From assembly GCF_947302755.1 (NCBI RefSeq), contig NZ_CAMYWM010000006.1, positions 1 through 46,262 on the forward strand: DNA of 46,262 nt, given 5' to 3'. Numbering within the stretch: position 1 is the stretch's first letter; every line of letters starts with the position of its first letter. Shown one piece after another: positions 1 through 46,262 of the stretch. The stretch comes from an uncultured Anaerovibrio sp. (GTDB lineage Bacteria; Bacillota; Negativicutes; Selenomonadales; Selenomonadaceae). The position numbers were made by a program, and so were the translations under genes. Below the pieces are notes generated by a model that saw nothing but the letters and a program-made list of their open reading frames with translations, searched no databases and had not been told where the DNA came from.

Positions 1-251
1 TTAGCTCATGGATGTTGCTCCAATCCATCTGGCTTGAATCATGTGTGCATGATTCTTTGTTGCATTGTTTAGTTTTCAAAGAACACCACACTCGTCCTTT
101 TTGTCCGTAGCTTTGTTGCTCCTTGTAAAGTTCCTCGACGTACCGTTCATGTACGCCTTCGTCGCTTTACTGCGTCGCGCCTCGCTACAACCAAAAATTA
201 CTTCGTGTCCAGCTTTTCTCAGAAGCTTTTGCTCCGTGAGTCAGCTTATTC
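1..251 (-). other. rRNA operon leader (16S expected just outside the left edge)
   Basis: Read on the minus strand, this stretch follows an excellent promoter and contains TGTTCTTTGAAAACTAAACA (about 66-86). That resembles the conserved leader element just upstream of 16S rRNA in many Firmicutes. A perfect 8-bp stem GAATCATG/CATGATTC (36-55) and ATGGAT/ATCCAT (8-29) lie closer to the edge and could be part of the 16S processing stem. No mature 16S sequence is visible. The short ORFs on the track here are not credible genes. Confidence 0.7.
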
Positions 252-280
252 AGTATATCTTTTATATTCTTTCTTGTCAA
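252..280 (-). promoter_or_regulatory. Strong promoter, probably for the rRNA operon
   Basis: On the minus strand there is TTGACA, exactly 17 bases, then TATACT. It sits just after the tRNA-Tyr gene and fires leftward into the rRNA-type leader. The near-consensus boxes fit a stable-RNA promoter. Confidence 0.75.
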
Positions 281-336
281 GCACTTTTCAAAAATATTTT
301 TTAAAAAGTTTTGAAGGGAGAATATAAAAGAAAAAA

Positions 337-421
337 TGGTGGGCAGGGATGGATTCGAACCATCGTAGCCTACGGCGACGGATTTACAGTCCGTTCCCTT
401 TAACCACTCGGGCACCTACCC
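337..421 (-). tRNA. tRNA-Tyr (GTA)
   Basis: The minus strand folds as a class II tRNA with a variable arm. The acceptor stem is GGGTAGG paired with CCTGCCC, the anticodon loop is CTGTAAA (anticodon GTA), the T loop is TTCGAAT, and CCA is encoded. It is the last member of the leftward tRNA cluster. Confidence 0.95.
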
Positions 422-429
422 AAAAATCA

Positions 430-507
430 TGGTGACCCAGGAGGGACTCGAACCCCCGACCCCTTGATTCGTAGTCAAGTACTCTAATCCAGCTGAGCTA
501 CTGAGTC
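430..507 (-). tRNA. tRNA-Arg (ACG)
   Basis: The minus strand gives acceptor GACTCAG/CTGGGTC, an anticodon stem CTTGA/TCAAG around loop CTACGAA (anticodon ACG, presumably read as ICG), T loop TTCGAGT and an encoded CCA. It belongs to the same cluster as its neighbours. Confidence 0.95.
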
Positions 508-537
508 ATGTGAATATCTGCGCCTTATCAGAAAAAA

Positions 538-614
538 TGGTGGGCCCACCAGGACTTGAACCTGGGACCGACCGGTTATGAGCCGGTTGCTCTAACCAAC
601 TGAGCTATAGGCCC
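538..614 (-). tRNA. tRNA with CAT anticodon (Met or lysidine-type Ile)
   Basis: The minus strand gives acceptor GGGCCTA.../TGGGCCC, anticodon loop CTCATAA (CAT) in stem ACCGG/CCGGT, T loop TTCAAGT and an encoded CCA. The GGCTCATAACC anticodon arm is seen both in elongator Met and in Ile2 (CAT modified by TilS), so the amino acid is not decided here. It lacks the three GC pairs at the base of the anticodon stem typical of initiator tRNA. Confidence 0.9.
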
Positions 615-675
615 TTTATCTACTGATAGAAAATCTCGCACTGTTAACCAATGCGAGAATCGCAAATCATTGATA

Positions 676-751
676 TGGAGCGGAAAACGAGACTCGAACT
701 CGCGACCCCCACCTTGGCAAGGTGATGCTCTACCAACTGAGCTATTTCCGC
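676..751 (-). tRNA. tRNA-Gly (GCC), copy 2
   Basis: The minus strand gives acceptor GCGGAAA/TTTCCGC, anticodon loop TTGCCAA (GCC), T loop TTCGAGT and an encoded CCA. The gene is identical to the copy at 758-833 and separated from it by six bases. Confidence 0.95.
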
Positions 752-757
752 ATGATA

Positions 758-833
758 TGGAGCGGAAAACGAGACTCGAACTCGCGACCCCCACCTTGGC
801 AAGGTGATGCTCTACCAACTGAGCTATTTCCGC
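758..833 (-). tRNA. tRNA-Gly (GCC), copy 1
   Basis: This is the first gene of the leftward tRNA cluster, about 60 bases downstream of the promoter at 894-922. Sequence and anticodon (GCC) are the same as in the copy at 676-751. The short flank ATATGGA is also repeated, so the pair looks like a recent tandem duplication. Confidence 0.95.
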
Positions 834-893
834 ATTTCATTTAATTTCATTCAGAAGATCCGCCCAAGGGCTTCCCGCTGACTGACAAAACAT

Positions 894-922
894 ATTCTAC
901 TGTTTTAATACCCCATTGTCAA
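894..922 (-). promoter_or_regulatory. Promoter of the tRNA cluster
   Basis: On the minus strand there is TTGACA, 17 bases, then TAGAAT, about 60 bases upstream of the first tRNA-Gly. It probably drives all five tRNA genes. Confidence 0.75.
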
Positions 923-986
923 CACTTTTTTTATTTTTTCTTAAAAACAATTTTGGAGGCCCTCCGGCACAATTTTTTCTTTACAT

Positions 987-1013
987 TAAATATTCACAAA
1001 TTATGGCTGTAAA
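987..1013 (+). promoter_or_regulatory. Possible sigma-28 (FliA/SigD) type promoter for the cheB operon
   Basis: TAAA, 15 bases, then GCTGTAAA. The spacing matches the flagellar sigma-28 consensus TAAA-N15-GCCGATAA, and the -10 box matches 5 of 8 bases. A chemotaxis gene starts 67 bases downstream. The match is weak and only suggestive, but I see no better sigma-70 promoter ahead of the gene. Confidence 0.3.
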
Positions 1014-1080
1014 AAAAAGGATTTTTCCCATTAATATCGAAGTATTTGTTTAAAGCAATTTATGTTTTAAGGAGGACAAT

Positions 1081-2181
1081 ATGGGCACTCTGCGAGTTTT
1101 TGTCATCGACAATTCCATAGCCTTTCAGAACGCCTTGGTCCAGGAGCTAAATCATCGTCTGCCTTCTGGCAGCGTTATTGATAATGCCACCAGTCCGGTG
1201 GAGGCACAGAAAAAGCTGACAGCCTTTAAGCCAACAGCTATTATCTTAAATCTGGCTTTGGGCGCTATGATGATAAATCAGGATAAGTTTCTGCCTATGC
1301 TGGTTAAACAACACCCAAATGTTCCTATTATAGTTTATGGCATATCAAATAATGTTTCCCAGACAGCCAAATTCCTTGGAGCTTCTGCTTATTTTAAAAA
1401 GCCTAGTTTCGGTGAGCCCACCCAGCCTTTTTTTGATGGTATTATAAAAGCCCTGCAGGACAACAGTGCCTCTGTCAGATTACCTCAAAAGCAGGCTGGT
1501 GTTGTCACGGCAACAAAAATTGCACCACCTGCACCAGCACGCCAGAGTTCACCTTCGCAAAGCTCCTCTACACCCTCAGGTGAGCCTGTTATCAGCATAC
1601 CAGCTGGGCATGGCACCATCGATCTTATTGCCATTGGAGCCTCCACCGGGGGAACGGAGGCTTTGTCCGCCATTCTCCCCGCCCTAAAGCCCCCACTACC
1701 GGGTATCGTCATTGTGCAGCATATCCCCCCTATGTTTTCACGGCTGTTTTCGGAACGTCTTAATGGGGTATGTGCCCTGACCATAAAAGAGGCTGCTAAC
1801 GGAGATGTGGTAAAACCCAACCATGTGTATATTGCCCCAGGTGGCAAGCACATGTCAATTATTCGTCAAGGAAGTAATTATGTTATCGAGTGCAAAGCCG
1901 GGCCACCAGTACACAGTGTATGCCCTGCCGTGGATATACTCTTTGACAGCGTAGCTGACGTAGCTGGAAATAAGGCTATGGGAGTTATTTTGACGGGTAT
2001 AGGTAAGGATGGCGCAGCAGGCCTTTTAAAAATGCGCAAAAAAGGCTCACCTACCATTGGGCAGGATGCGGCCACCTGCACAGTTTACGGTATGCCAAAG
2101 GTTGCCTTTAGTATGGGGGCAGTACAGCAACAATTGCCTCTTTCCAGCATACCAGAAGCTATACATAAGATTGCCAGATAA
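1081..2181 (+). CDS. cheB: CheB-type protein-glutamate methylesterase with degenerate receiver
   Basis: A two-domain CheB-like protein of 366 aa. Residues 4-125 resemble a response-regulator receiver, but the phospho-acceptor position reads IILNLAL (Asn57 in place of Asp) and the acidic pocket reads VIDNS. Only the lysine in YFKKP remains, so normal activation by CheA phosphotransfer seems lost. After a Ser/Pro-rich linker (about 140-175) comes a full CheB catalytic domain with GASTGG (Ser188), VQHIPP (His214) and GIGKDG (Asp310), the usual Ser-His-Asp triad. The family removes methyl groups from, or deamidates, glutamyl residues on chemoreceptors in the cytoplasm. A strong AAGGAGG precedes the ATG. 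The stop is 12 bases from the next gene, so it heads an operon with two permease-kinase fusions, an unusual context because no CheA, CheR or CheW is nearby. Confidence 0.88.
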   Translation: MGTLRVFVIDNSIAFQNALVQELNHRLPSGSVIDNATSPVEAQKKLTAFKPTAIILNLALGAMMINQDKFLPMLVKQHPNVPIIVYGISNNVSQTAKFLGASAYFKKPSFGEPTQPFFDGIIKALQDNSASVRLPQKQAGVVTATKIAPPAPARQSSPSQSSSTPSGEPVISIPAGHGTIDLIAIGASTGGTEALSAILPALKPPLPGIVIVQHIPPMFSRLFSERLNGVCALTIKEAANGDVVKPNHVYIAPGGKHMSIIRQGSNYVIECKAGPPVHSVCPAVDILFDSVADVAGNKAMGVILTGIGKDGAAGLLKMRKKGSPTIGQDAATCTVYGMPKVAFSMGAVQQQLPLSSIPEAIHKIAR

Positions 2182-2193
2182 AGGAGCAGGACT

Positions 2194-4626
2194 ATGGATA
2201 ACAAAAGACATTTGTCAGCATTGAATATCTGGGGATTGTCCCTTGGCTGTGCCGTAGGCTGGGGTGCTTTTATGGTACCGGCCAATCTTTTTATACCTAC
2301 GGCAGGTCCATTGGGCACCGTCATTTCCATGGGGCTTTCCACTGTACTTCTTCTCATTATTGCCTACAATTTTTCCCAGCTGGTCAACCGATATAATGAC
2401 GATGGGGGAATCGTGGCCTATACACGCAACATATTGGGATATGATCATGCCTTTTTGGCTGGGTGGATTTTAATTATCGCCTACCTGTCTATCATGTGGG
2501 CAAATGCCACCGCCACCATTTTATTATCACGATTTCTGTTTGGGGATGTTCTCGCCTGGGGATATATGTATACCATTGCCGGATTTGACATAAACTTCGG
2601 TGAGATTCTTTTCACATGGATGGTATTTTTCGTATTTGGTCTCTTTTCCTGCTACGGCGATATCCTCCGCAAAATTATAAACACCTTCCTGGCAGTGCTG
2701 TTTTTTGCTACGGTGGTAATGTTATTTGTTGCCCTATACATCTACACACCTACTGATGTTTTTTACCCGCCTTTCCAGAATGTAACCTCCCCGGCTATGC
2801 AGATCTTTAGCATGGTCATGCTGACGCCATGGATGTTCTTTGGTTTTGAGGCCGTCACCCATACAAGGAGCCTTTTTAAATTTTCCACCCGTAGGCTATT
2901 TCCTATTATGGTAGCCTCAATAGTGGCCGGCGGTATTATCTATGTTTTACTGGCCGCCATGGCGGTTATGGCTATTCCATCGGAATTTTCCTCCTGGACC
3001 AGTTACATTGCCCAGAAAAATTCATTGGACGGTATAAAAGGGCTGCCGGTATTTAACAGCGTATACAATGTTTTCGGGCAGGAAGGTCTCGTTATACTGT
3101 TTCTTTCCATTCTTGCAGCCATATCCACCAGCCTTTTGGGTCTATACCGCATTACAGGTACAATTATCCAATATTATGGGGCACACAAAATATTGCCGGA
3201 ATGGTTCAGCAAAGAGGCCAAAGATGGCACCCCACAAAATGGAATTATTTTCGTTATGTTAATTTCCATGCTGATTCCTTTCCTGGGGCGGGTATCGGTA
3301 GTTTGGGTATGCGATGTTATTACTGTTGCAGGTGCAATAGCTTATGGCTATGCTTCCTTGTGCTCCTATATCACCGCCCGGCGGGAGAATGATCAGCGCG
3401 GTAAATGGCTAGGCGGAATTGGCGTGGCTGTTTCCGCCATGTTTTTCTTCTTCCCTCTTATTCCTGGACTGCTGCTAGGTGGCTCACTGGAAACAGAATC
3501 CTATCTTATGTTATCAGGCTGGAGTCTTTTTGGATTTGTTTACTACTGGTATGTATTCAAAAACGACGAACAGCACCGCTTTGGTAACAGTACCTCCATG
3601 TTTATTATGATTCTTTTCCTTAACTTTTTCTCCAGCAGTTTATGGCTCCGTCAAAGGCTGGAGGGCTGGATAAGGATTATTCCTTCCGAATGGGAGTCTA
3701 TTTCCTACAGTGAATTGGCCGCTGACAGCTTAGTACAGGACAGCATGATGCAAATGCTGATGATTTTATTTATTTTGCTGCTAATGGCAGATATATTTAT
3801 CACCATAAAGAGGCGTGAAAAAAAGCTGTTTCAGACCTTTCAGCATCAGCATGAAATCAATCAGGCCAAGAATACCTTCTTGGGTAATCTTTCCCACGAT
3901 ATTCGTATTCCGATGGAAGCAGCTCAAACCTCGGTTCATCTTGCTTTGGAAAATTGCACTATCTGTGCAGGATGTCCAGAAGAAAATTGTCAACGGCGAA
4001 TCCCTGACCGTCTGACGGATTGTTTGGGTAAACTGGATACCCACAGTCAGCTTCTGGTAGGACTAATCGATAATATGCTTAAAAAAGGCAGTATTATGCA
4101 CAATACGCACATGGATAAGATACCTATCGACTCCGTCACGGTGGATTTGCGGGAACTGCTCCAACAGATGAAAGACCTGTTTTCCCTGCAAATGCAGGAA
4201 AAAAACCTCTTTTTTGAAGTTTATCCTGTAGATTTACAGCACCCGATGGTGTTCTGCGACCGAATCCAGCTAAAACGCCTGTTAATCAATTTACTGAGCA
4301 ATGCCTATGAGTATTGCTCAGCCAATGGTGGGGTTATGGTAACTTTAGTGGAAGTTTCATCCATGCCGGAAGGGGAACGAGCCCTCTACGGAGATTATGA
4401 ATTTCATGTTCACGACACCGGTATTAACATCCCACCAATCATAGTAAAAAGCTTGACGGAGGATTATCACCCGGATTATAGCGACATGAGCGGCCTATAT
4501 ATTTCCCGCAGCATTGTACAGTCCATGGGAGGCACTATAGAAGTTGACTCTGCCTCGGAACAGCCTGGCAAGGATATCGTTGTAAAATTCACCCTTCCTA
4601 TCGTAGCAAAGGAGATGTGCTTATGA
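2194..4626 (+). CDS. APC permease-histidine kinase fusion protein 1
   Basis: An 810-residue membrane protein. Residues 1 to about 470 form an APC-family (LeuT-fold) transporter with about 12 hydrophobic helices. The TM1 region reads GCAVGWGAFMVP. A further hydrophobic helix (about 515-535) is followed by a charged coiled-coil linker and a kinase-like module. The H-box is FLGNLSHDIRIPM (His568, phospho-acceptor), the N-box LLINLLSNAYEYC, the G1 box HDTGINI, and a relaxed G2 box is SGLYISRSIV. Most ATP-binding residues are kept, so it may be active. Between H-box and ATPase lies a four-cysteine motif, C588-X2-C-X2-C-X4-C. Permease-kinase fusions such as CbrA (an SLC5-type symporter) sense nutrients; sensing of an amino acid here is inferred. 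The next gene overlaps it by ATGA. No response regulator is adjacent. Confidence 0.85.
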   Translation: MDNKRHLSALNIWGLSLGCAVGWGAFMVPANLFIPTAGPLGTVISMGLSTVLLLIIAYNFSQLVNRYNDDGGIVAYTRNILGYDHAFLAGWILIIAYLSIMWANATATILLSRFLFGDVLAWGYMYTIAGFDINFGEILFTWMVFFVFGLFSCYGDILRKIINTFLAVLFFATVVMLFVALYIYTPTDVFYPPFQNVTSPAMQIFSMVMLTPWMFFGFEAVTHTRSLFKFSTRRLFPIMVASIVAGGIIYVLLAAMAVMAIPSEFSSWTSYIAQKNSLDGIKGLPVFNSVYNVFGQEGLVILFLSILAAISTSLLGLYRITGTIIQYYGAHKILPEWFSKEAKDGTPQNGIIFVMLISMLIPFLGRVSVVWVCDVITVAGAIAYGYASLCSYITARRENDQRGKWLGGIGVAVSAMFFFFPLIPGLLLGGSLETESYLMLSGWSLFGFVYYWYVFKNDEQHRFGNSTSMFIMILFLNFFSSSLWLRQRLEGWIRIIPSEWESISYSELAADSLVQDSMMQMLMILFILLLMADIFITIKRREKKLFQTFQHQHEINQAKNTFLGNLSHDIRIPMEAAQTSVHLALENCTICAGCPEENCQRRIPDRLTDCLGKLDTHSQLLVGLIDNMLKKGSIMHNTHMDKIPIDSVTVDLRELLQQMKDLFSLQMQEKNLFFEVYPVDLQHPMVFCDRIQLKRLLINLLSNAYEYCSANGGVMVTLVEVSSMPEGERALYGDYEFHVHDTGINIPPIIVKSLTEDYHPDYSDMSGLYISRSIVQSMGGTIEVDSASEQPGKDIVVKFTLPIVAKEMCL

Positions 4627-7067
4627 ATACGCCACAGGAAACCAACAAGGGACACCTGCTCACACTCCTTAATGTGTGGGGCCTGTCCTTCGGCTGTGCT
4701 GTCGGTTGGGGAGCTTTCATGCTGCCCGGCAATCTTTTTCTGCCCAACGCAGGCCCAGTAGGAAGTATATTGGCCATTATTCTTGGTGGCCTGATTATGC
4801 TGATTATTGGGTCCAATTTCTGTATGTTGGCTGGAAAAATGCAGGATAGCGGTGGTTTTTTCGCCTATACCCGGGAAATTATGGGTCATGACCATGCTTT
4901 TCTTGCTGGCTGGGCCCTTATCATTACATATCTGTCAATTATGTGGGCCAATGCCACTGCCGTAATTGTACTGGTTCGCTTTACCATTGGGGATGTGCTT
5001 CAATGGGGTTTTCACTACCAAGTGGCCGGTTTTGATGTTTATGGTGGTGAAATCATTGCTACCTGGGGAGTCATTATTCTCTTTGGTTTATTTTCCGCCT
5101 TTGGAGGAGGGATAAAACAGGCCGCCAACACCATACTTGCCTTTATATTAATTGGTGGAATTGTCATCCTATTCTGTGGGGTACTGGCCATGAGTCCACA
5201 GCACGCCAGCTTTTATCCTGCCTTTGACCCTGATATAGGCGGTACGCCATTTTTGCAGTTGCTGAGTATATTGATGGTAGCACCATGGATGTTCTTTGGC
5301 TACGAATCCATAACCCATGGCAGCCAGCAGTTCCACTTCCCAACCCAATACATGTTTCCTCTTATTATTGCAACCGTTGTGTCCACTGTATTGGCTTATT
5401 GCTTACCAATCGCAATTGCCGTTATGGGCATTCCGCCGGAATATCACGGATGGAATGAGTATATCAACAACCTGGGCAACCTGGAGGGGCTCAAAGCATT
5501 ACCTTTGTTTTACAGTGTGAAATCCCTTTTGGGAAGCACGGGTTTAGGCATTTTGACAGCAGCCATCCTCGCCGGTATTCTTACCGGGATTATCGGTCTG
5601 TATCGGGGAGCCTCCTATTTGCTGCAAGCCATGGCTCAGGATAATCTCCTGCCAGCGGCAATAGCCGAAGAAACCAAGGATGGCACTCCCCGCAATGCTA
5701 TTATCTCAATTATGATAGTATCACTGCTTATTCCCCTGCTGGGCCGTACAGCCATTGTGTGGCTGGTGGATGCCATTACCATAAGCGGTTCCATCGCTTA
5801 TGCCTATGTTTCCCTTTGTCGCTACCGGGAAGCCACGGTAAGTAAGGATTCAGCTGGAAAATTCCTTGGTATCACCGGTTTTATTATCTCCATATTTTTC
5901 TTCTTCTGCCCGATAATTCCAAACCTGCTGATTGGCACCACCCTGAATACAGAGTCGTATTTACTGTTGGCGGTGTGGAGCATTATAGGGCTTATCTATT
6001 ACTGGTACATCTTTAAACATGATAAGCATGACCATTTTGGCAAGTCCTTTTCCATGTGCACCGTGTTATTGTTCTTAAATTTCTTCACTTCCTCCTTATG
6101 GCTGCGGCAAATGATGGTAACCAAGCTGCCTCTCCTGCGCCAAAGTGGTTATGCCGCCATCCATGAGGTGCTTAATACCAGCAGTATTATTCAGATTGTA
6201 ATTATCATCCTTATCCTTGTCTTTATGGGTGATATCTTTACTATCATGCGACAACGAGAATATCAGCTAAATATTAAGGTACAGGAAGAACAGCATACCA
6301 GCCAGGTAAGAAATTCCTTCCTTATTGGCATGACCCACGATATTGGGCTGATGATGCAATCCATAATGAGCTATGTGAGGTTGGCCAGAAATACTGGCAA
6401 GGAATATGAGACCATAAAGGGCAATTGTCCCCAGGACAGGTTGGACAGTCTATGGCAGTCCCTTCGCCATACAGATTCCGTAAGCCACTATTTCCTCAAC
6501 CTTGTGAGAGAAATGGGGTTGGTAGAGCAAATAACCTCCAACCATCTGGTATTGTATCCAAGAGCCACAGACATTCACTATAGTCTCCAGCAGGTCAAAA
6601 ACATCTTTGTTATTCAAATGCAGGATAAGAATCTGGATTTTCAGGTTGATTCAAGCCAGCTGGATAATTCCTATGTATATTGTGACGAAAATCGAATCCA
6701 GCGAATGCTGCTAAATCTAATCAGTCTTGCCTACGATGTGAGCCCTATGGGAGGCAAAATATCCGTATTGGTTACTCAAAAGGGCTTTGCTCATCGACGA
6801 TTGGAAAATAAAGGTGAGCTTGGTGTTTCTTCCCGTTTATGTTCGGATTATGAGCTAAAGGTTAATTTTACCGCCGACAAGGAACGCATGGATAAACTAA
6901 GTATGGATCAGCGAATATCCATAACCAAACACCTTGTAAACCTAATGGAGGGAGCATTTAGCATAGAAAGCTCCCCAGCCGCCCAAACAGAGATGAGCAT
7001 TCAACTCACTCTTAATCTAGCAAAACAATCCGCCGTCTCTTACACCAAATACGAAAGTATGGCATAG
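4623..7067 (+). CDS. APC permease-histidine kinase-like fusion protein 2 (degenerate kinase)
   Basis: A paralogue of the preceding gene with the same architecture: an APC permease of about 12 helices (GCAVGWGAFMLPGNLF), an extra helix near residues 520-540, a linker, then a kinase-like tail. The track starts at GTG 4617, but ATG 4623 overlaps the upstream stop (ATGA) and lies 8 bases after GGAG, so I prefer it. The H-box histidine is present (MTHDIGLMM, His572), but the conserved Arg-Thr-Pro is lost. The N-box reads LLNLISLAYDV, without the Mg-binding Asn, and no DxGxG can be found. The four-cysteine motif of protein 1 is absent. The tail is therefore probably not a kinase, but it could be a phospho-acceptor or a heterodimer partner for protein 1. 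A bidirectional terminator follows. Confidence 0.83.
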   Translation: MNTPQETNKGHLLTLLNVWGLSFGCAVGWGAFMLPGNLFLPNAGPVGSILAIILGGLIMLIIGSNFCMLAGKMQDSGGFFAYTREIMGHDHAFLAGWALIITYLSIMWANATAVIVLVRFTIGDVLQWGFHYQVAGFDVYGGEIIATWGVIILFGLFSAFGGGIKQAANTILAFILIGGIVILFCGVLAMSPQHASFYPAFDPDIGGTPFLQLLSILMVAPWMFFGYESITHGSQQFHFPTQYMFPLIIATVVSTVLAYCLPIAIAVMGIPPEYHGWNEYINNLGNLEGLKALPLFYSVKSLLGSTGLGILTAAILAGILTGIIGLYRGASYLLQAMAQDNLLPAAIAEETKDGTPRNAIISIMIVSLLIPLLGRTAIVWLVDAITISGSIAYAYVSLCRYREATVSKDSAGKFLGITGFIISIFFFFCPIIPNLLIGTTLNTESYLLLAVWSIIGLIYYWYIFKHDKHDHFGKSFSMCTVLLFLNFFTSSLWLRQMMVTKLPLLRQSGYAAIHEVLNTSSIIQIVIIILILVFMGDIFTIMRQREYQLNIKVQEEQHTSQVRNSFLIGMTHDIGLMMQSIMSYVRLARNTGKEYETIKGNCPQDRLDSLWQSLRHTDSVSHYFLNLVREMGLVEQITSNHLVLYPRATDIHYSLQQVKNIFVIQMQDKNLDFQVDSSQLDNSYVYCDENRIQRMLLNLISLAYDVSPMGGKISVLVTQKGFAHRRLENKGELGVSSRLCSDYELKVNFTADKERMDKLSMDQRISITKHLVNLMEGAFSIESSPAAQTEMSIQLTLNLAKQSAVSYTKYESMA

Positions 7068-7118
7068 CGAAAATCTTGCCAGAGAGTTTCGCCCATGTAG
7101 TTGTTTTCCTTCCACACG

Positions 7119-7172
7119 AAAAGCTCCCCTGTAACACCATCAAAGGCGTTGCAGGGGAGCTTCTTATTTTGC
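7119..7172. terminator. Bidirectional terminator between converging operons
   Basis: AAGCTCCCCTG (7121-7131) pairs with CAGGGGAGCTT (7152-7162), followed by CTTATTTTG on the plus strand and preceded by a less T-rich flank for the other direction. It lies between the stops of the permease-kinase operon and the convergent chemoreceptor gene. Confidence 0.8.
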
Positions 7173-7202
7173 TTGTTATTTTGTTTAATGCTGGATAATG
7201 GT

Positions 7203-8930
7203 CTATGCCTTAAATTTACCTACAGCAGTCTGTAAGCTGTGTGCCAACTGGGACAGAGCCTCACTTGCGGAAGCAATTTCTTCAGCCGCAGCAGACTGTT
7301 CCTGAGCTGCTGCCGAAACGCTTTCCATATCCGTTGCTACCTGACGGCTGTTTTCAGAAATCTTGTTGGAACGGGTACGAACATTTTCCGTATCGCCGGA
7401 AACAACCTTCAGGTCATCACTCATGCCCTTAGCCTTTTCAGCTACAGCGTCCGAAGCCTCCAAAATTCTGTTAAAGGATTCTTTAAGCTGACCAACAGAA
7501 GCGGTACCTTCTTTAACAGCAATGTTACCCTTTTGCATGGAATCAACGGCATCGATGGTATCACTCTGAATAGCACTGATAAGGTCTGCAATACGCTTGG
7601 CAGAATTTTGTGATTCCTCAGCCAGCTTACGAACTTCATCAGCTACAACGGCAAAGCCACGGCCATGCTCACCTGCTCTGGCAGCCTCAATTGCTGCATT
7701 AAGAGCCAGCAGGTTGGTCTGATCGGCAATACCGGAGATAGCCTCTACAATCTGGCCAATTTCCTGAGAACGCTTGCCCAGCTTATCTACAGTCATGGAG
7801 GAGCTGTTAACTATTTCTTCCACGCTGACAATCTTATTTACTGCATCCTCAATGGCATCGCTGCCTTCCTGAGCCTGCTTGTGGGAATCCAATACATTTG
7901 CTGTCACATCACTGGCCGTATGATTAAGATTATCAATGGAGTGCATTGTATTATCAATGGATTCCATGGCCATTTCAACATCGCTCTGCTGCTCAATAAC
8001 AGCACTAGCCGAACTGCTTACACGTTGAGCCACCTGCTCGGAGGCCAATGCACACTGGTGAGCTGTAGCCGTAAGCTCCTGGGAGGAAGCTGCCAGCTGC
8101 TCCGTGGAACCAATAACCTTCTGTATAAGATTATTAACCGTGTTACGCATATCCCGAACTGCAACTTCCATGTGGCCGAACTCATCACCACGTTCTACTT
8201 CACCGATAAGGCCATCATTGCGGAAATCACCATTGGATAACTTATCACAAACCCGGATAACCAAATTCAATGGTCCGGTAATCTGGGAAGTAATAAAGGC
8301 AATGAAAACCGTCAGGACAACGATAATAACCACGCAGGTAATAATCATGTTGCGAATGGCTGCCTTGACTCCCTCTTCTCCTTGTACCAGAGCTTCCTCA
8401 GCCTTTTCCATGTTCAGCTTCTGAACTTCCCCCAAATCGTTACTCATGCTGACTGCCAATGGCATTACTTCTTTTTCATAAAAGTCCATAACTGCCCGGC
8501 GGCTCGTCTCATCGGTAACCTGCATTTTCATCAATTCGCCAGACCTTGCTTTAAAGTTCTCATAGTCGCTCCGCACCTTGGCCGCCATGGAGGCACGCTG
8601 CGGGTGATTTGAGTTCAGGCGCTCATATTCCTGCATGCACTGTTCCGACTCTTCAATATTGCTATTATACTTGGTAATGCGATCCTGCCTTCTGGTAGGG
8701 TCGAGGGTAAAAGGCATCAACGACGCCTGAACCTGCATTACACGAGTATCATTTCGCACCCGCGCGCAGTAGAAGATACCCATGGTATGCTCTCTATAGA
8801 GTGCTTCCATATCTTCCTGAGCAGAACGTAAATACACATACCCCAGTATGCCTACAAATACCGTCGCCACAAAGGCCAGCGCCCCAATTAGAGCCAACTT
8901 GTACTTTACACCAATATCCTTAAAACTCAT
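7203..8930 (-). CDS. Methyl-accepting chemotaxis protein
   Basis: A 575-residue transmembrane chemoreceptor. It has an N-terminal helix (about 11-31), a periplasmic four-helix-bundle sensor (about 32-190), a second helix (about 191-213) and a HAMP domain (about 214-268). The cytoplasmic signalling helices carry the highly conserved hairpin tip [20 protein letters not shown] followed by [18 protein letters not shown]. The family controls CheA through CheW. Sensor domains of this type bind small molecules, but the ligand cannot be read here. There is no C-terminal CheR/CheB-tethering pentapeptide. GGGGGTGT lies 6-8 bases before the ATG. It is transcribed alone and converges on the cheB operon, whose methylesterase could act on it. 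Confidence 0.95.
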
Positions 8931-9076
8931 TCATGACACCCCCTATATATTCATTCGTCCTTTTAACTATATCCGCATCTAAAAAATCTAACGGTACAGG
9001 ATATATATGGACTTATTTCTACATTAATATAAAAATTCCTTTTCAAATATGAATTTTTTCTGAAAAGCTTCCATCT

Positions 9077-12058
9077 CTATCCTAATATTTCCTGCAGGGT
9101 GGCAAGGGTCTTCTCCACATCAATAGGTTTTGCCAAATGAGCATTCATTCCCACGGCAAAGGCCTTTTCCTGATCCTCCTTGAAAGCATTGGCCGTCAGG
9201 GCCACTATCGGAATCTTCGAACGGCCACCATCCGCCAGTCGCCGTATTTTCTCAGTGGCACCGTAGCCATCCAGATTTGGCATCTGAATATCCATAAGAA
9301 TCAGGTCATAATACCCTATATCGTGCTTCATCAGCATATTGAAGCATTCAATACCATCCACTGCCCTTTCCACCTCAAAGCCGGCGTCCTCCAAAACAAA
9401 GGTGGCAATTTCTGCGTTAAGGTCGTTATCCTCTGCCATGAGAATACGCTTTCCGCTAAAGTCAGCCTTTTCCTCATCGTTTTGGTCATTTTCTTCCGAC
9501 GACGGCAGCTCACCTATACGGTGTGGTGTAGAAATAATAATTTCTGTACCCACTCCCAGCTCACTATTGACATTAATAGTGCCCCTCATTTTACCCACAA
9601 GGGACTTAACTATGGCCATGCCAAGACCCGTTCCCTGGATACCGCTCTGGGTACTGTTACGATCCCGGGAGAATTGTTCAAAGATATGAGTGACGAATTC
9701 CTTGGACATACCAATACCAGTATCCTGTACCCGGATTTCCAAAATACACTCCCCATCGGTATCTCCCGGCAACTCCTTAACCGTAACATAGATATTTCCC
9801 CCCTCCGGGGTATATTTCACCGCATTGCTGATAACATTCATTACCACCTCTGACATATGAGTACCATCAATGTACAAAAATCGGTGCTGTATATCAAAGG
9901 ATGATGTCAGGGTGAGATTCTTCTTCCTCATATCGCCCTCAAACATTATCAGGCAGGAATCAAACAGCTCATTGGCATCAGTTATTTCCTCTTCAATGAA
10001 CATATTTTTGTTTTCAATCCGGGCCATTTCCAAAATACTGTTCAAAATATCCAATAATTGATGGCTGGCATTTTTTATCTTTTGCCGGTATTCAGTATTT
10101 TTGGCTATATTGTCCGGATCCCGTTCCCCCAGCTCCGTGAAGCCTATTATGGCATTTAACGGAGTACGGATATCGTGGCTCATGTTGAACAGGAAGGTAG
10201 ACTTGGCTTTATTGGCTGCCTCAGCCGCCTCTATGGACTCCTCCAGCTTGGTCTGCTGCTCCTGTAGCAGGGCATTTAAAGCCTTGGTTTCCATCAGATG
10301 AGTCTCTGTCTCAGAAGCGTACTCCTCAAGGCGGGCCTGCCGATCCTGTAATTCATTATTAAGAACGGAAATCTCCTCCACCTTGTCAGACAATTCCATA
10401 CGATGAGCCTCAGACTCTGCAAGATGTTCCCTGTTTTTCCGATTTTCCCGTATAACAAAGTAGAAAATCACCGAAAAGAACAACATCAGTCCCAATAACG
10501 GAACCCATATATTATTTTTGAAGAAATTTAGTAAAGATACCTCATGCTTTGGCATGTAGCTGTAAGCATGGGTCAGGGCAAAATCATCATCTATCAGACT
10601 AAGTCCATGGTTTATGAGCCGAATAATTTCCGGATTTGTAGTAAGCCCGGCAAAGCCAAGATCCACATCATTGGTCAGCTGAGCTGTATTTAAATCCTTG
10701 TAGCTTTCCTTCCGCCGCAGCAGATACTCTGTTCTGAGCTCACTGACGATAATAACATCTGCCTCCCCCCGTTTAACGGCATCCATACAGTCATCAATAT
10801 CATCAAAATACAGGACTTCATTCTTAGGATAAAATAATTTTCTGAATGGATCCATGATACCATTGCGGCGGGATATGGCAATCCGGGCCCGGCTCATATC
10901 AGGGTAGGCTCCGGCATATAAAATATTAAAATTGGAATTTACCACCGGCTCACTGGTGATAATATCATGCTGCTCAGAAATCCAGGCATTGGACAAACCA
11001 GGAAAAACAACATCCACTTCCTGATTGTGCAGGGCATTTATTAATTCCTCGGCTGTAGAATAGCCCACATAGTCTATCTTAATATCCGCATCTCCGAGAA
11101 CTCTGAATATCTCCGGCACAATGTCCGTAATAACGCCTACAACATTACCGCTTTCATCTTTGGCACTGTACGGAAGAAATGCCGTTAAATACCCAACCTT
11201 AAAGGTATCATGCTCATCCAGCCATTTGCGCTCATTCGGCAGCAGGGTGGTAGTCAGAATTGATTTTTTGAACCATTTTCTGGACAGGTCATTTATAAAA
11301 TGGGGATTTTCCCGCTTCATCAGCTCCTGGGATTTGTTTAAATCCTCCAAAATATCCGGCCGGGCCTTATTTGCCACCAGATAATAAGCACTGGAGCCCA
11401 CGTCGGCAAACACTTCAATCCCCACATCGGGGGAGGTACCGTCACTTTCAGCCATCATAATATCAATTTGTCCGTCAATAATGGCCTCGTCCCGTTCCTT
11501 TATGTCACCGAACTCTACCAGCTGAGCGCTTAGATTATGCTCCGCCAGATACTGATTTACCACACCAACCTGTGCCCCTTTTAAGACACCAATTCTCTTG
11601 CCATTTATGGTAGAAAGCTCCGAAGTAATCTGGCTGTTGGAGGACAGCTTTAGGAAATAATACTTGGTTTCCCCCATGGCATCCCGGGGATAGCTGATGA
11701 CGGAAGCCCGCTCCGGCGTGTAGGCCAACCCCGCCAACAGGTCTATTTCCCCGTTTAGCAACTTACTATATAGCTTGCCATAAGAACCGTACACGTACTC
11801 ATATTTCCAGTTGTTGTATAATTTCAGACGCTGCAAATAATCATAGGCATAGCCGTCCTTGGTCATATCAACCGTCGCCCCAATCTGGAATGGCGGATTT
11901 TCATAATAACCTATACGGACGATTTTTTCATTATTGGCCACCGCCGGTGTAACAGGCATACCCTTAAATACCCCCAGCAAGCAGGCCAATAGGGTAATGA
12001 GGCAAAAGAAATTTTTAAGATTAATATATTTAAAATACATTCTATGCTTATAACGCAT
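9077..12058 (-). CDS. Hybrid sensor histidine kinase with two SBP_bac_3 sensor domains
   Basis: A BvgS/EvgS-like unorthodox sensor. The track ORF begins at 12091, but ATG 12058 (MRYKHRMYF) follows GGGGGGC at good spacing and starts a plausible signal anchor, so I use it. Domains in order (numbered from this start): N-terminal hydrophobic segment; two tandem family-3 solute-binding Venus-flytrap domains (about 40-265 and 275-510); one membrane helix (about 518-538, VPLLGLMLFFSVIFYFVI); a coiled coil; HisKA with FNMSHDIRTPLNAI; HATPase with VISNAVKY, DTGIGM and GTGLGM; and a C-terminal receiver with AEDND, LILMDIQMP and the LAKP lysine. There is no C-terminal Hpt domain, unlike BvgS, so a separate phosphotransfer protein is expected. 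Family-3 domains usually bind amino acids or similar small ligands. No output regulator is nearby. Confidence 0.93.
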   Translation of the reverse strand: MRYKHRMYFKYINLKNFFCLITLLACLLGVFKGMPVTPAVANNEKIVRIGYYENPPFQIGATVDMTKDGYAYDYLQRLKLYNNWKYEYVYGSYGKLYSKLLNGEIDLLAGLAYTPERASVISYPRDAMGETKYYFLKLSSNSQITSELSTINGKRIGVLKGAQVGVVNQYLAEHNLSAQLVEFGDIKERDEAIIDGQIDIMMAESDGTSPDVGIEVFADVGSSAYYLVANKARPDILEDLNKSQELMKRENPHFINDLSRKWFKKSILTTTLLPNERKWLDEHDTFKVGYLTAFLPYSAKDESGNVVGVITDIVPEIFRVLGDADIKIDYVGYSTAEELINALHNQEVDVVFPGLSNAWISEQHDIITSEPVVNSNFNILYAGAYPDMSRARIAISRRNGIMDPFRKLFYPKNEVLYFDDIDDCMDAVKRGEADVIIVSELRTEYLLRRKESYKDLNTAQLTNDVDLGFAGLTTNPEIIRLINHGLSLIDDDFALTHAYSYMPKHEVSLLNFFKNNIWVPLLGLMLFFSVIFYFVIRENRKNREHLAESEAHRMELSDKVEEISVLNNELQDRQARLEEYASETETHLMETKALNALLQEQQTKLEESIEAAEAANKAKSTFLFNMSHDIRTPLNAIIGFTELGERDPDNIAKNTEYRQKIKNASHQLLDILNSILEMARIENKNMFIEEEITDANELFDSCLIMFEGDMRKKNLTLTSSFDIQHRFLYIDGTHMSEVVMNVISNAVKYTPEGGNIYVTVKELPGDTDGECILEIRVQDTGIGMSKEFVTHIFEQFSRDRNSTQSGIQGTGLGMAIVKSLVGKMRGTINVNSELGVGTEIIISTPHRIGELPSSEENDQNDEEKADFSGKRILMAEDNDLNAEIATFVLEDAGFEVERAVDGIECFNMLMKHDIGYYDLILMDIQMPNLDGYGATEKIRRLADGGRSKIPIVALTANAFKEDQEKAFAVGMNAHLAKPIDVEKTLATLQEILG

Positions 12059-12182
12059 TTTACTGCCCCCCTGCATAATGTGAAAACCCATAAAATAACC
12101 TATTTTAATTATTCTCCACCTTGCCCTGCAATTCCTGCATTTTATGAATAAATTATTATTTTTTAGCCTTTCAGCCCCACAC

Positions 12183-12211
12183 TAAAAAACCGGACTGTAA
12201 TGGCCAGTCCG
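12183..12211 (-). terminator. Terminator at the end of the exopolysaccharide locus
   Basis: On the minus strand CGGACTG, a 7-base loop and CAGTCCG are followed by GTTTTTTAG. It lies 15 bases after the stop of the double-NodB deacetylase gene, the last gene of the leftward locus. Confidence 0.8.
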
Positions 12212-12225
12212 ATTTTCCATAAATA

Positions 12226-13968
12226 TTAATAATCCCGTGGATTACGTGTTTTATCCATTTTCATCCGCTGGTCATATCCATCATTCAGATAATCCCCCAG
12301 CAGTCCAACCTTAAATTTTCCCGGATGTCCCTCAGGCAGTCTGTCATTGGCCGTCAGGAGAATATCCAACGCTATTGGTGTAAGAGGTGCAGTGGAGCTC
12401 ATATGCATAATCAGGATGGCCCCCCGCTGAACATTGCCCTTTTTATCGTGGACAATGTTATTCATGATCCCAACCAAGGATTGCAAGGATACAGCCCCGT
12501 AATCCTCGGTACTGCCTGAACCATTCACTATATAGGTGAAGCCGGCATTTAAAATAGTCTGTACACCCATTTTGCTTACGGCCAGGGTAGGTGGCCGAAG
12601 GAGTCTGGTAAGAGCCGGCCGGTTGTTTTCCAACCGGATATCCCCTACTACAGACAACAGCTTAGGATATGATGTGGCAACATCCTCCCAATACTCTGCC
12701 GCATCCTCGCCGGGAATCATGTTATTGTGCTCATCATAGGTGGCCATAGCCATATGATTGTTGGTATGACTGCCTATCTCGTTTCCCTCCAGGGCGATGG
12801 CCCGCAGCAAATTGGGATTGTTCAGCATATTCCTGGTAATGATAAAGAAGGTGCCATGTACCTTGTGCTTATGCAGCACATACAGGAGCTTATTGATAGA
12901 ATCATCATTGCCCCAGTCATCAAAGGTAAGGAACACCGTCTTTGGCGGAGCATTTTTTATCAGCCCGGTTTTATCCGCATATATCATCTGGGAACGGCTA
13001 AAATTCAACATACGGTCGTTGACATTAACCTCCGGGGCACCAATGTACCGGCTGAGAAATGCCTCCGTAAAATTCTCCTCCGTCACCCAGTTGGTACCGT
13101 AGTCCGGCTGCATCTCCTCCGGCAGGGCCTGTACATTTACCGGATAACTATAGCCCAGATACCCCTCACTGCCAACATCAGCCAGTGAAGCCGTGTGATA
13201 GGAATAATCATTTTCTTCCCCGGTGCCTTGCTGAGACTGGGGGGCATAAGCGATATTATCAATTTTCTGTTCTTTTATAGCCTGCAGCATTTGCGCCGCC
13301 AAAAAATCATTATCATAAAAATCGGTACGCAGATAAACAATTTCACCCCGATTAAGGGATGTAGTCCATTTACCAAAAATTTGTGGCATAACCTCCTCCG
13401 GACTTTGGGCCGACCTGTGCTTGGACTGAACCACATTGAGACCCTGGCCCACCAGGGTACAGCCCATGGCCGATACAGCCTCACGCATGGCGTCAGCATC
13501 CCCGCCGGCAGACATGATGCGCACAAAGCTGCTGTCAAAGCCATAGGCCTGATTTAACGCTGACCTGATGCGCTGTATTTGTCCGCAATAGTAATAAAAA
13601 TCCCCCTCCCGGGTGGGAACCAGACCTATGGCCAAATCCTGACCGTATTCACGGATAAGCTGTATATTGTCCTGATTTCTACCCAGCTCCCGTTCTGTAA
13701 CGAAGAAGCTCCCCCGCAGTTTTTCTGACGCCATATAATTCAATATATTCCTTAGGGGAAGCTCCTTGGAAAGTCCCCCGAAGGTTAAGATTACTGCCCG
13801 GTCAGTTGTAAGCAAAAACCGCTGCTGTTCAGCCAGCTGACCGCCATTTTGCATCCGTAACTCCCTAAATTCATCTACGGGAGCCGCACACACAGATGCC
13901 AAAAACACTGACAGGCCCAACAAGGCCATTACTGCTACCCGCACCACGGACCCTTTCACTTGTATCAT
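12226..13968 (-). CDS. Secreted polysaccharide deacetylase with two NodB-like domains
   Basis: I place the start at ATG 13968 (MIQVKGSVVRVAV), since AAAGGAG lies just upstream and a clean signal peptide follows (cleavage near VCAAP). The protein is then about 580 residues. The first half (about 40-290) looks like a NodB barrel that has lost its metal site: ILTFGGLSKE replaces the usual TFDDG. The second half (about 340-570) retains the family motifs LTFDDWGND and GSHTNNH, plus LRPPT, which supply the catalytic Asp and metal ligands of carbohydrate-esterase family 4. Such enzymes de-N-acetylate GlcNAc polymers outside the membrane. As the last gene of the polysaccharide locus, it probably tailors the exported polymer. 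A start of 14046, as on the track, would give no signal peptide at the N-terminus. Confidence 0.85.
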   Translation of the reverse strand: MIQVKGSVVRVAVMALLGLSVFLASVCAAPVDEFRELRMQNGGQLAEQQRFLLTTDRAVILTFGGLSKELPLRNILNYMASEKLRGSFFVTERELGRNQDNIQLIREYGQDLAIGLVPTREGDFYYYCGQIQRIRSALNQAYGFDSSFVRIMSAGGDADAMREAVSAMGCTLVGQGLNVVQSKHRSAQSPEEVMPQIFGKWTTSLNRGEIVYLRTDFYDNDFLAAQMLQAIKEQKIDNIAYAPQSQQGTGEENDYSYHTASLADVGSEGYLGYSYPVNVQALPEEMQPDYGTNWVTEENFTEAFLSRYIGAPEVNVNDRMLNFSRSQMIYADKTGLIKNAPPKTVFLTFDDWGNDDSINKLLYVLHKHKVHGTFFIITRNMLNNPNLLRAIALEGNEIGSHTNNHMAMATYDEHNNMIPGEDAAEYWEDVATSYPKLLSVVGDIRLENNRPALTRLLRPPTLAVSKMGVQTILNAGFTYIVNGSGSTEDYGAVSLQSLVGIMNNIVHDKKGNVQRGAILIMHMSSTAPLTPIALDILLTANDRLPEGHPGKFKVGLLGDYLNDGYDQRMKMDKTRNPRDY

Positions 13969-13997
13969 TATGCTCCTTTCAATATAGTACAGAACAA

Positions 13998-15038
13998 TCA
14001 GTTTGCATGGAATTCCTTTATCCGATAATTGCCCCCAAGACGCCAAAGGCTAACCCGTTTAATTCCCCCATCGGCCGCCGCCTTGATCCAAGCCTGAAGG
14101 GTTTTATTATCAGCATACCAAAGCTCGTAGTCATGGCCAGCCTCCTTATAGGTAAAGTGCATGGCATAGCTGGCCTCATCCCGTTCTGGAGTAACCTGGT
14201 GAGCCTTGGCCAACTCAACAGCCTCATCCTCATCAAGGAAGCGTATCTTCCCATGCTGCAGGCCCAACAGGCCATAATCCTCCCACAGACAGCCGCCGGT
14301 GGCAAAGGCAGCAGCCTTTTTGCCGGGTATGGCTTCCATTTTTTTGATGGTTTTGGCTATAAATTCACTGTCAGCCTTTGGCCCCGGTCCATTATGCCTG
14401 CCATGAAGATTGTAAAACATAACCACGTATTCCGGTCCCCTGCAAAGGCCGACATCCATCGGCATTCCGGGCTCCAAAACGATGCGCAGGGACAGCCCCT
14501 CCTTAATGCAGGCCGAGGAAAGCTTATAGGTAAAGGACAAATATTTCTGCAACAAATCACTGTCCTTGAAAAAGGACTCATAATCCAGCTCTATGCCGGT
14601 ACACTGCAGCTCCTTTGCCACCTGGAGCATCTCTGCTATGGTCTGTTCCTTGTGTTTATCATCAGCAAACAGGCGTCTCAGCAGCTCCGTATCCTTGTTA
14701 ATCACCTTGCCCTGTTCATTTTTCCAATCATTTGTAAAGGATATGTAGCGCTGTTCCTGCTTTTCCTCTTTTACAAGGGCTGCAATTTTCCTTGTTTCCT
14801 CCGGAATGAACAGCTTATCCTCCTGGTCATAATAGGCCATAAAGCAGGATACACCGACAAGGCGATTTTTGATGTCCCCATATTCCTTCAGCCCCTTTTC
14901 CTCATCCCATGAGGCTATCCAGGCGGAAAGCACGACAGGCTCATGGCTTCCCACCGAAAGGGAGGAAGCCCCCTGGGCGCAGCCGGACATCAGCAGCACA
15001 GCGGCACCAAGGACAAACATATGTAGTTTCCGTTTCAT
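13998..15038 (-). CDS. GH18-like glycoside hydrolase lipoprotein
   Basis: The start is set at ATG 15038 (MKRKLHMFVLGAA), after AAAGGAGC. It gives a lipoprotein signal peptide with lipobox LLMSGC and a protein of about 346 residues. The sequence CTGIELDYESF matches the GH18-type motif DxxDxDxE in relaxed form; its final Glu would be the acid catalyst. SGCFMAYYDQED and the C-terminal RVSLWRLGG resemble TIM-barrel strands of the chitinase/spore-hydrolase branch. The family cleaves beta-1,4-GlcNAc-type links by substrate assistance. Lying between two deacetylase genes and behind a synthase, it may trim or release the exported polymer, as the PgaB C-terminal hydrolase domain does. Substrate is inferred. 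Confidence 0.75.
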   Translation of the reverse strand: MKRKLHMFVLGAAVLLMSGCAQGASSLSVGSHEPVVLSAWIASWDEEKGLKEYGDIKNRLVGVSCFMAYYDQEDKLFIPEETRKIAALVKEEKQEQRYISFTNDWKNEQGKVINKDTELLRRLFADDKHKEQTIAEMLQVAKELQCTGIELDYESFFKDSDLLQKYLSFTYKLSSACIKEGLSLRIVLEPGMPMDVGLCRGPEYVVMFYNLHGRHNGPGPKADSEFIAKTIKKMEAIPGKKAAAFATGGCLWEDYGLLGLQHGKIRFLDEDEAVELAKAHQVTPERDEASYAMHFTYKEAGHDYELWYADNKTLQAWIKAAADGGIKRVSLWRLGGNYRIKEFHAN

Positions 15039-15052
15039 AGCATCCAGCTCCT

Positions 15053-15598
15053 TTAACCGTTGCGTAAGAACCAGAAAAGAATACTCTCCCACACACTCTT
15101 TGCATCAAATAAAAACTTATCCCAGCCAGTGAGCTCAGTGGTAAACAGCACCTTTTCATCCTTCAGCTCTTTTCCTGTATTGGTGCGAATGGTAAATTTT
15201 TCAAAAACAGCATCGTAGACATCATCGGCTAGATTTCTCTGGCTCCAGCCCTCACCCTGCCATGAGGCACCTAAAAATACGCTGCCATGGTTCGTGTCGT
15301 GAACTATTATTTCCTGGTCAACTCCTTTGCCGTCCAGCGTTAGGCGCAGCACCTCATCCTTTAAGTCAATTTCCAGCCTGTGGTTACCCCGTCTATGGAA
15401 GCTTTGAACGTGCTCATAGGGCTCAGCCCCATCCTGAATAGAGGCTGCAGGCATAGCTTCACGATTTTTAGCCCTGGCGTAATACTCTTCTGCCTGCTGG
15501 GTAGAGGTAGCATAGCGGGCAAAGGCCATGTTTTCCTGAACCTCGGCTTCCCGTTTATTTTCCTCACCGGAAGCTCCCTGGTCTTGTCTCCAGTCTTT
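15053..15598 (-). pseudogene. 3' part of the frameshifted deacetylase-like gene, in the -1 frame
   Basis: The track shows 158 residues from ATG 15529, but the frame is open back to the TGA at 15599-15601 and has no ribosome site of its own. It encodes RQDQGASGEENKREAEV then MAFARYATSTQQAEEYY and a jelly-roll-like segment (LEIDLKDEVLRLTLDGK, FEKFTIRTNTG), ending in a hydrophobic WESILFWFLRNG. The beta-sandwich fits a carbohydrate-binding C-terminal domain of the gene upstream. Its good coding character indicates a very recent frameshift or a sequencing error. Confidence 0.65.
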
Positions 15599-16923
15599 TC
15601 AATTACCACCAGTCTGTTATTCAGCAATTCCACACAAATATAATTTTGCCGGTTAACATCGCTGCGCAGGAAAATCTGCTGTGCCCCAAAGGCATTACCC
15701 AACAAATTTACCGTAACCTTAATATTATGAAGGTTACTGCTCTCCCGAATCTGGGAAACAGCCACCCCCTCAGGAAGGGTAGTAAGGGTATAGGTTTCGT
15801 CCTCCAGCTCCGCGGCACCCTCCAACAATTTCCACTGCTCCTGCCGCCCGGCATCCCCTGTTACAAATTCAATAGGTGTATTGACGTCATACTTAATCCG
15901 CATGAGCAGATGATTAATCGGCCAATAGGGCTGGGGCTGCATTCTGGTAAGGTCATAAATACTGCTGTTGCGCTGATTAAAGCAATAACCCTCACGATTG
16001 AAGGTTATGGAAAAAAGGTCCCTAATCCACTTTTCATTAACGACACTGACAGCATTGTTATTGGCAAATTTTCCCGTGTTTCCATGCATGTGCACATACA
16101 CTGCCGGAACCCGGCCAATCCCTTCGGTATACACATCCCTAATGCGTTTAAAATCGTAGCTTATGCGCCGTACCATATGGTCATGGCTTTCCTTGGGAAT
16201 TCCATCCTTGTCCCGGATATAATCCATGAGATAATGATTGTAGTGACGCTCCAAATAAGGAGTCAGCATGGCATAACGCAATGGATCTATTTCCCCAATG
16301 TAATTATTATACCGGTCAAAGACATTTATATACTCCAGCCGGTAGCCGTTTGTACCGATTTCCCAAAAGCTGGACTCCTCCAGCTCCAAATATTCAGAGG
16401 GCTTTAGAAATTTTAAATCCCTTGATTCAATATTCTCCCCATAGCCCATGATGCTGGCCTTGAAATTTAAATGCTCCAATATAGGCTGGGAAAATATGGC
16501 TGTATCACGCCGCCCATCCTCAAACATCAGAAAAAGGGATTTTTCCGGCAGGGGCCGCCCCTGCTCATAATATTCCCTGATATCCTGCTGAGTAATGGTA
16601 ACGTAGCCCTGATCCTTTAAGGCGCTTAAATGCTTATCCAGCTGCTTTTGACTGATAAGGGTGGAGGTATCACCTATACGATCCACGCCAAAATAGGAAA
16701 GTGCCACAAATCCGGTATCCCGGTCACCTGCAGTGCCCCCGGCTGTATCATAGGGCTTGTAGGTGTCCAGGCTGTAAAACAAGGTATAAAGGACAAAAAA
16801 CATCAGGGCAACCACAATCAGCTCGATAATCACCCGTATCCGCTTTATCATATTTTTACGGGCAGAATATTTCTCATCACCCAGGGAACGGATTCGTCCA
16901 TCCCTACTTTCATTCTGGCTCAT
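15361..16923 (-). CDS. NodB-like polysaccharide deacetylase, membrane-anchored, 5' part of a frameshifted gene
   Basis: The ATG at 16923 lies inside the end of the synthase gene (14-base overlap), behind AAAGGAAC. Residues about 25-48 form a membrane anchor. Residues about 70-300 look like a NodB/family-4 deacetylase barrel (FVALSYFGV, LFLMFEDGRRD, VPAVYVHMHGN), with motifs altered from the usual TFDDG and HxxxH. A beta-rich, carbohydrate-binding-like region follows. From about residue 450 the frame reads unlike protein (PVRKINGKPRFRKTWPLP), while the -1 frame opens after a TGA at 15599-15601 and continues sensibly to 15053. Adding one A to the AAAA run at 15596-15599 would give IEKDWRQDQGASGEENKREAEV... 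and restore a protein of about 620 residues. Either an assembly error or a real mutation is possible. Confidence 0.72.
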   Translation of the reverse strand: MSQNESRDGRIRSLGDEKYSARKNMIKRIRVIIELIVVALMFFVLYTLFYSLDTYKPYDTAGGTAGDRDTGFVALSYFGVDRIGDTSTLISQKQLDKHLSALKDQGYVTITQQDIREYYEQGRPLPEKSLFLMFEDGRRDTAIFSQPILEHLNFKASIMGYGENIESRDLKFLKPSEYLELEESSFWEIGTNGYRLEYINVFDRYNNYIGEIDPLRYAMLTPYLERHYNHYLMDYIRDKDGIPKESHDHMVRRISYDFKRIRDVYTEGIGRVPAVYVHMHGNTGKFANNNAVSVVNEKWIRDLFSITFNREGYCFNQRNSSIYDLTRMQPQPYWPINHLLMRIKYDVNTPIEFVTGDAGRQEQWKLLEGAAELEDETYTLTTLPEGVAVSQIRESSNLHNIKVTVNLLGNAFGAQQIFLRSDVNRQNYICVELLNNRLVVIEKTGDKTRELPVRKINGKPRFRKTWPLPAMLPLPSRQKSITPGLKIVKLCLQPLFRMGLSPMSTFKASIDGVTTGWKLT

Positions 16924-18775
16924 TCTGCTTTTGTTCCTTTCTCTCCATTTTTTTACCCTTCTTTTCCATCTCTTTCAAATCAGCAGGGGTCAAGCGGGTT
17001 CCCCAGGTAGATTTCCAGAAGGTAAACCAGGCAACGGGCATCTGCCAAAGAAGTACCATTTCATAATAAAGGCAGAACCACATTCCAAAAATCCAGGTGG
17101 TGCTCCGTCTAAGGAACAGCTGGGCCATACTCATCATCAGGGACATCAGAAGCATGCCCACCACAAAGGTTACTGGAAATACCCGATGCATTATGGGAAC
17201 ATAAATCAGGTTATAAAGCACGATGATAGGTGCCGCAATCGGTACCACCAGGCCCATGTAAAAGCTCAAGGACATAAAGGGCTCTTTTTTCCATATATAA
17301 CGGGCCGCAATCAGGGACTCACGGAGCCAGGAGCGTTTCCAGCGCATCTGCTGCTTCAGGAACATGGCATAGCTGTTTGGTACAATGGTCCTACAAACCG
17401 CTGAATCCTGATAGGAGGTGCGGTGGTGACGCAAAATGAAATTTGTCATACTCCGGTCATCGCCAAAGGTGGCCTTTTGGCCCAAAAAGGTCTGATTGAG
17501 CCAGGCATCGGAATATTTCAGCACCAAATCACGACGATAGCAGGATAAAGGCCCGGACAGACAGGTAACTGAATCAAAGAAGCTTTCTGCCGCCTTCATA
17601 ATACGAAAGGCAATATAGTACCGTACTGCCTGCATACGGGTAAGGGTATTGGTATAGGTATTGGCCACATCGGTACGGCCGGATACGCCGCCCATTTCCT
17701 TATCCTTAAAGGGCTGAACAATATTGCGAATGGCAAAGGGATCCAAAAAGCTGTCCGAATCCACGAATACCAGCAGCTCATGCTTGGCCTCCTTGGCCCC
17801 CCGGGCCATGGCCTCCCGTTTACCCTGGTTGTATGGCTGAACTATATAGCGGATACGTTCCTCCACCATATAGCCTCCCTGGGCCGTATCTGAAGCTTTA
17901 ATTTCCTGGATAGCTCCCCTTATCTGCTCCACCGAGCTGTCATTGGAGCAATCGTCTATGATGATAACCTCCAGCTTTTCCGGGGGATAATCCTGATTTA
18001 TACAGCTTAAGATGGTAGTTTTTATCCAATTCTCCTCGTTGAAGCAGGGCACAATTATGGTAACCCCCGGCGTAAAATCAGGATTTATCTTTACAGGACG
18101 GTAAAAGGTGGCAAAAAAATACCTTGATAAAAGGAAGGTGGCCGCAATAATACTATAAAGGTAAAGCCAGCGATTAAAGCGGAAATACACCACGGACTCG
18201 GCCCGCATCAGAATAATTACCAGGGTTACTATCCCCAGGCAAAAGGCAGAGGCGGCCAACAGGTAGTTTTGCCGCTTGTGGGCCGCATACTGGGCCAGGG
18301 TATCCGTAAATTCAACGCCGCACAATACGGAGCCATCTCCCCTGTCAAACAGGCGGACACAGGTAGCCTTTAGGGAGCTGATCTTCATTTCATACCCCTC
18401 CGGCATGGAGCCTGGCGTAATTTTAAATTTTAATTTTAGCTTATCCGATTCCTTAATGAGCTGTTCCTTGCCCAGGGGCAGCCTTAACAGCATTCCCGTG
18501 GTACTTATATCAACAGCCTTGGCCACAAACTGCTCCCGTTGTCCCTGATAATAAAAGGAAACGGTAACGTCATAATCCACCATATAACGCTGACCGCTTT
18601 TATCCTCCTTTTCGTACAGTCTGTAGTCAATTTTACCGTCAGCGTCCACTTCATGATGACCGCGACGGTCGTGATTACTTCTGAGACCGCTTTCATCCGG
18701 AACATATGACAATAAGCGGCGATCAGCCTTCTCCTCATAGAGCACATCCGCAGGCGGCTGTTTTTTCTGGGTCAT
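16910..18775 (-). CDS. Family 2 processive glycosyltransferase with N-terminal PilZ domain
   Basis: A 621-residue membrane polysaccharide synthase. Residues about 65-165 look like a PilZ c-di-GMP-binding domain (DISTTGM matches DxSxxG; the preceding basic motif is KSGQR, a relaxed RxxxR). Two helices follow (about 172-225). Then comes a GT2 catalytic domain: IIVPCFNEEN, IIIDDCSND, VFVDSDS, FGDDRS and QQMRW, the D,D,D,QxxRW set of processive beta-glycan synthases (BcsA, PgaC, NodC, hyaluronan synthase). Further helices run from about 490 to 585. It makes and translocates a polymer from UDP-sugar. BcsA carries PilZ at the C-terminus; here it is N-terminal. The ATG directly abuts the upstream stop (AAAGGAGG nearby) and the 3' end overlaps the next gene, so they are translationally coupled. 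The polymer is unknown; deacetylase neighbours favour an N-acetylhexosamine glycan. Confidence 0.88.
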   Translation of the reverse strand: MTQKKQPPADVLYEEKADRRLLSYVPDESGLRSNHDRRGHHEVDADGKIDYRLYEKEDKSGQRYMVDYDVTVSFYYQGQREQFVAKAVDISTTGMLLRLPLGKEQLIKESDKLKLKFKITPGSMPEGYEMKISSLKATCVRLFDRGDGSVLCGVEFTDTLAQYAAHKRQNYLLAASAFCLGIVTLVIILMRAESVVYFRFNRWLYLYSIIAATFLLSRYFFATFYRPVKINPDFTPGVTIIVPCFNEENWIKTTILSCINQDYPPEKLEVIIIDDCSNDSSVEQIRGAIQEIKASDTAQGGYMVEERIRYIVQPYNQGKREAMARGAKEAKHELLVFVDSDSFLDPFAIRNIVQPFKDKEMGGVSGRTDVANTYTNTLTRMQAVRYYIAFRIMKAAESFFDSVTCLSGPLSCYRRDLVLKYSDAWLNQTFLGQKATFGDDRSMTNFILRHHRTSYQDSAVCRTIVPNSYAMFLKQQMRWKRSWLRESLIAARYIWKKEPFMSLSFYMGLVVPIAAPIIVLYNLIYVPIMHRVFPVTFVVGMLLMSLMMSMAQLFLRRSTTWIFGMWFCLYYEMVLLWQMPVAWFTFWKSTWGTRLTPADLKEMEKKGKKMERKEQKQNEPE

Positions 18776-19729
18776 TTAATCAGAGCCTCCTTTTTTGTTA
18801 TCCTTTGGAACTCCAATATTAGCTGGTATATAATGGATTTTTCTGAATTGGTTCACAAAAACCACCGCAACGCCGCGCTGGTCCAAGGCCGTCAGCAGCA
18901 TATCCACTTCCTCAGGTAAATCCAGCTTTGGAACAACCGGAGCTGAATTGTTGTCCTTTATGGTAGGCTTCATGTCTATGGCCGGTTTTTCATTCAGCAC
19001 CATAGGATCAGCCAGCTTTTGCTCCACTGGACGATTGGCGGCAATGGCCACGATGCTGCCATTGGCGATGGCTGACACATAGGCATTGGCTTCAGCCTGA
19101 TTATGAACGGTTCCCGGCTGATACCGAACATTTTCCTTTACAGCGTATTCCAGTCCGGCTGCCCGAAGGGATTTTAATAAATCATCGGTGTAGACCGTGC
19201 GGGGAGCCCGAAAAAGGGTGGGCTGTATCGGGTCATGCATGGCAATAACCTTTTGGGTCCGGCATATTTCCGTAAGCTGTCTTTCCACAGAGCATTTTTC
19301 CATGGCGGCCAGTCCCACATAGGTATAATTTCCTATTTCCTGACCTGCCCCACGAATAATATTAATAACCGACGGCACATCAGCCGCATTTTCCCCCTCC
19401 AAAAAGAATACCGCCTCAGCCTTGTGCTTTTTCAATACGTCCAGCAGACCGGCCGTGGTGGGATAATCCGGCATTCCATCGAAAACAATGGCGATACGCG
19501 GTGATCCATCCTGAAGGGTAGTGATAACCTCCACCGGTTTGAGGTCAGGCTCCTGCCGTTTGGTGGCAGCTTCATTGATTTCCTCCAGAGCTTCATAATT
19601 TTTGCTCAGATCGGTGATATCCTGTACAAATTCCTTCTTTTCAACAATATTATCCCGAATAAATATAAGGGAACCAACTAACACAGCAAGGGCAGTAAAC
19701 ACAATTAAGCCCAGCTTCTTATAATCCAC
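18776..19729 (-). CDS. Membrane-anchored, degenerate polysaccharide deacetylase-like protein
   Basis: A 317-residue protein with GTG start and AGGAGG 9-10 bases upstream. An uncleaved N-terminal helix (about 8-24) anchors it, a short coiled region follows, and residues about 70-220 form a NodB-like barrel. The catalytic site is eroded: IAIVFDGM keeps one Asp of TFDDG, and the metal-binding HTxxH position reads GNYTYVGL, with no histidine. The RAP motif (LFRAPRT) survives. A Pro/Lys-rich tail ends in a segment resembling another strand-helix pair (VDMLLTALDQRGVAVVFV). It probably binds polysaccharide or acts as a scaffold for the synthase, whose start codon abuts its stop, rather than acting as an enzyme. 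That role is inferred. Confidence 0.7.
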   Translation of the reverse strand: MDYKKLGLIVFTALAVLVGSLIFIRDNIVEKKEFVQDITDLSKNYEALEEINEAATKRQEPDLKPVEVITTLQDGSPRIAIVFDGMPDYPTTAGLLDVLKKHKAEAVFFLEGENAADVPSVINIIRGAGQEIGNYTYVGLAAMEKCSVERQLTEICRTQKVIAMHDPIQPTLFRAPRTVYTDDLLKSLRAAGLEYAVKENVRYQPGTVHNQAEANAYVSAIANGSIVAIAANRPVEQKLADPMVLNEKPAIDMKPTIKDNNSAPVVPKLDLPEEVDMLLTALDQRGVAVVFVNQFRKIHYIPANIGVPKDNKKGGSD

Positions 19730-19808
19730 AGTACAATACCTCCTAATTTAACGGGCCAAACCCTTTACCGGTTGAAACACTACAGCATTTCCCCGTGTAA
19801 AATAAACC

Positions 19809-21689
19809 TTATTCAGTGTAATTTTTAAAGCTCTTGGAAATATAGCCCCAAATTGTATTGCTCCTATGACCATAATCCAGATCACTGAGGCTATAGAACT
19901 CAAGTCCCACAGCCCAGGCATCAGGCAGATTGTAGGTAACCCCGATTCCGAAGCCCTTAAAGCCCCCATGCGTACGCATGCGGTCAGCCATACCATTCAT
20001 GGTGTGACTTACATAGGTGGCAGTAGGCTGATAATAATACTTCAGCCAGCTTTGGAAGGTATAAGGCCGCCAGCTGTCCGCCGGCTGATAGGACAGTGAC
20101 AAAACATAACCGGTTTTTCCGCTCAAATTATTCTGCTTGCCGTATAGGACCATGCCTCCCAGGTCAAAGATACCCACATTATGCTTGTAACTGCCCATAT
20201 AAATGTGCTGTGTAATATTATTGTCATATTTAAAGTTATAATACCCGGCATCAACGCTATAATCCGGTCCCTTGTAGGAAGCAAGAAAATCAAAGGACCG
20301 CTTCATGGTATCATAACCTAAATTACCATATTCAAAGGTATAACGCACCGGAGTATCTGTTGTGGAGAGGCGTATCCCCTTATATTTACTGTCGTAAATA
20401 TTGCCCTCAGCCATAACATTGCCAAATACACCTGCATCCGTATGCACCGTACCAATATTTCCACTTAAATAATACCGATCCAGGCGTACATGGGCATCGT
20501 CGTCGTTGTTTTCACCGGAAATAAATTTCTCGGCCTCGACCATACCCTTTGCATGCCAATTACCGTCAATATCATAATCCGGGTACAGACGGGCCCGAAC
20601 CCGCGTCCTGTTCCCATCGCCATGCTCCCCGTCAGAATGACGGGAATCCACCCGCAGCTCCGTATCCAGCTTAAACTTTTGGTCAGGTATATCGCTAACT
20701 GGAATATGGGAGGACAGCTGCTGACGGGCATTGTATGCATCCGTCTCTCCCCCCTCCTCCAGCTCAGTAAGGAATTCGGCCCGAAGACGACCGGCATTAT
20801 CCAGGGCAGAGTCGTTCATACTGTAATTGGCACCATTATATACCCCATTATTTGGCATCCAATTATAAGGCACACCATTATTAGGCATTCCACTGTATGG
20901 TACCCCATTATTTGACATACCATTATAAGGCGCACCATTATTAGGCATTCCATTATATGGCACCCCATTATCTGGCATAGCATTGTCCGGCACCGTATTG
21001 CTGTATACCTGAGCAGGTGCCCCGGAGGACACATAGGGATTTGGCGGTATAGCTCTGTTTTTATTGGTCTCCCCACCACTCATGTTATAAAACAGGGCCT
21101 GCTGCTTCTGTTTGGCATATGCCAACAGCTTTCTCCGCTGATCAACCCGGCTTACTGCTTCAGCATAATCATGGGCCGCAATTTCATATCTGTCCTGGGC
21201 AATATCATGCTTCTCCTTGGTAGGCCCCATTACCTCCAGGCGATTTTGTCCATTCATGGAACGGCGCAAATATATTTCGGCCTCCCTGGCAGCCTTATCA
21301 TGGGCAGAATTATATAAAGCATGTGCCTTTTTGGCCTGTTCCTCAAATATCTTCAGCTGGACCTCGTCCATAACCACCAAACGGGAAATACGGGCATACT
21401 CATCCACGATACTGCCCGAACGTCTTTTTTCCATTTCATTCAGTGCCTTGGCCACCATATTGCTTAATTCCTTTCGGGAATAGGTGCCAAGGGAGTTTTC
21501 CGGCAGCTCCAGATATCCTTCAGCAGCCAATTGTAAAATGGAATCATAAACCCACGGCTCCACAGCTTCGGGAGCGGAGTAGGCCATATTTACTGGAAAT
21601 TCTAAACCAAAAACAACGAACCCCAACAAGCCCCTCTTAATATAAGAGCTCATAAAGGAACGTTGTCCGGCACAAAATATTTTTTTCAC
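19809..21689 (-). CDS. Predicted outer-membrane beta-barrel protein with Asn/Pro-rich repeats
   Basis: A 626-residue exported protein, GTG start, signal peptide ending near AYSAPEA. Residues about 40-85 (WVYDSILQLAAEGYLELPEN..YSRKELSNMVAKAL) resemble the SLH-type envelope-anchoring helices found in Negativicutes outer-membrane proteins. A helical coiled region (about 85-205) is followed by an Asn/Pro/Tyr-rich tract with about 4.5 copies of a 10-residue unit (NNGVPYNGMP). The C-terminal 300 residues alternate in beta fashion (RTRVRARLYPDYD, GMVEAEKFI, VRYTFEYGNLGYD, VGLEFYSLSDLDYGH), as in porin-type barrels. As first gene of the polysaccharide locus it could form the export pore, analogous to PgaA or BcsC; this is inference from position and predicted fold. 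No named family is recognised. Confidence 0.7.
   Translation of the reverse strand: MKKIFCAGQRSFMSSYIKRGLLGFVVFGLEFPVNMAYSAPEAVEPWVYDSILQLAAEGYLELPENSLGTYSRKELSNMVAKALNEMEKRRSGSIVDEYARISRLVVMDEVQLKIFEEQAKKAHALYNSAHDKAAREAEIYLRRSMNGQNRLEVMGPTKEKHDIAQDRYEIAAHDYAEAVSRVDQRRKLLAYAKQKQQALFYNMSGGETNKNRAIPPNPYVSSGAPAQVYSNTVPDNAMPDNGVPYNGMPNNGAPYNGMSNNGVPYSGMPNNGVPYNWMPNNGVYNGANYSMNDSALDNAGRLRAEFLTELEEGGETDAYNARQQLSSHIPVSDIPDQKFKLDTELRVDSRHSDGEHGDGNRTRVRARLYPDYDIDGNWHAKGMVEAEKFISGENNDDDAHVRLDRYYLSGNIGTVHTDAGVFGNVMAEGNIYDSKYKGIRLSTTDTPVRYTFEYGNLGYDTMKRSFDFLASYKGPDYSVDAGYYNFKYDNNITQHIYMGSYKHNVGIFDLGGMVLYGKQNNLSGKTGYVLSLSYQPADSWRPYTFQSWLKYYYQPTATYVSHTMNGMADRMRTHGGFKGFGIGVTYNLPDAWAVGLEFYSLSDLDYGHRSNTIWGYISKSFKNYTE
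20841..20992 (-). repeat. 30-bp tandem repeat inside the beta-barrel gene
   Basis: About 4.5 copies of a 30-base unit encode NNGVPYNGMP with small changes (GVPYNGMP, GAPYNGMS, GVPYSGMP, GVPYNWMP). The unit is a multiple of three, so copy-number change would keep the frame and vary linker length. Confidence 0.8.
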
Positions 21690-22099
21690 ATTTATACAAC
21701 CCTTTCCTGTTATTGCAACTTGAAATTACCATCCCAATAAATATTTATCAAACAAATTTTAAACAGAAAACTAAAGTCTAAAAAAGATACAACTATTTTA
21801 TTTATATCATTAGATTGTGTCAACATAATCAGGATAAAAAATGAAATGTTAGTATTTTAGTCTCAAGAAAAGGTATGATGTTTTTACCAATACTTTTGTA
21901 AAAACACTTGATTGGTGTAACAAATATAAAAATGTTAAATTTGTTACATAAAAATACTTGATATATTTTATGAGCAAATTAGAGGCCCAAATTTAACAAA
22001 TATAGGGAAATATTACCCCCTGGTATTTCGCCAAGCTGTAACCGCCTCTGCCATGGCCATAACTTCGACAATAACATATTTTTATATTATTCGCCATAA
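21690..22099 (-). other. AT-rich upstream region of the exopolysaccharide locus
   Basis: About 410 bases without a credible gene. It holds the promoter at 21795-21823 and a long untranslated leader. Short repeats of TTGTTACATAAAAATACTTGATA and TTTTGTAAAAACACTTGATTGG type (AAAACACTTGAT/AAAATACTTGAT, about 21899-21963) could be regulator sites. No riboswitch could be recognised. Confidence 0.4.
21795..21823 (-). promoter_or_regulatory. Promoter of the exopolysaccharide locus
   Basis: On the minus strand there is TTGACA, 17 bases, then TAAAAT, about 105 bases upstream of the beta-barrel gene. The boxes are close to the vegetative consensus. Confidence 0.7.
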
Positions 22100-22126
22100 A
22101 AAAATCCCTGCCAAAGGACAGGGATT
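22100..22126 (-). terminator. Terminator after tRNA-Thr
   Basis: On the minus strand AATCCCTG, a short loop and CAGGGATT are followed by TTTTTTATGG, starting 9 bases after the tRNA end. Confidence 0.8.
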
Positions 22127-22134
22127 AGCTTACA

Positions 22135-22210
22135 TGGTGCTGGAGACAGGACTTGAACCCGCGACTCCCTCATTACGAATGAGGTACTCTACCAACTGAG
22201 TTACACCAGC
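22135..22210 (-). tRNA. tRNA-Thr (CGT)
   Basis: The minus strand gives acceptor GCTGGTG/TCTCCAGC-type pairing, anticodon loop TTCGTAA (CGT) in stem CCTCA/TGAGG, T loop TTCAAGT and an encoded CCA. It lies 48 bases after the stop of the upstream gene and has its own terminator. Confidence 0.93.
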
Positions 22211-22258
22211 GATACTGTATAATTATAAACTATTGTGCTAAATGTTTCAATGGGTTTA

Positions 22259-23731
22259 TCAGAAATTTTCCAGACGTTTTTTGGTCTGCTTGTTTACCTC
22301 AGTATTTTTCAGGCGTTCTATGGCAGCCTCCATAGCCGGGGTAAGCTGAAAATCCGCCTTACGCCACTTATCCACCGTGTTAAGGGCAATATTTCTGGTA
22401 CCGATTACCGGGGAACAGAGACCGGCACATATCAGCCCTTCGCCCTTGCCGGGTACTGCCTGGAGCCCCTGAATAACGTAGGACAGGATGCCATGCTCTG
22501 CAAACCGTTCATCATTGCCCATTTCGTTTTCCGGGCCGGAGGCCATATCCTCCAGGGGCAGCTCCTCCTCAAAGAGGGCGATGATTTCATCCACATACAG
22601 CTTTTCCGGCAGCAGCAAATCAATCATATCATATTTGGTCCGCCAATCCCGCCGCAGGGCTGCCATGGCCCTATCCCCATAATCAAGGCCCAGTGCCTTT
22701 CCAAGATAGAAGCCCTCCCCGGCATCCATGGCAGTCTCCACACAGTCAATACAAGCATGGGAGGCCAGGATATCATCAGCCTTCTTCAATAAACTGTCCT
22801 TGTCCGCCAGATCACCCTTACCCAAAAAGTCTCTGATATCAAAAATATTACTGTAATCCTCCAGCCCGGCAGCATAGGTGTCGGCCAGCTGCAGGTAAAG
22901 CCCCAAAAGCTGGTTGGTCTTCTTGTATTTACTGAGACCGGGAACAGGGCTGTCCTCCAGGGAGGAGCCAATCAGCTTACCGGCCAAAATGAAATCCTGC
23001 CTTCCCACCTTCTCAGAGGACAATTTCTCCAGCAGGCCCCCCCGTTTAATGGCTACAATGGCGGAATATTCCGGCATAATGGTATTCTGCCAGCCCTCCT
23101 CCAACAGCCATTGGGCAATTTCGTCATTTTCCGGCTTCAGCATACTTACCGCATGTATTCTGCCCCAACCCTTCAGCCGCTTGGCCAGAGAATATATCAG
23201 GGCATTGCCCTCCTCAAAGGAGCCCAACAAAAACAGACAGAACAGGGTCAGCTCCTCCGAGGCCGCCAGCACCAGCAGAATATCCTTCAGCTCCTGGCTT
23301 TCCTCCCGATCCAGCAGCTCCAAAATGGTGATGGCAAACTTGACTGATTCCACATCCTCACTCTGAACCAGCAGGGTCATGCAAAACCGGCCCAATGCCT
23401 CCGGGGATAGCTTCTCCGGATGCTCAAAAACCCAATCCTGAACCGCATCCATCACCGGCAGCATTACCCCACCATTTTGAAAATAAGTAATAAGGGCGTT
23501 GGCCGAATCCTTAAAGCGTTCCTGGGAGGCCATCTCCAGCACCAAGGTCAAGGCACTGATATCAGGATTTTTCGTCGGCCCCATGTGATAACGGACAGTA
23601 CCGTCAATAGCCCCATCGGCAAACCGCAAGCCCTGGTCCGGCAATTGGCGCAGTACAAAATCCTCCGGCAAGGTGCCATCCGGCAGCATTGCCTCCTTTA
23701 TTCGATTATAAATTGATAAATTCTCTGACAT
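22259..23731 (-). CDS. Hypothetical all-helical cytoplasmic protein
   Basis: A 490-residue acidic protein that I do not recognise. It has no signal peptide or membrane helix. Its N-terminus reads MSENLSIYNRIKEAMLPDGTLPEDFVL, and most of the rest is amphipathic helix pairs rich in Leu and Glu, suggesting a HEAT/ARM-like solenoid. Examples are ESVKFAITILELLDREESQELKDILLVL and the C-terminal GTRNIALNTVDKWRKADFQLTPAMEAAIERL. No catalytic motif stands out; a few Cys (SHACIDCVETA) are scattered. It lies downstream of the permease gene on the same strand (28-base gap) and is probably co-transcribed with it, and it precedes tRNA-Thr. Confidence 0.8.
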   Translation of the reverse strand: MSENLSIYNRIKEAMLPDGTLPEDFVLRQLPDQGLRFADGAIDGTVRYHMGPTKNPDISALTLVLEMASQERFKDSANALITYFQNGGVMLPVMDAVQDWVFEHPEKLSPEALGRFCMTLLVQSEDVESVKFAITILELLDREESQELKDILLVLAASEELTLFCLFLLGSFEEGNALIYSLAKRLKGWGRIHAVSMLKPENDEIAQWLLEEGWQNTIMPEYSAIVAIKRGGLLEKLSSEKVGRQDFILAGKLIGSSLEDSPVPGLSKYKKTNQLLGLYLQLADTYAAGLEDYSNIFDIRDFLGKGDLADKDSLLKKADDILASHACIDCVETAMDAGEGFYLGKALGLDYGDRAMAALRRDWRTKYDMIDLLLPEKLYVDEIIALFEEELPLEDMASGPENEMGNDERFAEHGILSYVIQGLQAVPGKGEGLICAGLCSPVIGTRNIALNTVDKWRKADFQLTPAMEAAIERLKNTEVNKQTKKRLENF

Positions 23732-23759
23732 AATTCTTCCCCTATAGTCCCCTCACAGT

Positions 23760-25010
23760 TTAACTTCGCTTTTCCCGGCTAAGCTTAAAGCGGTAACCGG
23801 CATAAAGAATGCACAGCCAAACCGGCAGGGCAAAGACCGCATTCTTCATATCCGGTATCTGATACATCATAAATATTACCCCGCCCAAGAACAGCAGGCA
23901 AAGATAATTTGTAAGTGGATAGAAAACAGACTTGAATTTGGAGTGAATATTATTCTCCTGACAATACTGACGGAACTTCATGTGGGTCATGGTAATGCAT
24001 ACCCAGTTAATAACTGCGGAAATTATAACCACCGCAAAGAGATACATGAAAATCTGGCTGGGAAACAAGTAATTCATCAGGACAATTATCAGGGTAATCC
24101 CCGATGAAACCAGGGTGCCAATATATGGAACGCCCCGGGAGGATACCCTTTTGAATAGCTGTGGGGCATCTCCCTTGTCGGCCAAGCCGTACAGCATACG
24201 GGAATTGCTGTAAATGGCAGAATTGTATACAGACACCGCTGCCGATAATACCACGAAATTAAGAATATGGGCCGCCGCCGGAATACCTACATTATCGAAA
24301 ATCTGAACAAAGGGACTGGACTCCATTCCCACCTGATTCCATGGCCACAGGCACATAAGGATAAACATGGTCCCCACGTAAAAAATCAAAATTCGCCAAA
24401 TAACCTGATTTATGGCCTTGGGAATGGACCGATCCGGATCCTCGGCTTCACCGGCGGAAATACCCAACAGCTCAATTCCGCCATAGGAAAACAGCACCAC
24501 CACGCAGGCCATGGCCATGCCCCACACGCCATTGGGGAGGAAGCCGCCATAGCTCCACAGATTGCTGATATTTCCCGGATACCCCACTGGATTGGTAATA
24601 ATCAGATAGGCCCCCAAAAGTATCATGCTGAGAATGGCCACTACCTGGGGCACCTCCGGCCACCAGTAATTTACATATATACCTACGGCGGTAATCTCCG
24701 CCATACTTACCATAATATAGCAATACCAATAATTCCAGCCAGCCAAAAAGCCGGGGAAGCCGCCCCAATATTTGGTGGCATAATAGCTGAAGGAGCCGGC
24801 CACCGGCTCATGTACCGACATTTCCCCCAGCATCCGCATGATAAAATATATCACCACGCCGCTAATAAGATAGGCCACCATTACCGAGGGACCGGTAAGG
24901 GCTATCGTAGAGGCCGAACCATAAAAAAGCCCTGTTCCGATGGCACTCCCCAGGGCCATCATTTGCAGGTGTCGGTTCTTCAGCCCCCGTTTCAGATTTT
25001 TTCCTTCCAT
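23760..25010 (-). CDS. APC-family amino-acid permease, apparently lacking TM4
   Basis: A transporter of the amino-acid/proton symporter branch (GabP/ProY/AnsP-like). It has RHLQMMALGSAIGTGLFYGSA in TM1, GEMSVHEPVAGSFSYYATKYWG after TM2, the FSYGGIELLGISAGEAEDPDRSIPKAI signature, and SAAVSVYNSAIYSNSRMLYGLADKGDAP. At 416 residues it is 35-50 short of the usual 450-470. The gap falls after TM3: WWPEVPQVVAILSMILLGAYLI joins what is usually a TM4 plus the ...GEFEFWFALIKVVAI stretch of TM5. The reading frame is intact. Either it is inactive or the deletion is tolerated. It is a separate branch from the permease-kinase fusions at 2194-7067. It starts 267 bases from the divergent small gene across the DnaA-box cluster. 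Confidence 0.88.
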   Translation of the reverse strand: MEGKNLKRGLKNRHLQMMALGSAIGTGLFYGSASTIALTGPSVMVAYLISGVVIYFIMRMLGEMSVHEPVAGSFSYYATKYWGGFPGFLAGWNYWYCYIMVSMAEITAVGIYVNYWWPEVPQVVAILSMILLGAYLIITNPVGYPGNISNLWSYGGFLPNGVWGMAMACVVVLFSYGGIELLGISAGEAEDPDRSIPKAINQVIWRILIFYVGTMFILMCLWPWNQVGMESSPFVQIFDNVGIPAAAHILNFVVLSAAVSVYNSAIYSNSRMLYGLADKGDAPQLFKRVSSRGVPYIGTLVSSGITLIIVLMNYLFPSQIFMYLFAVVIISAVINWVCITMTHMKFRQYCQENNIHSKFKSVFYPLTNYLCLLFLGGVIFMMYQIPDMKNAVFALPVWLCILYAGYRFKLSREKRS

Positions 25011-25053
25011 AACTCCAACTCCTAATATTGAACATTATTCCAAAGCCTATTAC

Positions 25054-25167
25054 TGTGAATATTGTTAATAAGTTATCCACATTATCCCCCATTTTGTGAA
25101 TAACTCAGTGGATAACCCTGTATATCAACAATGTTTTGTTTCCTGTTATCCCATTTTCTGTGGATAA
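25054..25167. promoter_or_regulatory. Cluster of DnaA-box-like nonamers
   Basis: In 114 bases there are TTATCCACA (25073-25081, plus), its reverse TGTGGATAA (25159-25167), TGTGAATAA (25095-25103, equal to TTATTCACA), AGTGGATAA (25107-25115, one mismatch), TGTGAATAT (25054-25062, one mismatch) and TTATCCCCC (25082-25090, two mismatches). The first three fit the consensus TTATNCACA exactly. No dnaA or dnaN is in the window. The site may titrate DnaA, regulate one of the divergent flanking genes, or mark an origin-like element. Confidence 0.6.
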
Positions 25168-25276
25168 ATCCGTCACAAATGACAAGGACTATTATAACAT
25201 ATTTTCATGATAGAAATAAATAACCTCTTGCAGTATACTTCTGCTTATGCTTTAATTACCTTCAGAGGTGAACGGT

Positions 25277-25654
25277 ATGGAGGAACATAACAATCAGCAG
25301 CTTATTGATATGGCCCACGGCATGCAGGAGGAAATAAAAATGAAGCTCCTGGACATGATCCAGCAGGCGGCCAGCCCCTTTGATATTATATATGAGGTAG
25401 CCCATTACCTGGAGGAGGTGTCAGCCGAGCGGGGCTATGCCCAGCACATTATCGATAACATTCACACAATTTACGGCATTGCCCTGGAGGAAAGGAAGCC
25501 TCTGGAGGACGAAATAAAGGATATCACCGCCCGGGCAGAAAAAATTCAGCAGGCCATCGAGAGCGGCAGTTATTCCGAGGAAGAAAATGCCCGGCTGGAT
25601 TTCGCCCTAAAGGCCCACCAACGGAAAATCAATCAATTGAAGGAAATGTTATAA
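25277..25654 (+). CDS. Small coiled-coil hypothetical protein
   Basis: About 125 residues, MEEHNNQQLIDMAHGMQEEI onward. I prefer ATG 25277 because GAGGTG ends six bases upstream; the track start at 25268 is a GTG inside that site. The protein is charged and helical throughout with two long coiled-coil stretches (EEVSAERGYAQHIIDNIHTIYGIALEERKPLEDEIKDITARAEKIQQAIE and ARLDFALKAHQRKINQLKEML). It has no signal peptide, membrane helix or Cys. I do not recognise it. It is transcribed alone, next to the DnaA-box cluster and in front of a strong terminator, so possible control by DnaA is worth noting but unproven. Confidence 0.75.
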   Translation: MEEHNNQQLIDMAHGMQEEIKMKLLDMIQQAASPFDIIYEVAHYLEEVSAERGYAQHIIDNIHTIYGIALEERKPLEDEIKDITARAEKIQQAIESGSYSEEENARLDFALKAHQRKINQLKEML

Positions 25655-25702
25655 AATATTTTAAGCCTGTAGTAAGGCAGCTTACTACAGGCTTAAATAT
25701 TT
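25655..25702. terminator. Bidirectional terminator
   Basis: AAGCCTGTAGTAA (about 25663-25675) pairs perfectly with TTACTACAGGCTT, flanked by AAAATATTTTA and AAATATTTTT. It separates the small coiled-coil gene from the convergent EAL gene. Confidence 0.85.
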
Positions 25703-27394
25703 TTAAATTAACTTCTCAAATTCCTCCACAGGAATGGGCTTGGAGTAATAATAGCCCTGAACCCAGTAACAGCCTATGGATTTTAGGAAATCCACCTGTT
25801 CCCTGGTTTCAACCCCCTCGGCAATGGTATGCAGATTAAGGCTTTTGGCCATCTGAACAACAGCGCTCAGGATATTGCCTCCCCGGCCGGTTTGGTCCGT
25901 GCTCCGCAAAAAGCCCATATCCAGCTTCAATATATCAATATGAATATCCTTAAGCATATTTAGGGAGGAATAGCCGCTGCCAAAGTCGTCCATTAAAATG
26001 ACAAAGCCTTCATTTTGAAGGCGTTCCGTAACCTCCATAATCATCTTTGGGTCATCGGTATAGGCGGATTCGGTTATTTCCAGCTCCAGCAAATTCTTGG
26101 GAATATCATATTTTTGGGTAAGTCCCACCAAAAAGCTGATCAAATCCGGATCGTAAAGATCGATACGGGACACATTCACCGAGACAGGCTTTACCAGCTT
26201 GCCTGAATCCGTCCACCTTCTGAGGCTTTTACAGGTCTCTTCCCATATATACCGGTCCACTGCATACACGGAGCCGTTTCGTTCCAGAACGGGAATAAAC
26301 AGGGAGGGCACTACACTGCTGCCATCCTCCTTAATCCAGCGCACCAATGCCTCTGAACCAATAATCTGTTCCGTCCGCAGGTCATATTTCGGCTGCAGAA
26401 ACAGCTTAAAGCCACCATGCTCCAGGGCTGAATCGAATTCATTGACAATCATCTGCTCCAGAAGCATCTGATTGCGCATCTTATCGTCATATACGCAATA
26501 TGGAGTTACATGATTGCCCTTCACCTGATTTAAGGCCATATTGGCCCGCTCTATCATGGTGCTGACCGGAATGCTCATGTCATCCACATGATATAGGCCA
26601 AAGGTCAATACTGTATGGTGGGAGATTTCAAAGCTGTTGGCCACTATCTGCATGGTATAAATCAGCTTTTCTGCTTCCCCCTCCCTGGCCTCAAAGCACA
26701 TAACAAAATTGTCGGCATACAGCCGGGCAGAAAGGCACAGCTTCATGTCAATGCTTTTCATAAAGCCGGCCAGATAATTAAGGAGCTTGTCCCCCTGCTG
26801 CTCACCAAAAATCTCATTGATAATCTTGAAACGCTCAATATTGATACGAAGAATGTCAAAGGACTTATCAGGATAATCGGTCATCATATCCGCTGCCCGA
26901 ATGCAGAAGGCTTCCCGGTTAAATAAGCCGGTGGCACTATCATAGGAGGCCAGGAATTCCAAATCGCTGACGTTGGACTCCGTCAACAGCTCATAGGTCT
27001 TTTCCCGATCATAGTCCAATGCCATATTTATGCCATTTATAGTAAACCCATCAGGCACCATCCGATACATGGTAGTGATATTTAACAATAACAGCTTACG
27101 TTGCTGGAGGCTGGTCATAATGATGTGGGACTCAATAGACAGCTGCCCCTCACGAACAAATTGGCGGCTGCGGATCTTACTGATGCTGCAGGGAGCCAAG
27201 CGTTCATATTCCCCCTGAAGAAACCGCTTTACCTCCCAGCTGCCCCGGGAATAATAGTGTCCGGAGGGACTAAAGCCGATAACATTCTCATCCAGCACAT
27301 CAGCCAAGGCATCCACTACGCCTTCGGCAAACAACCGCTTTATTAATTTTTCCGTTGCACGTTGAAGATTATCAATATCTACTTTTAATGCCAT
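25703..27394 (-). CDS. c-di-GMP phosphodiesterase: SnoaL-like, degenerate GGDEF, EAL
   Basis: A soluble protein of about 563 residues. ATG 27394 (MALKVDID) is preferred because GAGG lies seven bases upstream. Residues about 5-130 look like a SnoaL/NTF2-type domain that could bind a small molecule. Residues about 150-300 are a GGDEF domain whose signature reads YADNF, so cyclase activity is not expected. Residues about 310-563 are an EAL domain with EALVRW, SVNVSRIDL, ELEITES, MDDFGSGYSSL, LKLDMGFL, AEGVETREQ and VQGYYYSKP. All the usual metal and catalytic residues seem present. It should hydrolyse c-di-GMP to pGpG in the cytoplasm, perhaps tuned by the other two domains. It lies about 4 kb from the PilZ-synthase locus and is transcribed alone. 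Confidence 0.92.
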   Translation of the reverse strand: MALKVDIDNLQRATEKLIKRLFAEGVVDALADVLDENVIGFSPSGHYYSRGSWEVKRFLQGEYERLAPCSISKIRSRQFVREGQLSIESHIIMTSLQQRKLLLLNITTMYRMVPDGFTINGINMALDYDREKTYELLTESNVSDLEFLASYDSATGLFNREAFCIRAADMMTDYPDKSFDILRINIERFKIINEIFGEQQGDKLLNYLAGFMKSIDMKLCLSARLYADNFVMCFEAREGEAEKLIYTMQIVANSFEISHHTVLTFGLYHVDDMSIPVSTMIERANMALNQVKGNHVTPYCVYDDKMRNQMLLEQMIVNEFDSALEHGGFKLFLQPKYDLRTEQIIGSEALVRWIKEDGSSVVPSLFIPVLERNGSVYAVDRYIWEETCKSLRRWTDSGKLVKPVSVNVSRIDLYDPDLISFLVGLTQKYDIPKNLLELEITESAYTDDPKMIMEVTERLQNEGFVILMDDFGSGYSSLNMLKDIHIDILKLDMGFLRSTDQTGRGGNILSAVVQMAKSLNLHTIAEGVETREQVDFLKSIGCYWVQGYYYSKPIPVEEFEKLI

Positions 27395-27575
27395 ACACAA
27401 GCCTCATTTACAGTGAATAATCATATCGTCGACTTTTATTGTAAAACAAATACTCCCATTAAGCAATATTTCATTGTAAAATTAACATTTGTTAGCGTAA
27501 GCCTTAGGGTGCCACCAATTTCCACCTTATTCACCTTATATATCATGGTCAATGCTAACCCGGGGTGAACAAAAT

Positions 27576-27630
27576 AGAAAGCGGGGAATAGTAAAGACCG
27601 TTGTTATCCTTACTAATCCCCGCTTTCTAT
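27576..27630 (-). terminator. Terminator after the 3D-domain gene
   Basis: GAAAGCGGGGAATAGTAA (from 27578) pairs with TTACTAATCCCCGCTTTC (to 27628) around a 15-base loop; on the minus strand it is followed by TATTTTGTTC. It lies 30 bases after the stop of the yabE-like gene. Confidence 0.8.
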
Positions 27631-27659
27631 TGCCTCCAGACTGGAAGCAATCTCCGGTT

Positions 27660-28427
27660 TTAGTTTAATATGTACACATCCACCACACCACGGCCAAAGC
27701 TGATGGCCTCATGATATGTATTCATGCACAAGTCTATTCTATTGCCTCGGATAGCACCACCGGTATCACCGGCAACGGCCACTCCATAGCCTGGAATGAA
27801 CACGTGGCTTCCCAGCGGTATCACATCTGGATCAACAGCAACTACTCCATGCTGTGCGACCATGCCGGTAGCGGTTATGCCGCTGCCACCACCATCACTT
27901 GGAATATAGGCTGTAGCCTCCATTGTATAATGACTCTTGTAAGTCATGGCCCCCTGTGGGGTTTGTACGGAATTTACCGGAACAACTGGTACATCAGTAA
28001 CCTTGATGTGCATACCAGCTACAACGTCTGTCTCTCCGGCTTTATCAATCTTATATCTGTTACCTACGTAGCCGAGCTCTATCATAATGTCATCTACCGT
28101 GGCGTTTGCTGTAACCAGCTCTTTCCTTTCGCCCTCGTGTTCAACAACAACCGGTACAGCTCGTCTGATGTTGATGACCTCATCGCCATTTTCATCAGCG
28201 GTTACCCTGTATATATCCTTCTCATTTCTGGTAACTCCGGCCTGGGTAAGGATATTGTCCACAACGTGATATGGAGTGCTCAGCTCAATACGCTGGCCAT
28301 CCACTGAAATTGTTACATGTCTGTGGGACACAAAGCCTGTTACCATGGTCATCACAGCCAGTAAACCAATGCAAATCAGGAACCGGATATCCCGGATACA
28401 TCGGACATGGATTTTAGCAAAACTCAT
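27660..28427 (-). CDS. yabE: YabE-like cell-wall protein with DUF348/G5-type and 3D domains
   Basis: A 255-residue exported protein; ATG follows GGGAGGAATTG. An N-terminal helix (about 14-33) is a signal peptide or anchor. Residues about 36-85 (VTISVDGQRIELSTPYHVVDNILTQAGV) and perhaps 90-140 are DUF348 ubiquitin-like repeats. A G5-related stretch is very short or absent. The C-terminal 3D domain (about 165-255) shows MEATAYIPSDGG, TATG, VAVDPDVIPLGSHVFIPGYG, DTGGAIRGNRIDL; the Asp residues match the MltA-like double-psi barrel active site. The family is linked to cell-wall cleavage in growth and resuscitation (Rpf/Sps). Gene order with tatD and metG matches B. subtilis yabE. Confidence 0.88.
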   Translation of the reverse strand: MSFAKIHVRCIRDIRFLICIGLLAVMTMVTGFVSHRHVTISVDGQRIELSTPYHVVDNILTQAGVTRNEKDIYRVTADENGDEVINIRRAVPVVVEHEGERKELVTANATVDDIMIELGYVGNRYKIDKAGETDVVAGMHIKVTDVPVVPVNSVQTPQGAMTYKSHYTMEATAYIPSDGGGSGITATGMVAQHGVVAVDPDVIPLGSHVFIPGYGVAVAGDTGGAIRGNRIDLCMNTYHEAISFGRGVVDVYILN

Positions 28428-28555
28428 TCAATTCCTCCCTTTGCTTTTGAAACATGGTTGATAGTATATCAGCAAAAAATAGTCTTGTCAAATTTTTGAA
28501 ATTCACAATCACCACTTTGGGGGTTATATTATACTCAAAAAATGAAAAATAAATG

Positions 28556-28584
28556 AAAAAACGGCTGAAAATTGACAGCCGTCT
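28556..28584 (-). terminator. Terminator after tatD
   Basis: On the minus strand GACGGCTGTCAATTTTCAGCCGTTTTTTCATTT: stem ACGGCTG/CAGCCGT with a T run, 31 bases after the tatD stop. Confidence 0.85.
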
Positions 28585-28614
28585 CCCACATTGGTATTTT
28601 TTGTCCTTTGGCAG

Positions 28615-29400
28615 CTACTTAAGCCTTGTATACAGTGCTTTGGCGTTAATTGTAGTTTGCCTTTGAATTTCCTCAAAATCCACCCCTCTGAACTCAGCTA
28701 ATTTTTCTGCCACATACCTTACAAAGGCCGGTTCGTTTCTTTTTCCCCGCATAGGTGACGGGGCCATATAAGGACAATCCGTTTCCACCAAAATTCTTTC
28801 CAGGGGAATTTGTCGGACGATTTCCGGCAGCTTGGCGGCATTCTTGAAGGTCAGGGGACCGTCTACACCGATATACCAGCCCAGCTTTACCAGCTCCAGG
28901 GCAGTTTCCAGGCTTCCGGAAAAGCAATGCATTACCCCCCGAATACCCTTTCCTTCTTTTTTAATGATTTCCATGGTATCGCCATGGGCCTCCCGATTGT
29001 GGATGCATACAGGCAGTGCCAGCTGACGGGCCAAATCCAGCTGCTGAATAAAGATACGCCGCTGTAACCCCCGCTTGTCCCGGTCCTTTTCCCAATAATA
29101 ATCCAGCCCTATCTCGCCAATACATACCACCTTGTTATTTTGTGCCAAAGCAGCCAATTGGTCAAGGTCCTGCTGCCCCATGTCAAAGGCTTCCTCCGGG
29201 TGAACCCCAACGCCGGCGTAGCATATAGCATATTGTTCAGCCAGCTCCACACACTGCTGTGAAGATTGGATGGTGTCCCCCATATTTATGATGGCACCGA
29301 TATTGTTTTCCAATGCGTTGGTAATAATTTTTCCTCTGTCCTGGTCAAATTGTTCACTGTTAATATGGGCATGGGTATCGATCAGAGCATTTTCCTTCAT
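28615..29400 (-). CDS. tatD: TatD-family metal-dependent deoxyribonuclease
   Basis: A 261-residue cytoplasmic TIM-barrel hydrolase of normal length. Metal ligands and motifs in order: DTHAH (first HxH pair), GVHPE, GEIGLDYYW, CIHNREA, MHCFSG and ETDCPYMAP. The family (YabD/YcfH branch) has Mg-dependent 3'-exonuclease activity on DNA and is linked to repair. The order metG-tatD-yabE matches the conserved Firmicute cluster. GGAGAATATAATG provides the ribosome site. A terminator follows and a 327-base gap separates it from metG, so it probably has its own promoter. Confidence 0.95.
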   Translation of the reverse strand: MKENALIDTHAHINSEQFDQDRGKIITNALENNIGAIINMGDTIQSSQQCVELAEQYAICYAGVGVHPEEAFDMGQQDLDQLAALAQNNKVVCIGEIGLDYYWEKDRDKRGLQRRIFIQQLDLARQLALPVCIHNREAHGDTMEIIKKEGKGIRGVMHCFSGSLETALELVKLGWYIGVDGPLTFKNAAKLPEIVRQIPLERILVETDCPYMAPSPMRGKRNEPAFVRYVAEKLAEFRGVDFEEIQRQTTINAKALYTRLK

Positions 29401-29727
29401 TATAATATTCTCCCTACAGCCTTTAATTAATTGGTTTATTCTAAATTATCTTTAGTTCCAATGTTTTTTCAATTATTTTTTCTATATAAATAAGGGCTGC
29501 TGTATGAATACAGCAACCCAAATATTCATCTTTATCCGACGTCAACGGGTAAATTTCCGGTAATTTCAGATGAAGCCTAAAGCTCCGCCTGAGTAGGTCT
29601 TCATTTTATCCGATGCATGGGACGTATTAACCAATAGGCGTTGCCTCCTGGATACGTCCGCAAAGCCCTGGGTAAAATTCAACTAAATTCAGATGGAGTT
29701 AAAACTCCACCTGAATAAGTTATCATT
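29401..29727 (-). other. Intergenic region with hairpins and an imperfect repeat
   Basis: 327 bases with no credible gene between metG and tatD. It contains a terminator-like hairpin GGGCTGCTGTAT/ATACAGCAACCC (29490-29518) and a second hairpin just after the metG stop, TTCAGATGGAGTT/AACTCCACCTGAA (29686-29714). A degenerate copy of the same hairpin with flanks lies at about 29541-29615. Another weak stem, GGACGTAT/ATACGTCC, lies at 29619-29658. The region must also hold the tatD promoter. Confidence 0.5.
29541..29615. repeat. Imperfect direct repeat, copy 1
   Basis: GGGTAAATTTCCGGTAATTTCAGATGAAG...CGCCTGAGTAGGTCTTCATTTTATCCGA resembles GGGTAAAATTCAACTAAATTCAGATGGAG...CACCTGAATAAGTTATCATTTTATCGTA at 29670-29737. 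Identity is roughly 70 percent by eye. The second copy includes the metG stop codon. Confidence 0.5.
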
Positions 29728-29737
29728 TTATCGTACG
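29670..29737. repeat. Imperfect direct repeat, copy 2 (overlaps metG end)
   Basis: This is the partner of the repeat at 29541-29615. Its inner inverted repeat forms a hairpin directly after the metG stop and may end or stabilise that transcript. Confidence 0.5.
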
Positions 29738-31671
29738 ACACTGCCCACCGGCATATCCACCGTCACAACCTCCAGCTGGTCACCCTTGGTGGCAGCCAAA
29801 ATCATGCCCTGGGACTCAACGCCCCGCAGCTTGGCCGGCTTTAAATTCATTACCAAAATTACCCGCTTCCCAATAAGCTCATCAATTGCGTAATGCTGGG
29901 CTATTCCCGATACCACCTGACGCTTCCCCTCACCGGTATCAACAATGAGCTTCAGCAGCTTATCGGCCTTTGGCACCGGCTCAGCCTCCACAATTTCCAC
30001 CACCTGCAGCTTTACCTTGCCGAAATCATCAATGGTAATGAGACCATCCTCCGCCGGGGCAGCCGCTTTTTTCTCCCCCTGCTCCTTCTTAGGCTGCTTT
30101 TCCTTCTTTGGTGGCTGAACCTTGTCCTCCTTGTCCAGCTCGATGCGCGGAAACAGCTGCTGGGCCTCCCCAATATGCATACCTGCCGGTGTTCCCCCCC
30201 AGGTCCTGATATCCTCCAGGCGGACATCCTTAAATTCCCCGGGAATATTCAGCTGCTGCCAAACCTTTTCCGCCGTAACAGGCATATAAGGAGCAATGAG
30301 AACGCTGATTATGCGCATGGATTCGATAAGGTTATACATAACATTGGCCAGCTCCTGCTTCTTGTCAGGATCCTTGGCCAAGGCCCAGGGAGCCGTTTCA
30401 TCAATGTACTTGTTGGCCCGACTGATAAAGGCCCATACCGCCTTTACCCCATTGCTTATCTTCATGCCGGTCATACCCTCATCAAAGGCCCGTACTGCCT
30501 CCATGGCATCGCTGATAAGGGAGTCGTCAATTGCCGACCTGCCGGAGGGAGCCAGCACCTGGCCATTCTGGAACTTGCCCACCATGTTAAGGGTGCGATG
30601 GAGCAAATTGCCCAAATCATTGGCCAAATCTGCATTTATCCGCTGTACCAGGGCCAGCTCGGAGAAGTTGCCATCCTGACCCAGGTTAATTTCCCGCAAA
30701 AGGAAATAGCGAATGGCATCCGGGCCATACTTTTCAATGAGCTCAATCGGATCAATAACATTGCCCAGGGATTTGGACATCTTGGTACCGTCCACCACCA
30801 GCCAGCCGTGACCGTAAATCTGCTTCGGCAGCGGCAAATCCAGGGCCATGAGAATGCATGGCCATATAATGGAGTGGAAGCGGACTATTTCCTTGCCCAC
30901 CAGATGAACATCGGCCGGCCAGAATTTGTTGAATTTCTCCTGGTCATCCAAAAAGCCTATAGGAGTCAGGTAGTTGGTCAGGGCATCAAACCACACGTAG
31001 ATAACATGCTTTTCGTCCATTGGTACAGGAATGCCCCAATCAAAGGAGGTACGGGAAATACACAGGTCATCCAGACCCTGCTTGATGAAATTAATCATTT
31101 CATTGCGACGGGATACGGGCTGAATGAAGTCAGGATTATCCTCAATATGCTTTAAAATTCTGTCGGCATAGTTGGACATCTTGAAGAAATAGGCTTCCTC
31201 GGCCACTTCCTTTACCGGGCGGCCGCAATCCGGGCAGCATCCGTTTTCGTCCAGCTGCAGCTCCGTCCAGAAGCTCTCACATGGAGTACAGTACAAGCCC
31301 TTGTAGGAGCCCTTGTAAATATCCCCCTTGTCGTATACCCGGCGGAAAATCTCCTGAACCACCTTCTCATGGCGGGGCTGGGTGGTGCGGATAAAATCAT
31401 CATTGGAAATATGCAGAAGCTTCCACAGATTTTGGAAGCCGGCCACGATTTTATCCGTATATTCAATAGGCTTTATACCTTCGGCCTCAGCCTTCTCCTG
31501 AATTTTCTGGCCATGCTCATCACTGCCGGTAAGGAAAAATACCTCCTCCCCGGCCAAACGATGATAGCGGGCCACGGCATCTGCAATGGTGGTGCAGTAG
31601 GCGTGACCGATATGCAGCTTGGCACTTGGATAATAAATTGGTGTTGTTATGTAAAAGCTCTTGTTGCTCAC
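29728..31671 (-). CDS. metG: Methionyl-tRNA synthetase with C-terminal tRNA-binding domain
   Basis: A 647-residue class I aminoacyl-tRNA synthetase charging tRNA-Met. PIYYPSAKLHIGHAYCT holds the HIGH motif. A zinc knuckle with four cysteines follows (CTPCESFWTELQLDENGCCPDC), then GTKMSKSLGN (KMSKS). The anticodon-binding helical domain spans about 370-510. A Lys/Pro-rich linker (PPKKEKQPKKEQGEKKAA) joins an EMAP/Trbp111-type OB fold (about 545-647: VEAEPVPKADKLLKLIVDTGEG...GMILAA) used in dimerisation and tRNA capture. The start is GTG behind AGGAGG. It lies 90 bases downstream of rsmI in the conserved housekeeping cluster. The large plus-strand ORF at 29893-31155 is its antisense shadow. Confidence 0.97.
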   Translation of the reverse strand: MSNKSFYITTPIYYPSAKLHIGHAYCTTIADAVARYHRLAGEEVFFLTGSDEHGQKIQEKAEAEGIKPIEYTDKIVAGFQNLWKLLHISNDDFIRTTQPRHEKVVQEIFRRVYDKGDIYKGSYKGLYCTPCESFWTELQLDENGCCPDCGRPVKEVAEEAYFFKMSNYADRILKHIEDNPDFIQPVSRRNEMINFIKQGLDDLCISRTSFDWGIPVPMDEKHVIYVWFDALTNYLTPIGFLDDQEKFNKFWPADVHLVGKEIVRFHSIIWPCILMALDLPLPKQIYGHGWLVVDGTKMSKSLGNVIDPIELIEKYGPDAIRYFLLREINLGQDGNFSELALVQRINADLANDLGNLLHRTLNMVGKFQNGQVLAPSGRSAIDDSLISDAMEAVRAFDEGMTGMKISNGVKAVWAFISRANKYIDETAPWALAKDPDKKQELANVMYNLIESMRIISVLIAPYMPVTAEKVWQQLNIPGEFKDVRLEDIRTWGGTPAGMHIGEAQQLFPRIELDKEDKVQPPKKEKQPKKEQGEKKAAAPAEDGLITIDDFGKVKLQVVEIVEAEPVPKADKLLKLIVDTGEGKRQVVSGIAQHYAIDELIGKRVILVMNLKPAKLRGVESQGMILAATKGDQLEVVTVDMPVGSVVR

Positions 31672-31761
31672 GAAAAGTTTCCTCCTAAAATGTATTATGC
31701 CCTTCCGCCGGGGAAGGGGGGGATTGCTGGGGGTGGGAGCCGGTCCTCTATAGGCGGTAAA

Positions 31762-32634
31762 TCAGGTATTCAGCAGGGCCTGATATACGTCACGGCGGCT
31801 AATACCCAATTGTTTGGCAGCTTCCCGCATGGCCTCCTTGCGGCCCATGCCCTCCCTTTCCAGTTTAGCCACCAGCTCCGCCGGTGTCAACTGCTGTTTA
31901 GGCCCAGCCTCCACCTCATTATTCAAATCAAAGCCTTCCACTATGATGACAAATTCCCCCCGGGGCTCATGCTCATCATAATAGGCCGCCAGCTCCCCCA
32001 AGCTGCGGCGATTAAATTCTTCAAAGGCCTTGGTTAATTCCCGGGCAGTTACCGCCCGTCGATGGGGACCCAGGGCCTTCAGCAAATCCCCCAGGGTTCC
32101 CTTCAGGTGGTGGGGAGCCTCATAAAAAATCAATGTCTCGGGACGCCTGGCGATACGCTCCAGCAATTCCCGCCGCTTTTTTCCCGTCCTGGGCAAAAAG
32201 CCATAAAAGGTAAAGGCGGTGGTATCAAGACCGGAGCAGATCAGGGCTGATAGAGCGGCATTGGCCCCGGGCAAGGGGCTTACCTGAATACCGGCCTCAA
32301 TGGCCAGCATGGCCAAATGGGCACCCGGATCAGAAATACCGGGCAGTCCGGCATCACTGATGCACACGACGGTGCGGCCCGCCAGCATGTGCTCCACCAG
32401 CTCCGGTCCCTTGTCCAGCTTGTTGTGCTCATGATAGCTGGTAAGGGGCGTGTGGATATCAAAGTGGGACAACAGCTTGCGGGAATGGCGGGTATCCTCC
32501 GCCGCAATAAGATCCGCCTCCCCCAAAATCCGCACACTGCGATAGGTCATATCCTCCAGATTGCCAATGGGAGTGGCCGACAGGTACAGCAGGCCCGGTT
32601 TAGTTGTATTTTCCTCTGACATAGAATGGGTCAT
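31762..32634 (-). CDS. rsmI: 16S rRNA (cytidine-1402 2'-O) methyltransferase
   Basis: A 290-residue SAM-dependent tetrapyrrole-methylase-fold enzyme. It shows LYLSATPIGNLEDMTYR, AAEDTRHSRKLL, CISDAGLPGISDPG, PLPGANAALSALICSGL and FYGFLPR, all RsmI hallmarks. It methylates the ribose of C1402 in the decoding centre with RsmH. ATG 32634 overlaps the upstream stop (ATGA), but its ribosome site is too close; ATG 32622 (MSEENTT), 12 bases after AAGGA, is an alternative. The protein is translationally coupled to trmN6 and precedes metG. Confidence 0.95.
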   Translation of the reverse strand: MTHSMSEENTTKPGLLYLSATPIGNLEDMTYRSVRILGEADLIAAEDTRHSRKLLSHFDIHTPLTSYHEHNKLDKGPELVEHMLAGRTVVCISDAGLPGISDPGAHLAMLAIEAGIQVSPLPGANAALSALICSGLDTTAFTFYGFLPRTGKKRRELLERIARRPETLIFYEAPHHLKGTLGDLLKALGPHRRAVTARELTKAFEEFNRRSLGELAAYYDEHEPRGEFVIIVEGFDLNNEVEAGPKQQLTPAELVAKLEREGMGRKEAMREAAKQLGISRRDVYQALLNT

Positions 32635-33398
32635 TCCTTTTTCATGTTGTAAATCCGCAGGATTTCATCTGTGTAGCTGCCATCAGCATTGTGGACAATT
32701 AAGGGCAATTCGGCCCTCATTCCCCCGGGTACAGCTCCCACGACGCCCTCCAGCAGCATTAAATTCGAGGTCTTGTCCAGCTTGGGCTGAACCAGCTGGA
32801 GCCGTTTTACCTCTATCTGATGGTTATGCAGTGCCACAATAATTTCCCCCAGGCGTTCCGGCAAATGGACCATGGCCAGCCTGCCGCGAAAGCGCAGCAG
32901 ATAGCGGGCTGCCTTTACCACATCCTCCAAGGTAGCGGTAACCTCATGCCTTGCCCGGGCCACCCCATCCATTGCACTCAGCCTCCCCTGATTTACGGGG
33001 CGATAGGGTGGGTTGACGATAACGCAGTCAAAGGCCTCCGGCGGATACAGCTCCCGGATTTGGCGATAGTCACCATGGGTAATGGTAACCTTATCCTCCA
33101 GGTGATTCAGCCGCACATTGCGCTGGGCCAGCTCTGCCATTACGGGATTAAGCTCCAGGCCGTGAACCTCCCTGACCTCATCGGCAATCAGCAGGGGCAT
33201 AACCCCTGTCCCCGTGCCCAGGTCAAATACCCGCCAATTTTTATGATAATGGGGATAATGGGCCAGCAGCACTGCATCAATGGAAAAACAGAACTCCCTG
33301 GTATTTTGAATAATTTTCCGCCCGCTCAGGAGCAAATCATCCAGCCGTTCATCAGGGCCCAGATCAATTTCCATATCCCCAAGCTCGCCCCCTATCAA
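32631..33398 (-). CDS. trmN6: tRNA1(Val) (adenine-37 N6)-methyltransferase-like protein
   Basis: A 255-residue class I SAM methyltransferase. VFDLGTGTGVMPLLIA is the SAM-binding loop, GLELNPVMAELA the ribose-binding acid, and VIVNPPYRP the NPPY motif for methylating an exocyclic amine. The YfiC/TrmN6 family modifies A37 of tRNA-Val; B. subtilis YabB is the equivalent in this gene order. The track start is TTG 33398, which overlaps the ricT stop and has GAGGA six bases upstream. ATG 33374 (MEIDLGPDE) is the alternative start. It is tightly coupled to ricT and rsmI. Confidence 0.9.
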   Translation of the reverse strand: MIGGELGDMEIDLGPDERLDDLLLSGRKIIQNTREFCFSIDAVLLAHYPHYHKNWRVFDLGTGTGVMPLLIADEVREVHGLELNPVMAELAQRNVRLNHLEDKVTITHGDYRQIRELYPPEAFDCVIVNPPYRPVNQGRLSAMDGVARARHEVTATLEDVVKAARYLLRFRGRLAMVHLPERLGEIIVALHNHQIEVKRLQLVQPKLDKTSNLMLLEGVVGAVPGGMRAELPLIVHNADGSYTDEILRIYNMKKE

Positions 33399-34222
33399 AT
33401 GTCATCCTCGTCCTTTTCAATAACATCCTCCCAGGAGGCCACAATGGTCTTGCTGTTGTCCAGCAGAATAGTGGCTGTGCGCCGCTGCTGGTTCAGATTG
33501 ATTACCTTGCCCTCGCCCTCGGCAGTGATTACCTTGCTGCCCTGAGTTGGCGGCTTGACCTTAACCCGCTTCTGGGATTTGCCGCAATAACACTCATTTT
33601 CGTATTTTAGACAGCACATCAGGCGTCCGCAAATACCGGAAATCTTGGTGGGATTGAGGGACAAATTCTGCTCCTTGGCCATGCGAATGGATACCGGCTC
33701 AAATTCGCCCAGGAAGGTGTGGCAGCACAATGGACGGCCACAGCAGCCAATGCCCCCCATAAGCTTGGCCTCATCCCGGACCCCAATCTGGCGAAGCTCA
33801 ATACGGGTACGGAATACCGCCGCCAAATCCTTTACCAGCTCTCTGAAATCAATACGTCCGTCAGCGGTAAAATAGAAAATAATCTTGTTCACATCAAAGG
33901 TATATTCCACCTGTACCAGCTTCATGGGCAGCTTGTGGGCACGAATTTTTTCCTCACAAATACCAAAGGCCTCCTGCTCCTTGTGGCCGTTATCAATAAC
34001 CTTGTTTTTATCGGCTTCGGTGGCCTTGCGCAGCACTTCCTTCAATGGAAGCACCACATCACTGTCCGGAACCTCCCGGGGGCCAATTACCGCCGTACCA
34101 TACTCGATGCCTCTGGCCGTCTCCACAATCACATCATCATCTGTGGCAATATCCAGCTTACCTGGACTAAAATAATATATTTTTCCAGCCCGCTTAAAGC
34201 GGACACCTACTACAGTCTGCAC
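33395..34222 (-). CDS. ricT: PSP1-domain protein RicT (YaaT)
   Basis: A 275-residue protein with the PSP1 fold (about 5-95 plus the C-terminal core). It has cysteine clusters GGIGCCGRPLCCHTF and GICGRLMCCLKYENECYCGK. In B. subtilis, RicT joins YmcA (RicA) and YlbF (RicF) in an Fe-S-carrying complex that promotes RNase Y-dependent RNA processing and sporulation/competence control; the Cys here fit that cofactor. It lies between holB and trmN6 as in Bacillus, with one base between the holB stop and its ATG region, so the genes are co-translated. Confidence 0.93.
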   Translation of the reverse strand: MQTVVGVRFKRAGKIYYFSPGKLDIATDDDVIVETARGIEYGTAVIGPREVPDSDVVLPLKEVLRKATEADKNKVIDNGHKEQEAFGICEEKIRAHKLPMKLVQVEYTFDVNKIIFYFTADGRIDFRELVKDLAAVFRTRIELRQIGVRDEAKLMGGIGCCGRPLCCHTFLGEFEPVSIRMAKEQNLSLNPTKISGICGRLMCCLKYENECYCGKSQKRVKVKPPTQGSKVITAEGEGKVINLNQQRRTATILLDNSKTIVASWEDVIEKDEDDI

Positions 34223-34223
34223 C

Positions 34224-35243
34224 TTAATCCTCCAATAAATCCTTTATTTTTATAGCAAAGCTTTCCACCATCAGCCGGGTAGACACTCTATAGCGCAAGC
34301 GTCCCTGATATTCCCTGACCAGCCTTAGCATGGCTATCAATTGATGTTCGGTAAGCTGGCTCGCCAGCTCATTTATCCTGAAGCTGTCCTGCTGATTATA
34401 CAGGGTAACCCCGCTGCCGCTATACACCACCAGCTCATCCCGGATAGCCATGGCCAAAAAGCTGAACCATTGCCTCAGCTTGTCCCGGTCCGCCTTTCCC
34501 ATTTCCCCCAGCTCTGTTCCCAGCCGCCACACCATATCCATATCCAGGTTCCGGCCGGCACAGGCACTGAAGAACTCCATCGCCGTTTTTTGCAGGGACA
34601 GGCCCTCCTCATCATTCAGGAGCATGGCATGGCGGACACTGCCATCGGCAAAGGCTGCCAAATAGTTGGCCTGCTGCCGGGAAATCCCCTGGTCCACCAG
34701 CACAGCACTGATATCCTCAGGGCTCAGGCCGGCGAAATCCTCCCGCATACAACGGGAAATAATCGTATCCAGCAGGGCCATAATGGAATTGGTGATCAAA
34801 ATAAAATAAATCTGCCCCCCCGGCTCCTCAATGGTCTTCAGCAGACTATTGGCCGCCGCGTCATTCATGGTCTGGGCATCATCAATAATCACCACACGGG
34901 ACGCAGATAAAATAGGTACCCGGGCCACCTTGCCCTGCATTTCCCGAATATCATCGATGAATATACAGGCCGTGCCCTTTTTCACCTGGGGCACCACCGT
35001 AAAAAAGTCAGGATGAGTATCCGACAGAAGAGCCCTGCAGGAGGGGCAATGACCACAGGCCCCGCCCTCCACCGGACTATGACATAAAAGAGTGGCCGCC
35101 ATTGCCTGGGCAGCCAGCCTCTTTCCTATACCATCAATGCCGGAAAACAGCATGGAATGGGGTACCATATCCTCCCGGCAAAGGGTTTTTAGTCGCGCGA
35201 TATTTACTTTATGCCCCGTAATACTATTCCAATAAATATTCAT
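34224..35243 (-). CDS. holB: DNA polymerase III delta-prime subunit
   Basis: A 339-residue clamp-loader subunit. The N-terminal AAA+ domain has GIDGIGKRLAAQ (P-loop-like), a four-Cys zinc module (GACGHCPSCRAL with upstream LLCHSP), RVVIIDDAQTMNDAAANSLLKTIEEP (Walker B and sensor region) and IISRC (the SRC arginine-finger motif). The C-terminal domain is helical. Delta-prime works with delta and tau/gamma to load the beta clamp. It follows yaaR directly (adjacent or overlapping ends) and precedes ricT, as in B. subtilis. Confidence 0.95.
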   Translation of the reverse strand: MNIYWNSITGHKVNIARLKTLCREDMVPHSMLFSGIDGIGKRLAAQAMAATLLCHSPVEGGACGHCPSCRALLSDTHPDFFTVVPQVKKGTACIFIDDIREMQGKVARVPILSASRVVIIDDAQTMNDAAANSLLKTIEEPGGQIYFILITNSIMALLDTIISRCMREDFAGLSPEDISAVLVDQGISRQQANYLAAFADGSVRHAMLLNDEEGLSLQKTAMEFFSACAGRNLDMDMVWRLGTELGEMGKADRDKLRQWFSFLAMAIRDELVVYSGSGVTLYNQQDSFRINELASQLTEHQLIAMLRLVREYQGRLRYRVSTRLMVESFAIKIKDLLED

Positions 35244-35689
35244 TACATATACAAATCCACCAGCATACCCCGAATAGCATCGTGGCTGGCCACCACATCC
35301 AATTGGTCAGACTGGCCCAAGCGAATTTTTTCTGCCATATTCTCCAGCTCGGTATCAATCTTCCGCACAGTGGTATACACCTTCTGCCGTCCCATACGAT
35401 CCCAGCCGGACTGGGTGCTTACATCATACATCTGACCAACCACCGTACTGACAAAATTCTTGATGAGACTGCGATATTCCATTAGCTCATCATAGGTAGG
35501 GGTCTTGGTCAGCCTGGATCCCTGCTCATCAATCTGCTCCAAAAGACGCTGCAATTGCTCATGGGAGGCGCTGCTGCGCTGGTCCTCAAATTCCGATGAA
35601 AAATCTGACTCCATGGCATTGGTCTTTCGGTTGGAGCTGCTCCCCATAGCAGGCATTGCTTCTCTGGTACCTAAGCCGTCTATTTTCAT
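35243..35689 (-). CDS. yaaR: YaaR-like DUF327 protein
   Basis: About 148 residues from ATG 35689 (MKIDGLG), which has AGGTGAT seven bases upstream. The track's TTG start at 35710 has a poor ribosome site. The N-terminal 45 residues are Ser-rich and probably disordered. The rest is helical with RRLTKTPTYDELMEYRSLIKNFV-like and KIDTELENMAEKIRLG sequence, typical of DUF327 (YaaR). Function is not established; the gene routinely lies ahead of holB in Firmicutes. The tmk and yaaQ genes expected upstream in Bacillus are absent, and a terminator and serA lie there instead. Confidence 0.88.
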   Translation of the reverse strand: MKIDGLGTREAMPAMGSSSNRKTNAMESDFSSEFEDQRSSASHEQLQRLLEQIDEQGSRLTKTPTYDELMEYRSLIKNFVSTVVGQMYDVSTQSGWDRMGRQKVYTTVRKIDTELENMAEKIRLGQSDQLDVVASHDAIRGMLVDLYM

Positions 35690-35773
35690 ATCTATCACCT
35701 GTTGTCCCAAAACAATATTTACAAATAAACATACCCGATATAAGTATAACGTAGTTTAATGCCTTATGGCAAT

Positions 35774-35806
35774 AAAAAAAGGAAACCATCCCTCTGGTTT
35801 CCTTTT
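35774..35806. terminator. Terminator after serA (symmetrical)
   Basis: GGAAACCA/TGGTTTCC with a six-base loop, flanked by AAAAAAA and TTTTT, 35 bases beyond the serA stop. It isolates serA from the yaaR cluster. Confidence 0.88.
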
Positions 35807-35839
35807 TCATGAGTGATATTGTATTGGTAAATTACGCCA

Positions 35840-37420
35840 TTACTTGAACATAATCATCTTGGCATCGAAGATTTCCTCCATGGAGGTAATCAGCTTCAAA
35901 ACATTGGCCGGCACCTCGCTGTCCAGGGTCAAAATCATCAGATTTACATCCTCCTTGTCAGTGGTGGATACCTGCATACCGGAAATGTTGACGCCGGCTG
36001 CTCCCATAATGGAACCCACCTGGCCAATAACACCAGGGCGATTATTATGCGGGCAAAGCAGCAGACAATTGCGTGGAGCCACATCCAGTCTGTTCTCGTT
36101 AATCTGAACAATACGCGGCTTTTCACCAAAGAGGGTACCCTGAATGCTTACAGTCTGATTTTTGCTGGTCATTACCGTAACGGTAACCGTATTGGCATAC
36201 CTCTCCGTATTTTTATTCTTGACCTCACTGACCTTAATATTCCGTTCCTTGGCCAGACCCGGTGCATTAACAAAGTTTACCACATCGTCCAGCTCAGCAC
36301 TCAGTATGCCCTTCAAAACTGCCGTGGTTATCATTCGGGTGCTTACATCGGCAATCTCGCCGTTGTAGGTAACATCCAGCTTCTTGATGCCGCCGTCCAC
36401 CAGGGCACGGGCTGCACAGCCAAGCCGCTCTGCCAAATCGAAATATGGAGCAATAACCTGCATAACGGACTTGGAAACCGGTGCCATATTAACTGCCGTC
36501 ATAACCGGCTCACCATGGAGGGCCGCCTTGATGCCCTGGGCCACGTCCACAGCCACCCCTACCTGGGCCTCCACTGTGGATGCACCTAAATGAGGGGTCA
36601 CAAAAATATTCTTCACCCCAAGAAGAGGGTGATCCGCCGGAATAGGCTCACTGGTAAATACGTCCACTGCCGCACCGGCCACCTGACCATCCAGCACAGC
36701 CTCCCGCAGATCCTCCTCCACAATTATACCGCCACGGGCACAATTTATGAGGCGGACCCCCTTCTTCATCTTGTACATTACTTCCTTATTAATCATCCCC
36801 CTGGTGGAATCGGTAAGAGGCATATGAACTGTAATGAAATCAGACTTGGCAATAACCTCTTCAAAGGTGCCAACCTCGACACCCATATCCTTGGCCCGTT
36901 CCTCGTTGATATAAGGGTCATAGCCGATAACCTTCATTTCAAAGGCCAGGGCCCGTTTGGCCACACCGCTGCCGATACGGCCCATACCAATAACCCCCAG
37001 GGTCTTATCCTTCAGCTCCACACCTGTGTACTGCTTACGATTCCACTCGCCCTTTTGCAGTGTTTCGTTGGCTATCGGAATATTCCGGGCCATGGACAGC
37101 ATCATGGCACAGGTATGCTCAGTGGCTGCATTGGTGTTTCCGCCCGGGGAATTGATAACGATAATACCACGGGCTGTAGCTGCGGCCACATCAATATTAT
37201 CCACGCCCACACCGGCCCGTCCAATAATTTTAAGATTAGTGGCGGCATTGATAACCTCCGCCGTCACCTTGGAGGCTGAACGGACAATAAGGGCATCAAA
37301 TTCAGGAATAATTTGTAAAAGCTCATCAGCCGGCAGCTTATCCTTAATGACACATTCAAAATCATCCTTAAGAATATCCACCGCCATCTGTGAAACGCCA
37401 TCGGCAATTAATACTTTCAT
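35840..37420 (-). CDS. serA: D-3-phosphoglycerate dehydrogenase
   Basis: A 526-residue long-form SerA, the first step of serine biosynthesis (3-phosphoglycerate to 3-phosphohydroxypyruvate with NAD). The NAD-binding loop is LGVIGMGRIGSGVAKRAL. Catalytic positions are NCARGGIIVEEDL (Arg), the Glu in FTSEPIP, and VTPHLGAST (His). Residues about 320-450 form the intervening (ASB) domain. A C-terminal ACT domain (RPGVIGQVGSIMGAAGVNISGMQVS) may sense serine. AGGAGGCTTACC precedes the ATG. It is divergent from serC with a 204-base shared control region. Confidence 0.97.
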   Translation of the reverse strand: MKVLIADGVSQMAVDILKDDFECVIKDKLPADELLQIIPEFDALIVRSASKVTAEVINAATNLKIIGRAGVGVDNIDVAAATARGIIVINSPGGNTNAATEHTCAMMLSMARNIPIANETLQKGEWNRKQYTGVELKDKTLGVIGMGRIGSGVAKRALAFEMKVIGYDPYINEERAKDMGVEVGTFEEVIAKSDFITVHMPLTDSTRGMINKEVMYKMKKGVRLINCARGGIIVEEDLREAVLDGQVAGAAVDVFTSEPIPADHPLLGVKNIFVTPHLGASTVEAQVGVAVDVAQGIKAALHGEPVMTAVNMAPVSKSVMQVIAPYFDLAERLGCAARALVDGGIKKLDVTYNGEIADVSTRMITTAVLKGILSAELDDVVNFVNAPGLAKERNIKVSEVKNKNTERYANTVTVTVMTSKNQTVSIQGTLFGEKPRIVQINENRLDVAPRNCLLLCPHNNRPGVIGQVGSIMGAAGVNISGMQVSTTDKEDVNLMILTLDSEVPANVLKLITSMEEIFDAKMIMFK

Positions 37421-37475
37421 GGTAAGCCTCCTATTATTTTGGGAATAGTTTTACTTGTGATACACTACAGCTTAC

Positions 37476-37504
37476 ATAATATTTTATTTGCTCCAAAAAA
37501 TCAA
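37476..37504 (-). promoter_or_regulatory. Candidate promoter of serA
   Basis: On the minus strand there is TTGATT, 17 bases, then TATTAT, about 56 bases before the serA start. Confidence 0.55.
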
Positions 37505-37549
37505 GTGTATTATGGGGTAAAACTTTTTGTAACAAAATGCTAAACCATC

Positions 37550-37579
37550 TTGACCCTTTTCCAAATTCTGATGTAAAAT
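37550..37579 (+). promoter_or_regulatory. Candidate promoter of serC
   Basis: TTGACC, 18 bases, then TAAAAT, about 45 bases before the serC start. It is back-to-back with the serA promoter, so one regulator bound between them could control both. Confidence 0.6.
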
Positions 37580-37624
37580 TAATCCTATCGAGTTATTAAT
37601 ATCACTTTTTTAGGAGGTTGTCCC

Positions 37625-38716
37625 ATGGAAGCAAATCGCATATATAACTTTAATCCTGGCCCTTCAATGTTGCCACTGGAGGTTTTAAAGGAAGCCCAGG
37701 CAGAATTTTTAAATTTTCAGAATACCGGCATGTCCATATTGGAAATCAGCCACCGGGCCAAGGCCTATGACGAGGTACACAATCAGGCCAAGGCGGACAT
37801 CCTGGAGCTGATGGGCTTAGGTGATGACTATGAAGCATTGTTCATCCAGGGTGGAGCCAGCCTGCAGTTCGCCATGATTCCCATGAACTTCGCCACCAAG
37901 GAAAAGCGTGGTAACTATGTTCAGTCCGGCAGCTTTGCCTCCAAGGCCTTTAAGGAAGCCCAGATTTTAGGTGTAGGCTATTCGGCAGCCTCCAGCAAGG
38001 ACGTGGACTACAAGCACATCCCAACCCAGGAGGAAATCAAGCTGAGCGACGACGCTGCATATCTCCATTTGTGCTACAACAACACCATCTACGGCACTGA
38101 ATACCATTACATTCCTGAAACCGGGGATGTACCATTGATTGCCGACATGTCCTCGGATATTCTGTCCCGCCCACTGGATTTTAAGAAATTCAGCTTCATC
38201 TACGCCGGTGTTCAGAAAAATCTGGGCCCTGCCGGAGTTGTACTGGTGGTAGCAAAGAAATCCATGCTGGAAAAGAGCCCAGAGGCCCTGCCTACCATGC
38301 TGAGATACGACACCTTCTACAACAAGAATTCCCTGTACAATACTCCACCGGCCTTCTGCATTTACATGGTGGGCAAGACGGCCAAATGGATCAAGGCCCA
38401 GGGCGGTCTGGAGGCTCTGGCCAAGGTGAACAAAAAGAAGGCGGACCTGGTATATGGGGTAATCGATAACAGCGACGGCTTCTACAAGGGCCATGCAGAC
38501 AAGGACAGCCGTTCCTTTATGAATGTGACCTTCCGCCTGCCTAACGAGGAGCTGGAAAAGAAGTTCGTGGCCGAGGCATTGGAAAACGGCCTCAGCGGCG
38601 TAAAGGGACACCGCAGCGTAGGCGGTATGCGGACCTCCATCTACAACGCCATGCCATATGAGGGCTGTGAAAAGCTGGCCGACTTCATGGAAAAATTCCA
38701 CAAGGCAAATAAATAA
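37625..38716 (+). CDS. serC: Phosphoserine aminotransferase
   Basis: A 363-residue class V PLP enzyme that converts 3-phosphohydroxypyruvate and glutamate to phosphoserine, the second step after SerA. It starts NFNPGPSMLPLEVLKEAQ and has GMSILEISHRAK, FIQGGASLQF, the PLP lysine in FSFIYAGVQKNLGPAG, and the C-terminal GHRSVGGMRTSIYNAMP phosphate-binding region. TTAGGAGGTTGTCCC precedes the ATG. Together with divergent serA it gives two of the three serine steps; no serB is seen. Codon choice is richer in G/C third positions than in neighbours, as expected for a well expressed gene. Confidence 0.97.
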   Translation: MEANRIYNFNPGPSMLPLEVLKEAQAEFLNFQNTGMSILEISHRAKAYDEVHNQAKADILELMGLGDDYEALFIQGGASLQFAMIPMNFATKEKRGNYVQSGSFASKAFKEAQILGVGYSAASSKDVDYKHIPTQEEIKLSDDAAYLHLCYNNTIYGTEYHYIPETGDVPLIADMSSDILSRPLDFKKFSFIYAGVQKNLGPAGVVLVVAKKSMLEKSPEALPTMLRYDTFYNKNSLYNTPPAFCIYMVGKTAKWIKAQGGLEALAKVNKKKADLVYGVIDNSDGFYKGHADKDSRSFMNVTFRLPNEELEKKFVAEALENGLSGVKGHRSVGGMRTSIYNAMPYEGCEKLADFMEKFHKANK

Positions 38717-38728
38717 ATATATAAACTA

Positions 38729-38778
38729 AAAGAGCTGTGCTGAAACGAATAATCGTTTTAGTATAGCTCTTATTTTTT
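38729..38778 (+). terminator. Terminator after serC
   Basis: AAGAGCTGTGCTGAAACG pairs, with G-U pairs, with CGTTTTAGTATAGCTCTT, followed by ATTTTTT. It also lies between serC and the convergent DUF4127 gene. Confidence 0.85.
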
Positions 38779-38793
38779 GCCTTAATACATTAT

Positions 38794-40470
38794 TTATTTT
38801 GCCGGGCTGATTTTTACTTCAAACAATCTGTTCCACGGACAGGTTACCTTCATTTTCTCGATAAAATCCCTTTTCCCCGCCGGCAGATTGTCATTGGCGA
38901 AGGTATGCATCAGGGAGGTGGCCCGTCGTTCCACATCAGTCTTATCCTTGCCCAGCTCCGAATATACACCGGCCTCCTTGAACCAGGACAGCTGACGGGT
39001 AACCATCTGGCGGATATTGGCCTGATACAGCCAATCATCCATGTAGCGGATGGTAATGAGCTCCTCCCTGTCCTGCTTCTTCATCTCCTTGGCCAGTACC
39101 CCCTGGGCCAAAGCAAAGCCTATGCTGTTGGTTGGGGTATTCCAGCCGGAATAGGATTGCAGCTTATACAGCATATCTCGGTTTCTGAGCTCCTCCATCA
39201 GGGAATTGTCCGAGCCGTTAACAAAGGAAATATCCGCTACCCCCACCGGCTCGCCCCGATTAATGGCCCGCTCCATATATGTCACAAAGGTCTTGACATC
39301 AGGTCTGATTTTTTTGTCATTACTGTACCAGTTGGCCCCCAGGTTGGCTCCTGTAGGATTGGTATTAATCATCAGCAGCAAATCCACATTGGTGGTCTTA
39401 TCCACATACTGCCCTCCCAGAAGCTTCACATGGGACCGCACCGTGGCGTCCACCGATTCATCGGAATAGGCCGGTATCAAATATCTGCCGCTGCCCCAAT
39501 TGTAATCGGCTGTCACCACCGGCTGCCGGTGCTCGATTTCATTAACAGCTCTGGTCAACAGCAACAGCCCCATTTCATCAATGCCGGCAATATTCTGAAC
39601 CCGGTCAGCCTGCTTCTTTTGGGAATAATCCCTGAGATGACGGGCCTCCATATGGGTCTGGGACCAGGCCGCATTATCGTCCCGGCCCAGAACCAGGCAC
39701 TCAAATTTATCCTTGGCGGCCAAATCAACCAGGCCCTCATTTACCCGATAATTTTTTCCCCGTCGGGTATTCCAGTCCCGGATATAGGCGGCAGGAACCA
39801 GCTCCGTCAGGAAATCCAGCTCCTTTTCCTCCCGTGGGGTAAGGCCCTTGGCATCCTTCTTGTCATTAAGGGCCGTATAGCGGAAAATATCATAGCCATA
39901 GGCCTTATAATAGTCCGGCTCCTGGCTGCCGGAATTTTCCCCGGAGGTCGGGGTACGCATGATAGAGGAAAACACATACAGCTTGGCATCATCATGACGA
40001 TATTTATAATCGTTGAAATTGGCCACCCGTTCCCGAAGCTGCCGCTCCGTGAGGGTATGCTTCCGGGAGCTCACCAGGCTGCCGTATATCATACTGTCGG
40101 CAGAGATAACTATGGCCTTTATATCCGGGTCCAGGCCCCAGACCTTGCCGCCAGTATTAAACCGCTTTTTTTCCAGCTTGCTGGGCTCCCTCTTTATGGT
40201 CGTATTTTTTTCCAGCCACATCCAAAGCTGCTCCGGTTTTCCCATATTGTCCTTGGTTCCCAGCAGCTCATCAGGGGGAACTATCACCTCGTAGCCCAGC
40301 TTCCTGATGGTTTCTGCCGACATCTCATCAGATACCGGACGATTGTCGTGGGGAATAAAGACGATTTTCCCCTTTGACGGATTATCATTTATCTTTTTCT
40401 TGGCGGCCATAGTGTCCGTTGCCACGAACAGGCACATAAGGCACGCAATCAACACAAATAGCTTTTTCAT
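38794..40470 (-). CDS. Secreted DUF4127 family protein
   Basis: A 558-residue exported protein with a clear signal peptide (MKKLFVLIACLMCLFVATDTMAA). The family hallmark KIVFIPHDNRPVSDEMS follows, then DPDIKAIVISADSMIYGSLVSSRKH, RDDNAAWSQTHMEARHL and VNTNPTGANLGANW-like motifs. The family is common in Firmicutes and sometimes annotated as DUF4127; its reaction is not known. Conserved Asp, His and Arg suggest a hydrolase-type active site, which is my inference. It lies downstream of a row of same-strand unknown genes (28-base gap) and is probably the last gene of that run. The 490-residue plus-strand ORF over it is an antisense shadow. Confidence 0.9.
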   Translation of the reverse strand: MKKLFVLIACLMCLFVATDTMAAKKKINDNPSKGKIVFIPHDNRPVSDEMSAETIRKLGYEVIVPPDELLGTKDNMGKPEQLWMWLEKNTTIKREPSKLEKKRFNTGGKVWGLDPDIKAIVISADSMIYGSLVSSRKHTLTERQLRERVANFNDYKYRHDDAKLYVFSSIMRTPTSGENSGSQEPDYYKAYGYDIFRYTALNDKKDAKGLTPREEKELDFLTELVPAAYIRDWNTRRGKNYRVNEGLVDLAAKDKFECLVLGRDDNAAWSQTHMEARHLRDYSQKKQADRVQNIAGIDEMGLLLLTRAVNEIEHRQPVVTADYNWGSGRYLIPAYSDESVDATVRSHVKLLGGQYVDKTTNVDLLLMINTNPTGANLGANWYSNDKKIRPDVKTFVTYMERAINRGEPVGVADISFVNGSDNSLMEELRNRDMLYKLQSYSGWNTPTNSIGFALAQGVLAKEMKKQDREELITIRYMDDWLYQANIRQMVTRQLSWFKEAGVYSELGKDKTDVERRATSLMHTFANDNLPAGKRDFIEKMKVTCPWNRLFEVKISPAK

Positions 40471-40498
40471 ATTCTCTCTTTAACCAACCCAACTACAA

Positions 40499-41170
40499 TC
40501 AACGTAACACATTCAACGCCATTTCCTTTATTTCCTCAGGTACCTCCACCCGTGTATTCACGGTAATATACCCCTCATGGGGAGTGGCGGATTCCACATC
40601 GAACAAATCCAGCAGGCGGTGCCCCTTAAGCTCGGTGGTGGCAAGCTCGGTGGTTTCCAGCACCGGCTTTAAATCCACCCTCACCCGATTGCCATGGATG
40701 GTGGTGGGAATATCCTCCACCTCAATCCGTCCAAAAATATTTTGGACCATGGACAGGGACATTCTGGAAAAAAACCAGGAGGCCAGGCCGTGATCCTTGA
40801 GGGCCCGTTCCTTCACCTTAAAGGTTATATGGGAGTCCTCCCTGCTATGTATCATTTCCTCAATAGTGCCGGAAAGCTCAATACGGCCTACACTTTTGGT
40901 ATCAGCCTCTATATCCACCTTGCCGGTTTCATGGGAAGTAATCCGGGCACTCCTGATGTTATAATCCCCCTGCTCTATGCGGTGGGCTAATGCATCATTA
41001 ATGACCGAATCCGGCACAGAGATACTTCCATTCATAATTTCCATCAGTGATTGATGGCTCCAGGTATGCTGAATAACCCGTATTACGGGACCATAATCCT
41101 CAATTACCTCCGATACCTGCATCCAATCAATATTTGACACAGCCTCTATAATAGCTGCCGGCATATCCAT
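40499..41170 (-). CDS. Hypothetical protein, possibly LmeA/DUF2993-like
   Basis: A 223-residue protein with no clear signal peptide. ATG 41170 follows AAGGGATGACCG. Residues about 65-205 alternate as beta strands (NIRSARITSHETGKVDIEADTKSVGRIELSGTIEEMI, RIEVEDIPTTIHGNRVRVDLKPV, GYITVNTRVEVPEEIKEMAL). That pattern faintly recalls lipid-binding tubular proteins such as DUF2993, but I cannot assign a family. Fifteen bases separate it from the upstream DUF2225 gene, so the two are co-transcribed. Confidence 0.75.
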   Translation of the reverse strand: MDMPAAIIEAVSNIDWMQVSEVIEDYGPVIRVIQHTWSHQSLMEIMNGSISVPDSVINDALAHRIEQGDYNIRSARITSHETGKVDIEADTKSVGRIELSGTIEEMIHSREDSHITFKVKERALKDHGLASWFFSRMSLSMVQNIFGRIEVEDIPTTIHGNRVRVDLKPVLETTELATTELKGHRLLDLFDVESATPHEGYITVNTRVEVPEEIKEMALNVLR

Positions 41171-41185
41171 TATCGGTCATCCCTT

Positions 41186-41905
41186 TTACTTTTTCCGTTT
41201 CACAGCCTGTTCGGCAGCCTTGGTGGCTTCAGCCTCATCAGACCGTATAGTCTGCCACAGCCTTCGGGCATCGTTGTACAGCTTCTCGTTATTCATCTTC
41301 AATTTCTTATCATTGATAAGCATGCCCAAATACTGGGTGCAACGCTCCCGTTCCCCAAGGCGGTTATACAGGGTAGCAATGAGATAGGTAACCGCGTTGT
41401 CAGACAAATTATCCACCGGATATCGCTCTGTCATAAGGGACCGATCGAAAAGAGCCACTGCCTTTTTGGTCCATTCCCTCTCCTGCTCCGCCAGACCCAC
41501 TGTCCGGAAGACCCAGGCCATATGCAGCGACAGGCTGGCCAATCTCGAAGGCGGGGCACTAATCGCCTCTGCACAATATATAGCCAGCTGAAATGACGCT
41601 ATTGCCTCAGGCAGCCCCCGTTCCGGGGTAAACAGGAAACGCGCCCGCCTGTCATGGAGAAACTTGGCCATAATTTCCTGCTCCCGGCCAGACAGCGGAC
41701 TTAAAAAATGCTTTTCGTCTGCGGCATAGCCACAATGCTCACAGGCCCATATGGTGTAAAAGTACGGATTAAAATCCCGGTAATGAGTGCAATAATCATC
41801 ATCGGTACGGGAAATCATCAGCCGTGACTTAACCTTGACAACCCTGGTATTTTTGCCGCAAACTGGACATTTTTTCTCCACCACAAAGGTAAATTCATTT
41901 GACAT
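41186..41905 (-). CDS. DUF2225 family protein with zinc ribbon and TPR-like helices
   Basis: About 239 residues. I choose ATG 41905 (MSNEFTF) because GAGGG lies nine bases upstream; the first ATG on the track is too close to it. The N-terminus carries a zinc ribbon: KKCPVCGKNTRV then WACEHCGYAADE. After SPLSGREQEIMAKFL come paired helices (LASLSLHMAWVFRTVGL, NAVTYLIATLYNRLGERERCTQYLGML), as in TPR repeats, and a basic tail. This matches DUF2225, widespread in Firmicutes with no established role. It lies in the same leftward run as its neighbours. Confidence 0.85.
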   Translation of the reverse strand: MSNEFTFVVEKKCPVCGKNTRVVKVKSRLMISRTDDDYCTHYRDFNPYFYTIWACEHCGYAADEKHFLSPLSGREQEIMAKFLHDRRARFLFTPERGLPEAIASFQLAIYCAEAISAPPSRLASLSLHMAWVFRTVGLAEQEREWTKKAVALFDRSLMTERYPVDNLSDNAVTYLIATLYNRLGERERCTQYLGMLINDKKLKMNNEKLYNDARRLWQTIRSDEAEATKAAEQAVKRKK

Positions 41906-41944
41906 ATTCATCATCCCTCATTTGGTCAGTTGTAAAATGAAGAC

Positions 41945-42652
41945 TCAGTCATCATCATCTTCTTTTGCCCTTTTCTTATCCTTCTTTGCCTTTTCCTGGG
42001 CCTCCAGGGCAGCCTTAACCCTGGCTGCATCAGCTTCACTCAGTTCCTCATTGTCACGCGAATCATATTCCTTGTTTTGAAGCCGGTATTCATCCTGCTC
42101 CAGCTGCATTTGGGCCAGAAGCTCATCACTAATGGTCCCATTGCTTCTGAGAGCCAGCTTTACCCGGTTGCGCAGTGCGTAATCAATGATTCGGCTATAG
42201 AATTTGTAATCAAAGGACTTCTCTGATAGATTTGCTATTTCAATGCTTTGATCAGGCTTATTAACTGCCAAGGTGCTCCAGGTGGAATCAAGATAATCCT
42301 GTTCCTGGAAATAAACTGTTTTATCCTTGGTGTTTATTACATAGTATTCAGCAGCACCGACCAAATTGTCAAATCCCTCCACAGAATTGCCATTCCAACG
42401 ACGCTTGGTGAATACATCGTGAATCATCAGGTCATCATAAACCTTTAATACAGGTACAATAACCATATCATAATCAAATTGGTCCTCGTCATTTTTGCCA
42501 TAGCTGATTTGCTGCACATTAAAGAAATAATCGCACCGGGATGATGACTGAACCCATTTAAATATTGTCTCATCAACCTGTGGGGCAGCACCAGCCATCG
42601 TTGTCCACACAGTACACAGCATGGTAAGTAAACAAATAACATATTTTCTCAT
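41945..42652 (-). CDS. Hypothetical secreted protein with acidic/basic tail
   Basis: About 235 residues from ATG 42652 (MRKYVICLLTML), which follows GGAGGC at 11 bases and starts a signal peptide ending near MAGAA. The track's earlier start at 42685 would bury it. The mature part (APQVDETIFKWVQSSSRCDYFFNVQQISYG...) is mixed alpha/beta. The last 65 residues form a charged helix ending KAKKDKKRAKEDDDD. No family recognised. It resembles the exported protein at 43707 in size, a signal peptide and a W-SS-xK/R-D-type start (WVQSSSRCDYFF versus WYWISSDAKYSKFF), so they may be distant relatives. Confidence 0.75.
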   Translation of the reverse strand: MRKYVICLLTMLCTVWTTMAGAAPQVDETIFKWVQSSSRCDYFFNVQQISYGKNDEDQFDYDMVIVPVLKVYDDLMIHDVFTKRRWNGNSVEGFDNLVGAAEYYVINTKDKTVYFQEQDYLDSTWSTLAVNKPDQSIEIANLSEKSFDYKFYSRIIDYALRNRVKLALRSNGTISDELLAQMQLEQDEYRLQNKEYDSRDNEELSEADAARVKAALEAQEKAKKDKKRAKEDDDD

Positions 42653-42732
42653 ATAACAAAACGCCTCCATAATATCCATCTTCAAAGCTTTACTCTAATC
42701 TATAAAAATGAAAAACTTATGAAAATCACCTG

Positions 42733-43674
42733 TCATACCCGATCATCAGATGGAGTAAGGGTATCCAATTCATAGGGCGTTTCCTGATATACATAATAGT
42801 TCAGCCAGTTGGCAAAAAGCAAATTGGCCACAGAGCGCCATCTTACGATTGGTGTCCTGGTAGGATCATCATTGGGATAATAATTTATCGGAACATTAAC
42901 ATTGGGTATACCGGCCGCCATATCCCGGTCATATTCGGCTTTTAGGGATAAGGGGTCATATTCCGCATGACCAGTAATAAAAAACTGACGCTTATCAAGA
43001 TTGGCTATGGCATAAACTCCGGCCTCCCCGTCGGATTCGGCCATAATGGTCAATTCCGGAATTTTTTCAATATCTGCCTTGCGCACCTCCGTATGACGGG
43101 AATGGGGTACATAAAACTCATCATCAAAGCCGCGGAACAGCCGCTCGTTCTCCACGCATAGGTGATGCTTATACACGCCGAAAATCTTTGGCGTCACATC
43201 ATGCTTATTAATTCCATAATGATAGTACAAGCCGGCCTGGGCCCCCCAGCATATGTGGAAGGTGGAATAGGCGTGGGATTTGCTCCACTCCATGATTTCC
43301 TCCACCTCCTCCCAATAGGCTACCTCCTCAAAGGGCATCTGCTCCACCGGGGCCCCGGTAATAATGAAGCCATCATATTTTTTATGACGAACCTCAGCAA
43401 AGGTACCGTAGAACTCCGTCAAATAATCTGCCGCGGTATGGGTGGGCACATAGGATTCTGTATATATAAAATCCACCTCCACCTGAAGGGGGGTGTTACC
43501 CAACAGGCGCAGCAGCTGGGTTTCCGTCACCTGCTTTATGGGCATCAGATTTAAAATCAACAGCTTAAGGGGACGGATATCCTGGCTATAGGCCCGATCA
43601 GAATCCATCACAAATATATTCTCGCCCTCCAGTATTTTGGTGGCCGGAAGGTTATTAGGTATCTTTATTGGCAC
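42733..43674 (-). CDS. metA: Homoserine O-acetyltransferase (MetA family)
   Basis: A 313-residue enzyme that activates homoserine for methionine synthesis. It starts [11 protein letters not shown], as in the family. Catalytic parts are [16 protein letters not shown] (nucleophile Cys, near residue 142), HSRHTEV, and [10 protein letters not shown] (His and Glu of the triad). In this family a Glu near position 111 favours acetyl-CoA, while Gly favours succinyl-CoA. The sequence here is [16 protein letters not shown], with Glu, so acetyl-CoA is predicted as donor. No SAM riboswitch or T-box is visible upstream; only 32 bases separate it from the preceding gene. Confidence 0.95.
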
Positions 43675-43706
43675 AAAATCACCTCAAAAACATATATAAG
43701 AACCGG

Positions 43707-44579
43707 TTATTCATTGTCCAGACTGTAGCGCTTCAGCCACCTTTCATGGCTGCCCTCATACCCTGCAAGGACCTTCAGTGCTTTCTCGCTGTTGGTGCCC
43801 TTTTCAATGGCATGATACATACCATCAGTGGTATTGGTAATATCCTTCCAGCCATTACCCGGCGTCCACTGCATAATCCGTACAACCTTTTCCGTATACA
43901 TCGATATATTTAACGCCTTCTTCTGAAAAAAAATATTTCCTACCTCACCAGCGGCATTTTTCTTTTCCTGCCATTCCCAGAAAATCAAGTTCTGGCTCTT
44001 TAACCGCATGGTGGAGGTATCCGCCATGGAGGAAATTAGTCCCCCATCACCGGCATTTTCCTGCCACAGGGCAAGCCAGCGGTCTTCCGCCCGTATCCGG
44101 GCAGTTTCCCCCTGATTGAAAACGCTGTCCACAATAAAGCCGTAAAAATCCTCATCAAATTCCTGGGAATTCATTTCCTTGGGGCGTATCGGGCTGGATA
44201 CCTTTTCCCACAGCTTATGGTCATCCTTATTGTAGAATGACTCCCGAATATATGCCAGGGTACGATTTTGCGGATTAATCTCCACCTCAGCCAGGCTGTA
44301 GGCCAACTGACCAGCCTTAATATCAGTAATGCCGTAATTATCCAGAGTCTCCTGGGCTCCGGCCGGACTATAGGTGGTCTTGGTCCAGGCACTTATCTGT
44401 ACAGCAACATTATCAAAGGACCGAAGGACCTGCACCTTCTCCGGCGCGAAAAATTTACTATATTTTGCATCGGAGGAAATCCAGTACCACTCAGCACTAT
44501 TATTGGCTGCATAAGAAACACCAAGCATTATTACAAGGCTGCACACAAACACAACAGTTACTGTCAGTCGACGTATCAC
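43707..44579 (-). CDS. Hypothetical secreted protein
   Basis: About 290 residues. GTG 44579 (MIRRLTVTVVFV) lies eight bases after AAAGGAG and is preferred to the track's GTG 44588, which overlaps that site. A signal peptide ends near VSYAANNS. The mature protein (AEWYWISSDAKYSKFFAPEKV...) has no Cys in the mature part and alternating beta strands with a helical C-terminal third (MYHAIEKGTNSEKALKVLAGYEGSHERWLKRY). I do not recognise a family. It precedes metA by 32 bases on the same strand. Confidence 0.75.
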   Translation of the reverse strand: MIRRLTVTVVFVCSLVIMLGVSYAANNSAEWYWISSDAKYSKFFAPEKVQVLRSFDNVAVQISAWTKTTYSPAGAQETLDNYGITDIKAGQLAYSLAEVEINPQNRTLAYIRESFYNKDDHKLWEKVSSPIRPKEMNSQEFDEDFYGFIVDSVFNQGETARIRAEDRWLALWQENAGDGGLISSMADTSTMRLKSQNLIFWEWQEKKNAAGEVGNIFFQKKALNISMYTEKVVRIMQWTPGNGWKDITNTTDGMYHAIEKGTNSEKALKVLAGYEGSHERWLKRYSLDNE

Positions 44580-44735
44580 ATATATCACTCCTTTAAGCTC
44601 TTATACAGAAAAACATACAATCCAGCAATTTACATTTTACCATAAAATACTCTTTTTTTACAGAAAAGCCTGTTGACCTTGTGGGATATTCCCGGATATG
44701 ATAAACTTCTTTTCAGTAATATAGGGGGTATAGCC

Positions 44736-45299
44736 ATGAATTATACAAATTTTCAGGTGGGAGAAAAATTTCCGCTGCCTATCCATAATCAGGGGGACGG
44801 GGGCCTGTTTCAAATTGATGCCAACGGTGCCATGTTCATCCTGCAGCTAAGCCATACGGATGTGATTGCCACCGAGGCCTTCCGCACCGGGGCCATGGAG
44901 CTGGGACTTTTTGAAGATGAGGGCATTGTATTCTTCCTCTACAAAATTGACGGCATCTTTAAAGAGGGCTGGGGGGATTCCCCTCTGGGCATTCATCTGC
45001 TGCCACCGGGCATGAAGCCGTGCATCGCCGATTTGGATGAGTCGGTTATGCACCTTTATCTGGTGGATACCAGCCTGCAAATTCTCCTGGCCCAGCGTAC
45101 CATAACCCTGGACCAGCCCTTCCATGAAATACTCCGGAAAAAGGTGCAGGAGCAGCTGGAAAGCTCTATTTCTCCAGGTGCCTTTGTTGCCGCCCTCCAG
45201 CGGGTATGGAAAAAATACAGCTCCAAGGATATGAGCCACAAGGCGCTTATAAAGCAGACTGTGGAGCTAAATATCCCCGCCCCGCCAGTTTTGAACTAA
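44736..45299 (+). CDS. Hypothetical cytoplasmic protein
   Basis: About 187 residues from ATG 44736 (MNYTNFQVGEKFPLPIHNQGDGGLFQID), which has AGGGGGT nine bases upstream; the track start at 44673 has no ribosome site. The N-terminal 120 residues look like a small beta-sandwich (ANGAMFILQLSHTDVIATEAFRTG, EGIVFFLYKIDGIFKEGWGDSPLGIHLLPP). The last third is helical (FHEILRKKVQEQLESS). No membrane helix or signal peptide. No known family is recognised. It is transcribed alone, divergent from the secreted-protein gene. Confidence 0.75.
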   Translation: MNYTNFQVGEKFPLPIHNQGDGGLFQIDANGAMFILQLSHTDVIATEAFRTGAMELGLFEDEGIVFFLYKIDGIFKEGWGDSPLGIHLLPPGMKPCIADLDESVMHLYLVDTSLQILLAQRTITLDQPFHEILRKKVQEQLESSISPGAFVAALQRVWKKYSSKDMSHKALIKQTVELNIPAPPVLN

Positions 45300-45354
45300 A
45301 TATTGGATTTAAGCAAAAATATGAATTTAGGCCCAAAACGCTTAAACAAAACAC

Positions 45355-45415
45355 AAAAAGCTGCTGCACAAGGAAGCCATATGCTATCCAGGTGCAACAG
45401 CTTTTAATTTTAGTA
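45355..45415 (+). terminator. Terminator after the 44736 gene
   Basis: AAAAGCTGCTGCAC pairs (one G-U) with GTGCAACAGCTTTT across a 22-base loop, followed by AATTTTAG. It begins about 55 bases after the stop. Confidence 0.75.
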
Positions 45416-45492
45416 GCGAAGTAATGTTTTAATCCAAAGGTCCTGTTTATTGACCCATTTTTATGTTATATGTTGTCTTCTACTTATTTATT

Positions 45493-45822
45493 CTACATGC
45501 CGCCTAAAATACTATCCTGATTACTTTTTCCATAAACAAATCTCAATACAACTATTTTCTTATAAACATCATCAACGATGTAATAAGCAATGTAGTTTTT
45601 TACCAAAAAATAACGCACATCATCACGTTTCAGAAACTCATTTTCTACAACCTTCCCAGCTCTAGGTTCCAGACAAAATTTGTCAATCTGATCGATAAAC
45701 TCATCTGCTAAAGCTTTAGCCGCAACAACATTTCCCAAGTTAATTGAAATATAAAAAAGTACGTTATCAATGTCTGATTCGGCAGTGCCAGTCAATACAT
45801 AATCATACTTTTCAGATGCCAT
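45493..45822 (-). CDS. RelE/ParE-family toxin
   Basis: A 109-residue protein of the RelE/ParE fold: an N-terminal strand (YDYVLTGTAESDIDNVLFYI), two helices (VVAAKALADEFIDQIDKFCLEPRAG), then strands VRYFLVKNYIAYYIVDD and IVVLRFVYGKSNQDSI. Length and the R-Y-F-L-V-KNY-Y pattern fit the family, which acts either as a ribosome-dependent mRNA endonuclease (RelE) or a gyrase poison (ParE). The sequence alone does not separate them; the ParE branch looks closer. It overlaps the upstream antitoxin by 11 bases. Confidence 0.88.
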   Translation of the reverse strand: MASEKYDYVLTGTAESDIDNVLFYISINLGNVVAAKALADEFIDQIDKFCLEPRAGKVVENEFLKRDDVRYFLVKNYIAYYIVDDVYKKIVVLRFVYGKSNQDSILGGM

Positions 45823-46069
45823 ATTTATCCCTCATCTTTTTAAGAGATTTTTTACCATCTACGACACGCCCTGCTTCATAATCAGCTATACCCTCATTTA
45901 TCATACGTGCCTCATCTATTTTGCCAACTAAACGCTCATAATACTCAATATCCATTACTACCAACCGACCATAACCATTCTTAGTAACAAACACAGGCTC
46001 ATTTGACTCGGCACATCTTCGCTCTATCTCTACAGTGTTTTTTAAATCTCTCATTGGAACTATCTGCAT
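45812..46069 (-). CDS. Phd/YefM-family antitoxin
   Basis: An 85-residue protein starting MQIVPMRDLKNTVEIERRCAESNEPVFVTKNGYGRLVVMDIEYYERL, the typical Phd/YefM DNA-binding and dimerisation domain. Its helical C-terminal tail (ARMINEGIADYEAGRVVDGKKSLKKMRDKYGI) should wrap the toxin. The pair is expected to repress its own promoter; an AT-rich palindromic stretch (TATTTATATATAAATTATAT, about 46096-46115) just upstream could be the operator. GGGGTGAAAT precedes the start. Confidence 0.9.
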   Translation of the reverse strand: MQIVPMRDLKNTVEIERRCAESNEPVFVTKNGYGRLVVMDIEYYERLVGKIDEARMINEGIADYEAGRVVDGKKSLKKMRDKYGI

Positions 46070-46262
46070 AATTTCACCCCCAACGCAATATAGCCATATT
46101 TATATATAAATTATATCCAAAATTTAGCCACACCACAATGATTTATAACGCCATTGTTCAAATTTTTCTTCTTTAGAAGAAAAATCTTCCAATTAGCGTT
46201 TCCCTAAAGGACTAGCTTCGCGTCGCAACGAGGCGGTCAGTGTCAGCTACTCAGCTTCGACT

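Follow-up and report, generated by a model that had tools for sequence, protein, structure and literature searches.

Two adjacent genes of an uncultured Anaerovibrio sp. each join an amino-acid permease to a histidine kinase in a single polypeptide, raising the question of whether such proteins transport, signal, or act together as one receptor. They lie in a stretch of 46,262 nucleotides (contig NZ_CAMYWM010000006.1), which is called the window here. Gene A (2194–4626, forward strand) encodes 810 residues, in which an APC permease is followed by a TM13/TM14 hairpin, a DHp domain and a catalytic ATP-binding (CA) domain. Gene B (4623–7067, forward strand) encodes a paralogous APC permease with its own TM13/TM14 and DHp parts and a degenerate CA domain, for a length of 814 residues from the ATG at 4623, or 816 from a GTG at 4617. 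The ATG is the more likely start, given the GGAG ribosome-binding site at 4611–4614 (forward strand, within the 3' end of A) and the ATGA overlap with the stop codon of A. The AAGGAG ribosome-binding site of A (2181–2186, forward strand) shares one base with the stop codon of an upstream CheB-like gene and, together with the GGAG/ATGA junction between A and B, indicates one translationally coupled operon, CheB-A-B. A first-pass annotation had proposed tandem APC permease-histidine kinase fusions forming a paralogous pair in one operon. Both points are confirmed, as the two uninterrupted reading frames lie in tandem and in the same direction at these coordinates, overlap translationally, and have permease and kinase matches in Pfam.

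The permease family AA_permease_2 (PF13520, cut-off 27 bits) is matched at 61 bits by A and at 71.5 bits by B, which also matches AA_permease at 85 bits; in both proteins the PF13520 match exceeds the curated cut-off and spans the whole 12-TM core. Searched against Pfam at E values up to 1, the membrane parts matched only AA_permease families and gave no SLC5/SSF match, and membership in the CbrA family was rejected on this ground. AlphaFold models of A and B (monomers only, moderate confidence, pLDDT 77) have a LeuT-type APC fold, with AdiC, GkApcT and other APC transporters as the best PDB matches of the core and Foldseek target TM-scores against AdiC of 0.85 for A and 0.83 for B; the kinase parts match HK853, YycG and RetS. 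The modelled cores have 12 helices, matching APC transporters, in agreement with the earlier view that both proteins keep such a transporter. In A, the permease module comprises residues 1–462 (2194–3579, forward strand), with the motifs GCAVGWGAF in TM1, WANATA in TM3 and GFEAVTH in TM6. The TM5 lysine of proton-coupled members (GkApcT position) is absent from A and B; it is uninformative as a mark of lost transport, since the stand-alone relatives lack it too.

Beyond this core a single extra helix had been described, which the AlphaFold model of A corrects to two: TM13 (residues 467–498) and a continuous helix of about 88 residues (505–592) that holds TM14, DHp helix 1 and the phospho-acceptor His568 (together 3592–3969, forward strand). 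Between TM14 and DHp no Pfam domain was found, in a library that may hold no STAC model, and the model has one unbroken helix. Stand-alone relatives end near profile position 462–476, before the hairpin, and signalling fusions mostly reach 507–551, which marks the TM13/TM14 hairpin as an added transmission part.

Both Anaerovibrio and Selenomonas carry the fused pair, in records from isolates as well as from MAGs and with identities from 99% down to about 40%; an assembly artefact or a chance fusion can therefore be rejected. Nearly identical loci are present in A. lipolyticus DSM 3074 and one MAG, and the genome of the window is accordingly of A. lipolyticus type. Within the genus the pair is unevenly distributed, being present in 6 of the 16 genomes that represent it in the family sample. 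The loci fall into two types, type 1 comprising the window, other Anaerovibrio and most S. ruminantium, and type 2 represented by L023, L025, L026, L027 and L082. Every complete locus of either type carries both genes in tandem, and the frames are open in all of them. According to a permease-domain tree, the duplication that gave rise to A and B predates the divergence of type 1 from type 2.

HATPase_c scores are about 92 bits in one hybrid relative, 74 and 62 bits in type-2 A and B, and 52 and 17 bits in A and B of the window, the last being below the Pfam cut-off of 26.4; domain-database searches thus gave AA_permease-family matches for both proteins of the window and HATPase_c above cut-off in A only. 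HisKA is matched by A at 23.5 bits, just under its cut-off, and B has no HisKA match in Pfam. The H-box previously noted in the C-terminal module of both proteins stands, its His-Asp being invariant in the alignments of A and B (His568 within SHD at 3895–3897 of the window; the histidine of B within THD at 6336–6338; both forward strand). The CA domain of A (4258–4599, forward strand) has an intact N-box (NLLSNA) and G1 Asp and has lost the second G1 Gly; its G1/G2 boxes are also eroded (DxGxN). In the CA domain of B (6684–7013, forward strand) the N-box Asn is replaced by Leu (NLISLAY) and G1 is lost. A motif table gave the same picture across loci: type-1 A proteins retain the H-box, N-box and G1 Asp, and type-1 B proteins have lost the Mg-binding N-box Asn in every locus and mostly also the G1 box; N-box and G1 Asp are retained in type-2 A and B, and the hybrid relatives are canonical. 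Nevertheless, purifying selection acts on the CA domain of B (pN/pS of 0.23, 0.22 and 0.12 in three Selenomonas ortholog pairs), and ratios are well below 1 for all domains, DHp and CA included. Read from these motifs, B in the locus type of the window is a pseudokinase beside kinase A, whose own kinase activity is unproven. Because B lacks ATP-binding residues and keeps its phospho-acceptor His, a heteromeric unit is favoured, and the natural reading is that A would supply ATP binding and B a second permease and phospho-acceptor. The initial suggestion of a heteromeric nutrient sensor thereby gains support for its heteromeric part; the sensing of a nutrient, or of amino-acid flux, belongs to the proposed mechanism discussed below.

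The DHp hairpin of A also carries an insert of four cysteines (C588-x2-C591-x2-C594-x4-C599; 3955–3990, forward strand), and is about 13–16 residues longer than that of most hybrids. All four cysteines are present in each of the distinct type-1 A sequences in the alignment; type-1 B proteins have at most stray cysteines at this site, and type-2 proteins keep part of it. The insert of A could be a metal or cluster site. Certain hybrids and two further histidine kinases (HKs) have Cys4-like inserts too, and the idea that they are specific to APC fusions was rejected because they occur in HKs of other architecture. CxxC-type Cys4 DHp inserts occur in several Selenomonadaceae HKs of varied architecture, in L062, L069, L090 and L093 as well as L151 and L152; in these proteins the cysteines may form a metal, Fe-S or redox site adjoining the phospho-acceptor helix. 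We found no direct precedent for DHp cysteines in the literature.

A profile built on the permease alone was searched in three families and in a phylum-wide sample. Selenomonadaceae gave matches in 73 of 151 genomes, mainly with long open reading frames; the other two families gave matches in 5 of 59 genomes (f136, also of the Negativicutes) and in 9 of 120 (f83, which shares the phylum). Across the phylum only 9 of 300 genomes had matches, mostly stand-alone permeases, and a plasmid collection gave partial matches only and no fused forms. The common permease module consists of 12 helices and the added two-helix hairpin, with TM1 usually GWGAF. Pfam and direct reading placed it before a kinase and receiver (APC-HK-REC: L054, L060, L066, L130, L131 and L134), before a kinase and two receivers with a separate adjoining Hpt gene (APC-HK-REC-REC: L127), and before c-di-GMP outputs (APC-GGDEF: a tandem pair in L064 at 2956–9160, and L065 at 5190–7859; APC-PAS-GGDEF: L129 at 5517–9107; APC-GGDEF-REC-EAL: L128 at 2817–7187). 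Two loci of f136 (L138 and L140), read directly from the sequence and not by Pfam, encode an APC-HK-REC protein next to an APC protein whose tail is of GGDEF type; the same kind of reading makes L138:3932–6211 an APC module with a GGDEF output.

In the permease-domain tree, which was made with a quick method and has some long branches, the signalling fusions grouped in a single clade (SH-aLRT 99), to which stand-alone GWGAF permeases were the nearest outgroup. The tandem clade was monophyletic (97) and nested among the HK-REC hybrids, one of which (L083) was its sister, and the GGDEF outputs implied at least two changes on the tree. The signalling forms have WAN-type TM3 and GFE-type TM6 motifs, in contrast to PLN/PMN and GFD-IPQ in the stand-alone forms. 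Judged by domain content and phylogeny, fusions of APC permeases to signalling parts make up a family of considerable size with outputs of several types, and the A/B pair is a specialised branch of it.

Some members and relatives of this family have distinctive neighbours. Stand-alone GWG/GFG permeases lie beside genes for sulfoacetaldehyde acetyltransferase (Xsc), omega-aminotransferase or alanine dehydrogenase (L075, L076, L077 and L079), which suggests uptake of taurine or omega-amino acids by these cousins; they are too distant for the substrate of A and B to be read from their neighbours, and this route was rejected. A small rhodanese-like gene follows many APC-HK-REC genes (identified by Pfam in L054 only, at 9167–9586), with similar small ORFs, recognised by similar sequence ends, in L056, L057, L061, L063, L089 and L090. 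One APC-HK-REC subgroup adjoins a PiT-like transporter gene, so named from its sequence (L066:3995–4990, L091:3506–4501 and L092:9416–10420). Outside the signalling clade, an APC-type permease is fused to an iron-containing alcohol dehydrogenase (L136:6490–9153).

The first gene of the operon (1081–2181, forward strand) encodes a CheB-like methylesterase with a pseudo-receiver (REC about 1096–1404, esterase about 1627–2163), scoring 206 bits for CheB_methylest and 24 bits, below cut-off, for Response_reg. In all aligned copies the phospho-acceptor Asp of the receiver is replaced by Asn (NLALG/NFALG) and the esterase Ser-His-Asp is kept. This Asn excludes phosphorylation at the usual site, whether by the pair or by CheA; a second, standard CheB is encoded beside CheA in the che operon. 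The lineage with Asn for Asp and an intact triad also includes copies in L105 and L106. A co-directional CheB gene lies just upstream of A in every complete type-1 locus examined; it is missing from the five type-2 loci, and the type-2 genomes G053 and G066 hold a homologous pseudo-receiver CheB elsewhere. Downstream, a methyl-accepting chemotaxis protein gene (7203–8930, reverse strand; MCPsignal, HAMP and 4HB_MCP_1) is convergent with the operon in the window and in most Selenomonas loci, and is possibly linked to the pair in function. No response regulator gene lies beside the pair. That the operon CheB is tied to adaptation through binding is a guess, and a link of the pair to CheB and chemotaxis is doubtful. 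Further along the window (9077–12091), convergent with the operon, is a gene for a hybrid kinase with periplasmic SBP_bac_3, HisKA, HATPase_c and REC domains, which is present in several Anaerovibrio loci too.

From the fusion and the swapping of output domains we infer ligand-dependent signalling through a transporter fold, and consider it likely that A and B are signalling receptors with an APC input. They might instead be essentially amino-acid transporters with a vestigial kinase part, or a regulatory one that gates transport, as the retained 12-helix APC fold, with AdiC and GkApcT as nearest folds, would allow and as the greater erosion of CA domains in the tandem clade than in the hybrids might suggest. 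Purifying selection on DHp and CA, the fusion of the same module to outputs as unrelated as GGDEF and EAL, and the TM3 and TM6 differences from stand-alone permeases all argue against this, and we regard it as quite improbable. A pair on its way to pseudogenes, its kinase part decaying and functionless, would account for the loss of N-box and G1 box in B and of the second G1 Gly in A; it is disfavoured to the point of being hardly credible, given that every complete locus, across many genomes, has open frames and that pN/pS lies well below 1.

If both proteins signal, each could do so on its own as a homodimeric sensor kinase like CbrA, with B still active despite its divergent boxes or serving as a phosphatase only. 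The H-box His-Asp is kept in each, and type-2 B proteins retain both N-box and G1 box, so that the ancestral pair probably consisted of two active kinases. However, every type-1 B lacks the N-box Asn, B of the window falls under the HATPase_c cut-off, and the genes are in tandem in all complete loci of both types, which makes separate homodimers unlikely. As an overall explanation we prefer a heteromeric nutrient transceptor made of kinase A and pseudokinase B, which we hold to be reasonably probable; a functional A:B heterodimer, taken as a claim of its own, is tentative, its chances being a little short of even. Against this explanation stand the lack of a response regulator gene beside the pair, the eroded G1/G2 boxes of A and the missing CheB gene in the type-2 loci.

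In such a transceptor, the APC (LeuT-fold) amino-acid-permease domain of each subunit would be the sensory input, the TM13–TM14 hairpin and the one continuous helix the transmission element, and the HisKA-type kinase core the output. An amino-acid-like ligand would shift the conformation of the APC domain, whether or not net transport takes place, and this change would displace TM14 and the DHp helix. If A and B form a heterodimer, the CA domain of A may phosphorylate the His of B, or the permease of B may only tune A, and the phosphoryl group would pass to a response regulator encoded elsewhere. Through the co-transcribed CheB, the system might be tied to chemotactic adaptation independently of phosphorylation by CheA. 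A broader proposal treats the GWG-type APC domain as a sensory module of general use in bacteria, which would descend from an amino-acid permease and be placed before kinase, hybrid kinase or c-di-GMP outputs. In Anaerovibrio and Selenomonas it would have become a kinase/pseudokinase heterodimer with a Cys4 metal or redox site in the DHp hairpin, coupled to a phosphorylation-independent CheB and so to chemotaxis. In this full form the proposal is speculative and unlikely to hold.

Closest in kind to A and B are CbrA (SLC5-STAC-PAS-HK) and Ks-Amt5 (Amt-HK). CbrA and CrbS likewise are single polypeptides in which a transporter of the LeuT fold is joined to a histidine kinase, and CbrA, with 13 TM helices, serves in both amino-acid uptake and signalling (PMC13022988, PMC7096432, PMC5715377). 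Their transporter is of the SLC5/SSF family, in contrast to the APC module of A and B. Moreover, STAC and PAS domains link the transporter to DHp in CbrA, whereas in the model of A a continuous helix would run from TM14 into DHp, and CbrA comes from one gene, with CbrB as its regulator, rather than forming a kinase/pseudokinase pair. By analogy, the mechanism of A and B may resemble that of CbrA. In Ks-Amt5, too, a histidine kinase is fused to a transporter domain that acts as the sensor; the fold is Amt in place of APC, and ammonium is sensed (PMC5764959). Closest in modular use are the 5TMR/S-component-fold kinases, in which a transporter-related input precedes HK, REC, GGDEF, EAL and other outputs, a case termed the first in prokaryotes by its authors (PMC11109136). 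The link of 5TMR to ECF S-components is by structure, whereas the kinship of A and B with APC permeases is visible in sequence, with Pfam scores above cut-offs. AdiC, GkApcT and the CAT/SLC7 transporters match the membrane part of A and B in fold and sequence but are stand-alone; TM1 has GTG in GkApcT and GWG in A and B, and TM13–TM14 and the kinase are additional in the latter. In yeast, the APC-type permease homolog Ssy1 is an amino-acid receptor that signals via a protease cascade and has no kinase fusion. Ssy1 is mentioned in reviews such as PMC5890159.

We found no published description of APC or AA_permease fusions to kinases or GGDEF domains in the open-access literature, a scope that leaves most subscription journals outside, and this absence is weak evidence of novelty. 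Database annotation of these architectures probably exists, and the family is apparently undescribed. Transporter-kinase fusions have been described as rare, with CbrA and Ks-Amt5 as examples, and how readily bacteria convert a transporter fold into a receptor is an open question. With at least five output architectures behind one APC module, a stand-alone outgroup and the TM3 and TM6 differences, the transition from transporter to receptor becomes testable. With the kinase/pseudokinase pair, nature provides a test case for trans-phosphorylation within a transceptor, found in a genus common in the rumen, and the family as a whole would mean that bacteria reuse the APC transporter fold as a sensing front end for several signalling outputs.

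Follow-up and report, generated by a model that had tools for sequence, protein, structure and literature searches.

Introduction

The Pga system (PgaABCD) is the described exopolysaccharide system most similar to the locus analyzed here, having in common with it an inner-membrane GT2 synthase, a protein of the PgaB fold, deacetylase and hydrolase functions, a 16-strand barrel (with TPRs in Sporomusa) and apparent c-di-GMP control. Several parts are nevertheless different, the locus having an OmpM-family barrel, a synthase nearer to HAS and NodC, a cis PilZ domain in place of PgaD, a catalytically degenerate PgaB-like domain separated from the hydrolase, a UDP-HexNAc dehydrogenase, and members in monoderms. 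A second likeness is to the class I hyaluronan synthases and their has operons, which provide the nearest catalytic domain in the PDB and likewise include a linked UDP-sugar 6-dehydrogenase, whereas the present system adds an N-terminal PilZ region, deacetylases, a hydrolase and a porin, and its dehydrogenase is TviB-like rather than of the UDP-glucose type.

The Pss locus of Listeria relies on a different synthase family and a separate c-di-GMP receptor, and is known from monoderms only. It resembles the present locus in being a c-di-GMP-inducible exopolysaccharide locus in a Firmicute (PMC4125290). Among Firmicutes synthases combining GT2 and PilZ, the nearest are the clostridial cellulose synthase Ccs (PMC7710045) and the Romboutsia beta-glucan synthase Cgs (PMC10374906), both of which resemble cellulose synthases and differ in having a BcsA-type GT2 and other partners (CcsB, CcsZ, CcsH and CcsI in the case of Ccs), with no NodB/PgaB-like set and no porin.

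The locus lies in a stretch of 46,262 nucleotides from an uncultured Anaerovibrio sp., the whole of which was analyzed and is referred to here as the window. We consider it to represent what is probably a synthase-dependent exopolysaccharide system under c-di-GMP control, with export through an outer-membrane porin in diderms. A first-pass annotation of the window had regarded the locus as a candidate undescribed system, and no named system matching it was found in a search confined to open-access papers other than preprints, so the novelty is provisional.

Organization of the locus

The gene cluster occupies positions 12,226–21,823 on the minus strand, and since dozens of genomes repeat its gene order, it is more than a chance arrangement. 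It begins with gene A (19809..21689), encoding an OmpM-type outer-membrane porin with a signal peptide, an SLH-like domain, coiled-coil and low-complexity repeats and a 16-strand barrel. A 79-bp spacer (19730..19808) separates A from B (18776..19729), a membrane-anchored degenerate NodB protein which is fused to F in Sporomusaceae and Clostridia, and this is followed by C (16910..18775), the synthase, in which an N-terminal PilZ region is joined to a transmembrane GT2 domain of the hyaluronan synthase/NodC type. D is represented by two overlapping ORFs of 520 and 158 aa, the first (15361..16923) comprising a TM helix and a PgaB-like pseudo-deacetylase domain, and the second (15053..15529), which is out of frame, the end of a CBM66-like module and a C-terminal TM helix. 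The last two genes encode E (about 13998..15038), a GH18-like lipoprotein, and F (12226..13968), a secreted protein with two NodB domains.

Spacing from A to F ranges from overlap up to 79 bp, and a terminator-like stem-loop followed by a T-run is located on the same strand just past the F stop codon (12191..12211). Upstream of A, also on the minus strand, there is a promoter-like −35/−10 pair (TTGACA-17-TAAAAT, 11/12) at 21795..21823, which is a consensus match only: the scan found 29 such matches against 22.5 expected in shuffled sequence, and as they are common by chance, the site alone is weak support for a promoter. The annotated picture of six tightly spaced genes bracketed by one promoter and one terminator holds for the genes, their spacing and the stem-loop, the promoter being reduced to a consensus-like site and D not being intact.

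State of the copy in the window

The window lacks 43 bp near 15,580 (15361–15529) that are held by all six compared relatives, and this deletion breaks the D frame and splits it in two; nearly all other D genes form a single frame of about 560–680 aa. The A–B spacer is the site at which almost all Negativicutes relatives carry a gene for a TviB-like UDP-HexNAc 6-dehydrogenase. None is present at the window locus, and the only NDP-sugar dehydrogenase match in the genome is of the UDP-glucose type. With D broken and the dehydrogenase missing, this copy may not work, or may yield an altered polymer.

The copy is also patchy within its genus: C was sought in 15 congeneric species and found in none, and in two of them (G007 and G002) a tRNA-Thr and a hybrid histidine kinase directly adjoin where the window holds the operon. 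At this site (window 12091–22135) both sister species lack the whole operon; the left-flank kinase is 97% identical to that of G007 and the right-flank gene only 84% identical, which suggests a recombination boundary. Direct repeats of at least 10 bp on either side of the insertion, which would point to site-specific integration, were not found. Beside the tRNA-Thr, all 16 species of the genus encode a 490-aa protein (window 22259–23731) that has no match in Pfam and none above cut-off in NCBIfam.

Given the broken D and the missing dehydrogenase, the copy has either been imported and is decaying or is partly an effect of assembly. A functionless copy, decaying or partly assembled, is a reading for this genome to which we give somewhat less than an even chance, and one that is compatible with the explanation preferred for the family as a whole. 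The frame-breaking deletion, the dehydrogenase missing from both locus and genome, the absence of C from all 15 congeners and the empty site in two of them favor it, whereas A, B, C, E and F are all undamaged and retain their conserved motifs, Sporomusa acidovorans likewise has no in-locus dehydrogenase, and the draft assembly, with 214 contigs and 94% completeness, can hide a dehydrogenase, just as short-read assembly can create a deletion.

Distribution and gene order

A scan of species genomes yielded 80 named loci, in which the core consisting of the NodB protein (B, or B fused to F), the PilZ-GT2 synthase, D and E is collinear between Negativicutes and monoderm Clostridia, as far as the contigs reach. 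With DH standing for the dehydrogenase, the genes follow the order A-DH-B-C-D-E-F in Selenomonas, Mitsuokella, Megasphaera, Dialister and Acidaminococcus, and the order A-DH-(B+F fused)-C-D-E in Sporomusa, Pelosinus, Propionispora, Anaerospora and Lucifera, while Clostridium, Lachnospiraceae, Anaerocolumna, Acetobacterium and Tissierella have (B+F)-C-D-E, with DH present or absent and A never present. When counted in the 59 loci with at least 7 kb of upstream flank (window included), A was present in 40/40 Negativicutes loci vs 0/19 monoderm loci, and its presence corresponds to a single change on the tree of the synthase (SH-aLRT 99). The window locus represents the diderm version of a system that is spread more widely in Firmicutes. 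The first-pass annotation had proposed a diderm-Firmicute counterpart of Pga; comparison of synteny across Negativicutes supports a conserved, c-di-GMP-linked locus of synthase, deacetylase, hydrolase and outer-membrane channel, but the restriction to diderms does not stand, given the barrel-less form in monoderm Clostridia.

A UDP-sugar dehydrogenase gene was located between A and B in every readable locus among the anonymous relatives and in 38/40 Negativicutes loci. Its best NCBIfam model is TviB (NF011729), a UDP-GlcNAc 6-dehydrogenase, at 382–428 bits with a cut-off of 592, making it TviB-like and not of the UDP-glucose type. Of ten other genomes with no dehydrogenase in the locus, five carry one with 51–62% identity elsewhere. 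The gene is missing from many monoderm loci and from the genome of the window, so a uronate is not required everywhere. In Tissierella pigra (L136, 7318–9945) an in-frame fusion joins the first half of the dehydrogenase to the B/F protein, resembling the outcome of a deletion.

The synthase and c-di-GMP

Pfam searches of C returned PilZ (5e-7) and GT2 (6e-30), in agreement with its annotation as a GT2 synthase with an N-terminal PilZ domain. The GT2 motifs DD, DSD, GDDR, QxxRW and WGTR are kept in 81/81 C sequences, as is the catalytic set of the hyaluronan synthases (DxD, GDDR, QxxRW and WGTR). Hyaluronan synthases are also the nearest PDB entries to the GT2 domain (E 4e-43; Xenopus HAS1 and chlorovirus HAS), and in the alignment with 8smm and 7sp7 GDDR and WGTR are held in common. 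Among NCBIfam models NodC scores best, at 175 bits, with PgaC/IcaA at 112 bits, far below the cut-off of 422, and by these scores and motifs C is nearer to hyaluronan synthase and NodC than to PgaC. Membership of Pga by family models was rejected on the PgaC/IcaA score, and a cellulose system (Bcs or Ccs; PMC7710045) was rejected at 48 bits against the CelA cut-off of 699.

The DxSxxG position of the PilZ domain has D in 77 and N in 4 of the 81 sequences. In the RxxxR motif, the second arginine (R63) is invariant (81/81), whereas the first is variable (K in 39/81), and since this first arginine of the canonical motif is not conserved, we infer rather than observe c-di-GMP binding by C. A near-invariant DRR...R...DRR stretch lies N-terminal to the PilZ motifs. 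A c-di-GMP-I riboswitch at the Rfam gathering score precedes the first gene in 13/14 Sporomusaceae-type loci and in Acetobacterium and Anaerocolumna (for example L077 4130–4214, L099 2339–2424 and L135 4762–4855, with 12 others), and none was found in the leader of the window locus or in other Selenomonadaceae loci. Control by c-di-GMP, as had been anticipated for the locus, is supported by the conserved D/NxSxxG and, independently, by the riboswitches of 15 related operons. The genome of the window has 16 GGDEF domains and one PilZ protein besides C; a GGDEF protein (565-aa ORF) is encoded at window 25703–27400, about 4 kb from the operon, and is a possible local source of c-di-GMP. A RAGATH-18 RNA was found at L099 361–421, near the Sporomusa ovata locus.

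NodB-fold proteins, hydrolase and the nature of the polymer

NodB domains were recognized in B and F by family search, and D was recognized as PgaB-like, with weak PgaB model matches. Catalytic histidines are absent from B, D and the N-terminal NodB domain of F; the C-terminal domain of F, with its DD dyad and HxxxH in 77/79 sequences, is the sole one of the four NodB-type domains to keep both. B was correctly described as a degenerate NodB anchor, and F does have the two NodB domains assigned to it, of which only the C-terminal one is complete. The fusion of B and F in relatives suggests that they work together. In D, E146-D147 and GTNGYR replace the DD and the metal histidines in 78/78 sequences, which makes it a conserved pseudo-deacetylase. 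The predicted structure of the intact Selenomonas ruminantium gene product (pLDDT 88.7) consists of a TM helix, a PgaB/IcaB-like domain of the PgaB-N fold, a CBM66-like beta-sandwich and a C-terminal TM helix, with no GH domain. The idea of a competent PgaB deacetylase-hydrolase was rejected on these features, and the description of D as a second NodB-like membrane protein is upheld for its fold and TM helices, though not as one intact gene in the window. E matches Pfam GH18 at 3.8e-5, which is under Pfam's cut-off, and has the DxE catalytic motif in 72/72 sequences, consistent with the GH18-like lipoprotein that had been annotated.

These results bear on what the system makes. A true counterpart of Pga, producing partially deacetylated poly-beta-1,6-GlcNAc with no uronate, would account for the PgaB N-domain fold of D, for the combination of pore, deacetylase, hydrolase and synthase and for the absence of a dehydrogenase at the window locus, but it is improbable in view of the NodC score of C, its alignment with hyaluronan synthases, the loss of the metal histidines in D and the TviB-like dehydrogenase in nearly all Negativicutes loci. 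The proposal of a Pga-like logic built from different and differently split parts is accurate in the functions listed, with the OmpM barrel and the HAS/NodC-nearer synthase setting the locus apart from Pga itself. We regard as equally unlikely a chitin- or chitosan-like 1,4-GlcNAc polymer made by a NodC-type synthase with a NodB deacetylase and a GH18 chitinase: C scores best with the NodC model of NCBIfam, F contains an active-site-complete NodB domain and E is GH18-like, yet the linked dehydrogenase would be left unexplained, and chitin synthases and NodC have GEDR at the position where C, like the aligned hyaluronan synthases, has GDDR. Under the preferred reading, the polymer is possibly a hyaluronan-like HexNAc/uronate chain.

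The outer-membrane barrel

The barrel of A was predicted by AlphaFold (44 sequences) to have 16 strands, with a pLDDT of 85.5. Its closest PDB fold is OmpM1 of V. parvula (PDB 8bym; TM 0.73), with OmpF-type porins behind, and the barrel profile also matches the OmpM1 sequence (E 3.9e-13), so that A is OmpM-related by both fold and sequence. Like the OmpM porins of Negativicutes, it combines a homologous barrel with an N-terminal SLH-like region and a coiled coil; unlike them, it is locked into an exopolysaccharide operon, and the N-terminus varies, being SLH-like with a coiled coil in Selenomonadaceae, a long TPR stretch ahead of the 16-strand barrel in Sporomusa, and short in Pelosinus. The SLH-like N-terminus matches the genome's own OmpM at a profile value of about 4e-11, obtained with sequences preselected on W-x-Y, and the Pfam SLH model gave no match on A. 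The annotated outer-membrane barrel with an envelope-anchor region is borne out, and the fold and profile searches, with OmpM1 as the best fold match, gave no sign of descent from PgaA or BcsC.

C occurs in 56/251 Negativicutes genomes, all 56 of which have a match to A. At E <= 1e-90, A matches are present in 54/56 genomes with C vs 1/195 without C, and the two genes are almost always no more than a few kb apart. As A tracks C genome by genome and adjoins it, the barrel is not a general porin unlinked to the other genes in relatives. In one family (f15), weaker matches to A come from multicopy porins, most of them in genomes lacking C. A role for A as a nutrient porin or envelope tether of the ordinary kind, merely standing beside the operon while the polymer leaves by another route, agrees with its homology to OmpM, a known general porin and tether, but has little to recommend it when A is the leading gene of the operon in almost every Negativicutes locus, strong matches follow C, the genome has a separate OmpM-like porin and the Sporomusa barrel is joined to TPRs, a feature of PgaA and BcsC. 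Putative polymer export through A is suggested by its linkage, its diderm-only presence and its TPR-barrel form.

Proposed mechanism

Drawing on the homologies, motifs, gene order, diderm-only A and riboswitches in relatives, we propose that C, as an inner-membrane GT2 of the hyaluronan-synthase type, would polymerize and translocate a HexNAc-containing chain once c-di-GMP binds to its N-terminal PilZ region, while the TviB-like dehydrogenase usually encoded alongside would give UDP-HexNAc-uronate as a second donor or an alternative monomer. B and D, membrane-anchored and catalytically dead NodB-fold proteins, the latter with a CBM66-like lectin module, may receive and guide the chain, which F would partly deacetylate and lipoprotein E would trim. 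In diderms, the chain is predicted to exit through A, tied to the cell wall by SLH or bearing TPRs, and in monoderms the same machine would operate without it. Set against this explanation are the fold of A, which is that of a general porin family, the absence of a riboswitch at the window, the variable first PilZ arginine and the fact that the dehydrogenase is not universal. A more specific version is tentative and, taken whole, less likely than not: a Firmicutes-wide hyaluronan-like synthase doubly controlled by c-di-GMP, through riboswitch and cis-PilZ, making a partly deacetylated, possibly zwitterionic HexNAc/HexNAc-uronate polymer, which diderms would export through a dedicated OmpM-derived porin independent of the PgaA/BcsC lineage.

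The same polysaccharide machine is present in one- and two-membrane relatives, and the OmpM-type porin gene tracks the outer membrane exactly, offering a concrete, testable case of how a secretion system adapts to having an outer membrane or to losing it. The locus further suggests a matrix polymer, as yet undescribed, in Sporomusa, Pelosinus, Selenomonas, Megasphaera and Pectinatus, and several of these genera are relevant to bioelectrochemistry, rumen biology or beer spoilage, and gives the Negativicutes a c-di-GMP output to test.

Two loci showed further particularities. In one (L070), A and F occur a second time downstream of the operon, at 15553–19803. The other (L120) is from a MAG titled Acholeplasmataceae and carries the diderm form with barrel A, on account of which its taxon label is probably wrong.
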